A DNA stretch of 64,000 bases from Brevibacillus sp. GTDB taxonomy: Bacteria; Bacillota; Bacilli; Brevibacillales; Brevibacillaceae. This document shows positions 1 through 64,000 of the stretch, piece after piece (the first letter of the stretch is position 1; every line of letters starts with the position of its first letter). Both the position numbers and the translations under genes were made by a program. Location of the stretch: contig JACDOF010000001.1 in NCBI GenBank assembly GCA_017656235.1, positions 124,001-188,000 on the forward strand. The letters are read 5' to 3'. Under the pieces are notes generated by a model. It had not been told where the DNA came from, made no database searches, and was given only the letters and a program-made list of their open reading frames with translations.

Positions 1-2
1 GG

Positions 3-224
3 GCGCGCAAACAGGACGACATTCGACTGGTGGAGTGCAGTGCGGCCATGACCGGGGAAGACTTTGGCTACTTTCTGGCGGAGATTCCCGGGTTTCTGTT
101 TTGGCTCGGTGCCGAAACCCCCTACGGATTGCATCACGCCAAAATCGAACCGAGTGAAAAGGCGATAGACGTGGCCATACGACTGGTGACGAGTTACTTC
201 ACCTGGATATCGTCACAGCGTTGA
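3..224 (+). CDS. N-acetyldiaminopimelate deacetylase, C-terminal part (partial)
   Basis: This is the 3' end of an M20-family amidohydrolase that enters the window from the left. The visible 73 residues include the family's metal-site segment MTGEDFGYFL and the end pattern SPYGLHHAK-like (here TPYGLHHAKIEPSEKA), which closely resemble B. subtilis YkuR. That enzyme removes the acetyl group from N-acetyl-LL-diaminopimelate in the acetylase branch of lysine and peptidoglycan precursor synthesis, in the cytoplasm. The reading frame is open to the window edge, so the start lies outside. No terminator follows directly; a repeat-rich gap begins after the stop. Confidence 0.85.
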   Translation, partial: ARKQDDIRLVECSAAMTGEDFGYFLAEIPGFLFWLGAETPYGLHHAKIEPSEKAIDVAIRLVTSYFTWISSQR

Positions 225-300
225 CGGGGGTACGTTTCGGACCGTCTCGGAAAGACAGGTCAAGCCCTGTTCCCGCCGCTCCTTTTGCATACAACAGACA

Positions 301-322
301 AAGGCATCCGCACCGGATGCCT
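301..322. repeat. Short hairpin, left copy of an identical 22-bp pair
   Basis: A perfect 9-bp inverted repeat (AGGCATCCG / CGGATGCCT, 3-nt loop) lies here. The whole 22 bp occurs again, unchanged and in the same direction, at 698-719. The two copies enclose the foldback repeat fragments at 350-671. On the minus strand the hairpin is followed by TTTGTCTG, so a weak terminator role is possible. Confidence 0.7.
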
Positions 323-349
323 CAGCATGTTGACAAAGGCGTTTTGATA

Positions 350-396
350 GGAAAATGGCGCTCTCCTGTCAGAACTCGCTTTGTATTGATTCTGAA
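350..396 (-). repeat. Fragment of foldback repeat family 2 (end piece)
   Basis: The segment GGAAAATGGCGCTCTCCTG and the bases that follow match the conserved outer end of family 2, seen in full at 28190-28435 and 39466-39722. Only one arm is present. The partner arm and the middle are missing, so this copy cannot fold into the long hairpin. It lies next to a family 1 copy, as at the other composite sites. Confidence 0.65.
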
Positions 397-468
397 GTAT
401 GTATCGGCACTTCGGGCAAACAGGGGACATAGGGTGCCGAGAGTGAGTTTCAAAGCTTTCGCATGGGA

Positions 469-671
469 CGAGTGCGGGCGTTTTTCGCCAGCGAGCGGTT
501 TGGCCAACCTGCCAGCGAAACGACGTATCCGCAGGGAATTTGCAGCGGCAACAGCATCACGACGGCAGCGGGCGGCGTTTTGCCGCTGCCCCTGCGGATC
601 GTCGTGAAGCGGTCCTGGACTGCTTCGTCGCTGGTTGGCCACCAGGAGTGAGCGCGAAAAACACCCACTCG
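469..671 (-). repeat. Foldback repeat family 1, copy A
   Basis: About 200 bp forms an imperfect palindrome along its length. The outer arms pair GAGTGCGGGCGTTTTTCGCC with the end near 650-671. The next arms pair GGTTTGGCCAACCTGCCAGC with the segment near 629-645, and the inner arms pair the ATCCGCAGGG region with CCCTGCGGAT near 590-600. It is the reverse complement of the copies at 9711-9915 and 27924-28129 with scattered substitutions. Apparent reading frames inside differ between copies and look like by-products of the palindrome. Confidence 0.85.
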
Positions 672-697
672 TATTCACGACACTTTGTCAGCAATCT

Positions 698-719
698 AAG
701 GCATCCGCACCGGATGCCT
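698..719. repeat. Short hairpin, right copy of an identical 22-bp pair
   Basis: This is identical over 22 bp to 301-322. It bounds the repeat cluster on its right side and is followed at once by a run of DnaA-box-like sites. Confidence 0.7.
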
Positions 720-724
720 GTTCT

Positions 725-776
725 TGTGGATAAGTTTTTGGTTGCTGCAGGGATGAGCTGTGGATACTGTGGATAG
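725..776 (+). promoter_or_regulatory. Cluster of three DnaA-box-like 9-mers
   Basis: Three same-direction 9-mers lie within 52 bp: TGTGGATAA (725-733), TGTGGATAC (759-767) and TGTGGATAG (768-776). The first is a perfect DnaA box (complement TTATCCACA); the other two differ at the last base. An AT-rich stretch follows. This could be a DnaA-binding regulatory or titration site. Neighbouring genes give no sign of a chromosome origin here. Confidence 0.4.
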
Positions 777-915
777 TGTTGAAAAAATATATCGGAAGTC
801 CCACAACTATTCCCGGTTTCGCGCGTATAAACAAAGAGAACATGTACGAGGGTTTAGCATGCAGGCATACGCTGAAACCCTCCGCTTCGGAATTCTGCAT
901 TTGGAGGAACTCGCC

Positions 916-1509
916 ATGAGGAAGAAAGCGCTGGGAGCCCTCACTGCCTTGATGATAGCCGGCTTGACGACGACAGCAAACGGAGACGGCATCGTGAAAG
1001 TGTCGATTGGCGGCGAAGTGCTTGGAGTGGATCTGCCGGCCTCAACTGTTCGTTCCGTTCAGGAAGTCGTGAGCAAAATGGGCGGATTTTCTGTTTACGA
1101 TAAAGAGGCAGGAAAACTATCGGTAGAGAAACCGGATGTCAATATCCTGATTGTAGAAGCAATCCAGAAAACGGCCAAAGGCGATATTGTATTCAGCAAT
1201 CCGATCGAGGGATGGCTGGACAAGGACATTCCGCGTAATTTTGGCGTTTTCGTGGAGGTTGACAACGCTCCCCCCTCGAAAGAATTAACCCTGAAACTGG
1301 TGTTGGTCGGACCGGACGGGAAAATCGTGGACGCCAAAGATCCGCGTAAGTTTGACACCAGTAACAAGCGAAGCTTTTATATTTCTCAACCGTTTATTTC
1401 CACAAAACTTGATCAATACGGCACGTACAAGGTGCAGTTGTTTATGAAGCGGGATGAAGTGTCTCCGTTTGTCATCGTTGGAGAAAATAGGTTTACGGTT
1501 GGAAGGTAA
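916..1509 (+). CDS. Secreted protein of unknown function
   Basis: The 197-residue product begins with a positively charged, hydrophobic signal peptide (MRKKALGALTALMIAGL, then TTTANG before a likely cleavage site), so it is probably exported. The mature part has no cysteines or repeats that I can name. Residues 30-70 (VSIGGEVLGVDLP to KLSVEKPDVNILIVE) have the flavour of a copper-amine-oxidase-like N-terminal domain, but this is weak. The ATG at 916 follows GGAGGA with good spacing; the frame stays open upstream to 760 without a better ribosome site. The gene stands alone after the repeat-rich gap. I do not recognise its function. Confidence 0.7.
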   Translation: MRKKALGALTALMIAGLTTTANGDGIVKVSIGGEVLGVDLPASTVRSVQEVVSKMGGFSVYDKEAGKLSVEKPDVNILIVEAIQKTAKGDIVFSNPIEGWLDKDIPRNFGVFVEVDNAPPSKELTLKLVLVGPDGKIVDAKDPRKFDTSNKRSFYISQPFISTKLDQYGTYKVQLFMKRDEVSPFVIVGENRFTVGR

Positions 1510-1594
1510 TCGGCTGACAACGGTTTCATCGGCTGCTGATCCGTGGTATAATGTAGGGGAAAGGATTTATCTTGGAAAGGAAAGATGAAGGCGA

Positions 1595-1957
1595 ATGAAG
1601 AAAAATCCCGCGCGATCATCGACAGATGAGGGCCCGAGTATACGGATCACTTGGCGAGACGATCAGTCAATCGTGGCCAAGTGGGAGATGACCGACGATT
1701 TCAGGCAGGTTGTAGAGCAGCATTTTTCGATGCCGTTTTCGGAACTGCCGCTGGTGTTGAGGCTGTACGACGTGACGGATCGGGGAGAGATTCGGGAAGA
1801 TGGGACCGACCTCTACACTGACTTTGACATCAACCATCTCTCGTCCGAATGGATTCTCTACGGCGTCTCTGCTGGTTTGACGTACCGGGTTGATCTTGGA
1901 ATTCGCATGCTGGACGGAAGATTTTATTCGCTGACGCGTTCTGAAGCAATTTCGTAA
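1595..1957 (+). CDS. DUF4912 family protein
   Basis: The 120-residue protein carries the typical DUF4912 pattern: an early tryptophan-rich strand (RITWRDDQSIVAKWEM), then LVLRLYDVT, a central FDIN segment, and a closing YRVDLGIRMLDGRFY. Members of this family are small beta-sandwich proteins found in many Firmicutes; their role is unknown. There is no signal peptide. A likely promoter -10 (TATAAT) lies at 1547-1552. A terminator-like hairpin at 1992-2026 suggests a single-gene unit. Confidence 0.7.
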   Translation: MKKNPARSSTDEGPSIRITWRDDQSIVAKWEMTDDFRQVVEQHFSMPFSELPLVLRLYDVTDRGEIREDGTDLYTDFDINHLSSEWILYGVSAGLTYRVDLGIRMLDGRFYSLTRSEAIS

Positions 1958-1991
1958 TCCTGCATGACCACTACCTTACAGAAGCAATACT

Positions 1992-2026
1992 GGCAGGCTC
2001 TGATTGGACAGGGTCTGCCTTTTTTG
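1992..2026 (+). terminator. Rho-independent terminator after the DUF4912 gene
   Basis: GGCAG and CTGCC arms with partial inner pairing enclose a loop and are followed by TTTTTT. Confidence 0.6.
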
Positions 2027-2063
2027 TCTTTTATCGCTTGGGGCCAAAAACGCATCCATACAT

Positions 2064-2098
2064 GCAAAAGACGGTCGATGCATGCGCATGGACCGTCC
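2064..2098 (-). terminator. Rho-independent terminator for the minus-strand DUF1885 gene
   Basis: Read on the minus strand, GGACGGTC pairs with GACCGTC and is followed by TTTTG, just downstream of the stop at 2114. Confidence 0.6.
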
Positions 2099-2113
2099 GC
2101 TTTATGAGATCGA

Positions 2114-2542
2114 TTATGGCTTCCGTGGCTGAAAGTATTGAATACGGCCATTGAAGAGGTGAAGTTCTGCCTTAAACTCTTTCGCCAAAAAGCGACAAAA
2201 CTCGTTCGCCTTGCTCTTGTCCCCATGCGTGGCCGATTCCGGCAGGGAAACCTGGATGTAGTGTCTTTCGGTACCGTCTTCAACCTTGCTGCCTACACCC
2301 ATGATCATGTATTTGTAGGACTTGGGGTCTTTTCCCTTCAGGAGAAACCAGGAATCTTTCCCTTCTTCCGTTTCCTCGATCGTATAGGGAAATGCTGCTT
2401 CGGCGTATGACCATCCAAGTTGTTCGCCGGTTTTTTTGGTCATTTCTATGTAGCGCCCCAGCTTGGCTTTCACATCGTCTACGGTTGCCCGGGAGATGGT
2501 TGAACCGTCTACAAAGTAGATGTAGGCTGATTGCAGGTTCAC
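2114..2542 (-). CDS. DUF1885-like conserved protein
   Basis: The 142-residue cytosolic protein contains AYIYFVDGSTI near its start, then KLGRYIEMTKKTGEQLGWSY and a hydrophobic LKGKDPKSYKYMIMGVG core. This resembles the DUF1885 proteins of Bacillaceae, whose function is unknown. I chose the GTG at 2542 because AGGAG lies about 10 nt before it and because residues upstream of it lack family character; the frame itself stays open to 2602. A minus-strand terminator follows the stop. The family name is from memory of sequence pattern and is moderately sure. Confidence 0.65.
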   Translation of the reverse strand: MNLQSAYIYFVDGSTISRATVDDVKAKLGRYIEMTKKTGEQLGWSYAEAAFPYTIEETEEGKDSWFLLKGKDPKSYKYMIMGVGSKVEDGTERHYIQVSLPESATHGDKSKANEFCRFLAKEFKAELHLFNGRIQYFQPRKP

Positions 2543-2678
2543 GATAAGGTCACTCCTAATCTGACGAGATCCAACGTAATGCCTCAGTAAGAAGTGTAGC
2601 ACTCCCCATCTGCTTTGACAACTCTTACCTGCCTGTTGGAAAGGAGCGGGATTGCGAGATAGTGGATGGATAAAGCAT

Positions 2679-2707
2679 TTGCTTGTGTTTTCAGAAAAGT
2701 GTACAAT
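2679..2707 (+). promoter_or_regulatory. SigA-type promoter for the MarR-like regulator
   Basis: TTGCTT (2679-2684) and TACAAT (2702-2707) are separated by 17 bp, 60 bp ahead of the start at 2767. Confidence 0.55.
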
Positions 2708-2766
2708 GTAAAAAAATGTTTAACCTGTTTTAATAGAGAGAGAACTACGTGTGGGGAGTGTGCTGT

Positions 2767-3309
2767 ATGTCGGAGTCGGATGTACGACAAGTCTATGAAG
2801 CGTTAAACACGCTGCGAGCGATTTCTGTTGTCAACAAAGAAGATTGGGAACGTGCCGCAAAAGCAGTCGATCTCGATTCTTCCGTACAGGTAAACATCCT
2901 CTGGATCGTTTGCTGTTACGAAGGTGTACGGGTCACGCAAATTGCGGAGTGGACCTTCTGGCACCCTTCGTCAATCGTGATCCACATCAAAAAACTGATG
3001 GACAAAGGCCTGGTTACGATTGAGAAGTCGGATCTCGACGGAAGGGTGGTCAATGTCTACCCGACGGAGAAAGGCCGGCAGGTAATGGCGGCCAGCCGCA
3101 GCAGCGCGCCTTCCGTTTTCCGTCTGACGGCGGCGCTGGAGCAATTGCGGCAGCGATACAGCGATGGCGTGGTGGCCCTCTTTTTTGAATGCCTCGCGTT
3201 CCTGGCCGAGTCGTTGCATGGCAAGGAAAAAGTACGCTGGATCAAAGAAAGCGAGTGGCGTCTGGAGAGGGAAGCGGAAGTGCAGCCGCAGCAGTCGGCC
3301 CGAGGATAA
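2767..3309 (+). CDS. MarR-family regulator, Hpr/ScoC-like
   Basis: The 180-residue protein has a winged helix-turn-helix. Residues about 38-60 (VQVNILWIVCCYEGVRVTQIAEW) and about 60-95 (PSSIVIHIKKLMDKGLVTIEKSD, then DGRVVNVYPTEKG) match the recognition helix and wing of MarR proteins. The overall style (ILWI, IAEW, LMDKGLV) is closest to the Hpr/ScoC transition-state repressor, which controls protease and sporulation genes in B. subtilis. The ATG at 2767 follows GGGGAG; an upstream start at 2749 has no ribosome site. It is preceded by its own promoter at 2679. The target genes cannot be read from the sequence. Confidence 0.7.
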   Translation: MSESDVRQVYEALNTLRAISVVNKEDWERAAKAVDLDSSVQVNILWIVCCYEGVRVTQIAEWTFWHPSSIVIHIKKLMDKGLVTIEKSDLDGRVVNVYPTEKGRQVMAASRSSAPSVFRLTAALEQLRQRYSDGVVALFFECLAFLAESLHGKEKVRWIKESEWRLEREAEVQPQQSARG

Positions 3310-3417
3310 GGGAAGTATCACCAGTATAGGGCAAAGGTTGGAAATGACAGCCGACCATCTGTTATGGTAAACTTAAAAATAAGTGAATATTCCAAATTCA
3401 GATGGGAGGGGTATTTC

Positions 3418-3714
3418 ATGGACCGTTTTGAGAATCTGTATGACTTGAATGAAACGGCGAAGGTTCGTTTCATGGGATTCGCAACCGATAAGACGCGGTA
3501 CGACTTTGGCATCGTGTTCACGCACCGTTTCGATGGAAAACCGCTTGTCATTTGCATGCAAACGGGGCGGTCTACCCTTCTCGGTTCAGAAGACGTGGGG
3601 AATCCGTCATACTTGCAGCAGGTCTTCCGCCTCTCCTGTCTTGAGGAAGCGGATCAGTTGTCAGAATATCTTCAGGAGCATCTGCCGCCGCTGCCCTATG
3701 AGGAACAATACTAA
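3418..3714 (+). CDS. DUF3055 family protein
   Basis: The 98-residue protein starts with FENLYDLNETAKVRFMGFAT, followed by TRYDFGIVFT and ICMQTGRSTLLGSEDVG. This run is characteristic of the DUF3055 family of Bacillales, which has no known function. A strong ribosome site (GGGAGGGG) precedes the ATG. It is followed by a terminator at 3740 and forms a single-gene unit between the Hpr-like regulator and a hydrolase. Confidence 0.75.
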   Translation: MDRFENLYDLNETAKVRFMGFATDKTRYDFGIVFTHRFDGKPLVICMQTGRSTLLGSEDVGNPSYLQQVFRLSCLEEADQLSEYLQEHLPPLPYEEQY

Positions 3715-3739
3715 TCGAATGCAACAGATGGTGTGACAG

Positions 3740-3767
3740 GAGCAGGAGTATGTTACTTCTGCTCTTT
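3740..3767 (+). terminator. Rho-independent terminator
   Basis: GAGCAGGAGTA pairs with TACTTCTGCTC (one G-U pair, 3-nt loop) and is followed by TTT. Confidence 0.65.
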
Positions 3768-3844
3768 CACTATGCTCTTCAATCATGTCCTTCCCCGTTT
3801 TTTTACAGCCTGCAAGCAGATGGGATGTTTAGGAGGAGACAAAG

Positions 3845-4684
3845 TTGGGTGTATTTCGTCGCAATTGGCCGGTGGCCGATGCAAAAGGTATTGTTGTATT
3901 GGTCCATGGAACGGCAGAACATTCCGGGCGCTACGAGCACGTGGCCGCGTATTTGAATCGCTGTGGTTACTCCGTGTATTCCGGAGACTTGCCTGGGTGG
4001 GGGCGTTCTACCGGACGAAAGGGTCACATTGCCGTGTTCCAGGATTATCTTGACGTTGTGGAAGGCTGGGTGAGCGATGCAGAGGGAGAAAAAAGATCCA
4101 CCGGTTGTTCTGTATACCTGATGGGACACAGTTTGGGCGGACTGATTGCAGTCCGCTTCATCCAGCGGTACGGCCAAAGGCACCTGTTGGATGGTTTGAT
4201 TCTTTCCTCACCCTGTCTCAAACTGCGAATTGTTCCTCCCGTCTGGAAGGTGCGGTTGGCTCAGACACTCAACCGGCTGTGGCCGACACTTCGTTTGTCC
4301 AATGAGATTGCACCTTGGCAGGTAACCCGCGATGAAGCCGTACGCGAGGCATATCAGACTGATCCGTTCGTTTACAACAAAGTGAGCGTGCGCTGGTTTT
4401 GCGAACTTCAGCAGGCGATGCAGGCTGCACTGGCGGAAGCAGACATGGTGACTCTGCCCCTGCTGGTTGTCCAGGCAGGGGACGATCAACTGGTCGACCC
4501 CGGCGGTGCGGAGCACTTCGTCAACCGTGCGGCAGCGGGTGACAAAACGTTTCGCCTGTTTCCCGAATTGTACCACGAAGTACTGAATGAACCGGAGCGG
4601 GAAATGGTGTTGGCTGAAATCGCGGACTGGCTGACCAGGCAGGAGAGGCTCCTTGGTAAATGTGACATACAATATGACTATTAA
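3845..4684 (+). CDS. Alpha/beta hydrolase, monoacylglycerol lipase-like
   Basis: The 279-residue protein has the serine-hydrolase triad of the lysophospholipase/monoglyceride lipase group: the nucleophile elbow GHSLGG (Ser96), an Asp near 214 in QAGDDQLVD, and His244 in LYHEVLNE. An oxyanion-region motif LVHGTAEHSGRY lies at residues 19-30. It probably hydrolyses short acyl esters or monoglycerides in the cytoplasm; the substrate is not clear. The start is TTG at 3845, set by AGGAGG a few bases upstream. The 3' end overlaps the upstream operator of the SR1 locus. Confidence 0.8.
   Translation: MGVFRRNWPVADAKGIVVLVHGTAEHSGRYEHVAAYLNRCGYSVYSGDLPGWGRSTGRKGHIAVFQDYLDVVEGWVSDAEGEKRSTGCSVYLMGHSLGGLIAVRFIQRYGQRHLLDGLILSSPCLKLRIVPPVWKVRLAQTLNRLWPTLRLSNEIAPWQVTRDEAVREAYQTDPFVYNKVSVRWFCELQQAMQAALAEADMVTLPLLVVQAGDDQLVDPGGAEHFVNRAAAGDKTFRLFPELYHEVLNEPEREMVLAEIADWLTRQERLLGKCDIQYDY
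4661..4671 (+). promoter_or_regulatory. CcpN-type operator, upstream box
   Basis: TGTGACATACA fits the CcpN consensus TRTGHYATAYW at every position. It lies inside the last codons of the hydrolase gene, upstream of the SR1 promoter. Confidence 0.55.
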
Positions 4685-4703
4685 ACAGATTTTTATTATC
4701 CTA

Positions 4704-4732
4704 TTGACTTAAATAGTATGTCATATTATCAT
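4704..4732 (+). promoter_or_regulatory. SR1 promoter
   Basis: TTGACT (4704-4709) and TATCAT (4727-4732) are 17 bp apart. A CcpN-type box covers the spacer and the start of the -10, so a bound repressor would block polymerase. Confidence 0.55.
4717..4727 (+). promoter_or_regulatory. CcpN-type operator, promoter box
   Basis: TATGTCATATT fits TRTGHYATAYW exactly. In B. subtilis CcpN represses sr1, gapB and pckA in the presence of sugar; here the box sits between the -35 and -10 of the SR1 promoter. Confidence 0.6.
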
Positions 4733-4792
4733 GAATACAGTACAATCATTTGGAATTGAGGGTATGAAGGAATGGCAGATGGGGGGACCTTG

Positions 4793-4921
4793 ATGGGAAC
4801 GATCGTATGCCAAAGCTGCGGTGTCATCATCGACCACTTTGAGTCGCAGCAGGTGAAAACCCTGTACGGCGTATGCGACTGCACCTGCAAACAGACAGAA
4901 AAGAACGACAAGGACGAATAG
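4793..4921 (+). CDS. GapA-binding peptide SR1P
   Basis: The 42-residue peptide begins MGTIVCQSCGVIIDHFE and continues with TLYGVCDCTC, matching the SR1P family pattern (MGTIVCQ-C, D-FE, LYG-C). In B. subtilis the peptide binds glyceraldehyde-3-phosphate dehydrogenase GapA and aids RNA turnover. The four to five cysteines could hold a metal. The ATG at 4793 follows GGGGGA. Gene order supports the call: SR1 lies near speA and yktB in B. subtilis, as here. The C-terminal tail is lysine- and aspartate-rich (TEKNDKDE). Confidence 0.85.
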   Translation: MGTIVCQSCGVIIDHFESQQVKTLYGVCDCTCKQTEKNDKDE

Positions 4922-4946
4922 ACGCGCTGTGTGGCGCGTTTTTTTA
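4922..4946 (+). terminator. Rho-independent terminator of SR1
   Basis: ACGCGC pairs with GCGCGT around a 6-nt loop and is followed by seven T residues. Confidence 0.75.
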
Positions 4947-5132
4947 TTGCGGCCGTTCGTAAACATTGGCTTTTCAGTAAAAGTCAGTTATTATGAATAA
5001 AGAGTGAGGGGACAGTCTTGTTGCTGTGAAAGCGCGCCCTGACAGAAGAAAAAGACCTTACATAGATGGATGATACGGGAATGAACTTTGCTCAGGAGAG
5101 CGTGCTACCAATAATGGGAGGGGAAATCTGAC

Positions 5133-7232
5133 ATGCTGAAAAAGAACGTCCGTGGATGGCTGACGGCAGCGCTGTTGGCCTCGTCGTTTTGGATTGCGCC
5201 GGCAGTACAGGCGGAGTCGATCGGTCGGGAAGTAGAGATTAAACCCACTCTGCCGATACCTTCAAACGACGGCATCGACCTGTCACGTGATTACGCTGTG
5301 TGGCTTTACGATAACGACGAGAGCCATGCAATCATCGTCTACGACCTGGACGACGAGCAGGTATTGACAAAAATCGCCGCAAGCGGCGCTCGCAAGGCAT
5401 CACCCAAAGTAGACGGCGATTATGTGGTCTGGATCGATTATCGTCGGGGCGACGGGGATGTGTACCTGTACGATCTGGATGACGATCGGGAGACGCGCAT
5501 CACAACTGGTGATATCAAACCGGTTGAACTGGAGATTGAGGGAGATACGATCGTTTGGACAGGCGAGCATGAGGACATGAGGGATGTCTACGCCTACAGC
5601 ATGAAATCAGGCAAGACCAGACAGCTTTCCTGGAGCGGATCAGCCAGTCATCCCACCGTGTACGGATCCTATGTGGCCTGGGAAGACCATCGCAATGGAC
5701 ATGCTGACATCTACGCGTACGATTTGTCCGCAGACAGGGAAATGCGCGTCACGACCAACTCGGATGATCAGACAAAACCCTCGCTCTACGGCAGCGAGGT
5801 TGTTTATGAGGATGATCGGCACGGCACAATTGAACTGTACATATACGATTTAAAGAAACAAGATGAAGACCGGTTGACAGACGGCAATGACGACAGGCAA
5901 AATCCCAGGTTTTACGGAGATTATATCGTATACGAAAACGATGGAGACTTGGAATACATCGAAGTGGATGACGACAGATCGGAACGGATCGCACGCAATT
6001 TTGAAAGCAAGATCGGGTTCGGCCATTATGATGAATTCGTCCTGTTTGCCAAAGAAGATTCGGAAGGAAACCCGCGGCTGTATCTGTACGACATCGATGA
6101 AGACGAAACCCTGACGCTGGAAAGAAACGGCGAGCCCAGTGAACCGGACGCTGACGACTGGCATGTGGTTTACATAAGCAAAGGCGAAGGAGTCGTCCTG
6201 TACAATGTGGAGACAAAAGAATCGGAGGTCATCTCTGCGCCTGAACAGGACCCGTCCCGTCCACTGGTAAGCGGGAACTGGGTGGTGTACTACGATGAAG
6301 ACGAGGACGCCCTGTACTCGTACAACATCACGACCGGCAAGCGGAAACAGGTGACGGACGAAGACGAAGCGTCTGACACCTTGTACGAGCTGTATGGAAA
6401 CCAACTGGTCTGGGTGGATGACGACAGGATTTATCTGACCAATCTGTCCACGGGTGACACCATAAAGATTGACGATTTGTCAAGAGCACCGCGCAATCTG
6501 GATATTAACAGCGAGTACATTTTGTGGACGACGAATGAAACCGGGTATGATAGCGAGATCTATCTCTATGACCTGAAAAAGGGAAGAGATACACGAATCC
6601 ATCGTGGACAAGCGCTGGATGCACATTTGGGCGACGACTTCGTCATCTGGAGTGAACGGGAAAGCGAAAGATGGAATCTGTATTATTACGACCTGGATCG
6701 GGAGAGAATCTACTCGTTGTTTGGAAACGCGCCCGGTGACCAGGAAAAGCCGCAGGCATCGCGCAACGCGATCATCTACCAGGACAACAGCAGGGCTGAT
6801 AAAGGGGAATACTTCTATCAGCTTTACGATATGGAAGAACATGATTACATTTCAACCCTTTCCGAAGAGGCGAAGCCGAGTGATCTGCGAATGGGCGGCA
6901 ACCGTATTGTCTGGGTGGACGAACGGGATGATACGGAGACCCTTTACATGATGGCTTTTGCCCAACCCAGCAAGGAGAAGCCGGAAGAGGAGCCGGAAGG
7001 GCCGGGGGATGGCGAAGAAGGAGAGTACAAGTTCTGGGATGTTGTTGCCGGCGGCAAACTGGTTGACATCGTTAACAGCAACCCTTGGGACAAGATCTAT
7101 TTTGTGTTCTATGCAGATTCCAAAGATGAGTTTGAGATCTCCCTATACCAGTTCATCGATAATTCCAAAACGTATATTGAACACATAAATGACACTCCGA
7201 GAGACAACTTGTTGATCCGCGTTTACAAATAA
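5133..7232 (+). CDS. Secreted TolB-type beta-propeller protein
   Basis: The 699-residue protein has a signal peptide (residues 1-27, ending PAVQA) and about a dozen 40-50-residue repeats of the form YVVWIDYRRGDGDVYLYDLDD or YIVYENDGD. Each repeat carries a VVW/VVY strand and a YLYDL strand. These are TolB/WD40-like propeller blades, probably forming one or two propellers outside the cell. It is very acidic. A proline- and glutamate-rich linker (about residues 609-628) leads to a small C-terminal domain of about 70 residues. The gene has its own GGGAGGGG ribosome site and a strong terminator. A binding role on the cell surface is likely; the ligand is unknown. Confidence 0.75.
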   Translation: MLKKNVRGWLTAALLASSFWIAPAVQAESIGREVEIKPTLPIPSNDGIDLSRDYAVWLYDNDESHAIIVYDLDDEQVLTKIAASGARKASPKVDGDYVVWIDYRRGDGDVYLYDLDDDRETRITTGDIKPVELEIEGDTIVWTGEHEDMRDVYAYSMKSGKTRQLSWSGSASHPTVYGSYVAWEDHRNGHADIYAYDLSADREMRVTTNSDDQTKPSLYGSEVVYEDDRHGTIELYIYDLKKQDEDRLTDGNDDRQNPRFYGDYIVYENDGDLEYIEVDDDRSERIARNFESKIGFGHYDEFVLFAKEDSEGNPRLYLYDIDEDETLTLERNGEPSEPDADDWHVVYISKGEGVVLYNVETKESEVISAPEQDPSRPLVSGNWVVYYDEDEDALYSYNITTGKRKQVTDEDEASDTLYELYGNQLVWVDDDRIYLTNLSTGDTIKIDDLSRAPRNLDINSEYILWTTNETGYDSEIYLYDLKKGRDTRIHRGQALDAHLGDDFVIWSERESERWNLYYYDLDRERIYSLFGNAPGDQEKPQASRNAIIYQDNSRADKGEYFYQLYDMEEHDYISTLSEEAKPSDLRMGGNRIVWVDERDDTETLYMMAFAQPSKEKPEEEPEGPGDGEEGEYKFWDVVAGGKLVDIVNSNPWDKIYFVFYADSKDEFEISLYQFIDNSKTYIEHINDTPRDNLLIRVYK

Positions 7233-7237
7233 GTTTA

Positions 7238-7268
7238 AAGCAGGCAGGAGACGTTCTCCTGCCTGCTT
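7238..7268. terminator. Strong hairpin terminator between convergent genes
   Basis: A perfect 14-bp stem (AAGCAGGCAGGAGA and its complement) with a 3-nt loop lies between the converging genes ending at 7232 and 7270. T- and A-rich flanks allow use from either side. Confidence 0.75.
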
Positions 7269-7269
7269 C

Positions 7270-8037
7270 TTAGCTGGTGCCATCGAGATAGAAGGTGACC
7301 CCCCGTTCCCAACGATAGGGAATGGCATCAACTGCTACCGTCAGTTCGTGGACATGCGTGCAGTCTGTCAGTCTGTCCAAATAATTCCAGGAGGCGTGTT
7401 CCTGGACCAGCGGATGCTCATGCCAGCGCCGCTCATCCCGTATCACTTTTACGACATTGACCGCGTGCCTGCGACGGTCGTAGGCCAGCCCGAACGGCTC
7501 GTAGCGCAGCACTTCCATCGCTTCTGAAACCGAGGAGAAACAGGAGTGTTCGCCCAAGCGGGCAGGGGAAGCCGTGTCAAGAACGGCGCACATCTCTGCT
7601 TCTCCCCGATGGGTGTCAGTCGCGGCCAGATGAATCCGCCCGGGGCTCTCCTGCCAATGGATATGGGCATAGTGGAAGCGAAACGTCGAAAGCATGTTTC
7701 CGGCCGCTGTCATGAGACGGCTGTCGGCATCGCTGCGCAAAAAGTAAAGTCCTTCAATCGGCTCATGGCCCTGTGGGGCAAACCGTACGTAGACGCGATA
7801 GGCGATATGCCGATATGTAATGCCAAGCCAGCGGGGGGCCGGCCAGGGGCGCATCTTGCTCAATTGGGAGACGACCACCCCGATGATCGCCTCTCCATCC
7901 CGCGTCACCAGTTGGAAACAGTCGGGTACGTGGGGACGCACATTTGCCGCTGGGCAGCGGTACATGAACAGCAGGCAGCGCTCAAGCGTGCCCAACATCG
8001 TCAGCGGATTGGCCGACACGCACATCACCTCCCGCAC
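7270..8037 (-). CDS. DUF2071 (YqjF-like) protein
   Basis: The 255-residue protein resembles the DUF2071/YqjF group, which has an acetoacetate-decarboxylase-like fold. Visible hallmarks are RCLLFMYRCPAANVRPHVPD at the start, GVVVSQLSKMRP, and a later YRHIAYRVYV and GLYFLRSDAD. Function is unknown. The start is GTG at 8037, set by AAGGAG seven bases upstream. It overlaps the preceding gene by 56 bp, so the three genes 9591-7270 are translated as one operon. No signal peptide is seen. Confidence 0.7.
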   Translation of the reverse strand: MREVMCVSANPLTMLGTLERCLLFMYRCPAANVRPHVPDCFQLVTRDGEAIIGVVVSQLSKMRPWPAPRWLGITYRHIAYRVYVRFAPQGHEPIEGLYFLRSDADSRLMTAAGNMLSTFRFHYAHIHWQESPGRIHLAATDTHRGEAEMCAVLDTASPARLGEHSCFSSVSEAMEVLRYEPFGLAYDRRRHAVNVVKVIRDERRWHEHPLVQEHASWNYLDRLTDCTHVHELTVAVDAIPYRWERGVTFYLDGTS

Positions 8038-8950
8038 GATGATTCTCCTTATCCGTTACGTAGGGTTTCATCCGGCAGTTCCGGGCCCGCGGAATCTGCT
8101 GATCCAGCAGCAGCAGAAGGAGTGAGCACACTATCAGACCTGCATTTTTGCTTAGTGCGCCAAAGGGATGGTAGAGCAATTCAGGAGCAAACCACGGCAG
8201 GACGGCAGTGAAAAACAGCAGCAGGATAAGTGACAGGAGCGCGCACAGACGGGGGAGCAGTCCACAGAGCAGCATCGTCCCCAATACCATTTCACAGATG
8301 CCTAGAAAGGGGACAAACGAAGCAGCATCCCACCAGGCCAATCCGGTGCGATCTACCAGTGCCAGCTCTTCCGCTGACGGGTACATCAGCTTGGGAACCA
8401 CCCCTTCCCACAGCCATACGAATCCAAGTGCCATTTTGGCGAGCATGTAGATCAGCCAGAATAGCAGTGAACTTTCCGGCAGTATCCCCCGTTCCAGCCA
8501 AAGGCGCAGCCGGTCAAAGCTCCAGGCGGTAGCCCAGCGCATCAATGGACGAAACATGAGGCGGTCGACAAGCTGTCCAGCCCATCCATAACGAGGCTCG
8601 TAATCGTATACTGTGCGAAACAGGATGGTCTCAGACTGCGGCAAGTAAAGCCAACAACCGCTTCCCCTGGCGATCAACGACTTCCAATCGTCCGTGAAAA
8701 ACTGCAATGCGGAAGAGCGGCCATCCTTTTGGCCTGTGCTGATCCCGGTGCCGGCAATCTTGATCCCAAACCCCAACCGTGTCTCATAGTGGAACTGTAC
8801 GGGATCGGAAGGGGTTTTACGTGGCAGATAGACAATGTCGGTAAAACGAAGATCCCAGCGGACGTGTTCCTCAGGATTTTGCGTCCGCTGCCATAGTTTG
8901 TCCAGCGTCGTCCGGATTGGGATTTCGACAAAGATGGGAGATCGTTTCAT
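7982..8950 (-). CDS. SRPBCC-like domain fused to DoxX-like membrane domain
   Basis: The 322-residue protein has two parts. Residues 1 to about 150 look like a START/SRPBCC ligand-binding domain (PIFVEIPIRTTLDKLWQRTQ, then WDLRFTDIVYLPR). From about 155 there are four hydrophobic segments (for example LLFWLIYMLAKMALGFVWLW and LCALLSLILLLFFTAVLPW) in the manner of DoxX-like proteins. The start is ATG at 8950, sharing ATGA with the stop of the DUF4166 gene; a longer upstream extension would lie wholly inside that gene. The fusion suggests a membrane-tethered lipid or hydrophobic ligand handler, which is inference. Confidence 0.7.
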   Translation of the reverse strand: MKRSPIFVEIPIRTTLDKLWQRTQNPEEHVRWDLRFTDIVYLPRKTPSDPVQFHYETRLGFGIKIAGTGISTGQKDGRSSALQFFTDDWKSLIARGSGCWLYLPQSETILFRTVYDYEPRYGWAGQLVDRLMFRPLMRWATAWSFDRLRLWLERGILPESSLLFWLIYMLAKMALGFVWLWEGVVPKLMYPSAEELALVDRTGLAWWDAASFVPFLGICEMVLGTMLLCGLLPRLCALLSLILLLFFTAVLPWFAPELLYHPFGALSKNAGLIVCSLLLLLLDQQIPRARNCRMKPYVTDKENHRAGGDVRVGQSADDVGHA

Positions 8951-9591
8951 AACGCCCTCCTCGTAACGGTGAAACGGCCTCGATAACCAAAGAAAGGACC
9001 GAGCCAGGGGTGGGTCAACCGTACCTCGACCCTGATCTCGTCGACTGCCAACCCTGGTTCCGTCCATTCCCGGATCAAGGCGTGCACGGCAAGCCAGCGA
9101 GGCAGACCAACGCGCAGACTGCCGATTCGAATACGGTAGCGATCGGATGAAATCTGCAGACCTCGTTTTCCTTCCTCGCGAAACGGCTGGACCTGCAAAT
9201 CTGCTTCCAACCAGCCGTTTTTTCCAAAATAGTCGACGATGATCCGGCGCGTCGGATCGTACTTCATCAAGGCGTTGAAGTGACGGACACGGCCCGGAAA
9301 GGTAAAGCGCCGCCGCCATTCCATGCAGATCATGCCCCGCCTGTCGCGGTAAGCGTTGTTTTCCAGATAAAGCGGAACGTCAGCACCTGTCTCCGGAAAA
9401 AGCGTATCTGTCTTGGCGAGCAGCCATAGAAGCGGTTTGATCCAGCGGGGGCGGTGCCAAATGTACTCCATTGTGCCGTCCATCACAATTTGGTACGGCT
9501 CGTCCGGAGAGAGGAAAAAATGGCTTTTGACCGAATCCGGCAGAGACTCCGCCTGATCGCCCAAGGCCAGCTCGAAAACGGATTGATGCAC
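8947..9591 (-). CDS. DUF4166 family protein
   Basis: The 214-residue protein has the DUF4166 layout: a start like QSVFELALGDQAESLPDSV, a central GADVPLYLENNAYRDRRGM followed by MEWRRRFTFPG, and a C-terminal GYRGRFTVTRR. I chose the GTG at 9591 because GGGAGGG stands six bases before it and because family members start at this point. A TTG at 9648 opens the same frame but has a poorer ribosome site. It is the first gene of a three-gene operon with the DoxX and DUF2071 genes. Its function is unknown. Confidence 0.7.
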   Translation of the reverse strand: MHQSVFELALGDQAESLPDSVKSHFFLSPDEPYQIVMDGTMEYIWHRPRWIKPLLWLLAKTDTLFPETGADVPLYLENNAYRDRRGMICMEWRRRFTFPGRVRHFNALMKYDPTRRIIVDYFGKNGWLEADLQVQPFREEGKRGLQISSDRYRIRIGSLRVGLPRWLAVHALIREWTEPGLAVDEIRVEVRLTHPWLGPFFGYRGRFTVTRRAL

Positions 9592-9710
9592 GTTGAGCCC
9601 TCCCATGTTTACGTCGGCGGTCTGTAACTCGTAGCTAAAGCGCCACAACTAAACTATAGCATCCTTTCCGGGATAAGGACACCCGTACTGCGGAAAACGT
9701 GTCGTAAGCA

Positions 9711-9915
9711 CGAGTGGGGCGTTTTTCGCGCTCACTTCCGGTGGCCAACCAGCGAAGAAGCAGACCGGGACCGCTTCACGCCGATCCGCAGGGGCAGCGT
9801 CAAAACGAGGTCTCGCTTTCGAGGTGATGCTGTTGCCGCTGCGATTTCCCTGCGGATACGTCGTTTCGCTGGCAGGTTGGCCAAACCGTTCGCTGGCGAA
9901 AAACGCCCGCACTCG
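9711..9915 (+). repeat. Foldback repeat family 1, copy B
   Basis: This is a full-length imperfect palindrome of about 205 bp, inverted relative to copy A. Outer arms are CGAGTGGGGCGTTTTTCGC and its partner near 9897-9915. The GGTGGCCAACCAGCGA arm pairs with the TCGCTGG..GGTTGGCCAAACC arm, and the GATCCGCAGGGGCAGC arm with the GCTGCGATTTCCCTGCGGAT arm. The centre (AACGAGGTCTCGCTT) is also partly self-complementary. It lies upstream of the DUF4166 operon. Confidence 0.85.
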
Positions 9916-9918
9916 TCA

Positions 9919-9978
9919 TCCTGCAGATTGAACACAAAACGAGTTTTGACAGGCGAGCGGCCATGTTTCGAATGAATA
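9919..9978 (+). repeat. Fragment of foldback repeat family 2 (end piece)
   Basis: The stretch with TTTTGACAGGCGAGCGGCCA and the following TTTCGAATGAA matches the family 2 end at 28193-28228. The rest of family 2 is missing. It stands directly beside copy B of family 1. Confidence 0.6.
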
Positions 9979-9983
9979 AAGCC

Positions 9984-10022
9984 AATGCAGCCCGCTTCGT
10001 AGCGAAGCAGGCTGCATTTTTT
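9984..10022 (+). terminator. Hairpin with T-run, terminator-like on the plus strand
   Basis: AATGCAGCC and GGCTGCATT arms with further CGCTTCG/CGAAGC pairing are followed by six T residues. No plus-strand gene feeds it, which is odd; the family 2 fragment lies just upstream. It could also stop minus-strand transcripts from speA weakly. Confidence 0.5.
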
Positions 10023-10115
10023 GATGTCGTCAGCATCAATGGTGGATATGAACCCGGTTTTAAAACAAGAGAGCAGGTTTGTTGTGCTCCCTTTACGAAA
10101 TGGACTTAGGGAACG

Positions 10116-11588
10116 TTAATCCGATATGGCAGCTTGTCGCTTGACCACTTTGATGGTCCGGATGGTCTCGTCTTCCGGTCCTTGGACAGGCAGTCCGACG
10201 CGCAGATTTTCTTCAATGTAGGCAATGTTTTCCTCGGTGATAACCTCACCGGGGAGGAAGATCGGAATGCCGGGGGGATAGACCATGATAAATTCCGTGA
10301 TAATCCTGCCTGCAGCCTCACGGAGCGGGACTACCTCCGTTTCTGCGTAAAAGGCGTCACGAGGAGAAAGGGAAATAACCGGTATTTTGGGCAGCTTCAC
10401 TTTTACCGGTTCGGCAGCCGGCATGTGCGAAAACTCAACCGCCAAATCCTGCAGGGCTTGGATCAGAACAGAAATGGTTTCCTCGGTATCGCCTGCTGTC
10501 ACAAAGCAGAGAATGTTGTACAGGTCGCTTAATTCCACTTCAATGTTGTACTTCTCACGCAGCCAGTTCTCCACTTCCCAACCGGTAATCCCCAGTTCGC
10601 GCACGTGGATCAGCAGCTTGGTCGGATCCATGGCGTAAGTGGCGGGCTGACCAAGGATTTCCCGCCCCAGACAGTGCAGACGGGGGATCTCGTTGATCTT
10701 CCTGCGGGCCAACTCGGCCAATTGAATCGAACGTTCCGCCATCTCGCGTCCGTGCAGGGCCAACTGCTGCCGTGCCATGTCAAGGGAAGCAAGCAGAATG
10801 TAGGAGGTAGACGTGGTGGTCAACATGCTGAGTACCGTTTTGACCCGATTGACATCTACCAGTCCTTCACGAACGTTCAGGATGGAGCTTTGTGTCAGCG
10901 AACCACCCAATTTGTGCATACTGGTTGCCGCCATATCAGCACCAGCCTGCATCGCCGACAGCGGCAGCTCGTCGTGAAAGTGGATGTGTACGCCATGCGC
11001 CTCATCAACCAGGACCGGAACCCCGTAGCGGTGGGCCGTCTTAACAATCTGTTTGAGATCGCCGGCGATACCGAAGTACGTCGGGTTGATTACCAGCAAA
11101 GCGGCTGCGTCAGGATGGGCTTTCAGAGCTCGCTCCACTGCTTTGACGGTGATGCCGTGGGAGATTCCGTATTGTTCGTCCATTACCGGGTGGATGAAGA
11201 CAGGCATGGCCCCGGCGAAAATGATAGCCGACATGATCGACTTGTGTACGTTGCGCGGGACGATGATTTTGTCGCCCGGCGAGCAGGTAGCCATGATCAT
11301 CGCCATGATTGCGCCGCTCGTCCCCTGCACGGAAAAGAATGTGTGATCAGCTCCAAACGCTTCTGCTGCCAACTCCTGTGCTTCCTTGATAATTCCCTTG
11401 GGATGGTGCAAATCGTCAAGCGGCGCAATATTGATCAAATCTATGGAAAGCGCATTATCCCCGATAAACTGCCGGAAAGCGGGGTTCATGCCAGCTCCTT
11501 TTTTGTGGCCGGGGATGTGAAACTGGATCGGGTTACGTTTGGCGTGTTCAAACAGACCGCTGAACAACGGCGTTTTCATCTGCTTCAT
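10116..11588 (-). CDS. speA: Arginine decarboxylase (PLP fold type I)
   Basis: At 490 residues it matches the length of B. subtilis SpeA, which makes agmatine from arginine, the first step to putrescine and spermidine. The N-terminal FHIPGHKKG motif, the VDEAHGVH motif (Asp195, Ala197, His198) and the PLP lysine in SMHKLGGSLTQSS (Lys226) are all present. The C-terminal Orn/Lys/Arg decarboxylase domain follows from about residue 390. Lysine decarboxylase activity cannot be excluded. The ATG at 11588 follows AGGGTG. A speH gene (16882) elsewhere in the window supplies decarboxylated SAM for the same pathway. Confidence 0.85.
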   Translation of the reverse strand: MKQMKTPLFSGLFEHAKRNPIQFHIPGHKKGAGMNPAFRQFIGDNALSIDLINIAPLDDLHHPKGIIKEAQELAAEAFGADHTFFSVQGTSGAIMAMIMATCSPGDKIIVPRNVHKSIMSAIIFAGAMPVFIHPVMDEQYGISHGITVKAVERALKAHPDAAALLVINPTYFGIAGDLKQIVKTAHRYGVPVLVDEAHGVHIHFHDELPLSAMQAGADMAATSMHKLGGSLTQSSILNVREGLVDVNRVKTVLSMLTTTSTSYILLASLDMARQQLALHGREMAERSIQLAELARRKINEIPRLHCLGREILGQPATYAMDPTKLLIHVRELGITGWEVENWLREKYNIEVELSDLYNILCFVTAGDTEETISVLIQALQDLAVEFSHMPAAEPVKVKLPKIPVISLSPRDAFYAETEVVPLREAAGRIITEFIMVYPPGIPIFLPGEVITEENIAYIEENLRVGLPVQGPEDETIRTIKVVKRQAAISD

Positions 11589-11714
11589 TGCGCTTCACCC
11601 TCGCTTTGCCTACAAAACTAATCATGAAATAAACAAATTGAGTATAGCAAAAAAGGGGGGGAAAGCAAGTAGTTTTTTATACCTGTGTTCGGGTGGCGGA
11701 GCAAATTGGTCTGG

Positions 11715-11720
11715 TATAAT
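11715..11720 (+). promoter_or_regulatory. Extended -10 promoter element
   Basis: TGGTATAAT is an extended -10 (TGnTATAAT) 45 bp before the nitronate monooxygenase-like gene; no good -35 is seen. Confidence 0.4.
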
Positions 11721-11765
11721 GGAATTCAAATGACAAGTCTGTCAGGAGGAAAAGGAGGCGAGTGA

Positions 11766-12734
11766 ATGAAGACGAGGGTGACCGAACTGCTGAAGATCCG
11801 CTACCCGGTGGTTCAAGGCGGATTGGCCTATCTGGCCTATGCAGAGTTGGCGGCGGCGGTATCCAATGCCGGGGGATTGGGGCAAATCACGGCGATGTCG
11901 CTGCCATCGCCGGAGGCGCTGCGTGAGGAAATCCGCAAGGTGCGCCGGATGACTGCCAAACCGTTTGGTGTCAACTTTGCAATCGGTCAGCATGATCGGC
12001 CGTATGAGCATATGTTGGACGTGGCTATCGAGGAACAGGTCGACGTGGTGAGTATCACGGGGGGCAATCCGGAGCCGCTGATCCGCCGATTGGAGCCGTA
12101 TGGCATCAAAAAACTGGTGCTGGTTGCCTCTGTACGCCAGGCGCAGAAGGCGGAAGCGGCAGGAGCCGATGCCGTGATGGCCGTGGGGCAGGAGGGAGGC
12201 GGTCATCTGGGTCGTGACGATGTCGGCACGATCGTCTTGATTCCCCGTGTCGTCGATTCTGTTCAGATTCCGGTACTGGCCAGCGGTGGCATCGGTGACG
12301 GGCGGGGCGTGATGGCGGCGCTTTCGCTGGGAGCGGAAGGCGTAGAGATGGGGACCCGCTTTATTGCTACTCAGGAGTGTGTGCATGCCCATCAAGTCTA
12401 CAAGGAGGCCCTGCTGAGAGGAAAAGAAACAGATACGGCCGTGATCAAGCGGACATTGGGGACCCCGGCACGCGTTGTGCGCACACCTGGGGCGGACAAG
12501 ATTTTGGCGATGGAGCGGGAAGGGGCTGGCTATGAAGAGCTAAAACCGTACATAAGCGGTGAGCGCAATCGCAAGTTTATCTACGAGGGAGACGAACAGG
12601 AGGGGTTCGGCTGGGCCGGCCAGGTGATTGGTTTGATCGACGACGTGCCAACGGTGCAGCAGTTGTTTGACCGCATGTTTGGGGAAGTGGAAGTGATTCA
12701 CCGTCGGCTGGAGGGTGCCATTTTCAGCACGTGA
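11766..12734 (+). CDS. Nitronate monooxygenase / FabK-like flavoprotein
   Basis: The 322-residue TIM-barrel flavoprotein has the family start YPVVQGGLAYLAYAELAAAVSNAGGLGQI, the FGVNF motif, and the FMN phosphate-binding region VLASGGIGDGRGVMAALSLGAEGVEMGTRF. A conserved His in GGGHLGRDD is where the catalytic base of nitronate monooxygenases sits. The family includes 2-nitropropane dioxygenases and the enoyl-ACP reductase FabK, and the sequence alone does not separate them here. A ribosome site AGGAGGCGAG precedes the ATG. It is monocistronic, with a terminator at 12765. Confidence 0.75.
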   Translation: MKTRVTELLKIRYPVVQGGLAYLAYAELAAAVSNAGGLGQITAMSLPSPEALREEIRKVRRMTAKPFGVNFAIGQHDRPYEHMLDVAIEEQVDVVSITGGNPEPLIRRLEPYGIKKLVLVASVRQAQKAEAAGADAVMAVGQEGGGHLGRDDVGTIVLIPRVVDSVQIPVLASGGIGDGRGVMAALSLGAEGVEMGTRFIATQECVHAHQVYKEALLRGKETDTAVIKRTLGTPARVVRTPGADKILAMEREGAGYEELKPYISGERNRKFIYEGDEQEGFGWAGQVIGLIDDVPTVQQLFDRMFGEVEVIHRRLEGAIFST

Positions 12735-12764
12735 CCGGCCGCGGTCAGGAAGCGGTCCAAAAAG

Positions 12765-12812
12765 AAAGAACAGGTTTCCGCCGTTTTGCAACGAAAGCGG
12801 ACCTGTTCTTTT
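12765..12812. terminator. Terminator between convergent genes
   Basis: AAAGAACAGGT pairs with ACCTGTTCTTT, with an inner CCGC/GCGG step. It can serve both the plus gene ending at 12734 and the minus gene ending at 12839. Confidence 0.7.
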
Positions 12813-12838
12813 GCATATACGTAAAAGTACCCGGCTCA

Positions 12839-13489
12839 TCAGGAAGAGGGTGACAAGGCTGCTGATCTGCCGAGGATGTACAGTTGGCTTAGTACCTCAA
12901 ACGTCTGTTCAATTTTCCCAAGCAGCTGCGCTCTGTCGGCGAGGAGCGGATCGTGGCGATCAATGGTAATGCCGCACAGCAATTCTGCCTTTTTCACGGT
13001 CTGCAGCCGGTCAATCAAGCGCAGCACTCCTTCACGTCCCAATTCGGACTGCGGAGTGCTGTCCGGTTGGGTGTGGTCAGGAGACCAGCGGAAGTCGTCC
13101 GGTACGATCGTCAGGATCTGATCAATGTTGTTCTGGAACGCCTGACCAATCGCTTTTTTGTACGGCGATTCGTAGATCAGCGCATACCAGACGAACAGAT
13201 GGGTCCGCCAAATCCCGACCTGGAAATGTGGATGTTTTTTGTAGCCGCGCTTGTCGCTTGCCCAGGCTACCCAGGTATCGTCGGGAGGATTCACCGTCCG
13301 GCGGGCGTGCTTCGCGACGTGGAAAAACATCTCCTCACCTGTCGCATGAGCCAGTTGGGGAGAAAAATGTTCACCCAATGACACCAGCTTTGGGCGGACA
13401 ATGGTTTTGATCGCTTCCATCCGCGCATCCAGACTGTCGACGGTGAAAACATCAAAATCTGCTTCTGTAAATCCGCTGAAGCTCGTCAA
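12839..13489 (-). CDS. yktB: DUF1054 (UPF0637, YktB-like) protein
   Basis: The 216-residue product matches YktB: SFSGFTEADFDVFTVDSLDARMEAIK at the start, then HVAKHARRTVNPPDDTWVAW and RGYKKHPHFQVGIW. It is a small cytosolic protein of unknown role. The TTG at 13489 is chosen because AAAGGAG lies eight bases upstream and family members start there; an ATG at 13513 would place the ribosome site inside the gene. The order speA then yktB echoes B. subtilis. Confidence 0.85.
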   Translation of the reverse strand: MTSFSGFTEADFDVFTVDSLDARMEAIKTIVRPKLVSLGEHFSPQLAHATGEEMFFHVAKHARRTVNPPDDTWVAWASDKRGYKKHPHFQVGIWRTHLFVWYALIYESPYKKAIGQAFQNNIDQILTIVPDDFRWSPDHTQPDSTPQSELGREGVLRLIDRLQTVKKAELLCGITIDRHDPLLADRAQLLGKIEQTFEVLSQLYILGRSAALSPSS

Positions 13490-13829
13490 TGCAGACGCTC
13501 CTTTCCAGCCCATTGGGGTAGATTGCTGCCGACTGGGGAAATTAGGTCAGCAGTTGATGAAACGATAGCCGTAACTTTCCATATGATAACACAACACCGA
13601 TAAAATGACACGCTGCAACTTGGGCAACAAATCCTCTGGAAAAAACGCAAAAAAAATCGGATAATAAAGATAAGCCGCACTTGTCTATCGCTGCCTGTTC
13701 CGGCTGGTGCAGACAGAGCGGGCGATGAATAGCAAAACAGCCGCCTGAATAATATGATATACCACTCGCACAAACGGCCGCCGCATCTGTCTGAGTATTC
13801 TGTTAATAACTGCACAAGCGAGGTGAAGG

Positions 13830-13949
13830 GTGTCAGTGGGCGAAGTTGGTGGAGAGTTGACAGATTACTTCTTGGCCGCGGCTTCCTTCATTGCCAGCGA
13901 CAAAAGCGCGATCCCGCGCAGGGAAAGACCGACATACCTTCATCCCTGA
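13830..13949 (+). CDS. Possible 39-residue small protein
   Basis: A GTG start with GAGGTG just upstream opens a 40-codon frame whose product contains GGELTDYFLAAASFIAS, a plausible amphipathic helix. It lies in the 500-bp gap between yktB and the next gene, and only short spacing separates it from the gene at 14016. I know no family for it. Only the ribosome site and the balanced composition argue for it. Confidence 0.3.
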   Translation: MSVGEVGGELTDYFLAAASFIASDKSAIPRRERPTYLHP

Positions 13950-14015
13950 CAGAGCCGACTGACATGGGCCAATGAGGAGGCTGCGAGCATTGTAAGAACA
14001 AAGGAGTTGAGTAAC

Positions 14016-14234
14016 ATGATATACGAAAAGGCGTACAATGTAACCATTGATCAGGTGATGGCAGCGTTGAAACGGCGAGACGCGGAAGAGAGGATTCCGG
14101 TCCTTCGCCTGGAACTTGATTACGAGTTGGCCACGTTGTATGACGCGCTAAAACAACGGGATACGGAACAAATCAACCAGTCCAAACAGCGGCTCAAGCA
14201 GTTGCGCAGAGAAATGCTGCTTCTTGAAGCGTAA
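14016..14234 (+). CDS. Small charged helical protein of unknown function
   Basis: The 72-residue protein is almost wholly helical and charged, with heptad-like spacing in residues about 20-68 (RLELDYELATLYDALKQRD, then QRLKQLRREMLLLE). This suggests a coiled coil. AAGGAG stands nine bases before the ATG. A terminator at 14302 ends the unit. I do not recognise a family. Confidence 0.6.
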   Translation: MIYEKAYNVTIDQVMAALKRRDAEERIPVLRLELDYELATLYDALKQRDTEQINQSKQRLKQLRREMLLLEA

Positions 14235-14301
14235 GCGGCGCGAACAATTTGAACGGAATGGCAGGGTGAAGATGGAACAGATGGAATGGCATACGGGATA
14301 G

Positions 14302-14344
14302 AAAGCGGCGTACTTCAAAGATGGGAAGTACAGCCGCTTTTTTC
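14302..14344 (+). terminator. Rho-independent terminator
   Basis: AAAGCGGCGTACTTC pairs imperfectly with GAAGTACAGCCGCTTT and is followed by a T-run. Confidence 0.7.
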
Positions 14345-14432
14345 ACTGATGCGACATCGCTGCGTCCGGCCCGTTTTTGCTATGATAAACCCATGACATG
14401 CAGGTACGTTTAGAGGAAAGGAGGGGGGAAGC

Positions 14433-15095
14433 GTGTGGCGCTGGATTCTGGAGCGCCTGGACGAGCAGTTTCCCGCTTTTGACGTAGACCGTTGGTGGGG
14501 AATCGACGATCCTTTTGAACGAATGATCGGGTCAGTCCTGGTTCAAAACACCACATGGAGCAATGCTGCCAAAGCGCTGGCAGGACTTCGCGAACGCAGT
14601 TGGCTGACTCCGCAGGCACTTGGCAGCCTGAGCGCTGATGATCTGATTCCGGCCATTCGCTCTGCCGGTTTTCAGCAGGCCAAAAGCAGGACCATCCTGC
14701 GTCTCGTTCACTGGCTGATGCAGCATGGGGGAGTGGGCGGGATCATCGAGCGGCAGGCCACGACAGAACAGCTGCGCAGTGAACTGCTTTCCCTGAAGGG
14801 AATAGGTGAAGAAACGGCCGATACAATCCTCGCCTACAGTTTCAACCGGCCGACCATATCAGGCGATGCATATGCCAGACGGCTGTACCAGCGGGTCTCA
14901 GGCGAGTCCTTGCGATACAAGCAGATTCGGCATGCGATTCTCGACGAAATCAAGACCTGGGCTGACCTTGCCCGACTGCACGGTTTGATTGTGGAGCATG
15001 GCAAAGTGATTTGCCGCAAACGCAGTCCGCGTTGTGAAGGCTGCCAACTTCGGCCGCGCTGTCTTTTTTTCGATCATGCTAAAAGATTGTCGTGA
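14433..15095 (+). CDS. HhH-GPD DNA glycosylase, endonuclease III/MagIII-like
   Basis: The 220-residue protein has the helix-hairpin-helix LLSLKGIGEETADTIL, the catalytic Asp in ISGDAYARR, and a C-terminal 4Fe-4S site with spacing C-x6-C-x2-C-x5-C (CRKRSPRCEGCQLRPRC). At the place of the Nth lysine (GxGxKTA) it has GIGEETA. It may therefore be a monofunctional base-excision glycosylase like the 3-methyladenine enzyme MagIII rather than a classical Nth; this is inference. The GTG at 14433 follows AAAGGAGGGGGG. It acts in DNA repair. Confidence 0.75.
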   Translation: MWRWILERLDEQFPAFDVDRWWGIDDPFERMIGSVLVQNTTWSNAAKALAGLRERSWLTPQALGSLSADDLIPAIRSAGFQQAKSRTILRLVHWLMQHGGVGGIIERQATTEQLRSELLSLKGIGEETADTILAYSFNRPTISGDAYARRLYQRVSGESLRYKQIRHAILDEIKTWADLARLHGLIVEHGKVICRKRSPRCEGCQLRPRCLFFDHAKRLS

Positions 15096-15198
15096 TGGTT
15101 CCACTGCGACGAGCAGATGACGTGTCGCAGGAATCCTTGTACAATGAGGAAAGGGAAGCCATCCCCTGTGAACATGGAGGAGAAAGGGAGACAAAACG

Positions 15199-15696
15199 AT
15201 GGAACAAGTATTGGCGGCACTCGATTCACCCGTGATTACACTCGCTTTGCTTTTTGTCTTTGTTCTTCTGTTTCTGTTGAACCTGTTGACCATGCTGCAA
15301 GTTAGGCGCCTGCGCAAACAACTTCGTCGATTTATGAGCGGCGGCAGCGGTGAAAGTCTGGAATCAAGTTTGCACCGCCTGCTTGATGAAGCAGACGCGA
15401 TCAAACAAAAGCAGAGCGACCAGCAGTTTCAGCTCAATCGGCTTACGCAAAAAGTGGCCGCTCAGTGCGGCAATCTGGCAATGATCCGCTACAATGCGTT
15501 TGGCGACATCGGCAGCGATCTGAGCTTTTCGCTGGCGCTGTTGGATGATTCCCAAAACGGAGTGGTGGTGACCAGCATTTACGGTCGGGAGGAAACGCGC
15601 GTATACGCAAAGCCAATTCAGGGTGGGACATCCTCCTATCATTTGTCTGATGAAGAAAAAGCCGTAATCAAACAGGCACTCAACCCAACAAAATAA
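15199..15696 (+). CDS. DUF4446 membrane-anchored protein
   Basis: The 165-residue protein has one N-terminal membrane segment (residues 12-35), a basic and coiled-coil-like linker, and a C-terminal domain with IRYNAFGDIGSDLSFSLALLDD, GVVVTSIYGREETRVYAKPI and YHLSDEEK, the signature of DUF4446. Family members are common in Bacillales and of unknown function; some sit near parB and spo0J genes, which is not the case here. GGAG precedes the ATG. No close neighbour suggests a role. Confidence 0.8.
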   Translation: MEQVLAALDSPVITLALLFVFVLLFLLNLLTMLQVRRLRKQLRRFMSGGSGESLESSLHRLLDEADAIKQKQSDQQFQLNRLTQKVAAQCGNLAMIRYNAFGDIGSDLSFSLALLDDSQNGVVVTSIYGREETRVYAKPIQGGTSSYHLSDEEKAVIKQALNPTK

Positions 15697-16048
15697 GAAC
15701 AAACAAAAAGTCGAGAGAAACCAATGATTCACAATGATGTCAGGAAAAAAACGCACCTGATTTGAAATAATTCCGGTATTTCGCAAAATCCTCTGGCTTC
15801 TAGGCAGGATTTTTACGGCTGCTTGGTGTATAATTGGTATGAGGCAAAATGTCTACACTCTTAAAGTAGGTGATACGCCTTCTATACCCAATATGAGTTT
15901 CGACTCACGGGGCAAGGTCAGGTTGTACAGCGATCATTTGCCGATACTTAGCTTCTCTCCATGACGTCGGTTGTCGTCGCGAGGCCACGAAACCATTCAA
16001 TCCAATGCCTGATGGCTTTGGAAATCATGGAGAATTGAGGAGATAAGT
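15697..16048. other. Intergenic stretch with promoter-like -10 and long leader
   Basis: A TATAAT (15829-15834) lies 214 bp before the next gene, without a clear -35. A transcript from here would have a leader of about 200 nt, including local inverted stretches (for example around 15962-15990). I see no coding sequence and no recognised riboswitch. A terminator for the DUF4446 gene is not obvious. Confidence 0.35.
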
Positions 16049-16645
16049 ATGGCACAGCGTTTGGCTACCAACTACGCGAGCGCCTATTTTGCCATGAACG
16101 AACAGGAGCTTGAACAATTTGTCAAGCTCTTTGCCAGTGAAAAGATTGACGTCAAAGTAAAAATCTGTGATAACGGAGACCGCGATATCATCATCGAGGA
16201 TAAAAGCGGTGACATTCAGCTCACCTTCCGTCGCGTAGGCGATCGCTACTCTTGTGAGAGTTCATACGTCATCAAGGACCTGACTCTCGCCAATGCGATG
16301 AGGAAAGCAATGAAGACGTTCAAGGGACACGGGGTTGTCCATCGGATTTACGAAAGCTTCACAATTGTGTATCACTATGATGAAGGAGCCGTGGTCCGCA
16401 TTCACGAGCTGTCGGACGATGGAGAAGAACCCATCTTTGAAACAGACGCGCAGGCACAGGTGAAAGAGCTGGAGGCGCTGTTTCAGAAAACTGGCTCGGA
16501 GTTGGAGATTGAGAGGATTCGCGAAAGGACGGATCGACTGCTCGATCTGCGAAACTGGGCGAAGCGGGCTACACCAGAAAGAATCGCGGCCATCGACAAG
16601 AAGCTGGCTGCGCTGGCCCACCGTTTGTTTGTCCTGGAAGCTTGA
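16049..16645 (+). CDS. Conserved protein of unknown function
   Basis: The 198-residue cytosolic protein starts MAQRLATNYASAYFAMNEQ. Its first 120 residues look like a mixed alpha/beta domain with repeated aromatic strands (YSCESSYVIK, VVHRIYESFTIVYHYDEGAVVRI). The last 70 are helical and charged, likely a coiled coil. Similar proteins occur in Paenibacillus and Brevibacillus, sometimes labelled as non-ribosomal peptide synthetase modules, but nothing here supports that label. GAGGAG precedes the ATG, and a terminator follows at 16655. Confidence 0.6.
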   Translation: MAQRLATNYASAYFAMNEQELEQFVKLFASEKIDVKVKICDNGDRDIIIEDKSGDIQLTFRRVGDRYSCESSYVIKDLTLANAMRKAMKTFKGHGVVHRIYESFTIVYHYDEGAVVRIHELSDDGEEPIFETDAQAQVKELEALFQKTGSELEIERIRERTDRLLDLRNWAKRATPERIAAIDKKLAALAHRLFVLEA

Positions 16646-16654
16646 ACCGGCAGC

Positions 16655-16680
16655 GGGCGCATGACGCGCCCATTTTTTTA
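16655..16680 (+). terminator. Rho-independent terminator
   Basis: GGGCGC pairs with GCGCCC around a 5-nt loop and is followed by seven T residues. Confidence 0.75.
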
Positions 16681-16708
16681 TTTGCCAGATTTATTTTTGG
16701 AAAAGGTA

Positions 16709-16737
16709 TTGTCATTTTGCCCGAACCATGTTACCTT
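16709..16737 (+). promoter_or_regulatory. Candidate promoter of speH
   Basis: TTGTCA (16709-16714) and TACCTT (16732-16737) are 17 bp apart, 145 bp before speH. This gives a leader of about 140 nt that contains the nested hairpins at 16772-16865. Confidence 0.4.
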
Positions 16738-16771
16738 TATTGTCGTTGGATAAACAGGATTAGGAACCAGG

Positions 16772-16865
16772 ATTCACTTTAAAGGGTGGAGTATGCGAGA
16801 AGAAACCGCCCCCGTTAGTGAATGACGCAGGTCCTAGCGATGTTTCAGCATTACACTTGCTAGGA
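16772..16865 (+). promoter_or_regulatory. Structured leader of speH (candidate cis-regulatory RNA)
   Basis: Two nested stems, ATTCACT (16772) with AGTGAAT (16817) and GGGTGG (16784) with CCGCCC (16806), are followed by TCCTAGC (16832) pairing with GCTAGGA (16859). The last arm touches the ribosome site GGAAGGGGG. Opening or closing this hairpin could control translation. I do not match it to a known riboswitch class. Confidence 0.5.
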
Positions 16866-16881
16866 AGGGGGAAACCGAAAG

Positions 16882-17286
16882 ATGGAATACTCGACTTTCG
16901 GAAGACATGTTGCCATTGACACTTGGGGAGTACAGTTTGATCTGTTGAACGACGCGGAATTTTTGAAGCGACAGATGGTTGAGGCGGCTGAAGCTTGCGG
17001 AGCAACTGTGCTGGGTGTACAAGCGAAGCAGTTCTCTCCTCAAGGAGCTACCGTTCTGGTTCTTCTCTCAGAAAGTCACTTGTCCATCCACACCTATCCT
17101 GAGCGCGGCTTTGCGGCTCTGGATTGCTACACTTGCGGAGAGACGGTTGATCCGCAAATTGCAATCGACTACTTGATCTCCGTATTGAAACCGGAGAAAG
17201 TGTACGCCAAAAAGCTGATTCGCGGTATTGGCGAACTGGAAGTGTCGGAGCCTGAGTGCAAAGTGCTGAATGAAGTGAATAAATAA
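16882..17286 (+). CDS. speH: S-adenosylmethionine decarboxylase proenzyme
   Basis: At 134 residues this is the short prokaryotic class 1B form. It carries the self-cleavage site SESHLSIHTYPE, where Ser65 becomes the pyruvoyl group, and the active-site cysteine motif DCYTCGE. It makes decarboxylated SAM, the aminopropyl donor for spermidine. The ATG at 16882 is preceded by GGAAGGGGG and by a structured leader. With speA at 10116 it forms the agmatine/spermidine route; no speE or speB lies in this window. A terminator follows at 17297. Confidence 0.9.
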   Translation: MEYSTFGRHVAIDTWGVQFDLLNDAEFLKRQMVEAAEACGATVLGVQAKQFSPQGATVLVLLSESHLSIHTYPERGFAALDCYTCGETVDPQIAIDYLISVLKPEKVYAKKLIRGIGELEVSEPECKVLNEVNK

Positions 17287-17296
17287 GCAGTCAATT

Positions 17297-17326
17297 AAAG
17301 AGGTGCAGCGTTATGCACCTCTTTTT
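17297..17326 (+). terminator. Rho-independent terminator of speH
   Basis: AAAGAGGTGCA pairs perfectly with TGCACCTCTTT and runs into T residues. Confidence 0.8.
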
Positions 17327-17343
17327 AAATACGCCATTCTGTT

Positions 17344-17384
17344 CCCGCCCGACGGTTTTGAACAAGCCGGGCGGGCTTTTTGTT
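17344..17384 (+). terminator. Second hairpin terminator downstream of speH
   Basis: CCCGCCCG and CGGGCGGG arms with a loop of about 20 nt are followed by CTTTTTG. It backs up the speH terminator just before the convergent lipoprotein gene. Confidence 0.6.
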
Positions 17385-17403
17385 GCCCGATGGAATCACC
17401 GGT

Positions 17404-18060
17404 TTAACGGAAGGGGGCGGTTACCGTTCGACCCAAATCACGCAGCAAGGCAGCAAAGTCTTCCCCAGCGTTGTCCAGGTTGCCACCCACGGTGGTCGGC
17501 GCGGTGGTGACACTGTTGTTGCGCAGGGTCTGATCCATGTTGCGAATGCGGGAGAGCATGTTCTTGTCTGTTGTCACGCGAATGTTCATCATCGGATACA
17601 TGGATTTGGCGACAGCGTGAACACGCCGCTCCAGTGCCTGACGTTGGCGTGGATTGTTGGCGGTCATGCTGCTGTTGATCCCGATGACAGCATCATTGCC
17701 GCGTACGATTGCTGTCGCACCATCGACGCCTGTCACGTTATTGGCGGCTCGAGCCAGGCGGTCTGCCTTTTGACGGTTAAAGGCATAGTCTCTCCTCGCC
17801 ATGTAGCGATTGTCAACATAGCGATCACCGATCATGTCCCTGTTATACATCGCTCCACCTTGCAAGGTGCGATCGTACACACCAGGCGCGGCAGTAGGAC
17901 CGTACGACCTGTCATACCTCATGTCGTAGCCGTAGGGACGCACCTGGTTGACAGTCGGGTTCTGGCGATCGGCATTGGGTCCGGCAGCGTTGTTTGTAGC
18001 ACAGGCAGTGAGCGTGGAGACAAGGACCAAACAAGACAGAGGGTAGAGCCACTTTTTCAT
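17404..18060 (-). CDS. YhcN/YlaJ-family sporulation lipoprotein
   Basis: The 218-residue protein has a lipoprotein signal with lipobox LTAC (Cys at about residue 20). A low-complexity Asn/Tyr/Arg-rich region follows. From about residue 100 there is the YhcN/YlaJ domain: ADRLARAANNVTGVDGATAIVRGNDAVIGI, then RVHAVAKSMYP and RVTTDKNMLSRI. Members are spore or forespore-membrane lipoproteins. The ATG at 18060 follows GGAGGTG; an upstream GTG overlaps that site. A second member (ylaJ) lies at 29904. Confidence 0.8.
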   Translation of the reverse strand: MKKWLYPLSCLVLVSTLTACATNNAAGPNADRQNPTVNQVRPYGYDMRYDRSYGPTAAPGVYDRTLQGGAMYNRDMIGDRYVDNRYMARRDYAFNRQKADRLARAANNVTGVDGATAIVRGNDAVIGINSSMTANNPRQRQALERRVHAVAKSMYPMMNIRVTTDKNMLSRIRNMDQTLRNNSVTTAPTTVGGNLDNAGEDFAALLRDLGRTVTAPFR

Positions 18061-18110
18061 TGGAATCGCCACCTCCGTTAGCTATTGTGTGACGGAGAGG
18101 CTGTCACTAG

Positions 18111-19295
18111 TCAGGAATCATCCCCCATCTCCCCAATGGGAACGGCCACGCCTGTGCCGTCCCAGCCGACTCGCTTGACTAGCTGGAGGCGATTGGACGA
18201 CAGCAGGGTACCCAGGCAGCAGGGGAAGGCAAGCGCGCCCTGTTGAACGGGTCGGCCGCAGTGAAAGCGAACTGCTTTTAGAGACCAAGCCGTGACAGGA
18301 GCGAACGGGGAAAAACGCTCCGGCAGGTACAGTTGGCTGACCAGGTACACGTGCTCGGCAGCCGCCAGAAACCGGTGAAAGGCCACCTCCTTGTCACTTT
18401 GCCAGTGCAACGATGAACGGTGGTAATGGTTTGCGATCGTTTCGAGGGGGGCGGCCTGAGTGCCGGTCAGTTTCACCGGCAGGGCCGGACTGCCTGATTC
18501 CGTAAAGCGGCGGCTGCCCAGCGACCAGGGGCGGAGCGGATCAAGGCTGATGGAGATCGTCATGGATGTACGGAACAGATCTCTGCCCGCTTTCAGCAGG
18601 GAACGCCCTTGGGTACTGCCAAGGTGAGCGCCCAGACCATGATCGATCAATGTGCGAAACGCATCAGGAGAAAACAGCATATACCCATTCTGGCGGAGCG
18701 AAACCTGGGGAACCTGTACCGGGGCACAGGCATCGTACCATTCTGTTTCCGCCTGCAGATATTCCAGCTCCCCTGCTGTGGGATACCTGCGGCTGCTGTA
18801 CGATATCAGCATGCCATGGCGGACATGCTGCATCTTCACCTCTGTCCCTTCCGTTTGCAGGAAGAGTCCGCGTGAGTTGGCCGCCCATTGCCGTACATGG
18901 GCCAGCCGGAGGGAAAATGGTGTCGGAGCAGACGGTCGTTTGTACTTCGTTACCCATGCCGCTACTTGCGGATCAAGCATGCTGATTTGGGGGTAAGCGG
19001 AGGCATCATGGGCCATCCCGGGTACGGGAGGCCGGTCCGGGCAGCGGACCGAGCGCCATTCGTCCAAAGGCAGTTCTGTCCAAAAGGGGAAAGGGTGGCG
19101 AAGCAGATGGACGGAATGGCTGCCGTCCCGCCAATACAGGATGAGCCGGCCCCGACCACTTTCCTTAAGTCCTGTCTCGTCGCCAAGATGCTTCTCCTCC
19201 GAGTAGAAAAGCTGAAAATCGGATATCCCACAGGAGGTACTGTCGTCCAACAACCTTTGACAGAACTGTTCAACAAAAGGTGCTGCACCAGACAT
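18111..19295 (-). CDS. Diverged TldD/PmbA-like protein, second of a pair
   Basis: The 394-residue protein has no signal peptide. Its C-terminal part (LHWQSDKEVAFHRFLAAAEHVYLVSQLYLPERFSPF to AWSLKAVRFHCG) recalls the final beta layer of TldD/PmbA proteins. I see no HExxxH zinc motif. The start at 19295 is set by AAAGGAGGA and overlaps the stop of the upstream gene by 26 bp, so the two are translationally coupled, as TldD and PmbA pairs usually are. The family assignment rests on weak pattern resemblance and could be wrong. The function is unknown. Confidence 0.45.
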   Translation of the reverse strand: MSGAAPFVEQFCQRLLDDSTSCGISDFQLFYSEEKHLGDETGLKESGRGRLILYWRDGSHSVHLLRHPFPFWTELPLDEWRSVRCPDRPPVPGMAHDASAYPQISMLDPQVAAWVTKYKRPSAPTPFSLRLAHVRQWAANSRGLFLQTEGTEVKMQHVRHGMLISYSSRRYPTAGELEYLQAETEWYDACAPVQVPQVSLRQNGYMLFSPDAFRTLIDHGLGAHLGSTQGRSLLKAGRDLFRTSMTISISLDPLRPWSLGSRRFTESGSPALPVKLTGTQAAPLETIANHYHRSSLHWQSDKEVAFHRFLAAAEHVYLVSQLYLPERFSPFAPVTAWSLKAVRFHCGRPVQQGALAFPCCLGTLLSSNRLQLVKRVGWDGTGVAVPIGEMGDDS

Positions 19296-20622
19296 GACGT
19301 TCTTCCTCCTTTGATACGGCATCCATCTCCAACAGCGCATACTGCGGAACCGACATCGTCCAGCCGGTGCCTGCTTGGGGCCATGTGAGCACCGTTGAGC
19401 CAGTTCCACCGAGACAAGCAGCTACATAATGAGCGAGAGAACCGTGCAACCAGCAAGGGGGCTGTATGCTCAATCTGCGGCTGCTCCATCGGCAGTGCTG
19501 TTTCGGCAGCAGGATGAACAGCCCGGAGCGGGGATCGTGATGAAAACGTTCGATCCCCTTAAATATGGACAGTTCAGCGATAAGGCCACGGTCAGCCAAC
19601 GTTTGGCAGGTCTCATGAAGTGATTGATCCCGCTGCCCGTCCAGTGTCGGCAGTTTCACGGTGAGGTGAGAGCTGATCTGATCGGCGCAGGTGCGCAGCG
19701 CATGCAGGTAGGCCTGGTCGACTTTTTCCGGTGAACAAATGGTTGCCGGAGCCAGCGGATAGCCGTACGGATGAAGCGGATGGTAACCGGGAAGTCCGGG
19801 GCTCGGTTCCACGATCAGTGAAGCTGACGACGGAGGTCTGTGGTCAAACGTTCCTGCCAGGAAAGCAGCGAACATGATGGCAGCCGTGATATCGGCATCA
19901 AGCAGCAGGGAATCGCCAATGACGCCGCTCTGAGGCAAATGGCCTGCAAACATCGGCTTTTGGTCCGTCTCACACAGTTTGGTATCGACATAGTAAACCA
20001 ACGACTCCGGCGAGAGCTGGGAAGCGGTTTCCGCTGTCGTTTCCACAAAGAGGCGGTGTCCGATGTTCCGGCCCCATTCATGCAGGCAACCTGCTCGCCA
20101 TACGGCTGTCTGGTAAAGTGCTCCGTCGCTTCGGGCAGCTGTCAAGAACTCGTAACGAACCGTAGAAGTGGTCAGCCATGGGATAGCGCCAAACCGTTCC
20201 CTGCATTGGCGGTGATGTTGTTCGATCGCACGATAGAAGGAGCTTGGCCACTCCTCCTGTCGCTCACCGGCAGGGGGAAACGGTGCACAGCGGGCCTCCA
20301 GGTCGGCTAACCGCCTGATCTGGGCGAATCGGGAATGGTCGGACCGTGCACGCTCTCTGGCCAGGTGGAAGGCGCGTTCTGCCGCTGCGAGAGACCAATC
20401 GGTGGTGCTCATTTGAGCCAGCTCACCCTGCTGGGTGATTACCGTGACGGAAAATAGCCGCTCGGATGATGACCAGCGCCGGGTGAAGCTGCCATTTCTC
20501 CAGCAAACAGTCCGCCCCTGACCAGCCGTGGCGTAGACAGAAGCAAACACCCCGTACACATCGGCCAGTTCCAACACAGCGTCTACCAGCTGCATGACAG
20601 TGGGAGAGAGAGTCAGGCTCAT
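19270..20622 (-). CDS. Diverged TldD/PmbA-like protein, first of a pair
   Basis: The 450-residue length fits PmbA/TldE. The N-terminal half has the usual sequence of a short strand, RWSSSERLFSVTVITQQGELAQMSTTDW and a long helix. The middle has a SDGALYQTAVWRAG strand and SLLLDADITAAIMFAAFLAGTFDHR, which sits where PmbA has its VVLDP..FLAG segment. The active-site HExxxH of TldD is absent. It starts at ATG 20622, divergent from typA, and is first of the two-gene unit. If the pair is truly TldD-like it would be a non-metalloprotease variant, which is inference. Confidence 0.45.
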   Translation of the reverse strand: MSLTLSPTVMQLVDAVLELADVYGVFASVYATAGQGRTVCWRNGSFTRRWSSSERLFSVTVITQQGELAQMSTTDWSLAAAERAFHLARERARSDHSRFAQIRRLADLEARCAPFPPAGERQEEWPSSFYRAIEQHHRQCRERFGAIPWLTTSTVRYEFLTAARSDGALYQTAVWRAGCLHEWGRNIGHRLFVETTAETASQLSPESLVYYVDTKLCETDQKPMFAGHLPQSGVIGDSLLLDADITAAIMFAAFLAGTFDHRPPSSASLIVEPSPGLPGYHPLHPYGYPLAPATICSPEKVDQAYLHALRTCADQISSHLTVKLPTLDGQRDQSLHETCQTLADRGLIAELSIFKGIERFHHDPRSGLFILLPKQHCRWSSRRLSIQPPCWLHGSLAHYVAACLGGTGSTVLTWPQAGTGWTMSVPQYALLEMDAVSKEEERHVWCSTFC

Positions 20623-20741
20623 TTTTTCACCCTTTCAACCCAGATTATTTTCTACACATCGTCGCTTTTCCATCACCTGCAATTGTCGTGCATACGTTTG
20701 CCTGCTATCATAGGAGGTATGCACCGACAGAGGAGGAAACC

Positions 20742-22583
20742 ATGAAACGTCAAGATATACGCAACATTGCGATTATCGCCCATGTCGACCACGGGAAAAC
20801 AACCCTGGTGGACAAGCTGTTAATTCAGTCCGGCACGTTTCGCAGCAACCAGCAGGTAGAGGAGCGTATGTTGGACTCCAACGACCTGGAGCGGGAACGA
20901 GGGATAACCATCCTGGCCAAAACGACATCGGTCAAGTACGGCGGGTACACGATCAACATCCTTGATACACCCGGCCACGCCGATTTCGGTGGAGAAGTAG
21001 AGCGGATCATGAGCATGGTGGACGGAGTGCTGCTGATCGTCGACGCCTTCGAAGGATGCATGCCGCAGACGCGGTTTGTCCTGAAAAAGGCACTGGAAGC
21101 AAAGGTGACACCGATTGTCGTCGTGAACAAAATTGACCGTGACAATGCTCGTCCACAAGAAGTGATTAATGAAGTATATGATTTGTTTATCGACTTAGAT
21201 GCCACCGAAGCGCAGCTTGATTTTCCAATCGTCTACGCCTCCGGATTGAAAGGGATCGCCGGTTTGGCACCGGACAGCCTGGAAGAAGATCTGCGTCTGC
21301 TGTTTGAGACGATCATCTCCACGATTCCGGCCCCTGATGCCGACGAAACGGCACCGCTGCAAATGCAGGTGACGATGCTCGACTACAACGACTTTCTCGG
21401 CCGAATCGGAATTGGCCGTATCTACCGAGGGAGGATGCACGTAAACGACCAGGTGACGGTTGTCAAGCGGGATGGATCAATCAAACGGATGCGCATCCAG
21501 AAACTGTTTGGTTTTTCCGGGCTGCAGCGCGTGGAGTGGACAACGGCACGCGCCGGTGATATCGTGGCTGTGGCCGGGCTGGAGGAAATCAATGTCGGCG
21601 AGACGGTTTGTGATCCAGAACATCCGGAGCCCCTGCCGCTGCTGAAGATTGACGAACCCACCCTGCAGATGACCTTTCTCGTCAACAACAGTCCATTTGC
21701 GGGCAGGGAGGGCAAGCACGTTACTTCCCGCAAGCTGCGTGATCGGCTCTTGAGCGAACTGGAAACCGATGTCTCGCTTCGGGTAGAGGAGACCGAATCA
21801 GCGGACGCTTTCATCGTCTCCGGACGGGGCGAACTGCATCTGTCCATTCTCATTGAAAACATGCGCCGGGAGGGATACGAGCTGGCTGTCTCCAAACCGG
21901 AAGTAATCATTCGTGAGATTGACGGACAGAAGATGGAACCGACCGAGCGGCTGATTATCGACATTCCGGAAGAGTTCACCGGTGCCGTGATGGAGACGCT
22001 GGGGGCCCGCAAGGCGGAGATGGTCAACATGGTGAACAATGGGTTCGGTCAAGTTCGTCTGGAATTTCTCATCCCCTCGCGTGGTTTGATCGGGTACCGC
22101 ACCGAGTTTCTGACCATTACGCGCGGGTATGGGATCATGAACCACTCGTTTGACAGTTATCGTCCGCTGATCCAGGGGGCAGTTGGGGGACGCCGCGCTG
22201 GTGTACTCATTTCCAGCGAAAGTGGAACGGCTACCACCTATGGATTGATGTCAGTGGAAGACCGCGGCGTCATGTTTATTCATCCCGGCACGGAAGTATA
22301 CGAGGGAATGATCGTCGGGGAGCACAATCGTGAAAACGACCTGACCGTCAACGTCTGCAAGGAGAAGCACGCCACCAATGTGCGCTCGTCAACCAAGGAA
22401 GAGACGGTCAAAATGAAGACACCGCGCCAGCTTACGTTGGAGGAAGCGCTGGAGTATCTGAACGACGACGAACTGTGCGAAGTGACGCCGCAGTCGATCA
22501 GGCTTCGCAAAAAATACCTCACCAAATCGGAACGGGAACGATACGCCAAACAGAAACGCTGGGAAACAAACACCCAGTCGTGA
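20742..22583 (+). CDS. typA: Ribosome-associated GTPase TypA/BipA
   Basis: At 613 residues it is full length. The GTPase G1 motif AHVDHGKTT (residues 13-21), RGITI, DTPGHADF and NKIDRDNA are all clear. They are followed by the EF-Tu domain 2-like barrel, an EF-G-like domain and the TypA-specific C-terminal domain (GLIGYRTEFLTITRGYG). It helps 50S ribosomal subunit assembly and stress adaptation. GAGGAGG precedes the ATG at 20742; an in-frame upstream start at 20688 has no better signal. The B. subtilis ylaG-ylaH order is echoed downstream, with nfo inserted. Confidence 0.95.
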   Translation: MKRQDIRNIAIIAHVDHGKTTLVDKLLIQSGTFRSNQQVEERMLDSNDLERERGITILAKTTSVKYGGYTINILDTPGHADFGGEVERIMSMVDGVLLIVDAFEGCMPQTRFVLKKALEAKVTPIVVVNKIDRDNARPQEVINEVYDLFIDLDATEAQLDFPIVYASGLKGIAGLAPDSLEEDLRLLFETIISTIPAPDADETAPLQMQVTMLDYNDFLGRIGIGRIYRGRMHVNDQVTVVKRDGSIKRMRIQKLFGFSGLQRVEWTTARAGDIVAVAGLEEINVGETVCDPEHPEPLPLLKIDEPTLQMTFLVNNSPFAGREGKHVTSRKLRDRLLSELETDVSLRVEETESADAFIVSGRGELHLSILIENMRREGYELAVSKPEVIIREIDGQKMEPTERLIIDIPEEFTGAVMETLGARKAEMVNMVNNGFGQVRLEFLIPSRGLIGYRTEFLTITRGYGIMNHSFDSYRPLIQGAVGGRRAGVLISSESGTATTYGLMSVEDRGVMFIHPGTEVYEGMIVGEHNRENDLTVNVCKEKHATNVRSSTKEETVKMKTPRQLTLEEALEYLNDDELCEVTPQSIRLRKKYLTKSERERYAKQKRWETNTQS

Positions 22584-22598
22584 CGATTCAGCTAACCA

Positions 22599-22636
22599 GC
22601 CGCTTTTGCCGCAGGACAGAAGCGGCATTTCCTTTT
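22599..22636 (+). terminator. Probable terminator of typA
   Basis: GCCGCTT pairs with AAGCGGC around a 14-nt loop, followed by ATTTCCTTTT. Confidence 0.5.
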
Positions 22637-22723
22637 GACAGCCAAGATGGCAATTGATACAGTATGGATAAACGTACAGCAGCTCGTACCGAATACGATG
22701 TACATAGACATAGAGGTGAAACA

Positions 22724-23569
22724 GTGAAAATAGGATGTCACATTAGTGTAGGCAAAGGATTGGAATACGCTGTTCAGCGGGCAGTGGAACTTGGGGCGGA
22801 ATCGTTTCAAGTCTTTACCAAAAACCCGCGCGGCCTAAAACCGAAAAAACTGGACAGGGAAGATGCCGCAAAAGGCGTAGCTTTGATGCGGAAACACGAT
22901 TTAACATTAGTATGTCACACTCCTTACATTACCAATCTGTCGACTCCCAAACCGGATTTGCAGGAAGTGACCATTCGCTCGATCCTGGAAGATCTGCACA
23001 TTGCGGAAGCGTACGGTGCGATCGGTGCGGTCGTTCACTGCGGCAAACACGTTGGTGAAGGGGAAGAGTACGGCATCCGACGGATGGTGGAGACGCTGGA
23101 CCTGATTCTGGAACAGTACGACGGACCGGTCAAACTGCTTTTGGAAAATACCGCCGGTCAAGGCTCCGAGCTGGGCTTGACCATCCCGTCACTGATGGAG
23201 ATTCGCGCAGCCACCCGCTATCCGGAGAAGTTGGGCTTTTGCTTTGACACCTGCCATTCGTTTGCGGCCGGACAGTGGAACCTGGAATCGTTTGAGCAGC
23301 TTGTGGAACAAATGAAAGAAAGCGGCTATCTGGAACATCTGGCAGCGATTCATTTCAATGACAGCAAGGCGCCGTTTGCCAGCCAAAAGGACAGGCATGA
23401 GAAAATCGGAAAAGGGGAGATTGGCAGCGAAGCACTGGCCAAGTTCCTCACCGCGGAAGAGTTTGAGCACCTGCCTGTCGTTTTGGAAACTCCGGTTGAT
23501 GACGAACAGGAATACGCCGACGAGATCGTCTACCTGCACGAGCTGCGGCAGGCCGGCCGGAACGGCTGA
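22724..23569 (+). CDS. nfo: Endonuclease IV
   Basis: The 281-residue TIM-barrel enzyme has the AP endonuclease 2 signatures GCHISVGKGLEYAVQRAVELGA, VVHCGKHVGEG, LLLENTAGQGSELG, GFCFDTCHSFAAG and AIHFNDSKAPFASQKDRHEKIGKGEIG. The zinc-binding His, Glu and Asp residues lie in these motifs. It cleaves abasic sites in DNA repair. The GTG at 22724 follows GAGGTG and matches the family start (KIGCHIS); an ATG at 22664 would add an unrelated N-terminus. It is followed closely by the ylaH-like gene. Confidence 0.93.
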   Translation: MKIGCHISVGKGLEYAVQRAVELGAESFQVFTKNPRGLKPKKLDREDAAKGVALMRKHDLTLVCHTPYITNLSTPKPDLQEVTIRSILEDLHIAEAYGAIGAVVHCGKHVGEGEEYGIRRMVETLDLILEQYDGPVKLLLENTAGQGSELGLTIPSLMEIRAATRYPEKLGFCFDTCHSFAAGQWNLESFEQLVEQMKESGYLEHLAAIHFNDSKAPFASQKDRHEKIGKGEIGSEALAKFLTAEEFEHLPVVLETPVDDEQEYADEIVYLHELRQAGRNG

Positions 23570-23587
23570 CGAGGGGGATGGATGGTA

Positions 23588-23908
23588 ATGGAATGGTTTG
23601 AGCTGGCCTCCACCTATCAACCGGCCAACCCAGATGCGCTTTTGGCGTATGACCAGTTTCGGCTGTGGGCGGATCAGAACCGCTTCTACATCATTTTCGT
23701 CTACCTGATCATCGTCTACCATTTGGGCTTTGCCACCCGGCATCGCTTGCCGCTGCTCAAGATGGTGCTGCTGTACGTCCTGTTGTTTGCCGGCGCGATC
23801 GTGTTCAGCTTTTTGGACGTGCGACTGCCGGTCAAGGCGGCGCTGATGACGGCGGTTGTGATCCTGGTGATTGTCCGCCTGCGGATAAAACCGGGTGCCA
23901 ATGATTAA
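23588..23908 (+). CDS. ylaH: YlaH-like membrane protein
   Basis: The 106-residue protein has two clear hydrophobic segments (FYIIFVYLIIVYHLGFA and MVLLYVLLFAGAIVFSFL) and a third near the end (AALMTAVVILVIVRLRI), as in YlaH proteins. The second segment is followed by LPVK. No enzymatic motif is seen. Two in-frame ATGs, 23582 and 23588, are possible; 23588 has better spacing from GAGGGGG. It lies between nfo and a small gene, matching the typA-ylaH neighbourhood of B. subtilis. Its function is unknown. Confidence 0.7.
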   Translation: MEWFELASTYQPANPDALLAYDQFRLWADQNRFYIIFVYLIIVYHLGFATRHRLPLLKMVLLYVLLFAGAIVFSFLDVRLPVKAALMTAVVILVIVRLRIKPGAND

Positions 23909-23954
23909 AGGGCCATCAGGCCGACGCGATGGCCGACAGAAAGGGAGTGTCGCG

Positions 23955-24227
23955 ATGAAACTGGGTGATGCCCTGTTCAACTGGCTGCAGATCAAGGTGG
24001 TGGCCGATGCCAGACCGGACGATCGTTCAGCAGCGGAGACTGTCCGTTTCTTTGAGGAGATCTTGAGTGAAGATCATCAGGTAGGTCAGCTCTCCTACAG
24101 CAAAGACGCCGCCATGTACACCATTCGCTACCAGGCAGACGGCAGGCCGCGCATGCAGATGTATCCGATTGATGCGGTCGAACAACTGCTGGAGTCGATT
24201 CAAAGCGAACCAAAGTACAACCAATAA
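23955..24227 (+). CDS. Small conserved protein of unknown function
   Basis: The 90-residue cytosolic protein (MKLGDALFNWLQIKVVADAR, then SAAETVRFFEEILSEDH and VEQLLESIQ) has an alpha/beta pattern with no motif I can name. AAGGGAGTG precedes the ATG at 23955. It follows the ylaH-like gene by 46 bp and precedes ilvE by 56 bp, so the genes from nfo to ilvE may share a transcript. Confidence 0.6.
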   Translation: MKLGDALFNWLQIKVVADARPDDRSAAETVRFFEEILSEDHQVGQLSYSKDAAMYTIRYQADGRPRMQMYPIDAVEQLLESIQSEPKYNQ

Positions 24228-24283
24228 GAAGCAAGCAGGGGTTCCCTACTGGTCCAATCTATCAAACAGAAAGGATGAAGCAC

Positions 24284-25216
24284 ATGGCGGAACGAACAGC
24301 TTACGCTTACTTTGAAGGAAAAGTGGTACCGGTTGAGGAAGCGAAGGTAAGCATCATGACCCATGCCCTCAATTACGGCACAGGGGTGTTCGAAGGAATT
24401 CGCGCATACTGGAATCCTGATCACAATCAGCTTTATTTGCTGAAAGGGCCGGAACACTATGAGCGAATGCTGCAATCGTGTCGAATCATGAAAATCCGCC
24501 TCAGGGAGAATATTGACCAGATGATGAACGTCACGCTGGAAATCCTGCGCAAAACGGGCTACCAGGAAGACGTATACATCAGACCGCTGGCCTACAAGGC
24601 GGATCCGGTGATCAAGGTAAAGCTGAGCGGGCTGCGCGACGAATTGGCCATCTTTACGGTTCCGCTCGGTGACTATCTGGACGTGAACAAAGGCCTGCAC
24701 ATCGGCATTTCGCCCTGGCGCCGGCTTGATGATAACGCCATTCCGACACGGGCGAAAGCGACTGGCAGTTACATCAATACGGCACTCGCGGTAGACGATT
24801 TGATGGAGAGCGGCTTTGACGATGGTGTCATGCTGACGCCGGACGGACATGTCGCCGAGGGCACGGCAGCCAATCTGTTCATGATCCGCGGCGGCAAGCT
24901 GGTGACCTCTCCCGTGTCCGATGCCATTCTGGAGGGAATAACGCGATCCGCCCTGCTGGATCTGGCCCGTGACGCGGGGTTTGAGGTGGTCGTGCGTCCA
25001 ATCGACCGCACGGAACTGTACGTGGCCGACGAGCTGTTTCTGTGTGGTACGGGGGTTCAAATCGCTCCGGTCACAAGGGTGGATCACCGACCGGTTGGCG
25101 ATGGACGTCCCGGCGACAAGACACTTACCCTGCAAAAACTGTACTTTGATGCGGTTCGTGGCTGCAATCCAGCCTATCAGCACTGGCTGACTCCGGTTTA
25201 TGCCGAGAATCGCTGA
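24284..25216 (+). CDS. ilvE: Branched-chain amino acid aminotransferase
   Basis: The 310-residue class IV PLP enzyme has THALNYGTGVFEGIRAYW at the N-terminus, YIRPLAYKAD, the PLP-lysine region RAKATGSYINTALA (Lys at about 160), and EGTAANLFMIRGG with EGITRSALLDLA. It catalyses the last step of Leu, Ile and Val synthesis and the first of their breakdown. The ATG at 24284 is used because AAAGG stands nine bases before it; an ATG at 24275 is too close. It may feed the carboxylase operon at 42161, which fits leucine breakdown. A terminator follows. Confidence 0.9.
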   Translation: MAERTAYAYFEGKVVPVEEAKVSIMTHALNYGTGVFEGIRAYWNPDHNQLYLLKGPEHYERMLQSCRIMKIRLRENIDQMMNVTLEILRKTGYQEDVYIRPLAYKADPVIKVKLSGLRDELAIFTVPLGDYLDVNKGLHIGISPWRRLDDNAIPTRAKATGSYINTALAVDDLMESGFDDGVMLTPDGHVAEGTAANLFMIRGGKLVTSPVSDAILEGITRSALLDLARDAGFEVVVRPIDRTELYVADELFLCGTGVQIAPVTRVDHRPVGDGRPGDKTLTLQKLYFDAVRGCNPAYQHWLTPVYAENR

Positions 25217-25222
25217 CCCCTG

Positions 25223-25264
25223 CAGGTTCCTCCTCCAACTGGGAAGAGGGACCTATTTTTTTGT
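25223..25264 (+). terminator. Rho-independent terminator of ilvE
   Basis: AGGTTCCTC pairs imperfectly with GAGGGACCT and is followed by seven T residues. Confidence 0.65.
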
Positions 25265-25348
25265 CTGCTGCAACCTTTCGCTGGCCGTACCCGTCTGTGG
25301 CGGTGAACGGCCGTTTCAACAATAAAGAGCGAAAGGGGAGATCAGACC

Positions 25349-26815
25349 ATGAAAAAATCTTGGAACAAGCCGGCAGTCGCCGTCTTGGCGGTTGCCACCA
25401 TCGCTGGAGGATTAACTCCGGTTTGGGCCAGTGGCGATCAAGGAGAGGCAAAAGCGGAAGCGAAAACAAAGGTAGATCAGCAGCATAAAATTGTACTGGG
25501 AGCAGAGGGAGAGGGCTACACCCGATACGAGTTACAGGACTTGCTGGAAAACGAAGCATTGTTTAACCTGCTGCTCGACACGCATGCAGAGGACTTGTAC
25601 CTGATTATCGATGAAATCAACTTTGAAATAAAACTGACCCAGTTTATTGAAAGATTTGAGGAGAACTGGCAGGAACTCCTGGCCAAGTACGACGGTAAAA
25701 TCCATGTCGAAGTTCGCTTCGAGGAGGAAGAGGGCTTCATCAAACTGGAGCAGGAAATCAAGGACGGCACGATCTACATAAAGGGGACAGTGGCCGAGGA
25801 TGTGACCAAAGTTGTCATCAAGAAACCTTCGGGCGACAGGATCGAGATTGTCAACTTTCAGGATGACTCGTTCAGCGTCAGCTTCCCGGCTTCCGCGCAT
25901 GATGATGAGCAATATGTGACGCTCGAGGCGTATGTGGACGAGACATTGGTTGAGACGGAAAAGCTGAAGCTGATCAACGACGAACAGGTGGAAGAAGCAG
26001 AAGCGCTGATCTACGCAATGGGACTGTACGATCAGAGCAAAGGGGAAGTAAGGGTAAATGGACTGGTCTCAAGTGAGGCCGATCAGGTGTACGTTCGTTA
26101 CGGGGAAGAAAGAAAAAAAGCGAAGCTAAAAACAGTCTGGAAAGGCGCAGCCTCCTTTTCCGCCACGTTTGCGGCACAAGAGGAAGAGGGTATGGATGAA
26201 GTCATTGTTGAAGTGTACAAGGACGGAGCCAAGATTGATACGGAGACGGTCGACCTGCTCCATGTCACCCGGCCTGATGACAAGGAAGACGAGGATGAGC
26301 TGAAAACAGAATTTGACATTGATGCCGCTGCCACGATCACGCCTCGTTCCAAAACGGTTCATGTTGCAGGCAGGATCACGATGAAAACGGAACGGGACGA
26401 GGACGATCCCGAGGCAGAGGAGCTAAAGCTGTTTGCTATTGTACCGGACGGAACACGGCATCAGATTGAACTTGACAAGGACTATTCCTTTGAAGCCGAT
26501 CTTTCCTATCACAATCGCTCGTACAGCGCCAAATCGGTCTTTCTGCAGCTGTACAGCGGCGGCAAGCTTGTGGCGGAAGCAGAAATCCCGCATGGAAAAC
26601 CAGTCAATCATCCCGGGCCTGCCAAACCAGTGCAGCTCAACGGGCACGGCAAAATCGTTGTTGATGTAAAACGTGATGCTGAATCCAAGGAGAACGGAAA
26701 ACCTGACAAGAAGCACGGCAAGTGGCATGTGAAGACGGAAGACGATCTTTCGCCGAAATGGAAAAATAACGAAGATGACGATGATAATGATGACGATGAT
26801 GGTGACGATGATTGA
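25349..26815 (+). CDS. Large acidic secreted protein of unknown function
   Basis: The 488-residue protein has a signal peptide (residues 1-27, ending PVWA). The mature part alternates beta-rich stretches that look like repeated immunoglobulin-like units (GTIYIKGTVAEDVTKVVIKKP; GEVRVNGLVSSEADQVYVRYG; KTVHVAGRITM). Each is introduced by a V-x-G strand, which suggests three or more such modules. The C-terminus is a run of Asp with some Asn and Gly (residues 471-488), a possible cation-binding tail. GAAAGGGGAG precedes the ATG. Function is unknown; a surface or matrix role is a guess. Confidence 0.7.
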   Translation: MKKSWNKPAVAVLAVATIAGGLTPVWASGDQGEAKAEAKTKVDQQHKIVLGAEGEGYTRYELQDLLENEALFNLLLDTHAEDLYLIIDEINFEIKLTQFIERFEENWQELLAKYDGKIHVEVRFEEEEGFIKLEQEIKDGTIYIKGTVAEDVTKVVIKKPSGDRIEIVNFQDDSFSVSFPASAHDDEQYVTLEAYVDETLVETEKLKLINDEQVEEAEALIYAMGLYDQSKGEVRVNGLVSSEADQVYVRYGEERKKAKLKTVWKGAASFSATFAAQEEEGMDEVIVEVYKDGAKIDTETVDLLHVTRPDDKEDEDELKTEFDIDAAATITPRSKTVHVAGRITMKTERDEDDPEAEELKLFAIVPDGTRHQIELDKDYSFEADLSYHNRSYSAKSVFLQLYSGGKLVAEAEIPHGKPVNHPGPAKPVQLNGHGKIVVDVKRDAESKENGKPDKKHGKWHVKTEDDLSPKWKNNEDDDDNDDDDGDDD

Positions 26816-26873
26816 TGATGGTTTGGCGGCAAAAAGAGATGATCTGCCGTGCGCGGAAGAGACCTGATGGACG

Positions 26874-27212
26874 TCACGGTTGGTAGGCATTCACATAGTC
26901 AATCAACTGCTTCACGTACTCGCCAATGATCGGGATGGACAAAAACGGCTTGAGAAACCACCCCAAAATCGCAAGTACGATGGCCGTACCGATCGTTAAC
27001 CCAAGACCCCTCGCGAGACCTGCCAGGAAATTTGTGTAGAGCAGTCTGCGGGGGGTCGTGTAGTTTTGCAGCACGTCAAGCAGTTGGATTTCCTGCAAAA
27101 AATGGGCGATTTTGTCCATACGCTGGTTCAACCTGCGCACTTCCTGCAGCTGGTCTAGCAATTGGTCCAGTTTGACAAGGAATTCTTTGGTTGGTGTTGA
27201 ACGTTGATCCAT
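26874..27212 (-). CDS. DUF5665-like membrane protein
   Basis: The 112-residue protein has a coiled-coil N-terminal half (LVKLDQLLDQLQEVRRLNQRMDKI), then RRLLYTNFLAGLARGLGLTIGTAIVLAILGWFL, which is the conserved core with one membrane segment. It ends IIGEYVKQLIDYV. The pattern fits the DUF5665 family of Bacillales and Clostridia; its function is unknown. The ATG at 27212 follows GAGGGG. It is single, converging on the secreted acidic protein gene. Confidence 0.7.
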   Translation of the reverse strand: MDQRSTPTKEFLVKLDQLLDQLQEVRRLNQRMDKIAHFLQEIQLLDVLQNYTTPRRLLYTNFLAGLARGLGLTIGTAIVLAILGWFLKPFLSIPIIGEYVKQLIDYVNAYQP

Positions 27213-27356
27213 CAGCCACCCCTCGTTTTCACACTGCCTCCTTACTGTTATATGCAAAACAGGCGCGGACAAACCAAGGGGATTGAATCGTGTTTGCCTA
27301 ATCGGCGCGGTCGACGGTAAAATAGACGTACCACGTGTGCAAAGGGGGGCATTGGC

Positions 27357-27809
27357 ATGGCTGAAACAGTCGCTCAGTCACTGTCAGATGAATTATACAC
27401 CCTTCTCCAGCAGGAGAGGTTCCTCTTGCTCGGTACGATTGACCATGAGACGGGAGCGCCGGCGACCAACGCAATTTCCTGGGTGTATGCACCTTCTCCG
27501 GAGCGTATTCGCCTTGCGGTGGACAGTCGTTCGCGGATAGTCACCAACCTGCGCAAGGAACCGCGGGTGGTATTGACACTGATCGGTGCAGGTTCTTCCT
27601 ATGCGATCAGCGGTACGGCGGTTATAGCGGAAGAACGGATGGAAGATGTACCGTTGAAACTGACCAAGATCGAAGTAAGCATTCAATCGGTTCGGGATGT
27701 CATGTTTTACGGGTCCAGAATATCGGTCGAACCTCAGTACGAAAAAACGTACGATAAGCACGCGGCGGCCAAATTGGATCATCAGGTAATGACCGCCTTG
27801 CGCGGGTAA
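27357..27809 (+). CDS. Pyridoxamine 5'-phosphate oxidase-family protein
   Basis: The 150-residue split-barrel flavoprotein has FLLLGTIDHETGAPATNAISWVYAPSPERIRLAVDSRSRIVTNL, the standard FMN-binding half-barrel of the family, and a closing ISGTAVIAEER strand. Small members of this family reduce or oxidise varied substrates, or bind FMN or F420. The real substrate is not evident. AAAGGGGGG precedes the ATG at 27357. Directly after it begins the largest foldback repeat cluster of the window. Confidence 0.75.
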   Translation: MAETVAQSLSDELYTLLQQERFLLLGTIDHETGAPATNAISWVYAPSPERIRLAVDSRSRIVTNLRKEPRVVLTLIGAGSSYAISGTAVIAEERMEDVPLKLTKIEVSIQSVRDVMFYGSRISVEPQYEKTYDKHAAAKLDHQVMTALRG

Positions 27810-27923
27810 GCAGCAACACGTGAGGCCGTACACCCCTCTCCTCATTTTGCCGATTGTGCTGCACGTAAAGGTTTCCCATTGTGGGAGGGGTGGCTTCAGA
27901 TTGCCGACAAAGAGTCGAGAGCA

Positions 27924-28129
27924 CGAGTGGGGCGTTTTTCGCGCTCACGTAAGGTGGCCAACCAGCGAGGAAGCAGACCAGGACCGCTCCACGACGATCC
28001 GCAGGGGCAGCGGCAAAACGAGGTCTCGCTGCCGCCGTGATGCTGTTGCCGCTGCGATTTCCCTGCGGATACGTCGTTTCGCTGGCAGGTTGGCCAAACC
28101 GTTCGCTGGCGAAAAACGGCCCGCACTCG
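27924..28129 (+). repeat. Foldback repeat family 1, copy C
   Basis: This full-length copy of about 206 bp is an imperfect palindrome. Outer arms are CGAGTGGGGCGTTTTTCGC and GCGAAAAACGGCCCGCACTCG. Next come the arms GGTGGCCAACCAGCGA and TCGCTGGCAGGTTGGCC, then GATCCGCAGGGGCAGCGGCA with TGCCGCTGCGATTTCCCTGC. It is nearly identical to copy B over most of its length. Confidence 0.9.
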
Positions 28130-28189
28130 TTCCATGCGAGAGTTTTGGGATCCGACCAGCACCGTATGATGCCCTGTTCGTCCCAAGAC

Positions 28190-28435
28190 AGCGAGTTCTG
28201 ACAGGAGAGCGGCCATTTTCCGAATGAACGACTTTGCCAACCATCCAAGCGGAGCAAGCCCGAAGCGGGGGCATGTGGGCGCAACTTGGACAAGCGGCGG
28301 AGCAGCGCTGCTTTTGCGCCCGCCCGCTTCGGGATGGCGGAGCGGACAGTCCGGCTTCACGGGTGGTTGGCAACGGAGTGAGGAATGGAAAATGGCCGCT
28401 TCCCCTATCCAGACACCCTTTGTCTGCACGCTGAC
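28190..28435 (+). repeat. Foldback repeat family 2, full copy
   Basis: An imperfect palindrome of about 200 bp (core 28204-28405) starts GGAGAGCGGCCATTTTCC and ends GGAAAATGGCCGCTTCCCC. Inner arms TTGCCAACCATCC and GGGTGGTTGGCAA pair next, then the AGCCCGAAGCGGGGGCA arm with CCCGCCCGCTTCGGGAT. The centre is GCGGAGCAGCGCTGC. Flanks extend the conserved part on both sides. It is the reverse complement of the copy at 39466-39722. Confidence 0.88.
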
Positions 28436-28475
28436 GCCGCTCCTAGAGAAGCGGTGATCAGACTGCACGTGAACA

Positions 28476-28568
28476 CGAGTGGGGCGTTTTTCGCGCTCAC
28501 GTAAGGTGGCCAACCAGCGAGGAAGCAGACCAGGACCGCTCCACGACGATCCGCAGGGGCAGCGGCAA
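28476..28568 (+). repeat. Foldback repeat family 1, half copy D
   Basis: The first 93 bp of family 1 are present, nearly identical to copy C. The homology stops abruptly after GGGGCAGCGGCAA. The missing partner arm means no long hairpin can form. It is followed 16 bp later by a terminator-like hairpin. Confidence 0.85.
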
Positions 28569-28583
28569 GTGTGACATGCAAAG

Positions 28584-28626
28584 TAAACATCCCGTCCCAC
28601 TTTTCCTGTGAAACGGGATGTTTTTT
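28584..28626 (+). terminator. Rho-independent terminator on the plus strand
   Basis: AAACATCCCGT pairs with ACGGGATGTTT and is followed by T residues. It lies between the repeat cluster and the aldo/keto reductase gene, which runs on the other strand. Confidence 0.65.
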
Positions 28627-28691
28627 CATCTCATTTTTGGGCTTCGCTCATTCGGGATTCCCCTTTGGGGACAGCCCCCTTCACTCTTCGT

Positions 28692-29738
28692 TTACTTCGT
28701 TTGATGCAGAACGGGTGTCGGCTTTGTTTTGCTGTCAGCCAAGGGCTGTTTCAAGCGTTCATTGTAGCCGTTTACCCAAAGAGATTCCAGCGTGTCAAAT
28801 TCTTCTTTGGTCAGCGGAGCGACTTCTGATGCAAGCGCAAATTCACGCAGGTTTTCTTCATTGGTGAAGTTGGGCAGCACTGTCACCACACTGGGGCGGT
28901 ACAGGGAAAACTGTATCGCCAGCTGTCCGATGGTGCGTCCCGTGCCGTCTAACAAGCCTTTTGCTTTCATCTCCCGCACTACTTCTACGCCAGCCTGCAT
29001 CCACTCAATTGGACGGTGACTGCGGTGGTCGCTTTTGTCAAAGTGCTTGTCGGGATCATAACTGCCGTCAAGCAGGCCTGACGCGTGAGGAACACGGACA
29101 ATCAGGCTGCGGTTTTCTGCCTCGGCTATCGGGAACAGTTCCCGGGCCGGGTCCTGTTCGACAATGTTGTTGATAATCTGGATCGCTTTGTAACCCGGAC
29201 GCTTCAACGCGGCAATGGACTCGTCCCGCCAGCCGAGGTCGGGACCCATCGCAGCGCCGTAGTAACGGATTTTTCCTTCTTCTTTCAAGCGCTCCAGCAC
29301 CTCGTGGATTTCGTCGTTTTCGATTGCCTCCATGCGCGGGTTGTGCAGTTGATAAAAGTCGATGTAATCTGTTCCCAACCGCTTCAAACTTTGTTCGCAG
29401 GCATAGCGGATGTGCTCCTTGCTCCAGTTTTGCGGCAGCTCGGAATGTCCCTTGCGCTCGCCTGGAAGATTGTATATATCGTAGCCAAACTTGGTGGCAA
29501 TTACGATTTTGTCACGGACATCTTTTAAAGAGTCTGCCAGGATCGTTTCACCCAATCCATTGCCGTACACATCGGCGGTATCGAAAAAGTTGATACCGTA
29601 CTCGTCATAAGCGGAGCGGAGCAGACGCTTGCCCACTTCCACATCAGTCACGCCCCACCATTTTGTCGCGACCGACCATACACCAAACCCGACTTCCGAC
29701 ACCTTCAGTTCGGTTCCTGCGAGGGTTCTGTACTTCAT
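28692..29738 (-). CDS. Aldo/keto reductase
   Basis: The 348-residue TIM-barrel oxidoreductase has the conserved tetrad: Asp53 and Tyr58 ([11 protein letters not shown]), Lys83 (IATKFG) and His132 (DFYQLHN). NADP-binding residues lie near the C-terminus. It probably reduces aldehydes or ketones; the substrate is unknown. The ATG at 29738 follows GGAGAG. It stands alone in its direction, facing the repeat cluster at its 3' end. Confidence 0.85.
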
Positions 29739-29851
29739 CCCGCTTCTCTCCTTCGACTGATATTGTACTTTCGTCCCTATCTTATCACGTCTGATCGCTC
29801 AGAAAAATCGAATCGCCGGGTTGTTTCTTACAGCTTTGTGACGATAGCAAG

Positions 29852-29887
29852 AAAAAACCTTTTGCCCAGCTCGTACTGGACAAAAGG
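29852..29887 (-). terminator. Terminator of the YlaJ lipoprotein gene
   Basis: On the minus strand CCTTTTGTCCAG pairs with CTGGGCAAAAGG and is followed by six T residues. Confidence 0.7.
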
Positions 29888-29903
29888 CCGTTTATTTTCA
29901 TCC

Positions 29904-30503
29904 TTAACGATTGACCGGGATTTTTTGGTTTCCTTCCGGTCGGGATTTGCCGTCCTTGTTGATTCTCTGCTCATTTTCCGTGGTAGTTGGCTGTTCGCGC
30001 CGCTCCACATCGCGCGGCATTTGCGGCATGATGCGTCCGACGATATCAGCCAGTTCCTCGGCGAAGCCGGCCACCGGACGTCCTTGGCGGATGTCCGCAG
30101 CCATCTCCCTCAGCCGCTGCACGATGTCTGGATCGGCCGTTACCAGTGCGGTCGCACCCTGCGGATCTTCTTTCAATGCCTCTGCCACCGAGTACTTGAT
30201 GACGCCTACATCAGGACGATCCAGGTGAGCGTTGACGTCAATCCCCACAACTGCCCAACGGCCGATTACGACAGCGGTAGCGTCATTTACGTTGGGGACC
30301 TTGCTGGCCAATTCCACCAGTCGATCGGCTTTTGCCTGCGGCGACTGATCGCGCTTCGGCGAAGGCGCTGTTTGCTTTACCCGCTGTGTCTCCGGGGCCG
30401 ATTGATCCGGTTGTGGTGCTGCCTGGTTGGCTGGCGGGTTGTTTTGGGTGTTGCAGGCCGCAAGCCATATGCACAAACTGATCACTGCCAATGTCCGCTT
30501 CAC
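29904..30503 (-). CDS. ylaJ: YhcN/YlaJ-family sporulation lipoprotein
   Basis: The 199-residue protein has a lipoprotein signal with lipobox LAAC (Cys17). A Pro/Gln-rich linker follows. The YhcN/YlaJ domain is ADRLVELASKVPNVNDATAVVIGRWAVVGIDV, then ATALVTADPDIVQRLREMAADI. The GTG at 30503 follows GGATGGGG. It is divergent from the PhoH gene, and the ylaJ-ylaK neighbourhood matches B. subtilis, hence the symbol. It probably acts at the spore membrane. Confidence 0.78.
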   Translation of the reverse strand: MKRTLAVISLCIWLAACNTQNNPPANQAAPQPDQSAPETQRVKQTAPSPKRDQSPQAKADRLVELASKVPNVNDATAVVIGRWAVVGIDVNAHLDRPDVGVIKYSVAEALKEDPQGATALVTADPDIVQRLREMAADIRQGRPVAGFAEELADIVGRIMPQMPRDVERREQPTTTENEQRINKDGKSRPEGNQKIPVNR

Positions 30504-30765
30504 GTGTTACCCCATCCTTTCATCTTGTCTATTCGCCGCTGTCATCCCCCGTTTCACCAACACATAAAACGGGAATGGGATAAGTAAAGAGTATATGTTA
30601 CCCGTAGTGTTTGCCTCATTGTCTGTTTTCATTCCCAAGCAGAAACCGTCTATCTTCGCTTAAGACGACATAAACTTTTCTATGGCAACGCTGATTTGAC
30701 AGACCAAGCAAGCTCACTGTCGCTGCATAAACTGTATGAAGATGGATAAATTAGGAGGCGAAACT

Positions 30766-32100
30766 TTGAAAAAAATCTACGTTCTGGACACTAACGTGCT
30801 CTTGCAGGATCCGCTGGCGATGTTCACCTTTCAAGACAACGAAATCGTCATTCCGGCTGTTGTTCTGGAAGAGATCGACGCAAAAAAGCGGTACATGGAC
30901 GAAATCGGACGTAATGCCAGACACGTAGCGCGTTTGCTGGACAGCTTGCGCAACCCCGGCCATCTGCATCAGGGAGTACAATTGGATACGGGAGGGGTGG
31001 TTCGTGTCGAACTGAACCATTCGTCCATCCATCGCTTGCAGAAGCAGTTCCATGAAATGACCAACGACAACCGCATCCTCGCAGTCGCCCTCAACCTGCA
31101 CGAAGAGGAAAACCTGTCTCCCCATCCGCGACCGGTCATACTGGTGAGCAAAGATGCCTTGATGCGCATCAAGGCAGATGCCTTGGGATTGAGGGCGGAA
31201 GACTATTTATCTGACCGCGTGGTCCGAGAAGATTCCAGTATATATTCCGGGTACGAAAAGTTGTCCGCAGCCTCCGAGGTAATCCAGGCCTTTTACGCCG
31301 GCCGCAGACTTCCCATCAGGAAATTCTTTCCGAACCGCTCCTTTTATCCACATCAATTTCTCATTATCAAAGACGAATTGAATCCATCCATTTCTGCCAT
31401 CGGCAAAGTGGATGCTGAATGCAAAATGTTGGAAATGCTGTTGGTGGACGATGACCCTGTTTGGGGAATCAAAGCGCGCAATGCACAGCAGAGGATGGCG
31501 TTTGAACTGCTGCTGAATGAGCACATTCCGCTGGTCACGATGACAGGCAAGGCCGGAACAGGTAAAACGCTTCTGGCGCTGGCGGCCGGTCTTTTGCAAA
31601 TCGAAGACCTCCAAATGTACAAAAAATTGTTGGTGGCCCGTCCGATCGTACCGCTTGGAAAAGATATCGGGTATCTGCCGGGAGAAAAAGAGGAAAAACT
31701 GCGTCCTTGGATGCAGCCGATATACGACAATCTGGAGTATTTGTTCAATACGAAAAAGGCGGGTGATCTGGACAAGATACTGGCCGGGATGGGCAGCATC
31801 CAGGTAGAAGCGCTCACCTACATCCGCGGCCGCTCCATCCCGGAACAGTTTATTATTATCGATGAAGCGCAAAACCTGACCAAACATGAAGTCAAAACCA
31901 TTTTGACGCGTGTGGGGGAAGGAGCCAAAATCGTTCTGATGGGGGATCCGGAGCAAATCGACCATCCCTATCTGGACGAAAGCAACAATGGTTTAACCTA
32001 TGTAGTCGAAATGTTTAAAAACGAAAAATTGGCTGGCCATATTCGGCTGGAAAAAGGGGAACGAAGCGTGCTGGCCCAACTGGCTGCCGATCTTCTCTGA
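30766..32100 (+). CDS. ylaK: PhoH-family ATPase with N-terminal PIN domain (YlaK-like)
   Basis: The 444-residue protein starts with a PIN-type nuclease domain (IYVLDTNVLLQDP, with Asp8, then the VVLEEIDAKKR segment). It ends in a PhoH ATPase with Walker A GKAGTGKT (residues 261-268) and Walker B FIIIDEAQN (about 362-370). PIN-PhoH fusions are thought to unwind and cleave RNA. The TTG at 30766 is chosen because AGGAGG lies seven bases before it and the PIN fold begins there. It is divergent from ylaJ. A 346-bp tail ending in a strong terminator follows the stop. Confidence 0.88.
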   Translation: MKKIYVLDTNVLLQDPLAMFTFQDNEIVIPAVVLEEIDAKKRYMDEIGRNARHVARLLDSLRNPGHLHQGVQLDTGGVVRVELNHSSIHRLQKQFHEMTNDNRILAVALNLHEEENLSPHPRPVILVSKDALMRIKADALGLRAEDYLSDRVVREDSSIYSGYEKLSAASEVIQAFYAGRRLPIRKFFPNRSFYPHQFLIIKDELNPSISAIGKVDAECKMLEMLLVDDDPVWGIKARNAQQRMAFELLLNEHIPLVTMTGKAGTGKTLLALAAGLLQIEDLQMYKKLLVARPIVPLGKDIGYLPGEKEEKLRPWMQPIYDNLEYLFNTKKAGDLDKILAGMGSIQVEALTYIRGRSIPEQFIIIDEAQNLTKHEVKTILTRVGEGAKIVLMGDPEQIDHPYLDESNNGLTYVVEMFKNEKLAGHIRLEKGERSVLAQLAADLL

Positions 32101-32446
32101 TTGACGTTGGCAGCAGGGGGAGGCGGTGTATGACGTGAATAAAACCAGGCAAACTGTTCATACTAACCCACGTCGAGCCCGGTGATCATTCCCTTGCGTT
32201 TCCACGAGTCATGGCACGAGTACAAGAGAACACGCCGGATGGCCGGATGGCTGCCCGGTGCATGCTTGTAGGAGGCGAACTACCGTGGATCCTGATGATC
32301 ACAGGCTGACATCACTCAGCCCTGCGGGAACCGGATCTCTTTAAGCGTCTAACTCTAATGTGGAGGTAGAACAGCCAAAGAGCAGCATCGGTAACACCCA
32401 AACAACGGGCTCGATAGCGGCCGCTTCCTGATGGAGGCGGCCTTTT
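32101..32446 (+). ncRNA. Structured non-coding stretch after ylaK (3' UTR or small RNA)
   Basis: There is no reading frame of note in these 346 bp. Local hairpins include GGCTGA with TCAGCC, and GTATGA with TCATAC. A direct repeat GCCGGATG GCCGGATG occurs near 32233. The stretch ends in a strong terminator at 32419-32446. It may be a long 3' UTR or a separate RNA. A TTGACG at 32101 could be a -35, but the -10 is poor. I do not match it to SRP RNA, 6S RNA, RNase P RNA, tmRNA or a known riboswitch. Confidence 0.4.
32419..32446 (+). terminator. Rho-independent terminator
   Basis: GGCCGCTTCC pairs with GGAGGCGGCC (one G-U pair, loop TGAT) and is followed by TTTT. Confidence 0.75.
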
Positions 32447-32460
32447 GCATGTGATCCGGT

Positions 32461-32952
32461 TCAACTGTGCACCCAGTTGATTTCAACTTTGTACGCGCGA
32501 GCAATTCCTTCCATCAGATCCATCTGGCTGCGGCCGACGACATAGAGGGATTCCCCGTCTGCGGTTGTCAGATGTGTCACGAGATACTCTTCCATCTGCT
32601 GCAGCGCAGCCCAGCGGTCCTGGGCTGTTCCTGTCTGTGGGGCAAAGCGGAAAAAGGCGACATGCGTGTCGTACAGGTACGCATGTCCGGACAGACTGAC
32701 AAAACCGCAATCCTCGACGTTAGCGTTCCCTTCCGGCAGTAGCCACAGGTCGAAGACGTCCCCCAGCATGTTTCGCTCTTTCAGAATCTGCATCAGTTTT
32801 TGCCGCTCTTCCTCACTCTCCACGATAAACAACTGCTGATCGCGGTCAAATACGTTCACCGCATCTCCGATCTTGTGGATCACTTGTGCGTAGAATCCGG
32901 GCAGCTTGCCGGCGGGGTTGTCCATTTCCACACCATACATGCGTTTTGGCAT
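32461..32952 (-). CDS. Conserved protein of unknown function (YlaL position)
   Basis: The 163-residue cytosolic protein is acidic, with MYGVEMDNPAGKLPGFYAQVIHKIGDAVNVFDRDQQLFIVES near the start and LVTHLTTADGESLYVVGRSQM near the end. It has no motif I know. It lies where ylaL follows ylaK in B. subtilis, but on the opposite strand, so relation to YlaL is only suggested. AAAGGGG precedes the ATG at 32952. Confidence 0.55.
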   Translation of the reverse strand: MPKRMYGVEMDNPAGKLPGFYAQVIHKIGDAVNVFDRDQQLFIVESEEERQKLMQILKERNMLGDVFDLWLLPEGNANVEDCGFVSLSGHAYLYDTHVAFFRFAPQTGTAQDRWAALQQMEEYLVTHLTTADGESLYVVGRSQMDLMEGIARAYKVEINWVHS

Positions 32953-33043
32953 TGTATCGCCCCTTTCTTCTCTGCTACCATTAAGGAAATCGCATGTATA
33001 ATCTTACCGTATGTTTCCATCGGCACACAAGAAAAGGAGTTGG

Positions 33044-33679
33044 ATGCGTGTGAAAATACGTTCCTTTTGCTTGGGACCGTTTCAGACCAATGCCTATTTG
33101 CTGACAAATGAACAGACAGGTGAGTCCCTCGTCATCGATCCCGGGATGCAGCCGGAGCCTCTCCTGGAAGCGGTGGATCAGGAGAAGGTGACGGCGATAC
33201 TCTTGACGCATGCCCACCTTGATCACATCGGCGGTCTGAACGAACTGCGGCAACAAACAAAGGCACCTGTCTACATCCACCCCCTGGAGCAGTCCTGGCT
33301 GCGTGATCCCCAGTTGAATGGATCTGGCTACTTCGGCCTGGAGCCGATTGTGTGCGAACCGGCCGAACACGAACTTTCGGACGGACAGACCTTGCACGTG
33401 GCCGGCTTCAACATCCGCGTGCTTCATACGCCGGGGCACTCACCGGGAAGCTGCTCCTTCGTCATTGGGCAGCACTGTTTTGGAGGCGACGTGCTGTTTG
33501 CCCAGTCCATCGGCAGAACCGACCTGCCGGGAGGGGATTACGAGACACTGATGATCAGTATTCAGGACAAACTGTTTGAGCTTGATGACGATACCATTGT
33601 ATATCCCGGTCACGGGCCCAAGACAACGATTGAAGCAGAGAAAATGTATAATCCTTTCGTCACGGGTTTGCTGCGATAA
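33044..33679 (+). CDS. yqgX: Metallo-beta-lactamase-fold hydrolase, glyoxalase II-like (YqgX)
   Basis: The 211-residue protein has the HxHxDH zinc motif in THAHLDHIGG, further ligands in HTPGHSPGS, GGDVLFAQSIGRTDLPGG, and a final His in VYPGHGPKTT. This is the pattern of YqgX/YcbL short glyoxalase II-like enzymes, which hydrolyse thioesters. The start is uncertain: ATG 33044 and GTG 33050 share the AAAGGAG site. A terminator follows at 33692. The yqgX-yqgY-yqgZ neighbourhood of B. subtilis is partly kept, with CapA, a coiled-coil protein and MidA inserted. Confidence 0.8.
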   Translation: MRVKIRSFCLGPFQTNAYLLTNEQTGESLVIDPGMQPEPLLEAVDQEKVTAILLTHAHLDHIGGLNELRQQTKAPVYIHPLEQSWLRDPQLNGSGYFGLEPIVCEPAEHELSDGQTLHVAGFNIRVLHTPGHSPGSCSFVIGQHCFGGDVLFAQSIGRTDLPGGDYETLMISIQDKLFELDDDTIVYPGHGPKTTIEAEKMYNPFVTGLLR

Positions 33680-33691
33680 AGCAATTCAGAG

Positions 33692-33723
33692 ACGTCTGCC
33701 CTACGAGGGCAGGCGTTTTTTTC
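33692..33723 (+). terminator. Rho-independent terminator of yqgX
   Basis: ACGTCTGCCCT pairs with AGGGCAGGCGT (G-U allowed) around a 3-nt loop and is followed by a T-run. Confidence 0.75.
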
Positions 33724-33879
33724 TGCGGCGGGCAAATCTGCGCTGATCAGACAGCAGCGCGAGCAGGACAAAGGTCCCCTTAAATCGGCAGATAGGAGCA
33801 GGAATGGTGACGGAGGCTGTAGAAAAGGGAAACGCAGCCTGCGCAAAAATCATAAAAAAATCATAAGGGAGTCTTTCGC

Positions 33880-35163
33880 GTGAAACGAGCACAAATCCTT
33901 TTTCCGGTACTGCTGGCGGTAGTACTCCTTACCGGTTGTTCACTTGTGCCGCCGTTACCAAAGGACCAATCCGGAACTGACCACTCTGCTCCTGCCGTAC
34001 GAGCGGTTGACATGAAGACACCGTCTGCAGAAAGCAGCCAAAAAGCAGCATCCGTGACTGCTGACTCGTCCCCTTCAGAAGAGACGGCGCCGCCAAAGGA
34101 ACAGCGGGTGACGCTGATGGCGGTGGGGGACATCATGGTACACCAGGAGCAGTTGGAGGCAGCTTGGGACCCGGAAAGTGAATCGTACCAATTTGATCCG
34201 TTTTTTTCCGAGGTAAAGCCGGTGCTGAAGGAAGCAGATCTGGTGATTGGGAATCTGGAAACAACGTTGGCCGGTGGTGATCTGCGCTTTACCGGGTACC
34301 CTCAGTTCAACTCGCCGCAGTCTCTGGCAGAATCGCTGAAAAAAGCAGGATTTACCGCGGTTACTACGGCCAACAATCACGCCCTTGACCGGCGCGAAAT
34401 CGGCGTACTGCGAACACTGGAGCACTTGAGACAGGCCGGGTTGGCCCACACCGGCACCTTTCGCAGCCAGGAAGAGCGGGATCAGCCCTTGCTTTTGGAG
34501 CATAATGGGATCCAAGTGGCTTTGCTTGCCTACACGTACGGGACGAACGGGATCCCGCTGCCCAAAGACAAACCGTATCTGGTCAACCTCATCCAGCCGG
34601 AGCTGATCGCCCAGGACATTGCCAAAGCAAGGCAGCAGGGAGCAGACCTGATAACCGTGTCGCTTCACTTTGGAAACGAGTACCAGCGCTTGCCCAACGA
34701 GGAGCAGCGAAAGCTGGTCGATCAGTGCTTTGAGTATGGGGCCGATCTGATCATTGGACATCATCCGCATGTGCTGCAGCCCTATGAATGGAGAACGCTG
34801 ACCGATGAATCCGGGCGCACCCGCAGGGGATTGGTCGTTTACTCGCTCGGAAACTTCATATCGGCACAGCGCGGCGATTACAAGGACGTCGGCGCCATTT
34901 TCGCCGTAACCTTGCTGAAGCGGGGGGAGGGGGATGCCGTCCTGGAGGAAGCGGAGCTGATTCCCACTTACGTCCATTATTACCGCAGCAACGGGAAGCG
35001 TCATTACGTCATTTATCCGCTGGCCAAGACGCTTGCGATTCCCGAGGAAGAGCGCAGCCCTCTGATCAATCCGGCACTTTATCGAAAGATGGAGCGGCTG
35101 TACAATGAAATAACCACGCATACTTCTCGATATGTGACCAAACAGCCGGCGGTACGCCAGTAG
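33880..35163 (+). CDS. CapA/PgsA-family lipoprotein (metallophosphatase fold)
   Basis: The 427-residue protein has a lipoprotein signal with lipobox LTGC (Cys20) and an Ser/Pro/Thr-rich linker to about residue 75. The CapA domain follows: VGDIMVH, LVIGNLETTLAG, TANNHALDR, VSLHFGNEY and IIGHHPHVLQPYE, and finally VYSLGNFIS. This fold resembles calcineurin-like phosphatases. CapA/PgsA proteins help make or export poly-gamma-glutamate, yet no capB or capC gene is near, so the role here is open. The GTG at 33880 follows GGGAG. Confidence 0.85.
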   Translation: MKRAQILFPVLLAVVLLTGCSLVPPLPKDQSGTDHSAPAVRAVDMKTPSAESSQKAASVTADSSPSEETAPPKEQRVTLMAVGDIMVHQEQLEAAWDPESESYQFDPFFSEVKPVLKEADLVIGNLETTLAGGDLRFTGYPQFNSPQSLAESLKKAGFTAVTTANNHALDRREIGVLRTLEHLRQAGLAHTGTFRSQEERDQPLLLEHNGIQVALLAYTYGTNGIPLPKDKPYLVNLIQPELIAQDIAKARQQGADLITVSLHFGNEYQRLPNEEQRKLVDQCFEYGADLIIGHHPHVLQPYEWRTLTDESGRTRRGLVVYSLGNFISAQRGDYKDVGAIFAVTLLKRGEGDAVLEEAELIPTYVHYYRSNGKRHYVIYPLAKTLAIPEEERSPLINPALYRKMERLYNEITTHTSRYVTKQPAVRQ

Positions 35164-35256
35164 GTGGCAGCGTCTGCTATCACAAACGGATATCGCAGAA
35201 ACGGCCGTCTGTCGAACGGCCATGACGGCAAAAGGCTGGAGGACCGGGCCTTTGGT

Positions 35257-36363
35257 TCAGGAGGTAGGTGCAGAAGAGGAAGAGCCGCCTTTCCCCAGCT
35301 GAAATGGCAGGTCAAAGGACAGTTTCAGCTGCAGCTGCTGATCGTCAAGCAGCAGATCTTCTACCCGGATGTTGGGATTGATCAGTGCCGGATAAAAGCC
35401 CAGATCGTACTCTTTTTCCAACTCTTCAACGGTGGATGTTGGCAATTCAAACCCGTCATAAAGCAGCTGGTTGATGTGAAACTGAAGTTCTGTCGGCGAA
35501 ACCAGCTGATACTGGCCGGTCAGCCGCAGGTTGACTTGATCATAGGAGCCTTCCACGATCAAATGGTTGTCGTTGAACTGAAAATAGGCTTGCTTGAACA
35601 TTTCGTTTTTCGAAGTGAGAAACTGGTTGAACTCTTCTTCACTGATTGTCAGCGTGTGGGAAAACAGCCCCTTGGACTTGATGCGATCAGGTGTGGCCAG
35701 TTCCGGTATTTGGGTCATCACGTTGGACAGGACGCCGAAAAACTTGCGAAAAGCTGGAAGGCCGCGTTCCCGCCAGTCGATGATCAGGTGATCCATCAAC
35801 GCCTGCACGGATGTCGGATCATCCAACTGCTGCAGGTTTTTTTCCTTTTCCCGCTGGATGGCGATCATCTCCTCCAGCCGTTCTTCGTATTGCTGGCGAA
35901 TTCGTTTGATCTGCTGCAGTCGATCCCGCTTGCTCGTGCGCATTTGCTCCGCTTTGAGCCGTTCGTCTTGAAATGTTTGCAACTTTTCCATGTCACGCCG
36001 AAATAGCAATTGCAAGAATTCTGCGGCCAATAAAAAATCGTTAAAACTGCGTGCCTCCAGCAGCAGCACCAGCAGGGAGGCTCTCTCGCCGCTGTAGTAG
36101 GCGCGGACCACTTCCCCGGCATGACGCTTCTGCGCCTCAATGATCAGTGCCTGGCGACTCAGGTCCAGATCCAATTGGGCAATATCCGACAGCAGCTCTT
36201 TCTCTTCCTGTTTCAAAAGCGCCAGGTTGCGTTCCAATTCCTTTTGTGTGAAATGCTGCTGGAGAATCAGCTGCTCCAGTGGCAGCTCCTTCTCCGCCCA
36301 GGCAGGGAAAAGCTGAACCGCCATCAACAGGATGATGCAGATACTTATCAACCATCTATGCAT
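35257..36363 (-). CDS. Secreted coiled-coil protein of unknown function
   Basis: The 368-residue protein has a signal peptide (residues 1-23, ending PAWA). A long coiled coil follows (about 27-90 and 125-180) that resembles the N-terminal half of CwlO/PcsB-type hydrolases. The C-terminal 190 residues hold no NlpC/P60 or other catalytic motif. It may be a cell-wall hydrolase activator or structural protein, which is inference. It ends with a Gly/Ser-rich tail. It runs against its neighbours on the minus strand. Confidence 0.65.
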   Translation of the reverse strand: MHRWLISICIILLMAVQLFPAWAEKELPLEQLILQQHFTQKELERNLALLKQEEKELLSDIAQLDLDLSRQALIIEAQKRHAGEVVRAYYSGERASLLVLLLEARSFNDFLLAAEFLQLLFRRDMEKLQTFQDERLKAEQMRTSKRDRLQQIKRIRQQYEERLEEMIAIQREKEKNLQQLDDPTSVQALMDHLIIDWRERGLPAFRKFFGVLSNVMTQIPELATPDRIKSKGLFSHTLTISEEEFNQFLTSKNEMFKQAYFQFNDNHLIVEGSYDQVNLRLTGQYQLVSPTELQFHINQLLYDGFELPTSTVEELEKEYDLGFYPALINPNIRVEDLLLDDQQLQLKLSFDLPFQLGKGGSSSSAPTS

Positions 36364-36530
36364 ATGGGTTCACCTAATTGTTAATTTTGATGTGGAAGAC
36401 CGTGACAGGGCAGCCATCTGTTTGTTACAGTTTCATTATAGCGGGAACCTCAAGGATTGTGGCTGAAAAATATTCCTGAAAACGGGCAGTTTACTGATGT
36501 ACCAGACTGTGAAACGGGAGTCGAAAGAGA

Positions 36531-37691
36531 ATGGGACGAGAGTTGGAGCAGATTATCCAAAGAGAGATTGCGGCAGCGGGAGGTGTCCTCCCGTTTGTCC
36601 GTTTTATGGAATTGGCCTTATATCATCCACGTCATGGCTATTATATGACGGATCGGCCAAAAGTAGGCAAGGAAGGAGACTTTTATACCAGCCCCACGGT
36701 TCATCCCGTGTTTGCCGAAACAGTGGCTGATGCGATTATAGCGATGCTCGCCGGCAGCCGCTGGGAGCGTCCCGCGCTGGTGGAAGCGGGAGCGGGAACA
36801 GGGAGCCTGCTCGCCTCAGTTCTGGAGCAAATCAAACGTGCGGCCCCAACGCTGTACACCGCTTTGCAAGTGATCGTGATTGAGACCAGTCCTTACCACC
36901 GCTCGCTGCAGCAGCAGGCGCTTGCGTCCTTTTCCGGAGAAAAGCGTTGGTATGCTTCCATCGAAGAGGCAGCCGAACACGAGAGAGTCGACGGTGTGCT
37001 TCTTTCCAACGAGTGGTTTGATGCGTTTCCCGTCCATTTGTTGGAGAAGAGCGGGAACGGTTGGCAGGAAGTAGGAGTGGCCTGGGATGCGCAGGCTGCG
37101 TGCTTTGTGAAACGTTATCTGCCGCAGCTTACCCCGGCCGCGGCCGCCTACTTGCGGGAGAAGGAGATTGACCTGGCTGCCGGTGCGCGAATGGAAGCCA
37201 ATCCGGCTGTCCGTCAGGTAATGCTGGCCATTGCGCGGCTGCTTCGTGAAGGGTACGTGATCACCATCGATTACGGAGATACGGACGAAGGCATGTATCA
37301 CCCCAGCCGTCACAATGGTACGCTGCTCTGTTACCGACGCCACCAGGTCCATGACAATCCGCTGCTGGACCCGGGGGAACAGGACATTACTGCCCACGTC
37401 AACTACTCCGATCTGATGCGCTGGGGGGAGCAGGCGGGGATGGAGACGGTAGCGTTCATGAGCCAGGAGCGGTTTTTGCTGGGAAGCGGCATACTGGCCA
37501 AGCTGGTGGAGCACACGGACCGTGATCCTTTCACCAGTGACGCGATGCGCCGCAACAGGGCCATTCTGCAATTGATCGATCCCGGCGGCATGGGCGGCAT
37601 CTTTCGTGTGCTGATACAGCGGAAGGGAAACCCGGCCGCTCAGTCCCTCCCATTCCTGAAAGAGTCACAAAAAAAAGATGCCCGTGTGTAG
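36531..37691 (+). CDS. MidA-family class I SAM-dependent methyltransferase
   Basis: The 386-residue protein has the MidA/NDUFAF7 signatures: FMELALYHPRHGYYMT and VGKEGDFYTSPTVHPVFAETVA, the SAM-binding motif VEAGAGTGSLLASVL, LSNEWFDAFPVH, and VITIDYGD. Human NDUFAF7 dimethylates an arginine of complex I; the bacterial targets are not known. The last codons overlap the terminator hairpin at 37671. The ribosome site (GGGAG) is at the far end of normal spacing. Confidence 0.85.
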   Translation: MGRELEQIIQREIAAAGGVLPFVRFMELALYHPRHGYYMTDRPKVGKEGDFYTSPTVHPVFAETVADAIIAMLAGSRWERPALVEAGAGTGSLLASVLEQIKRAAPTLYTALQVIVIETSPYHRSLQQQALASFSGEKRWYASIEEAAEHERVDGVLLSNEWFDAFPVHLLEKSGNGWQEVGVAWDAQAACFVKRYLPQLTPAAAAYLREKEIDLAAGARMEANPAVRQVMLAIARLLREGYVITIDYGDTDEGMYHPSRHNGTLLCYRRHQVHDNPLLDPGEQDITAHVNYSDLMRWGEQAGMETVAFMSQERFLLGSGILAKLVEHTDRDPFTSDAMRRNRAILQLIDPGGMGGIFRVLIQRKGNPAAQSLPFLKESQKKDARV

Positions 37692-37705
37692 CGGAGCATC
37701 TTTTT
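37671..37705. terminator. Bidirectional terminator
   Basis: AAAAAAGATGC pairs with GCATCTTTTT. It serves both the MidA gene, whose stop lies in the loop, and the converging DUF2626 gene. Confidence 0.7.
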
Positions 37706-37708
37706 CGC

Positions 37709-37981
37709 TTACAGCAGCATTTGCAGGACCATCGAGTGTTCTGCACTGCCCGGAGCGGGCATCAGGAAGAAAGTGTAGTAGGTAAAGCCGACAAAGGAAA
37801 CAAACATAAAACCAAAGAAGAGCTGAATGTACGTCTTCTCGGACAGCCCCATGTAGCTCAGGGCCACAAATACGGCAGTGAGGCTGAAGAACAACAGAGC
37901 CATATTCATCAGCGAACCCCAGTAGGCCATGATGGCGATCATCAGGGTCCAGAAGCCAAGCACGCGATACATGCGATCCAT
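37709..37981 (-). CDS. yqgY: DUF2626 (YqgY-like) membrane protein
   Basis: The 90-residue protein has two to three membrane segments and the family start MDRMYRVLGFWTLM, followed by LSEKTYIQLFFGFMFVSFVGFTYYTFFLMP. This matches the DUF2626/YqgY family, of unknown role. Its stop is at 37709, close to a shared terminator. In B. subtilis yqgY lies next to yqgX and yqgZ, as in this part of the window. Confidence 0.82.
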   Translation of the reverse strand: MDRMYRVLGFWTLMIAIMAYWGSLMNMALLFFSLTAVFVALSYMGLSEKTYIQLFFGFMFVSFVGFTYYTFFLMPAPGSAEHSMVLQMLL

Positions 37982-38124
37982 TCGTATCCCCCCTTTTGAA
38001 GCTGGTCACGAGCCTGTTTTCCCTTTCCAATTATAATGGACACAACCCGTTGTGTAAACGGGGGAGGTATGGCGGTTTTATGACGTCGGAATGTGGCAGG
38101 GGTAAAGCAGATGTTTCATCCCGT

Positions 38125-38838
38125 CTACCCTTGGCTGCTCACCAACCGGACCACGGTGTAGCTGCAGCAGCGACAGCCCGACTGCATCGACTCCTGTTCC
38201 TGTAACTCAATCTCCCCAAAGTACACCTCGAATATTCCCGAAAGCATCGCGTTGTGCATCTTGCAAATACTGTTGGGATAACGTTTGGCTATCTCAGAGA
38301 AGGTACAGTTGTACACGCGAAAGCGAATGCTGCTCTCATCAATCTGCTCGATCTCCGGGTTAAGTCCCTGAGCGACGATTAACCGGTGGATGCTGTCCAT
38401 CGCTTCCGCAAAGGTGAGTTTTTCGGGGGTGGCGCCGATCTGGTGAAGCGCTCTTTTTGCTGCCTCAACGCCGATGCGGCGGCCCATGCGGATCAGCGCC
38501 GCTTCTCCCGCTTCGCCAAGAGAGAGAAGGCTTTCGACCGCTATATCGGCAATCAACTGATAGTCCCGCGGCGGGAACTGCAGACTTACTACTTGTTCGG
38601 AAAGCGAGTACAAGCGGCTGGGACGTCCCCCTCTGCCTCTCTTGTCCGATTCGGACTGCAGCAGATTGACATCCTCAAGCTTGCACAAGTGCAGCCGGGC
38701 CACGTTGGGATGAATGGAGAACTGGTCGGCAATTTCTTGTACAGTGACCTGCTTTTTACAATTGGCTACATACTGATAAATGGAAAAGCGGGTGGGGTCG
38801 GCCAGTGCGGTGACAAGTTTGTGTGCTCCGTTATCCAT
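38125..38838 (-). CDS. HTH regulator with cysteine-rich C-terminus (SufR-like)
   Basis: The 237-residue protein begins with an ArsR/DeoR-like helix-turn-helix (HKLVTALADPTRFSIYQYV, then VTVQEIADQFSIHPNVARLHLCKLEDVNLL). A middle helical domain follows. The C-terminus has YNCTFSEIAKRYPNSICKMH and GCRCC, a set of cysteines placed as in Fe-S sensing regulators such as SufR. The ATG at 38838 follows GGGGG; an in-frame extension upstream to 39075 would cross the intergenic promoters. It is divergent from mgsR, with a palindrome between them. Confidence 0.72.
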   Translation of the reverse strand: MDNGAHKLVTALADPTRFSIYQYVANCKKQVTVQEIADQFSIHPNVARLHLCKLEDVNLLQSESDKRGRGGRPSRLYSLSEQVVSLQFPPRDYQLIADIAVESLLSLGEAGEAALIRMGRRIGVEAAKRALHQIGATPEKLTFAEAMDSIHRLIVAQGLNPEIEQIDESSIRFRVYNCTFSEIAKRYPNSICKMHNAMLSGIFEVYFGEIELQEQESMQSGCRCCSYTVVRLVSSQG

Positions 38839-38933
38839 AAGCTTCCCCCTGTTCATAAGCATTTTGTTCTTAGTGTAGCGGATTTTATGCGCTTTGTTAA
38901 GCGAAAACTGCAGTTTAGTGAAAGTTATTCTCA

Positions 38934-38948
38934 ATATAGATTCTATAT
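38934..38948. promoter_or_regulatory. 15-bp perfect palindrome between the regulator and mgsR
   Basis: ATATAGA and TCTATAT are separated by one T. It lies just upstream of the mgsR promoter and could bind the divergent regulator. Confidence 0.5.
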
Positions 38949-38957
38949 TTAATACTA

Positions 38958-38987
38958 TTGACATAGTGTTAATAGAGGGTCTATAAT
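38958..38987 (+). promoter_or_regulatory. SigA-type promoter of mgsR
   Basis: TTGACA (38958-38963) and TATAAT (38982-38987) are 18 bp apart, a near-consensus promoter 60 bp before the start codon. Confidence 0.7.
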
Positions 38988-39046
38988 TTACTTGAAAAAA
39001 GTAAGGGCATAATGTTTTGTATATACTTGGTGTGGAGGGAATGAGC

Positions 39047-39424
39047 ATGGCGACAGCAACCGCTGTACAAACCAAAAAGCTTACATTTTACACATATCCT
39101 AGCTGCACTTCCTGTCGCAAGGCAAAGGCGTGGTTAAATGCAAACGGTGTGGATTACGTGGAAAGACACCTGTTCAAGAATCCCCCGTCAGTTGAAGAAC
39201 TGCTTGATATCGTCAAAAAAACTCACAACGGCATGGACGAGATTTTGTCAACCCGCAGTCAACTGTTCAAGCAGTTGGAGGTGGATATCAACGAGTTGAC
39301 CGTCTCCCAACTGCTGGAGATGTTAAGCGAGGAACCGCGTTTGTTGAAACGTCCCATCATCACAGACGGGGAAAACGTGATCGTTGGGTACAACCAGCAG
39401 GCGATGAAAAGTCTGTTGGCCTGA
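39047..39424 (+). CDS. mgsR: Spx/MgsR-family redox regulator
   Basis: The 125-residue protein of the ArsC/Spx family has the redox switch CxxC in YPSCTSCRKAK, then VERHLFKNPPSVEELL, ILSTRSQLFKQL and RRPI-like KRPIITDGENVIVGYN. It is closer to MgsR (YqgZ) than to Spx in having LTFYTYPSC and HLF. MgsR modulates SigB-dependent genes by binding RNA polymerase. The ATG at 39047 has proper spacing from GGAGGG; the ATG at 39041 touches it. The yqgX-Y-Z neighbourhood supports the symbol. Confidence 0.82.
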   Translation: MATATAVQTKKLTFYTYPSCTSCRKAKAWLNANGVDYVERHLFKNPPSVEELLDIVKKTHNGMDEILSTRSQLFKQLEVDINELTVSQLLEMLSEEPRLLKRPIITDGENVIVGYNQQAMKSLLA

Positions 39425-39431
39425 CCGGACG

Positions 39432-39462
39432 GAGGCGCCGCATTCACGGCGTCTCTTTTTTT
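39432..39462 (+). terminator. Rho-independent terminator of mgsR
   Basis: GAGGCGCCG pairs with CGGCGTCTC (G-U allowed) and is followed by seven T residues. Confidence 0.7.
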
Positions 39463-39465
39463 GCG

Positions 39466-39722
39466 TGTAAGACAAAGGGGGTTGGATAGGGGGGAGGCGG
39501 CCATTTTCCTTTCCTCACTCCGTGGCCAACGACCAATGGGGCTGGGCAGTCCGCTTCGCCATCCCGAAGCGGGTGGGCGCAAAAGCAGCGCTGCTCCGCC
39601 GTTTGTCCAGGTTGCGCCCACTATGCCCCCACTTCGGGCTTGCTGGGCTCGGATGGTTGGCCAAGTCGTTCATGCGGAAAATGGCCGCTCTCCTGTCAGA
39701 ACACGCTTTGTATTCAATCTGC
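39466..39722 (-). repeat. Foldback repeat family 2, full copy (inverted)
   Basis: This is the reverse complement of 28190-28435, with the same outer arms (GGCGGCCATTTTCC, GGAAAATGGCCGC) and the TGTCAGAACACGCTTTGTAT end. The inner CATCCCGAAGCGGG and CCCCACTTCGGG arms pair. It stands alone, without family 1 beside it, but the linker bases up to about 39722 match those seen between the two families elsewhere. Confidence 0.85.
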
Positions 39723-39925
39723 GGACCGGGGACCATACGCTGCTGATCGAGTCTCAAAACACCCCACTCAGCTGTGGGGAACCGAAGGATTTCCCCGGTC
39801 ATTTGTTGTGGGACAGACAGGTTGGCGGAGAGTCGGTACAATGTAAACAGCAGGAATACGACCAGGACCGCCAGTCATGCATGGCGGTTCCAGGATAAGT
39901 CACGGTGACGGGAAAGGTGGAGGAC

Positions 39926-40684
39926 ATGGAAACGATTATCACGGAACAGATGGACGGCGTGGCCGTCATCACGCTGAATCGACCTCATGTGCATAACGCG
40001 CTCAACATGCAGATGATCGAGGAACTGCGTGACAAGTTGGGCGTCTTTCGGAATGACCCCACGGTGCGGGTAGTGGTGTTCACCGGTGCCGGCGATTCGT
40101 TTGTCTCCGGAGGCGACCTGGAACAGTTTGGTGCCGCCCGCGATCGAGACAGCGCGCTGCCGCTGCTTGCCAAGGCGGCTGAACTTATTATGGATATTGA
40201 CAGCTTTCCCAAACCGACGATCGCCATGATCAATGGTACGGCCGTAGGGGGAGGTGCTGAATTGGCCATCGCCTGCCATTTTCGCTTTGCCAGCGAGACG
40301 GCACGCATCGGTTTCGTCCAGATCGCATTGCATATCACCACTGGCTGGGGGGGCGGCAGCCTGCTATTGAACAAACTGGGCGAGTCCCAGGCGCTGACCA
40401 TGCTGTTGAGCGGTGAACGTTTTAAGGCCAAAGAAGCAGAGCAGCTCGGGTTTTTAAATGGGGTTAGCCCGTCGGAGCGGCTGCGCGACGATGTCCTCAG
40501 CTTTGCCCGCAAACTGGCGGCTCAGCCGGAGGAAGGAATCCGCTCCTACCTGCGCCTGTTAGCCTGGAAGCGTTCGAGAGAGGAGATGACGGATCGAATC
40601 AGGCGGGAGATCGAACAGTGTGCCGGGCTGTGGGGATCTGAGCGGCATGTTGCTGCAATCAGCCGCTTTTTGCACAAAAGGTGA
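39926..40684 (+). CDS. Enoyl-CoA hydratase/isomerase-family protein
   Basis: The 252-residue crotonase-fold protein has GVAVITLNRPHVHNALNMQM, the oxyanion-hole regions SGGDLEQFG and INGTAVGGGAELAIACHFRFAS, and then FVQIALHITTGWGGGSLL. The second catalytic glutamate, normally in the GIIPGAGGT-type segment, is replaced by HITTGWGGG, so classic hydratase activity is uncertain. The ATG at 39926 follows GGTGGAGG. It is not in an operon with the carboxylase cluster at 42161. Confidence 0.75.
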   Translation: METIITEQMDGVAVITLNRPHVHNALNMQMIEELRDKLGVFRNDPTVRVVVFTGAGDSFVSGGDLEQFGAARDRDSALPLLAKAAELIMDIDSFPKPTIAMINGTAVGGGAELAIACHFRFASETARIGFVQIALHITTGWGGGSLLLNKLGESQALTMLLSGERFKAKEAEQLGFLNGVSPSERLRDDVLSFARKLAAQPEEGIRSYLRLLAWKRSREEMTDRIRREIEQCAGLWGSERHVAAISRFLHKR

Positions 40685-40832
40685 CCCGTACAAGGCCCAA
40701 TCGAAAGGTCCCTTCCGTTTAAATTAAAAAGGGCTTGGAGATACTTTTCTAGTAGACGGCGATTCTATGAGAGTTGACAAAAGCATAGAATGAAGTACAC
40801 AAACCCAATAGCTGACGGGAGGGACCCCAAAA

Positions 40833-41453
40833 ATGGTAGCTTCAAGACAAGATGCCTGGACGGAAGACGACGATCTGGTACTAGCCGAGGTGACACTTCG
40901 ACATATACGGGAAGGCGGCACACAACTGGCCGCATTTGAAGAAGTGGGACAGCGTTTGGGGCGCACAGCTGCCGCATGCGGATTTCGCTGGAACAGTACG
41001 GTGCGCAAGCGATACGAACAGGCGATCGCCATCGCCAAAAGTCAGCGGCAGCAGCTGAAAAAGACGGGAAAACTGCCGCAAGGGGAGTCTCATCTGGGAT
41101 TCGGCAATGCTGCCGCTGGCCAGGACGACAAAGGCGGGCAGGCAGTCGCGCAGGACGAGGAACAGCAGCTTGAGACCGCCATTCGCGTATTGACCAACCA
41201 GAAGGAGCTGCTTCGCAGGTTGAAGCAGTTGGAGAGGGAGTTGAGCAGCAAGCAGCAGGAATTGAAGGAGTTGAAAGAAGAAAACAGCAGGCTAAAAAAA
41301 GAATTGCAGGATATCAACGGCGTAAACGAAGATTACAAGGCTCTTATCCAAATCATGGAGCGTGCTCGCAGACTGGCGTTTTTACAAGACGAGGAGACGG
41401 TCAAACCCGTTTTCAAGATGGATGCCAACGGGAATCTGGAGCGAGTGGAGTAG
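40833..41453 (+). CDS. RsfA/GerR-family sporulation regulator
   Basis: The 206-residue protein has an N-terminal Myb/SANT-like helix-turn-helix ([22 protein letters not shown] to [32 protein letters not shown]). A long coiled coil follows (about 110-160), then a [16 protein letters not shown] tail. This is the RsfA/YlbO(GerR) family, which tunes SigE/SigF genes during sporulation. Neighbour order with the YlbP-like gene matches B. subtilis ylbO-ylbP, so GerR is the likely counterpart. GGGAGGG precedes the ATG. Confidence 0.82.
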
Positions 41454-41477
41454 GCGGGAATCCCCGCCTCTTTTTTT
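41452..41477. terminator. Terminator between convergent genes
   Basis: AGGCGGG pairs with CCCGCCT around AATC and is followed by a seven-T run. It overlaps the stop of the RsfA-type gene and precedes the end of the YlbP-like gene. Confidence 0.75.
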
Positions 41478-41481
41478 GCCG

Positions 41482-41949
41482 TTATTCCTGCAGGCCGACA
41501 TTCTCCGGCAGCCAGACGTACGGATTTTCACCGCGGTCGCGGATAGGGTTGTACTTTACTGGCTTGAATCCCATTTTTAACCAAAATTCATCTGCGCGGC
41601 AGCGGGAGTTGGTTTTGATTGGAAGACCGAAGCTTTTGGCATGGTTGACCAGAGCCGTACCGTAATCCTTGTTGCGGTACTCCGGCAGTACCTCCAGTTT
41701 CCAGAGCTCGAGGTAATCCTGCGGCGGATCGAAATAACGGTCGTACTTCCCGTCGATTTTGTAAAGGCTCATTCTCGCGATCAGGCGGTTGTCGTCATAA
41801 ATTCCGTAAAAAGGAGACTCTGAATCGTTCTCAATAATGTTGGCTTCCAAATCTTCCTTCATGGACAATTCTTCCAATCCGTACTCGCGGAACTTTTGAA
41901 ACTCTTCCAGCGTCTTGTAATTGATCTGCAGTCGTTTCACTTCGTACAT
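41482..41949 (-). CDS. ylbP: GNAT-family acetyltransferase, YlbP-like
   Basis: The 155-residue protein has the GNAT core LWKLEVLPEYRNKDYGTALVNHAKSFG, with the acetyl-CoA loop at PEYRNKDYG, and a preceding ARMSLYKIDG strand. The start EVKRLQINYKTLEEFQKFREYGL matches the YlbP family. Its substrate is unknown. The ATG at 41949 follows AAAGGAG. It lies beside the RsfA-type gene, as ylbP does next to ylbO in B. subtilis. Confidence 0.8.
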   Translation of the reverse strand: MYEVKRLQINYKTLEEFQKFREYGLEELSMKEDLEANIIENDSESPFYGIYDDNRLIARMSLYKIDGKYDRYFDPPQDYLELWKLEVLPEYRNKDYGTALVNHAKSFGLPIKTNSRCRADEFWLKMGFKPVKYNPIRDRGENPYVWLPENVGLQE

Positions 41950-42160
41950 GAATGTGCCGCTCCTTTCCAAGCAGTTGCCCAGGGATTCTCTTTTCTATTA
42001 TACACAACCTGATTGCAAATTCTCCACCTTGTGTTTGAGGGTTCAGACAGGGATGAGGAAATGATTTCGTTTTCCTGAAAGGATTTTGCAAATTCCTTCT
42101 AGAACATTGCCGGAAAGCGTGGCAAAATAGTGGGTATCAGGGACAGAAGGGAGAGTCGCC

Positions 42161-43510
42161 ATGCGCAAAGTGCTGGTTGCCAACCGCGGCGAAATAGCCA
42201 GACGAATCATTCGTACCCTGAAGGCGGAAGGAATTGCTGCGGTTGCTGTTTACTCCGAGGCAGACAAGGACATGCCGTTTGTACATGAAGCGGATGAAGC
42301 GGTGCTGATCGGACCGCCGCCTGTTCCGCAGAGTTACCTGAATGTGGAGGCGATTCTTGCCGCCGCCCGCCAGACGGGTGCCGATGGCGTCCATCCCGGC
42401 TATGGACTGCTGTCGGAAAACGCCGCATTCGCGGAACGATGCCGGGAGGCGGGACTCGTGTTTATTGGACCTGCTCCTGACGTGATTGCCAAAATGGGGG
42501 ACAAGGTAACGGCCCGCGAGATCATGCGCAGGGCGGGGGTGCCGGTCGTACCTGGCTGCGAAGGGACGCTTGCGGATGCGGAGGAAGCAGTCGCCCGCGC
42601 CCGTGAAATCGGTTATCCGGTCATGCTGAAAGCGAGTGCCGGCGGCGGGGGGATCGGAATGCAGGTGGTCAACAACGACGAAGACCTGCGCCAGGCTTTT
42701 CAGTCGGCCAGGGGGAGAGCCAAAGCGTACTTTGGCAACGATGCCATGTTTTTGGAGAAGTACGTGCAAAATCCGCATCACATTGAAGTGCAGATCGCAG
42801 CTGACCATCACGGCCAGATCCTGCACATCCTGGAGCGGGAGTGTTCGATTCAACGACGGCACCAAAAAGTGCTGGAGGAGAGTCCGTCGCCATTTCTCGA
42901 CGAACAAACCCGTCAGCGCATCTGTCAGGCGGCGGTAGAGGCGGCTCGTGCGGTCGGCTACACCGGTGTAGGAACAGTGGAGTTTATCGTGGACGAAGCA
43001 AAAACCTTTTACTTTTTGGAGATGAACACCCGCCTGCAGGTAGAACATCCCGTCACGGAGGAGATTACCGGTCTCGATCTGGTGAAGCTGCAGCTTGACA
43101 TCGCCCGAAACGAACCGCTCCGTTTGCGTCAAGAGGAGATACAGGCCCATCGGCACGCCATTGAAGTTCGCATCTGCGCCGAAGATCCAAACACTTTCCT
43201 TCCTTCTCCGGGCCGCATTGAGGAGTACCGGCCGCCGCAGGTAGAGCACGTGCGCATCGACGATGGAGTGGAGGCAGGTATTCAGGTGACGCCGTATTAC
43301 GATCCGATGATTGCCAAGGTAATCGCCTCCGGTGAGACAAGGGAGAAGGCGGCTGCGCGACTGTCCGACGCTTTGAAAGCGTTTTACATCAGCGGCATCA
43401 AGACCAACATCCCCTTTCTGCTCGAGGTTCTGGACGATCCCGTATTTCGCGCAGGCACCTACACCACCCATTTTGTGCAAAACAGGAAAAAAGCACAGCA
43501 TGGATCATAA
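42161..43510 (+). CDS. Biotin carboxylase subunit of an acyl-CoA carboxylase (YngH-like)
   Basis: The 449-residue ATP-grasp enzyme has LVANRGEIARRIIRT, GVHPGYGLLSENAAFA, the Gly-rich loop KASAGGGGIGM, HIEVQIAADHHG, ERECSIQRRHQKVLEESPSP, and EMNTRLQVEHPVTE. It carboxylates biotin on the BCCP encoded next. The downstream HMG-CoA lyase and enoyl-CoA hydratase show that the acceptor is probably 3-methylcrotonyl-CoA (leucine breakdown), as in the B. subtilis yng operon. It opens the five-gene operon 42161-47051. Confidence 0.88.
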   Translation: MRKVLVANRGEIARRIIRTLKAEGIAAVAVYSEADKDMPFVHEADEAVLIGPPPVPQSYLNVEAILAAARQTGADGVHPGYGLLSENAAFAERCREAGLVFIGPAPDVIAKMGDKVTAREIMRRAGVPVVPGCEGTLADAEEAVARAREIGYPVMLKASAGGGGIGMQVVNNDEDLRQAFQSARGRAKAYFGNDAMFLEKYVQNPHHIEVQIAADHHGQILHILERECSIQRRHQKVLEESPSPFLDEQTRQRICQAAVEAARAVGYTGVGTVEFIVDEAKTFYFLEMNTRLQVEHPVTEEITGLDLVKLQLDIARNEPLRLRQEEIQAHRHAIEVRICAEDPNTFLPSPGRIEEYRPPQVEHVRIDDGVEAGIQVTPYYDPMIAKVIASGETREKAAARLSDALKAFYISGIKTNIPFLLEVLDDPVFRAGTYTTHFVQNRKKAQHGS

Positions 43511-43524
43511 TCTAAGGAGAGTGG

Positions 43525-43743
43525 ATGACGATGAAAAAGGTAACGGCCAATATGGCCGGAACGGTAATCAATCTGTTGGTCAAGGCAGGTGACAGTGTTC
43601 AGGCTGGTCAGGATGTGATCGTGCTGGAGTCGATGAAGATGGAAGTACCCATTCAGTCGGAGGCAGCGGGCACAGTGACGGATGTCAAGGTAAACATCGG
43701 CGACTTCGTCAACGACGGAGATGTGCTGGTCGTATTGGAGTAG
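43525..43743 (+). CDS. Biotin carboxyl carrier protein (BCCP)
   Basis: The 72-residue biotinyl-lipoyl domain carries the biotinylation motif LESMKMEVP with Lys38. It has the usual GTVINLLVKAGDSVQAGQ and GDFVNDGDVLVVLE half-barrels. It is a stand-alone carrier that moves CO2 from the biotin carboxylase to the carboxyltransferase (45513). AAGGAG lies five bases before the ATG. Confidence 0.9.
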   Translation: MTMKKVTANMAGTVINLLVKAGDSVQAGQDVIVLESMKMEVPIQSEAAGTVTDVKVNIGDFVNDGDVLVVLE

Positions 43744-43805
43744 CGTGATATCTTCGCGGGCTCATGCTGAGCGCCCGCTAGATTTGGCAGAGAGGGGGAA
43801 CTGAG

Positions 43806-44726
43806 ATGGATGTGCGTGTCTATGAGGTGGGGCCGCGGGACGGTCTGCAAAACGAAGCGCAGATTGTACCAACGGAAGTGAAGATCGGTTTGATCGAACG
43901 TCTGGCCGATGCCGGGCTGCGCTGGATTGAAGCCAGTTCGTTTGTCAATCCCAAGTGGATTCCCCAACTGGCCGATGCGGGTGACGTGTTGGCTGGTCTT
44001 AGACAGCGGCCGGAAGTGACGTACAGCGCATTGGTTCCCAACATGCGCGGCCTCCAACGAGCAAGAGAGGCGGGGCTGCGGGAAGTCGCCGTATTCATGT
44101 CAGCGAGTGAAAGCCACAACCGAAAAAACATCAACAAGTCAATTACCGAGACTCTTCCTGTTCTGGCTGAAGTGGTCGGGGAAGCCTCCGCCTGCGGCAT
44201 GCGTGTTCGCGGTTATCTGTCCACTGTGTTCGGTTGCCCCTACGAGGGAAAAGTGGACCTCAATCGGACGCTGAGCGTGGCGGAAGCACTGCTTTCCATG
44301 GGGGTCTACGAACTGTCTATAGGGGATACCATTGGCGTGGCCACGCCGAAACAGGTACGTGAGGTATTCTCTGCACTTGTGAAAGAATTTACGACTGAGC
44401 GCTTGGCCGCTCACTTTCACGACACGCGCGGGACTGGTTTGGCCAACGTGACAGCGGCACTGGACGAAGGAATCCGCACCTTTGACAGCTCAATCGGGGG
44501 AATGGGCGGATGTCCCTACGCTCCCGGAGCGGCCGGAAACATTTCGACCGAAGATCTCGTCTACATGCTGACCGGCATGGGTTACGACACCGGTGTCGAC
44601 CAGCAAAAACTTGCCGAAGCGGGCCGCTACATTCAACAGCAGCTGGGGCGTCAGCTTCCGTCCAGGGTGCTTAAGGCACATTGCGCAGATGCCGGAGTAC
44701 CGCTCCAAAGGAGGGAGCAGGCATGA
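43806..44726 (+). CDS. Hydroxymethylglutaryl-CoA lyase (YngG-like)
   Basis: The 306-residue TIM-barrel lyase has YEVGPRDGLQNEAQIVPT, with the metal-binding Asp; EASSFVNPKWIPQLADA; MSASESHNRKN; YLSTVFGCPYEGKV; and HFHDTRGTGLANV, with the metal-binding His pair. The active-site cysteine lies in GGMGGCPYAPGAAGN. It splits HMG-CoA into acetoacetate and acetyl-CoA, the last step of leucine breakdown. The stop shares ATGA with the next gene. Confidence 0.9.
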   Translation: MDVRVYEVGPRDGLQNEAQIVPTEVKIGLIERLADAGLRWIEASSFVNPKWIPQLADAGDVLAGLRQRPEVTYSALVPNMRGLQRAREAGLREVAVFMSASESHNRKNINKSITETLPVLAEVVGEASACGMRVRGYLSTVFGCPYEGKVDLNRTLSVAEALLSMGVYELSIGDTIGVATPKQVREVFSALVKEFTTERLAAHFHDTRGTGLANVTAALDEGIRTFDSSIGGMGGCPYAPGAAGNISTEDLVYMLTGMGYDTGVDQQKLAEAGRYIQQQLGRQLPSRVLKAHCADAGVPLQRREQA

Positions 44727-45496
44727 CGCTGGGTTTTCGTGCAGAGGGGAATATCGCCGTTCTGACCATCGAACGACCGGAGGTTCACAATTGTTTGAAT
44801 CTGAGTACGCTTACGCGGATGCGTGAACGGATCAACCAGATTCGCAGTGACCGGGAGATTCGGGTCGTCATCATCACCGGACAGGGGGACAAGGCGTTTT
44901 GTGCCGGTGCCGATTTGAAAGAGCGAAGTGAGATGACGGAGGAGCAGGTGCAGCACTTTATCCTAACCATCCGTGACACGTTCACCGAACTGGAGCGGCT
45001 GCCCAAGCCCGTGATTGCCGCCATCAACGGGGCCGCATTTGGCGGCGGAACCGAGCTGGCGCTGGCCTGCGATTTGCGCATTGCCAGCGAGAGCGTACAA
45101 ATGGGATTGACCGAGACGTCACTTGGCATCATTCCCGGGGCGGGGGGAACCCAGCGGCTGCCCCGAATCATAGGCAGAGCCAAGGCAAAAGAACTGATTT
45201 TCACGGCACGCCGCATTACGGCAAGGGAAGCGTTGGAGCTGGGACTGGTCAACCGGGTCGTTCCACCTGAACAGCTGATGAGTACGGCGCTGGCGCTGGC
45301 GGAAGAGATTGCGGCCAACGCCCCGATCGCCCTGGCGCAGGCCAAGTATGCGATTGACACCGGCCTGGAAGTGGACTTGTCAACTGGTTTGGCCATCGAA
45401 ACCAATGCGTATCAGCTGCTCATCCCGACCAGGGACCGGTTGGAAGGACTGGCCGCATTTCGTGAAAAGCGCAAGCCGACATACCGAGGAGAATAA
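44723..45496 (+). CDS. Enoyl-CoA hydratase, probable methylglutaconyl-CoA hydratase (YngF-like)
   Basis: The 257-residue crotonase has AVLTIERPEVHNCLNL, oxyanion segments CAGADLKERSEM and INGAAFGGGTELALACDLRIAS, and both catalytic glutamates in LTETSLGIIPGAGGTQRLPRIIG. Between the carboxylase and the lyase it fits the hydration of 3-methylglutaconyl-CoA. The ATG at 44723 overlaps the lyase stop (ATGA) after AAAGGAGG. Confidence 0.88.
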   Translation: MTLGFRAEGNIAVLTIERPEVHNCLNLSTLTRMRERINQIRSDREIRVVIITGQGDKAFCAGADLKERSEMTEEQVQHFILTIRDTFTELERLPKPVIAAINGAAFGGGTELALACDLRIASESVQMGLTETSLGIIPGAGGTQRLPRIIGRAKAKELIFTARRITAREALELGLVNRVVPPEQLMSTALALAEEIAANAPIALAQAKYAIDTGLEVDLSTGLAIETNAYQLLIPTRDRLEGLAAFREKRKPTYRGE

Positions 45497-45512
45497 GGAG
45501 GGTGCCCCAATC

Positions 45513-47051
45513 ATGAAGCAGTTGGAGCAAACATTGAGAGAAAGAATCGATCAGGTAAAGCGGGGCGGTGACGCGAAGTATCACCAGAAGGCGAAAGAGC
45601 AGAACAAGCTGTTTGTCCGGGACCGCCTGGCGCTTCTCTTTGACGATGAAGATTTTGTACTGGAAGACGGTCTGTTCGCCAACTTTACGGCCGGGGATCT
45701 GCCGGCCGACGGCGTTGTAACCGCAATTGGTCGTGTCAATGGTCAAACGGTCTGTGTGATGGCCAATGATTCCACGGTGAAGGCGGGTTCCTGGGGGGCA
45801 CGAACAGTGGAAAAGATCATTCGTATCCAGGAGACAGCGGAAAAGATGCGCGTACCGCTGATCTACCTGGTGGATTCTGCGGGCGCCCGCATTACCGACC
45901 AGTTGGAGATGTTTCCGGGCCGCCGCGGTGCAGGCCGCATTTTTTACAACCAGGTCAAGCTTTCCGGCAAGATTCCGCAGGTCTGCATCCTGTTTGGACC
46001 ATCAGCCGCTGGTGGGGCCTACATTCCGGCGTTTTGCGACATCGTGATCATGGTGGAACACAATGCCAGCATGTATCTGGGCTCCCCGCGGATGGCGGAG
46101 ATGGTGATCGGCGAAAAGGTGACGCTGGAGGAGCTGGGGGGCGCGCGCATGCACTGTTCCGTCAGCGGCTGCGGTGACGTGTTGGCAGCCAATGAGCAGG
46201 AGGCGATTCAGGCAGCCCGCCGCTACCTCTCCTATTTTCCGTCCCATTACCAGGACGCTCCGCCTGCAGCGGAACCCAAACCTCCTCTACCTGCGGCCAA
46301 ACCGATTGCCGAGATCGTGCCGGAGAATCAGAATGCGCCGTTTAACATGTACGAGCTGATCGATACACTCGTAGACGAAGGTTCCTTTTTTGAGGTGAAG
46401 AAACTGTTCGCTCAGGAGCTGATCACCGGATTCGCACGGCTGGACGGAAACCCTGTCGGCATCGTGGCCAATCAACCGCGGGTGAAGGGCGGGGTACTGT
46501 TTGTTGACTCCGCTGACAAGGCGGCCCGCTTCATCACGCTTTGTGACGCGTTTGGCATACCGCTTCTGTTTCTGGCCGACGTGCCTGGCTTTATGATCGG
46601 TACGGCGGTAGAGCGGGCCGGCATTATCCGGCACGGGGCAAAAATGATTGCGGCGATGGCGGAAGCGACCGTGCCCAAGATTTCCGTGATCGTCCGCAAA
46701 GCGTACGGGGCCGGACTCTATGCCATGGCCAGCTCCGCTTTTGATCCCGACGCCTGCCTGGCGCTGCCCACTGCCCAAATTGCCGTAATGGGACCGGAGG
46801 CGGCGGTAAATGCCGTCTACAGCAACAAAATCCAGGCAATTGAAGACCCCGCAGAGAGGCAGGCATTTGTCATGGAAAAACGGCGCGAATACCAGAAAGA
46901 CATCGACATCTACCTGCTCGCATCCGAGTTGATCGTCGATGCGATCGTGCCGCCAAGCGAATTGCGCCGTGAACTGATCAACCGATTTGCTGCGTACGCC
47001 CACAAGCGGCAGTATTTCTCCGACCGCAAACACCCGGTATATCCCGTGTAG
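45513..47051 (+). CDS. Acyl-CoA carboxylase beta (carboxyltransferase) subunit (YngE-like)
   Basis: The 512-residue carboxyltransferase has both half-domains: residues about 30-260 (LVDSAGARITDQLEMFPGRR; LFGPSAAGGAYIPAFCD) and about 290-500 (ADVPGFMIGTAVERAGIIRHGAKM; RKAYGAGLYAMA; MGPEAAVNAVY). Sequence style fits methylcrotonyl- or geranyl-CoA carboxylase beta more than propionyl-CoA carboxylase, but this is not proven. It closes the operon; a terminator at 47097 follows. Confidence 0.87.
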   Translation: MKQLEQTLRERIDQVKRGGDAKYHQKAKEQNKLFVRDRLALLFDDEDFVLEDGLFANFTAGDLPADGVVTAIGRVNGQTVCVMANDSTVKAGSWGARTVEKIIRIQETAEKMRVPLIYLVDSAGARITDQLEMFPGRRGAGRIFYNQVKLSGKIPQVCILFGPSAAGGAYIPAFCDIVIMVEHNASMYLGSPRMAEMVIGEKVTLEELGGARMHCSVSGCGDVLAANEQEAIQAARRYLSYFPSHYQDAPPAAEPKPPLPAAKPIAEIVPENQNAPFNMYELIDTLVDEGSFFEVKKLFAQELITGFARLDGNPVGIVANQPRVKGGVLFVDSADKAARFITLCDAFGIPLLFLADVPGFMIGTAVERAGIIRHGAKMIAAMAEATVPKISVIVRKAYGAGLYAMASSAFDPDACLALPTAQIAVMGPEAAVNAVYSNKIQAIEDPAERQAFVMEKRREYQKDIDIYLLASELIVDAIVPPSELRRELINRFAAYAHKRQYFSDRKHPVYPV

Positions 47052-47096
47052 GCCCGCCTACCCAAACACCTTTGATTGCAATCTGAAAGCTGCTGC

Positions 47097-47136
47097 CCGA
47101 AGAAGGCAGCAGCTTACAGTTTTTTGGGAACATATT
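47097..47136. terminator. Terminator between the carboxylase operon and the GbsR-type gene
   Basis: AAGCTGCTGCC pairs perfectly with GGCAGCAGCTT, with T-rich sequence on the plus side. The stop of the minus-strand gene lies in the hairpin loop. Confidence 0.75.
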
Positions 47137-47674
47137 GAAAGATTTCGTGGGACTCCAAAAGATCAATCAACCGGGAAAGCCAGTCGTAGTAATCCAATGC
47201 ATTTTGCAGTTTTTCCAGATCGGTTTCCACGCAGCGCTGCAGTTCTTCCGGGAGGTCATCCTTCTCTTTTAACAGGGTCAGATCGTTCATCGATCGCCGC
47301 AGCGCCTGTACGTTCAAATCAATTGCCTTTCGCCATTTGGTTGAGAAATAATCGATAAAATTCTGGTACCAGTCCTGATCCACCTCGTAGTGATCCTTGC
47401 GTGCCCCTTTCATCCACACCTTGTTTACCATCTTTTGCTCCATCAACTGGCGAACTCCGGTGCTCATGCTGGTTTTACTCATGCCCATGGCAGCGCCCAT
47501 TTCATCCAGTGTCATCGGCTTGTCCTGAAAAAACATCGTTCCGTACAGATGACCCACTGAGAGGGTAATGCCGTATAGATCCATATTTTTGGCGAGCGCT
47601 TCGATTACGCGATCACGCGCTTTTTTTATAATCATCTCGTACTGGTTCACAGTTGCTTCATTTGGTGAGTTCAT
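47114..47674 (-). CDS. GbsR/OpcR-family MarR-type regulator
   Basis: The 186-residue protein has a MarR-type winged helix (GHLYGTMFFQDKPMTLDEMGAAMGMSKTSMSTGVRQLMEQKMVNKVW) and a helical C-terminal dimer part, typical of GbsR and OpcR. Those repress choline- and betaine-related genes in B. subtilis and respond to choline or to osmotic state. The next gene, divergent, is the betaine transporter opuAA, so this is likely its repressor. GGAGGG precedes the ATG, with ten bases of spacing. Confidence 0.85.
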   Translation of the reverse strand: MNSPNEATVNQYEMIIKKARDRVIEALAKNMDLYGITLSVGHLYGTMFFQDKPMTLDEMGAAMGMSKTSMSTGVRQLMEQKMVNKVWMKGARKDHYEVDQDWYQNFIDYFSTKWRKAIDLNVQALRRSMNDLTLLKEKDDLPEELQRCVETDLEKLQNALDYYDWLSRLIDLLESHEIFQYVPKKL

Positions 47675-47792
47675 GGGGGGACAACCCTCCTGATATTATT
47701 GCTGTTTCACATTCTACTGGTTCTGATCGGGGAAGTAAACGGACAAATCAGGAGCGATATGGGCGAAATCCTGAGGATATGGAATGAAAAGT

Positions 47793-47823
47793 TTGTAAAG
47801 TTTTTTCTTAACGTATTATACGT
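47793..47823 (+). promoter_or_regulatory. opuA promoter with overlapping palindrome
   Basis: TTGTAA (47793-47798) and TATTAT (47815-47820) are 16 bp apart. A perfect 13-bp palindrome ACGTATTATACGT (47811-47823) covers the -10 and could be the operator of the divergent GbsR-type regulator. Confidence 0.5.
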
Positions 47824-47921
47824 ACGAATATTACTGTTTTCCAACTTTGAGGAAAAAAGACGTCTCACGTTACAATTTAATAGTCAATGAACAGCAGGAG
47901 CAAAGAACGGGAGGTGAACGC

Positions 47922-49202
47922 ATGTCGAAGATAAAAGTGGAGGCAGTGACCAAGATCTTTGGCCGTCAGCCGGAAAAAGCGGTTGAGCTTCTGCGCCAGG
48001 GGTGGAGCAAACAGAAGATCGTCGAAGAGACTGGCATGACGGTCGGCGTCAACCAGGTCAGCTTTGAGGTTCAAACCGGAGAAATTTTTGTGATCATGGG
48101 ATTGTCGGGAAGCGGCAAGTCGACGCTGGTGCGGCTGCTGAACCGGCTGATTGAGCCCACTTCGGGGCGCATTCTGATTGACGGGGAAGACATCGTCAAG
48201 ATGAATGCGGAGCAGCTTCGCAATGTGCGGCGAAAGAAGATGAGCATGGTCTTCCAGCGTTTTGCGCTGTTCCCGCACCGGACCGTGCTGGAGAATGTGG
48301 AGTACGGGCTGGAAGTACAGGGAGTGGACAAACAGGTTCGCCGCGAAAAGGCCAAAGAAGCGCTGGCGCTCGTCGGGCTGAAAGGATGGGAAAACAGCTA
48401 TCCAGACCAACTGAGCGGCGGGATGCAGCAGCGTGTGGGATTGGCGCGGGCTCTCGCCAACGACCCGGACGTGCTGTTGATGGACGAGGCATTCAGTGCG
48501 CTTGATCCGCTGATCCGCAAAGACATGCAGGATGAACTGCTGGAACTTCAGGAAACGATGAAAAAAACGATTATTTTCATCACCCACGATCTGGACGAAG
48601 CGCTCAAACTGGGCGATCGAATTGCCTTGATGAAGGATGGTGCGATCCAGCAGATCGGAACGCCGGAAGAGATTTTGACCAATCCGGCCAACGAATACGT
48701 CGAGCGTTTTGTCGTCGATGTCGATATGTCCAAGGTGCTCACTGCCGAGCGCGTAATGAAGCGGGCTGAGACGATTACTCTGGACAAGGGTCCGCGCGTA
48801 GCCATGCAGTTGATGCGGGAGCGGGGTGTGTCCAACCTCTTCGTGGTCGACAAGAAGAAATCTCTTCTGGGTGTACTGACCGTCGATGCCGTGAAGAAAG
48901 CACATTCAGAAGAGGTGTCTTTGGAGTCGGTCATGGAAACCGAAATTCCCACCGTGGAACCTGATCGTATTCTCCACGAAATGTTTGATCTGGTCGCTTT
49001 TTCGCAGTTTCCGGTAGCGGTTGTCGGCGAAAACCGTCGGCTGCTGGGGGTCGTGGTCAAAGGAGCGGTACTGAGCAGTCTGGCTGGAAAGACGGAAGCC
49101 GATTTTCACCGGCAAATGCGGGTAGCCGAAGGACAGGCAAGGGAGGGGCAGCCCGATGACCGTGCCGCTGCCCAACAGGGGGAGGTGACGCAAAATGGGT
49201 AG
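47922..49202 (+). CDS. opuAA: Glycine betaine ABC transporter, ATP-binding protein
   Basis: The 426-residue ATPase has Walker A GLSGSGKST (residues 60-68), the signature LSGGMQQRVG, Walker B LLMDEAFSALDP and a switch His in IIFITHDLDEA. C-terminal tandem CBS domains (about 280-405) serve as ionic-strength sensors in OpuA. It powers glycine betaine uptake at high osmolarity. The ATG at 47922 follows GGGAGGTG; it overlaps opuAB by 8 bp. Confidence 0.93.
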   Translation: MSKIKVEAVTKIFGRQPEKAVELLRQGWSKQKIVEETGMTVGVNQVSFEVQTGEIFVIMGLSGSGKSTLVRLLNRLIEPTSGRILIDGEDIVKMNAEQLRNVRRKKMSMVFQRFALFPHRTVLENVEYGLEVQGVDKQVRREKAKEALALVGLKGWENSYPDQLSGGMQQRVGLARALANDPDVLLMDEAFSALDPLIRKDMQDELLELQETMKKTIIFITHDLDEALKLGDRIALMKDGAIQQIGTPEEILTNPANEYVERFVVDVDMSKVLTAERVMKRAETITLDKGPRVAMQLMRERGVSNLFVVDKKKSLLGVLTVDAVKKAHSEEVSLESVMETEIPTVEPDRILHEMFDLVAFSQFPVAVVGENRRLLGVVVKGAVLSSLAGKTEADFHRQMRVAEGQAREGQPDDRAAAQQGEVTQNG

Positions 49203-50046
49203 CCTTTTGCCGAAACTGCCCTTGGATCGCTGGATTGACGCATTGGTTGATGTGATGAAGGATTCGCTGGAGGGACTGTTTGATCTGATCTCCGCGATTA
49301 TCGGAAACTCCGTGGCGGGATTGTCGACAGGATTGACGGCGCTGCCACCTTGGGGCTTCATCATTCTCGTCACCCTGATTGCCTGGAAGATCAGCACCCG
49401 TTCGATCGCGCTGTTCACGTTCGCGGGACTGTTTTTGATCGACAATCTCGGCTATTGGCAGAATACGATGTTTACCCTGGCTCTGGTGCTTACCTCGGCC
49501 TTGATCTCCATTATCCTGGGCGTGCCGATTGGCATCCTCTGCGGCAAAAGCGACAAGGCGCAAAACGTTGTGACCCCGATCCTGGACTTTATGCAGACGA
49601 TGCCGGCCTTTGTCTATCTGATCCCGGCGGTCACGTTTTTCAGTCTGGGGGCGGTGCCAGGGGTAATCGCTTCTGTCATTTTTGCAATGCCGCCAACCAT
49701 TCGTCTGACCAATCTGGGAATTCGCCAGGTGCCCAAAGACCTGATCGAGGCTGCGGATTCATTCGGTTCAACCGGCGGCCAAAAACTGATAAAAGTGCAG
49801 CTGCCGATGGCCAAACCGACGATCATGGCCGGGATCAACCAAAGCATCATGCTCAGCCTGTCCATGGTCGTCATCGCTTCGATGATCGGGGCCAAGGGAC
49901 TGGGAGCGGACGTGTACCGGGCCGTCACCCAGTTGAAGATTGGCGAGGGGTTTGAAGCCGGGCTGGCGATTGTCATTCTGGCGATCATGCTGGATCGGCT
50001 TACCCAACATATAGGAAAGAAAAAAGAATCAAGGGGGAGGATCTGA
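49195..50046 (+). CDS. opuAB: Glycine betaine ABC transporter, permease
   Basis: The 283-residue permease has about seven hydrophobic segments and the EAA-like loop EAADSFGSTGGQKLIKVQLPMAKPTIMAGI, which contacts the ATPase. An N-terminal WGFIILVTLIAWK segment precedes the core. It forms the membrane channel for betaine with OpuAA. The stop TGA at 50044-50046 abuts the opuAC start. Confidence 0.92.
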   Translation: MGSLLPKLPLDRWIDALVDVMKDSLEGLFDLISAIIGNSVAGLSTGLTALPPWGFIILVTLIAWKISTRSIALFTFAGLFLIDNLGYWQNTMFTLALVLTSALISIILGVPIGILCGKSDKAQNVVTPILDFMQTMPAFVYLIPAVTFFSLGAVPGVIASVIFAMPPTIRLTNLGIRQVPKDLIEAADSFGSTGGQKLIKVQLPMAKPTIMAGINQSIMLSLSMVVIASMIGAKGLGADVYRAVTQLKIGEGFEAGLAIVILAIMLDRLTQHIGKKKESRGRI

Positions 50047-50991
50047 ATGAAAAAATCATGGAAACAAACGATGGTGGCTTTGCTTGGGTCGACACTTCTG
50101 ATGGCAGGATGCGGCAGCGCGTCGGAACCGGCAGCACCGGCGGACAATCCGGCCAACAGCGGTTCCAATGGGGAAACGGCACAACCGGCGGCAGAGTCGG
50201 TAGGGGAATCGGTTGACTACAAGATCATCGGGATTGATCCCGGGGCTGGTCTGATGAAAGCAACGGCCAAGGTAATCGAGGAATACGGATTAGACAAGTG
50301 GGAACTGGTCGAAGGGTCTGGCGCGGCGATGACTGCTGCTCTGAAAGATGCCTACGAGGACCAAAAACCGATTATCGTCACCGGCTGGACGCCTCACTGG
50401 AAGTTCTCCAAGTTTGACCTGAAATACCTGGAAGACCCCAAAGGAATCTACGGAGCCGCCGAGCAGATTCATACGATCGTCAAAAAGGGGCTGAAAGAAG
50501 AAAAGGCGAGTGCGTATGCCTTTCTCGATAACTTCTACTGGGAGCCGTCCGACATGGAAGCGGTAATGGTGGAAATCATGGAAGGCAAAGAGCCGGAACA
50601 GGCGGCTAAAGACTGGGTTGCCAGCAATGAGGAGAAAGTAAGCAAATGGATTGAAGGCATTGAACCAGCCAATGGAGACACGATTACGCTGGGGTATGTG
50701 GCGTGGGATTCGGAAATCGCCAGCACCAACGTGGTCAAAGTGGTGCTTGAAGAGAAACTGGGCTACAAGGTGGAAATGAGCCAGGTAGAAGCAGGCCCGA
50801 TGTGGGTCGGTGTAGCGGAAGGAGACCTTGATGCCATTGTCGCCGCCTGGCTGCCGACTACACATGCCGACTACTATGAGAAATACAAAGACAAGTTCGA
50901 GGATCTCGGTCCCAACCTTGACGGGACCAAGATCGGTCTGGTTGTACCGGCATACATGGATATTGACTCGATCGAGGATTTGAAAGAATAA
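50047..50991 (+). CDS. opuAC: Glycine betaine-binding lipoprotein
   Basis: The 314-residue lipoprotein has the lipobox LMAGC (Cys21) and an Ala/Pro-rich linker. The two lobes appear in permuted order: KIIGIDPGAGLMKA to TGWTPHWKF first, then LGYVAWDSEIASTNVVK to AAWLPTTHADYY. B. subtilis OpuAC has the same arrangement, in which the first lobe segment is moved to the end relative to OpuBC-type binding proteins. Aromatic residues in these segments form the betaine cage. It ends SIEDLKE. A terminator follows. Confidence 0.92.
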   Translation: MKKSWKQTMVALLGSTLLMAGCGSASEPAAPADNPANSGSNGETAQPAAESVGESVDYKIIGIDPGAGLMKATAKVIEEYGLDKWELVEGSGAAMTAALKDAYEDQKPIIVTGWTPHWKFSKFDLKYLEDPKGIYGAAEQIHTIVKKGLKEEKASAYAFLDNFYWEPSDMEAVMVEIMEGKEPEQAAKDWVASNEEKVSKWIEGIEPANGDTITLGYVAWDSEIASTNVVKVVLEEKLGYKVEMSQVEAGPMWVGVAEGDLDAIVAAWLPTTHADYYEKYKDKFEDLGPNLDGTKIGLVVPAYMDIDSIEDLKE

Positions 50992-51006
50992 GCTGAGAGA
51001 ACCCAG

Positions 51007-51033
51007 GGACGGAGCGGCGGCTCCGTCCTTTTT
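51007..51033 (+). terminator. Rho-independent terminator of the opuA operon
   Basis: GGACGGAGC pairs perfectly with GCTCCGTCC around GGCG and is followed by TTTTT. Confidence 0.8.
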
Positions 51034-51152
51034 GCTGTCTGTCAAAACGCTTCTTCTATTCTCAACGTGGCAGTGTTTTGATATCCTTGAAATGAGAACA
51101 ATTGTACGCTTGTGATATTTTTCCAGGGATCAATAACAGGGGGGCGGATCGG

Positions 51153-52106
51153 ATGAGAGTTGTAGTTGTTGGGGGAGGTGCAGTGGGGTTGTTGATGGCC
51201 GGCCGCCTGGCGCGTGCTGGCCTTCCGCTGACGCTGGTCACACGTGAGCCGGCACAGGCGGATGCGCTGCGGGCGGATGGGTTGAAATTGCAAACACTGG
51301 ACGGACATACGGAGCTGATTAGAATAGAAGCGGTACCGTTTTCCAGTAGATTTCCGGAGGCTGACGTGTATATGTTGGCTGTCAAACAGCCAGCCCTGCC
51401 TCAGCTATTGCCAGCCCTTTCCTCCATCTCCTCCTCGTCTCGTGTGATCGCGATGCAAAACGGCATGGGACATGAGGAACTTCTTTCGTCCGCACTGGAA
51501 ACCGACCAACTTTACTTTGCCGTAAGTACGGAGGGAGCATGTCGGCACAACCCCCTGCACGTGGAGCATACCGGGAAGGGGCAGATGCGGTTAGGACCGC
51601 TGGACAGGCAGGGTGAGCCTGACCCGCTGCTCCGTCGTCTGATACACTCGGCCGGGGCGGCGGGGATCCGTATTTGTTACGAACAGTGCATGCGCCCGGT
51701 GATGTGGCGCAAATTGGTGGCAAATGCACTGATCAATCCGCTTACTGCTCTGCATGAGATACCAAACGGAGCCCTGGTTGAACAGCCATACCTCCTGGAG
51801 ATGATGCGGCAGTTGTTTGATGAGGCGGTACGGGTCGCCCGAGCCGAAGGGGTGAAAATCGGCCCTGTCGATTGGGAGGATATTTTGACAATTTGCCGAA
51901 ATACTTCCCGTAACCATTCATCCATGCTGCAGGATTTGCGTAACGGGAGGCAGACCGAGATTGAGGCGATAACCGGTTTTCTGATCAAAACAGGACAACA
52001 GTACAGAATCGCCATGCCCGCACACGAGACACTCTATCGGTCCGTTCTTCTGAAAACCAATCTCAGACAGGCGAGGAGAGGGGCATTTCATGACCATTCT
52101 GGCTAA
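51153..52106 (+). CDS. panE: 2-dehydropantoate 2-reductase (YlbQ-like)
   Basis: The 317-residue NADP-dependent enzyme starts with the Rossmann motif VVVGGGAVGLLMAGRLARAG, has VKQPALPQLLPAL and IAMQNGMGHEE, and the catalytic Lys in MWRKLVANALINPLTAL. It makes pantoate for coenzyme A. The name ylbQ would follow the B. subtilis order (ylbP-ylbQ), although the carboxylase and opuA operons are inserted here. The ATG at 51153 follows GGGGG. It overlaps the next gene by 17 bp. Confidence 0.85.
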   Translation: MRVVVVGGGAVGLLMAGRLARAGLPLTLVTREPAQADALRADGLKLQTLDGHTELIRIEAVPFSSRFPEADVYMLAVKQPALPQLLPALSSISSSSRVIAMQNGMGHEELLSSALETDQLYFAVSTEGACRHNPLHVEHTGKGQMRLGPLDRQGEPDPLLRRLIHSAGAAGIRICYEQCMRPVMWRKLVANALINPLTALHEIPNGALVEQPYLLEMMRQLFDEAVRVARAEGVKIGPVDWEDILTICRNTSRNHSSMLQDLRNGRQTEIEAITGFLIKTGQQYRIAMPAHETLYRSVLLKTNLRQARRGAFHDHSG

Positions 52107-52476
52107 TCTGTGGGGACTGATAATCGTCTTGCCTTTTGTCGGTTTTGCACTGGTGTACACCGTTTTGCGTCTGTGGACCAAAGATCGACGCCGGTCCCTG
52201 CAATGGGCTGTCAACATCAGCAATATTTTCCTGATCGAAGCCGTGGTCGTTTACCACGGCGCGATTTGGCCCGACGCCTGGTCAGCTTGGTGGTGGATTA
52301 TCCTTCTGTTTCTTTTGATCGCTTCTCTCTTGGGATGGCTGCAGCTTCGGCTGCGCGGCAAACTTTCCCTTGTCAAGATCGGTTTTTCCACGTGGAGGCT
52401 CTCTTTTGTCATCTTGTGTCTTGCCTATTTTCTGTTGTTGACGACCGGGATTTTGCAGGAGATGCAGAATGGATGA
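52090..52476 (+). CDS. DUF3397 membrane protein
   Basis: The 128-residue protein has four hydrophobic segments (LWGLIIVLPFVGFALVYTVL; NIFLIEAVVVYHGAIW; WWIILLFLLIASLLGW; LSFVILCLAYFLLLTTG), as in DUF3397 family proteins of Bacilli. Function is unknown. GAGGAG precedes the ATG at 52090, which lies inside the end of panE, so the two are co-translated. Confidence 0.7.
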   Translation: MTILANLWGLIIVLPFVGFALVYTVLRLWTKDRRRSLQWAVNISNIFLIEAVVVYHGAIWPDAWSAWWWIILLFLLIASLLGWLQLRLRGKLSLVKIGFSTWRLSFVILCLAYFLLLTTGILQEMQNG

Positions 52477-52548
52477 AGTTTTGTTCCGGCGTTCGGAAGC
52501 GTTGGCTTTGTTCAACAGCCAATACATATAGAGAAAGAAGGTGAAGAC

Positions 52549-53106
52549 ATGCGGCTGCCTATTGAAACAATCGGTCAAAAAATTCGTACAATCCGCAAAG
52601 AGAAAGGGTATACACTGGAAATCCTCGCTGTCAAGACCGGGCTCAGCAAGGGGCTGCTCAGTCAGGTGGAGCGCGGGATTTCCCAGCCGTCGCTCGATTC
52701 TCTGTGGAAGATAACCCGGGCACTGGAAGCTTCTTTTGTCCACTTTTTTGAAGATATCGATCAGAAACACGTTCATCTGATCCGCAAGGAAGAAAGGCGG
52801 AAACTGTTGTTTCCCCATTCGAGCGGAATCTACTCTTTGCTGGCTACCGGTGGAAAAGCGAAGCTGGGGATGATGGAAGTGCGGCTCATGCCGGGGGATC
52901 AGGCACGGGATCAGTTTGTGCAGGCAGAAGGGGAAGAATGCCTGTTTGTGACGAAGGGGACGGTCAAGGTGTACGTGAGCGACGAAGTGTTTGAGCTTGA
53001 GCCAGGGGACAGCTTGTACTTTGACAGTTTTCAGCCGCATCTCGTCGCCAACGAAGGAGAAGAAGAGGCTGTTATTTTGTGGGCGCTTACTCCTCCACAG
53101 TTTTAA
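52549..53106 (+). CDS. XRE-family regulator with cupin sensor domain
   Basis: The 185-residue protein has an N-terminal helix-turn-helix (IGQKIRTIRKEKGYTLEILAVKTGLSKGLLSQVERGISQPSLDSLWKI) and a C-terminal cupin (MPGDQARDQFVQAEGEECLFVTKGTVKVYV, then LEPGDSLYFDSFQPH). The cupin His is seen in FQPH. Such regulators sense small molecules such as polyamines or amino acid derivatives. The gene lies between the DUF3397 gene and bshC; its targets are unknown. GAAGGTG precedes the ATG. Confidence 0.78.
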   Translation: MRLPIETIGQKIRTIRKEKGYTLEILAVKTGLSKGLLSQVERGISQPSLDSLWKITRALEASFVHFFEDIDQKHVHLIRKEERRKLLFPHSSGIYSLLATGGKAKLGMMEVRLMPGDQARDQFVQAEGEECLFVTKGTVKVYVSDEVFELEPGDSLYFDSFQPHLVANEGEEEAVILWALTPPQF

Positions 53107-53236
53107 CATGATTCTGCCCTGACGCTGGCATTACCTGGATATGCAGAACAGCCACTTTACAGCCGGTTGTTCTGTTTTTCGTTTGCCGACAGCATGCTAT
53201 AATGCTGAAAGGTGACGAAGAAAGAAGGAACTGACG

Positions 53237-54862
53237 ATGAAGATCGAAAACATCTTGCTGCCTGTAGCCAATCGATTGACGGACGATTATCTCGCGGGTG
53301 ATCCCCAGGTGATGCGGCTGTTTACCTACCAACCTTTCCAGCCTTCGTCGTACCGGAAGCGGTTAGCCTGGTTGAAAGAGCGGAACTATCCACAGCGCGA
53401 ACAATTGGCAGAGGGACTTCTGGAATACAACCGCAGGATCGGCAATGCTCCTGCTGCGCTGGAGGCAATTGAGAAGTTGCGGGAAACCCATACATACGTG
53501 GTTGTCGGAGGGCAGCAGCCTGGCGTCTTGACTGGTCCCCTCTACACCGTCCACAAGGCCGTCAGCCTGATTCAGACGGCGCGCCGCCTGACCGCCGAAT
53601 TGGGATGCGAGGTCGTACCGGTGTTTTGGATTGCCGGCGAAGACCACGACCTGGACGAAATGAATCACCTCTACATACCGATTGATGAGACGCGGATGAA
53701 AAAGCAAAAACTGGATTTGCCCGCTCAAGGGCGCGTGTCGGCAAGCATGCTCCAGGTAGACCGGGATGCGATGCATCGCTTTGCTGCCGCTTTCTTTGCA
53801 GAGCATGCGGAGACAACTCATACGGCTGAGCTGCGTCGCTGGGTCAGCGAAGCCGCAGAGATGTCGACGACTTTGGCTGACTGGTTTGCGCGCCTGATGG
53901 CCCGCCTGTTTGGGCGGCATGGTTTGATCCTGCTTGAATCTTCCCTGCCGTTCGTGCGAAAGCTGGAGCAGCCCGTGTTTCGCGATGTGCTGCTGCACAA
54001 CAGACGTATCGGTGAGCTGCTGCGCAGGGCGGAAGAGGAGATCAACCGCCTTGGTTATCCGTCACAGCTTGAGCTTGCCTCCGATCAGGCCCATCTTTTC
54101 CTCTACGACGGTGGGGAGCGGCAGCTGCTGCGGACCCATGACGGATATTTTACGACGAAAGACGGCGGCCGCCGGTACAGCCTGGACGATCTGCTGATGC
54201 TGCTTGAGGCTGACCCCGAGCGGTTTAGTGCCAATGTGGTGACGCGCCCATTAATGCAGGAACACCTGCTGCCCACGTTGGCGTTTGTCGGCGGACCCAG
54301 TGAGATCGCCTATTGGGCCTTCTACAAGGCGTACTTTGCCCATTTTGGCGTACAGATGCCCGTGGTGCAGCCGCGGTTTTCCCTTACCTTTCTGGACGGC
54401 GCGGCGGCTCGCTTGCTGGAAGGGTTTGGGCTGCGGGCGGAAGAGGCCCTGCGTGATTTCAAGGGATGGAAGGAGTCGTGGTTCAACAGCCTGCCGCCTT
54501 CTGGGATCAGCGAACGTTTTGAGCGGGTGCGTCAGTCCATTCGACAGCTCTATCAACCGCTGGTGGATGAAGTGAGTCAGCTCGACCGCGGTCTCAGCAG
54601 GCTCGCGAACAAAAATCTGCGAATCCTGCTTGATCAGGTTACGTTTCTCAAGCAGCGGACAGAGCGCAGCATCCTCGCCAGACATCAAACGTCGCTCAAG
54701 CGTATCGAGCGCATTGAGACGGTGCTGCTGCCGTTAGGCGCTCTGCAGGAGAGAACCTACAACATCTTTAGCTTTCTCAACAAGCATGGCAGCGACCTGA
54801 TCGATCGACTGCTGGAGGTGGAACTACCGTTTGATGCAGGACACAAGGTGGTCTACCTGTGA
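53237..54862 (+). CDS. bshC: Putative cysteine ligase BshC (bacillithiol synthesis)
   Basis: At 541 residues it is full length. It has the BshC marks VVGGQQPGVLTGPLYTVHKAVSLI near residues 85-110 and FWIAGEDHDLDEMNHLY at about 130-146, where the HxGH-like sites of the nucleotidyl transferase fold appear. A long coiled coil follows from about 430. It adds cysteine to glucosamine-malate in the last step of bacillithiol synthesis. The bshC-mraZ order is that of B. subtilis (yllA-yllB), but six kb of other genes are inserted here. Confidence 0.9.
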   Translation: MKIENILLPVANRLTDDYLAGDPQVMRLFTYQPFQPSSYRKRLAWLKERNYPQREQLAEGLLEYNRRIGNAPAALEAIEKLRETHTYVVVGGQQPGVLTGPLYTVHKAVSLIQTARRLTAELGCEVVPVFWIAGEDHDLDEMNHLYIPIDETRMKKQKLDLPAQGRVSASMLQVDRDAMHRFAAAFFAEHAETTHTAELRRWVSEAAEMSTTLADWFARLMARLFGRHGLILLESSLPFVRKLEQPVFRDVLLHNRRIGELLRRAEEEINRLGYPSQLELASDQAHLFLYDGGERQLLRTHDGYFTTKDGGRRYSLDDLLMLLEADPERFSANVVTRPLMQEHLLPTLAFVGGPSEIAYWAFYKAYFAHFGVQMPVVQPRFSLTFLDGAAARLLEGFGLRAEEALRDFKGWKESWFNSLPPSGISERFERVRQSIRQLYQPLVDEVSQLDRGLSRLANKNLRILLDQVTFLKQRTERSILARHQTSLKRIERIETVLLPLGALQERTYNIFSFLNKHGSDLIDRLLEVELPFDAGHKVVYL

Positions 54863-55276
54863 TCGGCAACCTGTTACAACTCTGCTCACTTGGGACGCAG
54901 CAGTTCCGGGGAGGGGAGGAAGGCGACATCTGGAAAAAAGAAGCATCCCGTACTCGATGAAGAGTGCCCGGGATGCTTCTATCTTTTCATTATAGGTATG
55001 ATTACCTACATGCTCTGTATCCTTCAATGCGCATACAGCTCTCAGCCCTTCTAGATTTGGTTCCATTCTTTCCAAGTCTTCTCTTGAGCCACCATACACT
55101 TCTATTGTTGAGTCAGACTTATCGTCCTGCCCTGTGGTATCAATACCTGCTTCTTCCCACTCGTCTCTTGCATGATCGACATAGCTGTCAAAATCATCTG
55201 GAGGAACATCGGAAAGCTGTATGAGGGAAACCTCACGTATAGTTTGATAAGGGGGAACGCGACCCAAAGGTCGCAC
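54824..55276 (-). CDS. Possible degenerate gene; reading frame without a natural end
   Basis: A frame of 150 codons runs on the minus strand. Residues about 20-105 (VPPDDFDSYVDHARDEWEEAG, then DLERMEPNLEGLRAVC, then GNHTYNEKIEA) look like real protein, but I know no family. The rest runs through a strong terminator hairpin (54939-54980) and into bshC in antisense. A +1 shift near 54990 would give a stop just before the hairpin, which suggests a frameshift at the end. The region is visibly more AT-rich than its neighbours. Confidence 0.3.
   Translation of the reverse strand: MRPLGRVPPYQTIREVSLIQLSDVPPDDFDSYVDHARDEWEEAGIDTTGQDDKSDSTIEVYGGSREDLERMEPNLEGLRAVCALKDTEHVGNHTYNEKIEASRALFIEYGMLLFSRCRLPPLPGTAASQVSRVVTGCRSQVDHLVSCIKR
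54933..54980 (-). terminator. Strong terminator on the minus strand
   Basis: AGAAGCATCCCG pairs perfectly with CGGGATGCTTCT (54969-54980), 12 bp with an 18-nt loop. On the minus strand it is followed by six T residues. It also lies just downstream of bshC on the plus strand, where it is followed by ATCTTTTC. Confidence 0.7.
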
Positions 55277-55334
55277 GATTCAGTTCCTACTCTACCTTGA
55301 TTGCCAGTCAAGGTGGATGAAGACAGGAACAAGC

Positions 55335-56627
55335 TCATGAAACGCGACAGCGCGCACGTGAGACACGCTGTCTGAAAAAAGCGAGCAGGATGACGATGAC
55401 CAGAGGATACAGGGCTGCCCACCCGAGAAATGGGTAGATGGACAGGGTGACAACGAGCGAGATCCAGGCTGCCCATCTTCCTGCTTTGTGATCTGAGAGC
55501 AGGCGTATTCCGGCAAAACAGCCGCCAATATAGGTGGCAAAGAACGTGGCATTGGGTAATTGGATCAACTGGGCCAGGGTAATGGTGTCTGTCATCAGGA
55601 CCCCGATAACCAGAGCAAAACAAGCGGCGAGAAAGGCGAGTCCTCCGACCGGTGTACCGTACTTCCGATGCAGTCGGCCAAACCATGTCGGGGCAAAACC
55701 AGCCTGTGCCAATGCGTAAGCCGTACGGGCAGCGGCACTGACGTAGGAGTTGGTCGACGCAATACAGATAAACAGTGCTGCTCCGGCGGCTGACCATCCC
55801 CCCACCGGTCCGAAAGAGAGCTGAATCATGATGCTGAGTGATGCTTCTGACATTCCACTGCCATAGCTGCCTGTTGCGACCGTCATAAAGGCGACGGCGA
55901 AGTAGAGTAAGGCGATGATGCCGGCACTCCACAATACACCGCGGATCGCGTTTCGTTCCGGATTGACGAATTCCGCCGAAAGATGGGTGACCGCTTCCCA
56001 ACCGATAAAACACCAGAACAACAAGCCGGCTGCTTTCACCACGCCAAGCCAGCCGTGCGGCAGAAACGGCGTAAAGTGGTCGGAGGAGACATTCGGCATG
56101 GCCGCAGCTACGGCCAGCAGGATAATCACCAGGATCATCGAGACGACCAGGGTCTGAACGCGGCCGGCGACCCGCAGTCCGTACAAATTCATCATAAGCA
56201 CGGCGAGCAAAAGCAGGGCGGCCAGCGCGTATGCGTGCATGTTGCCGATGCCGAGCAGACCAGCCAGATACGTTGTGCCCGTAACCGCTACAATCGGTGC
56301 ACCCAACGGCACGGAAAGAAGAAAGAACCATCCTACCAGATTGGCGAGCCAATCACCGTAGGCCAGTCGGACAAAGTGCGAGACTCCCCCGGCGTGAGGA
56401 TAACGGGCAGCCAACAGCCCCATGGTGACGCCCATGGGCAGAACGAGAAGAGACATTCCAGCCCAGGCGATGACAGAAGCAGGACCGGCGATCTCGGCGG
56501 AAAGACCGGGGATCAACAAGATGCCTGAACCAAGCACGGCTCCGATGTAGAGGGCGATGATTTGTGGCAGGGAGAGTATCCCTTTTCCGACAGGTTTAGA
56601 GACAGTTTTAGAGGTCAGATCAGCCAT
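55335..56627 (-). CDS. APC-family amino acid permease
   Basis: The 430-residue protein has about 12 hydrophobic segments. The first carries the APC pattern LPQIIALYIGAVLGSGILLIPGLSA, and the sixth GLLFWCFIGWEAVTHLSAEFVNPERN. It is closest in style to YjeH/YcaM-type exporters or uptake carriers; the substrate is not clear. The ATG at 56627 follows AAAGGAG. It is divergent from the LysR gene, which may control it. Confidence 0.82.
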   Translation of the reverse strand: MADLTSKTVSKPVGKGILSLPQIIALYIGAVLGSGILLIPGLSAEIAGPASVIAWAGMSLLVLPMGVTMGLLAARYPHAGGVSHFVRLAYGDWLANLVGWFFLLSVPLGAPIVAVTGTTYLAGLLGIGNMHAYALAALLLLAVLMMNLYGLRVAGRVQTLVVSMILVIILLAVAAAMPNVSSDHFTPFLPHGWLGVVKAAGLLFWCFIGWEAVTHLSAEFVNPERNAIRGVLWSAGIIALLYFAVAFMTVATGSYGSGMSEASLSIMIQLSFGPVGGWSAAGAALFICIASTNSYVSAAARTAYALAQAGFAPTWFGRLHRKYGTPVGGLAFLAACFALVIGVLMTDTITLAQLIQLPNATFFATYIGGCFAGIRLLSDHKAGRWAAWISLVVTLSIYPFLGWAALYPLVIVILLAFFRQRVSRARCRVS

Positions 56628-56683
56628 CGTTTTTCTCCTTTGCGAATCTGTGTGACCAAAGTGTAGCATAGACACTGTCATCA

Positions 56684-56704
56684 TAAATAACTATAATTAT
56701 TGAT
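56684..56704. promoter_or_regulatory. AT-rich inverted repeat, possible LysR operator
   Basis: ATAAATAA, a six-base gap and TTATTGAT form an interrupted inverted repeat of the T-N11-A type between the divergent permease and LysR genes. Confidence 0.4.
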
Positions 56705-56743
56705 TAACACGATCGGAATTACCGATGGAAAGGAAGGAGAGGA

Positions 56744-57676
56744 ATGGATACCCAGCTTCTGTTAACATTTCGTGAAGTGGCAAAATGGCAGAATTTTACC
56801 AAGGCCGCTGCCGCTTTGGGCTACGCGCAATCGAGTGTCACAGCACAGATCCAAAACCTGGAGAACATCTTTCGCGTCGTCTTGTTTGAGCGGTGGGGGA
56901 GGAAAATCAGACTCACCCCGGAAGGGGAACATCTGCTGCGATACGCCGAGCAGGTGTTGGCGCTTTTGGAAGAGGCCAAGGCCAGATTGGCCGACAGTGC
57001 CCATGTGCCGGCGACAATCACCATGGGTACCGTAGAATCGCTGGCGGCCTTTTATCTGCCCCCGTATGTCCAGCGGTTTCGCCGCGCCTATCCCGAGATC
57101 AAACTGCTGCTTCGTCCGGGGATCTGCAGTGATCTGCGCCAAGGAGTAAAAGAAGGAAGTTACGATTTTGCGATTATTCTGGACGAACTGCAGAAACATC
57201 CCGATTTGGAGGTCATTCCGCTGAAAGAAGAGGAACTGGTGCTGATCAGCTCTTGTGATCATCGCTTGGCATCTGCCAAACAGGTGCAGCCGGAGGACTT
57301 GGCTGAAGAGACGCTGATCGTGACCGAGGCCGGCTGCAGTTACCGGGCGATGCTGGAAGCCGTGCTTCGCAATGCTGGTGTCGTGCCGGAAACTTCGCTG
57401 GAATTCGGCAGTCTGGAGGCGATCAAACAGTGTGTTGCTCATGGAATGGGGGTAGCCCTTGTCCCCCGCATTTGCGCGGCAGACGAAGTGAGCAGGGGAG
57501 AACTGCGAGAACTGCCATTTTCCCACGCGGATATTCGGGTGTGGCGGCAGTTGGTCTACCATAAAAAGAAGTGGATTCCGCGCGCGATGCACCACTTTTT
57601 CGAACTGCTTATGGCGGATGCCGACGAAACACTGACGGCCTCGCATAGAAGCGGCAAACTGCTACAAAATAGGTGA
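56744..57676 (+). CDS. LysR-family transcription regulator
   Basis: The 310-residue protein has the LysR helix-turn-helix at residues 3-62 (LLLTFREVAKWQNFTKAAAALGYAQSSVTAQIQNLENIFRVVLFERWGR) and a periplasmic-binding-like effector domain (GTVESLAAFYLPPYVQRFRRAYPEIKL; GSYDFAIIL). It lies between a divergent APC permease and ahcY, 61 bp upstream of the latter. Its effector may therefore be an amino acid or a methionine-cycle metabolite; this is inference. AAAGGAAGGAGAGG precedes the ATG. Confidence 0.85.
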   Translation: MDTQLLLTFREVAKWQNFTKAAAALGYAQSSVTAQIQNLENIFRVVLFERWGRKIRLTPEGEHLLRYAEQVLALLEEAKARLADSAHVPATITMGTVESLAAFYLPPYVQRFRRAYPEIKLLLRPGICSDLRQGVKEGSYDFAIILDELQKHPDLEVIPLKEEELVLISSCDHRLASAKQVQPEDLAEETLIVTEAGCSYRAMLEAVLRNAGVVPETSLEFGSLEAIKQCVAHGMGVALVPRICAADEVSRGELRELPFSHADIRVWRQLVYHKKKWIPRAMHHFFELLMADADETLTASHRSGKLLQNR

Positions 57677-57737
57677 AGCAGAAGTGAGCATGTGTTAAGA
57701 TATGGGTTGTAGCCTGTAAACAAAGGAGGAAAATCTC

Positions 57738-58997
57738 GTGAATGCAGCGGCGGAAAGCAGCATTAAAGATATTGGACTCGCTCATAACGGTCATTTGAAA
57801 ATTGATTGGGTCAAGGAGCACATGCCGGTGCTCAATCGGATTCGCCAACGCTTCGAGAAAGAACAGCCGTTTGCCGGGCTGAAAGTAGCCATCTCGCTGC
57901 ATCTGGAAGCGAAGACGGCCTATCTGGCCAAAGTTATTCAAGCTGGCGGTGCGGAAGTGACGATTACGGGCTCCAACCCGCTGTCGACGCAGGACGATGT
58001 CTGCGCGGCCCTGGTGGAAGACGGCATCCGCGTCTTTGCCAGGTACAACCCGTCTCCCGAGGAGTACAAGCAGCACCTGATCCAGACCTTGGAGACAAAG
58101 CCTGATCTGATCATTGACGACGGGGGCGACCTGGTTACGATCTTGCATAGCGAACGGCGCGATTTGCTGGCACAGGTACGCGGCGGTGCGGAAGAGACAA
58201 CCACCGGGATCCTGCGCCTGAAAGCGCTGGAGAAAGAAGGAAAACTGGAGTTTCCGATGGTGGCCGTCAATGACGCCTTTTGCAAATACCTGTTCGACAA
58301 CCGTTACGGAACAGGTCAATCGGTTTGGGACGGCATCAACCGCACAACCAACCTGGTCGTGGCCGGCAAAACCGTTGTCGTCACCGGTTACGGTTGGTGC
58401 GGCAAAGGAGTGGCGATGCGGGCCAAGGGGCTTGGCGCCAAGGTAATCGTCACCGAGGTGGACGCAATCAAGGCTGTGGAAGCGTACATGGACGGCTTTG
58501 AGGTCATGCCGATGAGGGAAGCGGCCAAACACGGGGATTACTTCGTCACCGTGACCGGCAACCGCGACGTCATCACGAAAGAACACTTTGAAGTGATGAA
58601 AGATGGCGCCATCCTGTCAAATGCCGGACACTTCGATGTCGAAGTGAACAAGGTGGAACTGGAAGCTCTCTCGACAGGAAAGCGTGTGGTTCGCAAAGAC
58701 ATCGAAGAATTCCAGATGAAGGACGGTCGCAAAATCTACCTGCTTGCCGAAGGGCGGCTGGTCAACCTCGCCGCGGGGGACGGCCATCCGGCAGAAATTA
58801 TGGACATGACCTTTGCCCTGCAGGCGGTGGCACTGGAGTATGTCAACAAGAACTACCAGCAGATCGGCAAAAAGGTGCTGAACGTACCGTACGAGCTGGA
58901 CGAGTCCGTGGCTCGTTACAAGCTGGAAGCACTTGGCATACAAATCGACAAACTGACGCCGGCGCAAAAAGAGTACCTGGAAAGCTGGGTCGAATAA
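57738..58997 (+). CDS. ahcY: S-adenosylhomocysteine hydrolase
   Basis: The 419-residue enzyme has ISLHLEAKTAYLAK, the catalytic region IDDGGDLVTIL, GGAEETTTGILRL, AVNDAFCKYLFDNRYGTGQS, the NAD-binding VVVTGYGWCGKGVAMRAKGLGAKVIVTE and SNAGHFDVEVN. It lacks the insertion of the eukaryotic type and is nearest to the Thermotoga/archaeal class. It splits SAH into homocysteine and adenosine. Most Bacillus use Pfs/LuxS instead, so this is a notable choice. The start is GTG at 57738 after AAGGAGG. A LysR gene precedes it. Confidence 0.88.
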   Translation: MNAAAESSIKDIGLAHNGHLKIDWVKEHMPVLNRIRQRFEKEQPFAGLKVAISLHLEAKTAYLAKVIQAGGAEVTITGSNPLSTQDDVCAALVEDGIRVFARYNPSPEEYKQHLIQTLETKPDLIIDDGGDLVTILHSERRDLLAQVRGGAEETTTGILRLKALEKEGKLEFPMVAVNDAFCKYLFDNRYGTGQSVWDGINRTTNLVVAGKTVVVTGYGWCGKGVAMRAKGLGAKVIVTEVDAIKAVEAYMDGFEVMPMREAAKHGDYFVTVTGNRDVITKEHFEVMKDGAILSNAGHFDVEVNKVELEALSTGKRVVRKDIEEFQMKDGRKIYLLAEGRLVNLAAGDGHPAEIMDMTFALQAVALEYVNKNYQQIGKKVLNVPYELDESVARYKLEALGIQIDKLTPAQKEYLESWVE

Positions 58998-59035
58998 TCA
59001 CCAAAAGGGATGCCGGATAACCGGGAAAGATGCGG

Positions 59036-59070
59036 AAAAAATCCTGCTTAAAAAAGCAGGATTTTTTTTT
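59036..59070 (+). terminator. Rho-independent terminator of ahcY
   Basis: AATCCTGCTT pairs with AAGCAGGATT and is followed by a ten-base T-run. The end of the T-run touches the -10 of the mraZ promoter. Confidence 0.75.
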
Positions 59071-59138
59071 ATAATAGCAAATAGGAGTTTATGTGGGGAA
59101 AAGTGGGGGAAAGTGGAGAATAGCGGAGGGAAAGTGGG
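59070..59138 (+). promoter_or_regulatory. mraZ promoter -10 and MraZ-binding repeats
   Basis: TATAAT lies at 59070-59075. Downstream are five short repeats GTGGG (59093), GTGGG (59103), GTGGA (59113), GCGGA (59123) and GTGGG (59134), with exact 10-bp steps between the first four. MraZ binds such repeats ahead of its own gene and represses the dcw operon, so self-control is likely. Confidence 0.7.
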
Positions 59139-59147
59139 GGAAGCGGC

Positions 59148-59579
59148 ATGTTCATGGGTGAATATCAGCACAGCATCGATGACAAGGGCCGTTTGACAAT
59201 CCCTGCGAAGTTCCGCGATGGTCTCGGCTCTTCCTTCGTGATGACCCGCGGCTTGGACAAGTGTTTGTTTATCTATCCGATGAGTGAGTGGAAAGTGATT
59301 GAGGAAAAGCTGAAGAGCCTCCCTTTTACCAAGGCTGACGCGCGTGCGTTTACCCGCTTCTTCTTTTCCGGTGCCACGGAATGTGAATGGGACAAGCAGG
59401 GAAGGGTAAACATACCGCCTAATTTGCGGGAGCACGCCCAGTTGGCCAAGGACTGTGTGGTCATAGGTGTCTCCAGCCGCGTTGAAGTCTGGAGCAAAGA
59501 GTTGTGGGAACAATATTGTGCTGAATCGGAAAGTTCCTTTGGCGAGATTGCCGAAAAGCTGGTCGATTTTGACTTGTAA
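59148..59579 (+). CDS. mraZ: Transcription regulator MraZ
   Basis: The 143-residue protein has two SpoVT/AbrB-like halves: [24 protein letters not shown] at the start and [20 protein letters not shown] in the second half, each with the DxxGR core. It is the first gene of the division and cell-wall cluster, and its upstream repeats point to self-repression. ATG 59148 (MFMGEY) is the usual family start. Confidence 0.95.
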
Positions 59580-59596
59580 TCAGGAGGTTCCGGCGA

Positions 59597-60529
59597 TTGT
59601 TTCATCATGTCACGGTTTTAAAACAAGAAGCGGTCGATGCGCTGGCGATTCGACCGGACGGCGTTTACGTCGACTGTACACTTGGCGGTGCCGGGCACAG
59701 CAGCCTGATTGCCTCCCGGTTGGGAGAGGCAGGGCGCTTGATCGCCATTGATCAGGATGATTTTGCACTGGAAAACGCCCGCCGGCGCTTGGCCGAATAC
59801 GGGCAGAAAGTGAAACTGATTAAGAGCAACTTTCGCCGGCTGCGAGACGTTCTGCGCGAAGAGGGGCTGGAACAGGTCGACGGCGTGCTGTACGATCTGG
59901 GAGTCTCCTCGCCGCAGTTGGATGAAGCCGAGCGCGGCTTCAGCTATAATGCCGACGCGCCGCTGGACATGCGGATGGACCGGGAATCGGAACTTAGTGC
60001 CTACGACATTGTAAACGAGTGGGACGAAGCGGAGCTGGCCAAACTGATTTGGGAGTATGGAGAAGAAAAATTTTCCCGGAGAATTGCCCGGCAGATTGCC
60101 ATGCACCGCAAACAGGCAGCGATCGAGACGACCGGACAGCTTGTCGAGATTATCAAAGAGGCAATTCCGGCGGCCGCTCGTCGCAGCGGGCCGCATCCGG
60201 CCAAGCGGACGTTCCAGGCACTGCGGATTGCGGTCAATGACGAGTTGGGCGCGTTTCAGGAGAGCTTGCAGCAGGCCATTCAGCTGCTTGCATCGAGGGG
60301 GCGTGTCTGCGTGATTACCTTTCATTCGCTGGAGGATCGCATCTGCAAGCAGACCTTTCAGGAATATGCGAGAGGCTGTACCTGCCCCCCATCGTTTCCG
60401 CAGTGTGTCTGCGGTAGCCAACCGCTCTTGCAGATCGTTACCCGCAAGCCAGTCTCCCCTTCGGAGAGGGAGTTGAATGAAAATCCCCGCGCCAGATCGG
60501 CAAAGCTGCGCGTGGCCGAAAAGCTGTAA
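59597..60529 (+). CDS. rsmH: 16S rRNA (cytosine(1402)-N(4))-methyltransferase
   Basis: The 310-residue enzyme has the SAM motif [19 protein letters not shown], the [21 protein letters not shown] segment and [20 protein letters not shown], as in RsmH/MraW. It methylates C1402 in the ribosomal P site. It starts with TTG at 59597, fixed by AGGAGG nine bases upstream, and follows mraZ within 17 bp. Confidence 0.95.
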
Positions 60530-60589
60530 TTGGGTCCAGCCGTCTTCTGCCGGCTGTGAACATGCAGTCGTCCCGAAAGGAGGATATTC

Positions 60590-60985
60590 ATGGCCTATTA
60601 TTACCGAGGAAATCTGGCTGTTGACGTAGACAAGTCACGTTCTTCCGTCATCAAGAAGAAAAAGACGGTTATCGTCCGCCCGGCCATCCCTACCGGGGAG
60701 AAACTGCTGTATTTGTTCATGATCATGCTGCTGGTCACTGGTGCCGGATTTGTGGGGCTTCGCTACATCCAGATTTCTGAGTACAATTACCAGATTCAAA
60801 AAGCCAAGTCGGATATGGCCAGCCTCCGAAAAGAAAATGATGCCCTCCTGCACAAAATCGAGCAAATGAGCAGTCGTGAACGGATCATGCGGGAGGCAGA
60901 GCAGATGGGGATGACCCACAGAAGGGAAGCAGTGCGGATCATCGGCTCCTCGATAAGCGCTTCCAGTGAGCAGACAGGACAATAG
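60590..60985 (+). CDS. ftsL: Cell division protein FtsL
   Basis: The 131-residue protein has a cytoplasmic N-terminus with a basic patch (VIKKKKTVIVRPAIP), one membrane segment (about residues 42-60) and an outer coiled coil (YQIQKAKSDMASLRKENDALLHKIEQM) that pairs with DivIC and DivIB. It lies in the standard place between rsmH and pbpB. AAAGGAGG precedes the ATG. Confidence 0.9.
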   Translation: MAYYYRGNLAVDVDKSRSSVIKKKKTVIVRPAIPTGEKLLYLFMIMLLVTGAGFVGLRYIQISEYNYQIQKAKSDMASLRKENDALLHKIEQMSSRERIMREAEQMGMTHRREAVRIIGSSISASSEQTGQ

Positions 60986-61082
60986 ACCCCATTGGCGGAT
61001 GGAACTGCGTTACACCTGCTGGGCGGGGTAACGTTTTTCTTTTTCGTCGCGATGATCATGGCATGAAAGAGGTGAAGCACGG

Positions 61083-63416
61083 ATGGAGACAAGACGGCGG
61101 GTCAACTGGCGGACCTTGTGGTTGGGTATCAGTCTCATTGTGCTCTTTTCCGGCTTGATCGCGCGTCTGTGGTGGATACAATCCGTCGATGCCGCCTGGA
61201 TCATAGAAAAGGCCAAACGGCAGTGGGAAGTGGAGCGTGTACTTAACCCCAAGCGCGGCTCTATTCTCGACCGTAACGGTCACGTTCTCGCCTATGAGGG
61301 GAAGGCATACCGGGTGGAGGCGCAGTTGAGACAGAAAGGAAAAGAACCCCCGGTCTGGATGGGGGATAATTACGTGCGCGACCCGTACGGGACAGCGTTA
61401 AAGCTGGCTCCGATTCTGCATACCCCCGTTGAGCAGTTGGTCAAGTACATGACGGTGGAGGATGCCAATGTCGTCGGTCTTGGTCCGTCCTCGCAGAAAA
61501 TTACCGAAGAACAGAGAAATGCCATCTACGACCTGCAGTATCCGATCGGACCGGATGGCAAACGTTCGGAAGTGAATCAGCTTCCCGGGATCGTGCTGAT
61601 TGAAACAACACGCCGCTACTATCCGAACAATGCATTTGCCTCTCATGTCCTGGGCTATATGACGTTCGAGGATCAGGCGATGATGGGCATTGAGCGGCAG
61701 TTCGACCAGCAGCTGCGCGGCGAAAAAGGGGAGCTCCAGGTGATTCGCGATGCTGCCGGCTACCCGCTGCCACAGGGTGAGCAAAAATATAAACCGGCCA
61801 GGGACGGGTACAACGTCGTGCTCACCATTGATCAGCAGATTCAGGACTATGTGGAGCAGGCGTTGGACACCACCGTTCATCAGTTTAAACCAAAGGGAGC
61901 GACCGTTATCGTCGCTGATCCCAACAGCGGGGAAATTCTGGCCATGGCTACCCGGCCGCAATTTGATCCGAACAATTACACCAAGATTGAAAACCACCTG
62001 AATTACGGCATCAGCATGAACTTTGAACCGGGTTCCACGTTTAAGATCATTACGCTGGCCGCCGCTGTGGAAGAAGGATTGTTTGATCCGGAGGCTACCT
62101 ACCTCTCCGGTTCGTACACCAACATCCCGGGGAAACCGATCAACGACCACAACAACGGTGTCGGCTGGGGGACGATCACCTTCCTGGAAGGGGTGCAGCG
62201 TTCCAGTAACGTGGCCTTTGTCAAGCTCGGGTACGAGGGTCTTGGGCAAGAACGCCTGTATGACTACTTCCAGCGTTTCGGCATCGGCCAGAAGACGGGC
62301 ATTGACCTGCCGGGCGAGGAGGAGGGAATCATGCGGGACCTTCTGCATCCCAACTCCCAGCGGGACGTGGCCGTAACCACCTTTGGCCAGGGGGTGGCGG
62401 TGACGGCGATTCAGCAGGTGGCTGCCGTGGGGGCGATTGCCAACGGCGGAGAATTGTTGAAACCGCTGATCGTCAAGGAGCTGCGCGACCCGCACACCGG
62501 ACAAGTGGTGAAACGCTATCAGCCCGAGGTCGTGCGGCGGGTTGTGTCGGAACAAACCAGCAAGCAGGTTCGCGACGTCCTGGAGACGGTAGTGAACGGC
62601 GAACATGGGACAGGACGTGCGTTCCGGATTGAGGGCTATCACGTCGCCGGCAAAACGGGAACGGCACAGAAGTACGATCCCAAGACCGGAGAGATTATTC
62701 CAGGGCGCTATATCGCATCATTTATCGGGTTTGCGCCGGTTGAGAATCCGCGGTTGCTGGTCTACGTCGTGATTGACGAACCGGATGCTCCTTATACGTC
62801 CCTGACCAACCTCGTGGTGGCACCAGTCTTTAAATCGGTGATGGTAAACAGCCTGCAGTATCTGCAGCAACAGCCCGATCTGGACCAGCCACAGCCCGCT
62901 CCCACCGTGCAAGAAGAGCGGATGCCCAACTTTGTTGGGATGGCCGCTTCAGTGGCTGTCCAAAAGGCACAAAAAGCTGGTTTTCAGACGGAATTGGTGG
63001 GGACAGGGACAAAAATTGTCAGTCAGTCCCCGGCCGCGTATGAAAAAGTCCTGCCCAACTGCAAAGTGATGCTGGTAACAGATCGATTGGAGGGCGTACG
63101 GATGCCTGATTTCAACGGGAAATCGCTGCGGGAAGTGATGGAATTTGCTTCCCTCACCGGTCTATCGGTATCGGTAAACGGCAGCGGGTTCGTCAGCGAG
63201 CAGAGCATCAAGCCCGGGACAGTACTCTCAGGAAAAGAAACGCTGCTTGTCACACTCGTTCCTGCATCGGTGCCCAACGTCACGACGCCGGAGAATACAG
63301 ACGAGTCCAAGAACCAATCGACCTTGGGACAGGCTGAAACGAAAACAGGGGACGCTTCGTCAACAGATGAGACGGGGGCGCCTGCCTCGGATCTCAGCGA
63401 GTCCGCAGCACAGTAG
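61083..63416 (+). CDS. pbpB: Penicillin-binding protein 2B (septal transpeptidase)
   Basis: The 777-residue class B PBP has one N-terminal membrane segment, a dimerisation region (RRYYPNNAFASHVLGY) and the transpeptidase active site STFK (Ser318, Lys321). SSN lies in QRSSNVAF and the KTG motif in HVAGKTGTAQ. Two PASTA domains (about 615-670 and 675-725) and an acidic, Ser/Thr-rich tail follow. It cross-links septal peptidoglycan with FtsW. GAGGTG precedes the ATG. Confidence 0.93.
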   Translation: METRRRVNWRTLWLGISLIVLFSGLIARLWWIQSVDAAWIIEKAKRQWEVERVLNPKRGSILDRNGHVLAYEGKAYRVEAQLRQKGKEPPVWMGDNYVRDPYGTALKLAPILHTPVEQLVKYMTVEDANVVGLGPSSQKITEEQRNAIYDLQYPIGPDGKRSEVNQLPGIVLIETTRRYYPNNAFASHVLGYMTFEDQAMMGIERQFDQQLRGEKGELQVIRDAAGYPLPQGEQKYKPARDGYNVVLTIDQQIQDYVEQALDTTVHQFKPKGATVIVADPNSGEILAMATRPQFDPNNYTKIENHLNYGISMNFEPGSTFKIITLAAAVEEGLFDPEATYLSGSYTNIPGKPINDHNNGVGWGTITFLEGVQRSSNVAFVKLGYEGLGQERLYDYFQRFGIGQKTGIDLPGEEEGIMRDLLHPNSQRDVAVTTFGQGVAVTAIQQVAAVGAIANGGELLKPLIVKELRDPHTGQVVKRYQPEVVRRVVSEQTSKQVRDVLETVVNGEHGTGRAFRIEGYHVAGKTGTAQKYDPKTGEIIPGRYIASFIGFAPVENPRLLVYVVIDEPDAPYTSLTNLVVAPVFKSVMVNSLQYLQQQPDLDQPQPAPTVQEERMPNFVGMAASVAVQKAQKAGFQTELVGTGTKIVSQSPAAYEKVLPNCKVMLVTDRLEGVRMPDFNGKSLREVMEFASLTGLSVSVNGSGFVSEQSIKPGTVLSGKETLLVTLVPASVPNVTTPENTDESKNQSTLGQAETKTGDASSTDETGAPASDLSESAAQ

Positions 63417-63548
63417 CCGACACGGAAGGCGGCGACGCTCCACTGCGAAACCCTTACCCGCTAGTTCTAACCCTTCCCTGATTCGAATAGGGTAAAAGAG
63501 ACAAACTATTGCAAAGGGTATATCAGATTTGACGAGGGAGGGTGTGCT

Positions 63549-64000
63549 GTGCGGGTTTCCAATGTTACCGTGCGCCGCCGTGTCTTTCTCACCTTGGTGG
63601 TTGGCGTTGTGCTGTATGCGTCGCTGATTACACGGTTGGGCTACATACAGCTTGTCGAGGGGCAGTGGCTGCTGGACAAGGCGAACGATTTGTGGGCACG
63701 GGACATCCCTTTTGAAGCGAAACGGGGCAAGATTCTGGACCGAAACGGCAAAGTGCTCGTCGACAACATCAGCGTCCCTTCCGTTTTGGCCATACCAGCC
63801 CAGATCAAGGATCCGCGAGAAACGGCAAAAAAATTGGCGGTGATTCTCGGAGAATCAGAAGCCAAAATTTATGAAGCGATAACCAAACGGGTCATGATTA
63901 ACCGCGTGCCGGGCGGCCGCAAGATCTCGGCAGAGAAAGCGCGTGAAATCCAAAAGCTGGGGCTTCCCGGGATTGAGGTGGCCGATGACTCCAAACGGTT
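63549..64000 (+). CDS. spoVD: Stage V sporulation protein D (partial, N-terminal)
   Basis: The first 150 residues are present. They match SpoVD: VRVSNVTVRRRVF, a membrane segment, TRLGYIQLVEGQWLLDKANDLWARDIPFEAKRGKILDRNGKVLVDN, then RKISAEKAREIQKLGLPGIEVADDSKR. It is a class B PBP for spore cortex synthesis made in the mother cell. The GTG at 63549 follows GGGAGGG. The gene continues past the window edge. It follows pbpB, as in B. subtilis. Confidence 0.93.
   Translation, partial: MRVSNVTVRRRVFLTLVVGVVLYASLITRLGYIQLVEGQWLLDKANDLWARDIPFEAKRGKILDRNGKVLVDNISVPSVLAIPAQIKDPRETAKKLAVILGESEAKIYEAITKRVMINRVPGGRKISAEKAREIQKLGLPGIEVADDSKR

Follow-up and report, generated by a model that had tools for sequence, protein, structure and literature searches.

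Foldback repeats of a Brevibacillus genome are very probably parts of IS1182-linked MITEs inserted at hairpins

The foldback repeat described here is very probably the inner part of a family of non-autonomous transposons (MITEs) moved by an IS1182-family transposase into hairpins. That the repeats are MITEs follows from the IS1182-family insertion sequences (IS) of relatives, which have matching ends and show the same duplication of hairpins. New here are IS1182-linked foldback MITEs with whole-hairpin duplication; hairpin targeting in the IS1182 family is already known. A literature search, with most subscription journals outside its reach, found no MITEs of such kind.

Results

Elements in the 64-kb window

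The window is the whole stretch of 64,000 nucleotides that was analysed (Brevibacillus sp., GCA_017656235.1, contig JACDOF010000001.1, positions 124,001 to 188,000). An initial annotation had reported a 205-bp palindrome at four sites, and all of these, 469–671 (minus strand), 9711–9915, 27924–28129 and a half copy within 28468–28568, are present. A solitary second foldback at ~39462–39721 is missing from its site list. The nested arms do pair, GGGCGTTTTTCGC with GCGAAAAACGCCC and TGGCCAACC with GGTTGGCCA, and the sequence 27915–28140 forms a long foldback of −114.8 kcal/mol (z = −6.1; none of 200 dinucleotide shuffles was as good). The palindrome had been taken as the unit; the conserved sequence extends over 27897–28433 and includes a second foldback. 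The features of the window are:

27897..28433, plus strand: complete two-unit element (blastn of other genomic copies, sequence)
27924..28129, plus strand: foldback unit A core, the palindrome of the initial annotation (sequence, fold, genomic matches)
28193..28433, plus strand: foldback unit B, AGCGGCCATTTTCC ... GGAAAATGGCCGCT (homology with elements of ~260 bp in another genome of the genus)
28468..28568, plus strand: tandem half copy of unit A (sequence comparison, blastn)
302..322, no strand: target duplication copy 1, hairpin AGGCATCCGCACCGGATGCCT (exact 21-bp repeat)
323..698, minus strand: element of unit A and a unit B remnant, inside a hairpin (blastn; ends by eye)
469..671, minus strand: foldback unit A core (genomic matches)
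699..719, no strand: target duplication copy 2, the identical 21-bp hairpin AGGCATCCGCACCGGATGCCT (exact repeat)
~9684..9976, plus strand: element of unit A plus a portion of the link (blastn; left end degenerate, placed by eye)
9711..9915, plus strand: foldback unit A core (genomic matches)
~39462..39721, minus strand: solitary unit B element (blastn; ends by eye)
33736..33778, minus strand: short fragment weakly resembling the ~250-bp C element (blastn E 2.5e-5 and 3e-4)

At the central site the conserved stretch begins with CAGATTGC (27897), takes in the palindrome, the link and the related second foldback, and finishes with GCACGCTG (28433), in the order left end CAGATTGCCGACAAAG, unit A, link, unit B, right end GTCTGCACGCTG. 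Neither at this site nor around the element at ~9684..9976 was a target duplication recognised.

The intergenic placement claimed for the copies is consistent with the gene content, which falls short of proof: Pfam-recognised genes adjoin the sites at 9711–9915 and 27924–28129, and the ORF beside 469–671 has no Pfam match. When the eight mechanically called ORFs overlapping the sites at 469–671, 27924–28129 and 39462–39721 were scanned with Pfam, none scored above the cut-off, so that no transposase gene was found inside the elements. At the gathering score, Rfam returned no match to the window's elements or to those of loci L034, L061, L111 and L078. A SAM riboswitch (80.5 bits) lies at 232–357 (minus) of L078, ~0.9 kb from a G037 element, and is probably unrelated. 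The window also has an Rfam group II intron match at 55212–55295 on the plus strand (42.5 bits, gathering 40), with an amino-acid permease gene nearby at 55335–56684.

Copy number, extent and distribution

The count of four sites proved a large undercount, as 40 or more copies of the palindrome, full or partial, occur in the genome, with 84–100% identity (best 40 of 131 candidates); about five of the 40 listed matches are clearly partial. The extent of the element was determined by orienting 30 of the 40 listed copies and reading their flanks outwards. These share a left end, typically CAGATTGCAGACAAAGTGTCGTGAATA, immediately 5′ of the palindrome. On the right side, many copies continue with a link and then a second foldback, AGCGGCCATTTTCC ... 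GGAAAATGGCCGC, and the right end, like CTTTGTCTGCACGCTG, is the inverse of the left end. The actual unit is a longer, gene-less element with inverted ends of 16 bp (CAGNNTGNNGACAAAG), and the 205-bp foldback is one module thereof. Nineteen elements of 250–613 bp, short as MITEs are, have the terminal inverted repeat CAGNNTGNNGACAAAG within the allowed mismatches. The unit-A pairs L003/L004, L005/L006 and L021/L025 lie in direct orientation, 470–526 bp apart, as if they were tandemly duplicated two-unit elements.

A related type of ~250 bp, designated C, has at least 41 listed matches, many of them partial (best 40 of 85 candidates scored); six listed matches have ≥92% identity over at least 240 of 253 bases. 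Both unit A and unit B can be aligned with an element of genome G002, B more closely and in the opposite orientation. Since B aligns inverted, the composite gives the impression of two units in inverted arrangement; the orientation of unit A is less certain because each unit is itself a foldback.

Among 39 Brevibacillaceae genomes the palindrome is present in one, the window's own. The exact end pattern CAGNNTGNNGACAAAGTG occurs in 18 of the 39, against two matches in all for the reversed control, with 16 sites in the window's genome, 16 in G002 and four each in G001 and G037. Many single matches in other genomes are coding coincidences, as are L114 and L122; true elements exist in G001, G002, G005, G028 and G037. 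A looser, poorly chosen end pattern gave 62 matches in six genomes versus 64 in its reversed control. Exact DNA patterns were also run against a named GTDB collection, which may have left out very near genomes: the first had no match, and the second had five, in four unrelated genera and apparently by chance. One and the same element, with a shared flank, is found in two species (L105 in G028 and L108 in G005), where the flanking hairpin copies differ; this insertion looks as if it predates the split of the two species.

Duplication of whole hairpins at the target

Many elements lie at hairpins, and the well-preserved ones are flanked on both sides by the whole host hairpin, usually an intrinsic terminator. 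In a search of 113 candidate end pairs, 27 scored 9.5 or more, and 336 mispaired flanks reached at most 5.0. Restriction to distinct sites that score 10 or more left 23 elements from nine genomes, all of which score at least 14: eight in G002, five in the window's genome, three in G001, two in G037 and one each in G005, G028, G031, G004 and G026. They comprise 19 MITEs and four IS. The duplications are 19–31 bp long, and those of the 19 MITEs, in six genomes, 19–30 bp.

At 19 of the 23 sites the centre of the duplication lies no more than 1 nt from that of the hairpin, taking whichever of the two copies folds better, versus 37 of 920 random single windows. A T-rich stretch adjoins one or both sides of the hairpin at 18 of 23 sites (81 of 1080 in the control). 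Duplication length and the length of the GC-bounded hairpin given by RNAfold correlate weakly by Pearson (0.39, p 0.07) and moderately by Spearman (0.61, p 0.002; n = 23), because A/T tails and chance extensions alter the stems, and the centring test was relied on instead. A per-column pairing profile of 25 rows was blurred by off-by-one duplications; two of its rows, L009 with 9.5 points and the second of two pairings for L119, were later dropped.

Most unit-A copies of the window's genome have no recognisable duplication, for which age, truncation or tandem rearrangement may be responsible. Ten of the 40 listed copies pass an automatic duplication test, against a control rate of 6.9%; the control is contaminated, since the flanking sequences are repetitive too. 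Of the ten, at least L004, L005 and L024 reflect repeated units and not hairpins.

IS1182-family elements with matching ends

The first lead was a single locus of G005, in which the same end lies beside a terminator and is followed by a transposase remnant. The IS1182 catalytic domain PF13751 has matches in 27 of the 39 genomes of the family. The genus of the window's genome also includes G001, in which a 1545-bp IS is bounded by CAGATTGCAGACAAAC and CAGCCTGTAGACAAAG; against the NCBIfam IS1182 model its transposase reaches 491.5 bits (cut-off 270). The two proteins scanned with NF033551, L186 and L161, gave 491.5 and 467.2 bits against 270, and PF13751 and PF05598 were also above cut-off in the partner transposase.

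Eighteen IS copies with both such ends were found among the loci fetched (G001 11, G031 three, G004 two, G026 two). The ends in G001 and G031 are the same as those of the MITEs, which thus have autonomous relatives whose ends match; over its first 15 bases the left end of the G001 IS is identical to that of two G001 MITEs. The IS of G004 and G026 have near ends, with GAGAAA for GACAAA. A whole-hairpin duplication of 19–31 bp flanks 15 of the 18 copies, imperfectly at L194 (score 6.0). The stem-loop stands on both sides of these 15 and is not replaced in the manner of IS1272. The other three have no hairpin duplication, with 8 bp by eye at L160 and none at L188 and L195. Plasmid-borne relatives behave alike: two of the five fetched had resolvable ends, and in both the hairpin is duplicated, over 30 bp in Sutcliffiella and 24 bp in Peribacillus. 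Single ends only were seen at the PF13751 loci L173, L174 and L178, and other fetched PF13751 loci (e.g. L196, L197, L200–L203, L206) are without these ends.

A helper was also sought in the window's own genome. No PF13751 match lies near its elements, and the sole match, L071 (G000:C12:14960-18136), is broken; as a candidate helper it was rejected, having other ends by eye and a frame that runs into apparent group II intron reverse-transcriptase sequence. A tblastn search of this genome with the partner transposase returned nothing, an outcome that is informative only beside a positive genome. The assembly is a draft of 31 contigs, and a collapsed multi-copy helper IS is therefore possible. 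The IS1182-family transposase still carried by relatives would most likely mobilise these MITEs, in trans.

Candidates for an IS30 partner were likewise rejected. The best HTH_38 match, L128, belongs to an IS30-like gene that is truncated at a contig end, with no matching end upstream by eye, and the multi-copy HTH_38 matches of 418–441 aa are, by eye, IstA genes of IS21 type. An element of IS21 type (by eye) lies inside an IS1182-type remnant at a terminator at L150 (G005:C1:1367429-1370515), a case of nested insertions.

Maintenance of the foldback

Within the genome, unit A shows compensatory change in none of 54 consensus pairs (30 of the 40 copies), as expected after a recent burst. Across species and genera, the elements are homologous with ~58–76% identity over the aligned parts. 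A cross-family alignment of 12 units from four genomes covers 31 pairs, at which 92.7% of cells are paired versus 84.3% after shuffling, slid controls giving 34–47%. Double changes occur at nine pairs versus 5.7 in shuffles (six of 500 reach it) and in 30 cells versus 10.5 (0 of 500), an excess that is supportive and not proof, the sequences being related and the structure predicted on the same alignment. Further pair types are not above the shuffled level (20 versus 19.0; 200 of 500). Compensatory changes between diverged families thus indicate that the foldback is old and maintained; it would be kept by selection or by a DNA-level process.

Discussion

On the most economical mechanism, which corresponds to a pathway given as a possibility in PMC5678879 (pathway b of Fig 13), an IS1182-family DDE transposase would bind the ends that its own IS shares with the MITE. 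A DNA hairpin, in most cases a Rho-independent terminator, would be extruded, and the 3′ ends of the element would be joined to its two 5′ feet. The whole hairpin would then be copied by gap repair, giving the arrangement hairpin–element–hairpin. The T-tract would stay with one hairpin copy, which should still terminate, so that insertion would cost little. In the window's species, two ~260-bp units (A and B) are joined in a ~550-bp composite, which would have spread together with the ~250-bp C type.

The initial annotation had interpreted the palindrome as a foldback repeat family between genes, which stands, and had considered a long RNA hairpin or a DNA cruciform; as a stand-alone RNA or cruciform repeat it does not hold up. 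Two observations of a kind that the initial annotation itself had listed as contrary evidence lead to a MITE-type mobile element instead: related genomes have elements that carry a transposase, match in their ends and show the same target duplication, and arm substitutions within the genome are not compensatory. The idea of an RNA or a cruciform is still not dead, given the compensatory changes between diverged families. A rival explanation would have the elements act as structured RNAs or terminator-like regulators, selected for a long transcript hairpin and with their mobility long past. The 30 double-changed cells across families speak for this, as does the position of the elements downstream of terminator hairpins. 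We nevertheless consider it improbable: covariation is absent among 30 copies from the window's genome, further pair types do not exceed shuffles, Rfam has no match, and the target duplications together with the IS-matched ends explain the distribution without a role for RNA.

The palindromic form, the many copies and their location between genes would also suit REP/BIME-type palindromes, spread as single-strand hairpins by a REP-associated tyrosine transposase (RAYT). This is contradicted by the paired inverted ends and the 19–31-bp target duplications, and DDE-type IS with the same ends exist; we know of no HUH enzyme that leaves such a target duplication. We therefore hold it to be very improbable. 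Hardly more credit can be given to mobilisation by an IS30-family transposase like that of IS1630. IS1630, an IS30-family element of Mycoplasma fermentans, reportedly duplicates the inverted repeats of terminators with a variable length of 19–26 bp, the same insertion signature as here although its transposase belongs to a family other than IS1182, and the window's genome has one IS30-like fragment. By eye, no such end lies upstream of the gene of that fragment, whereas the ends of the IS1182 elements do match, with the signature in common. Mobilisation by the IS1182-family transposase remains the preferred explanation.

Direct repeats in the IS1182 family reportedly range from 0 to 60 bp. The family is not uniform, since ISPse1, one of its members, is tabulated with a 4-bp direct repeat in the part of PMC3281130 used here. 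Palindromic targets of some IS1182 members are attributed to Siguier et al. 2015 in PMC5678879 and PMC4923244. As described in the sections of these two papers drawn on here, IS1272 and TnSha1 target stem-loops, including terminators, with no sequence consensus and delete or replace the stem-loop with no duplication; duplication of a whole stem-loop figures as the hypothetical pathway b (Fig 13 of PMC5678879). The present elements resemble those two, as so described, in the transposase family that NCBIfam assigns to their IS partners, in their 16-bp inverted ends and in their stem-loop targets. Unlike them, they duplicate the whole stem-loop that is lost there, and they are gene-less foldbacks. 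The pneumococcal BOX and RUP elements are likewise short, gene-less and mostly intergenic, with stable foldback transcripts (PMC10969869). This likeness is one of description, and the sections of PMC10969869 drawn on here describe no duplication of a target hairpin.

A tentative idea, which we regard as unlikely on balance, is that the transposase reads DNA shape twice, with the foldback as preferred substrate and the hairpin as target, so that the hairpin and not a fixed cut spacing sets the length of the duplication. If the idea is true, the maintained foldback would be a functional part of mobility, and insertion would convert each terminator to a 3′ foldback that is transcribed, with a restored terminator behind it.

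The duplication left by a transposase is usually of fixed length. The variable duplications of 19–31 bp found here, centred on hairpins in several species, are evidence from nature that strands are joined at hairpin feet under the direction of structure, a pathway proposed but not seen for IS1272. The family allows hairpin duplication and hairpin loss to be compared between related enzymes. It accounts for a large group of the repeats that these genomes contain and points to terminators as low-cost insertion sites.
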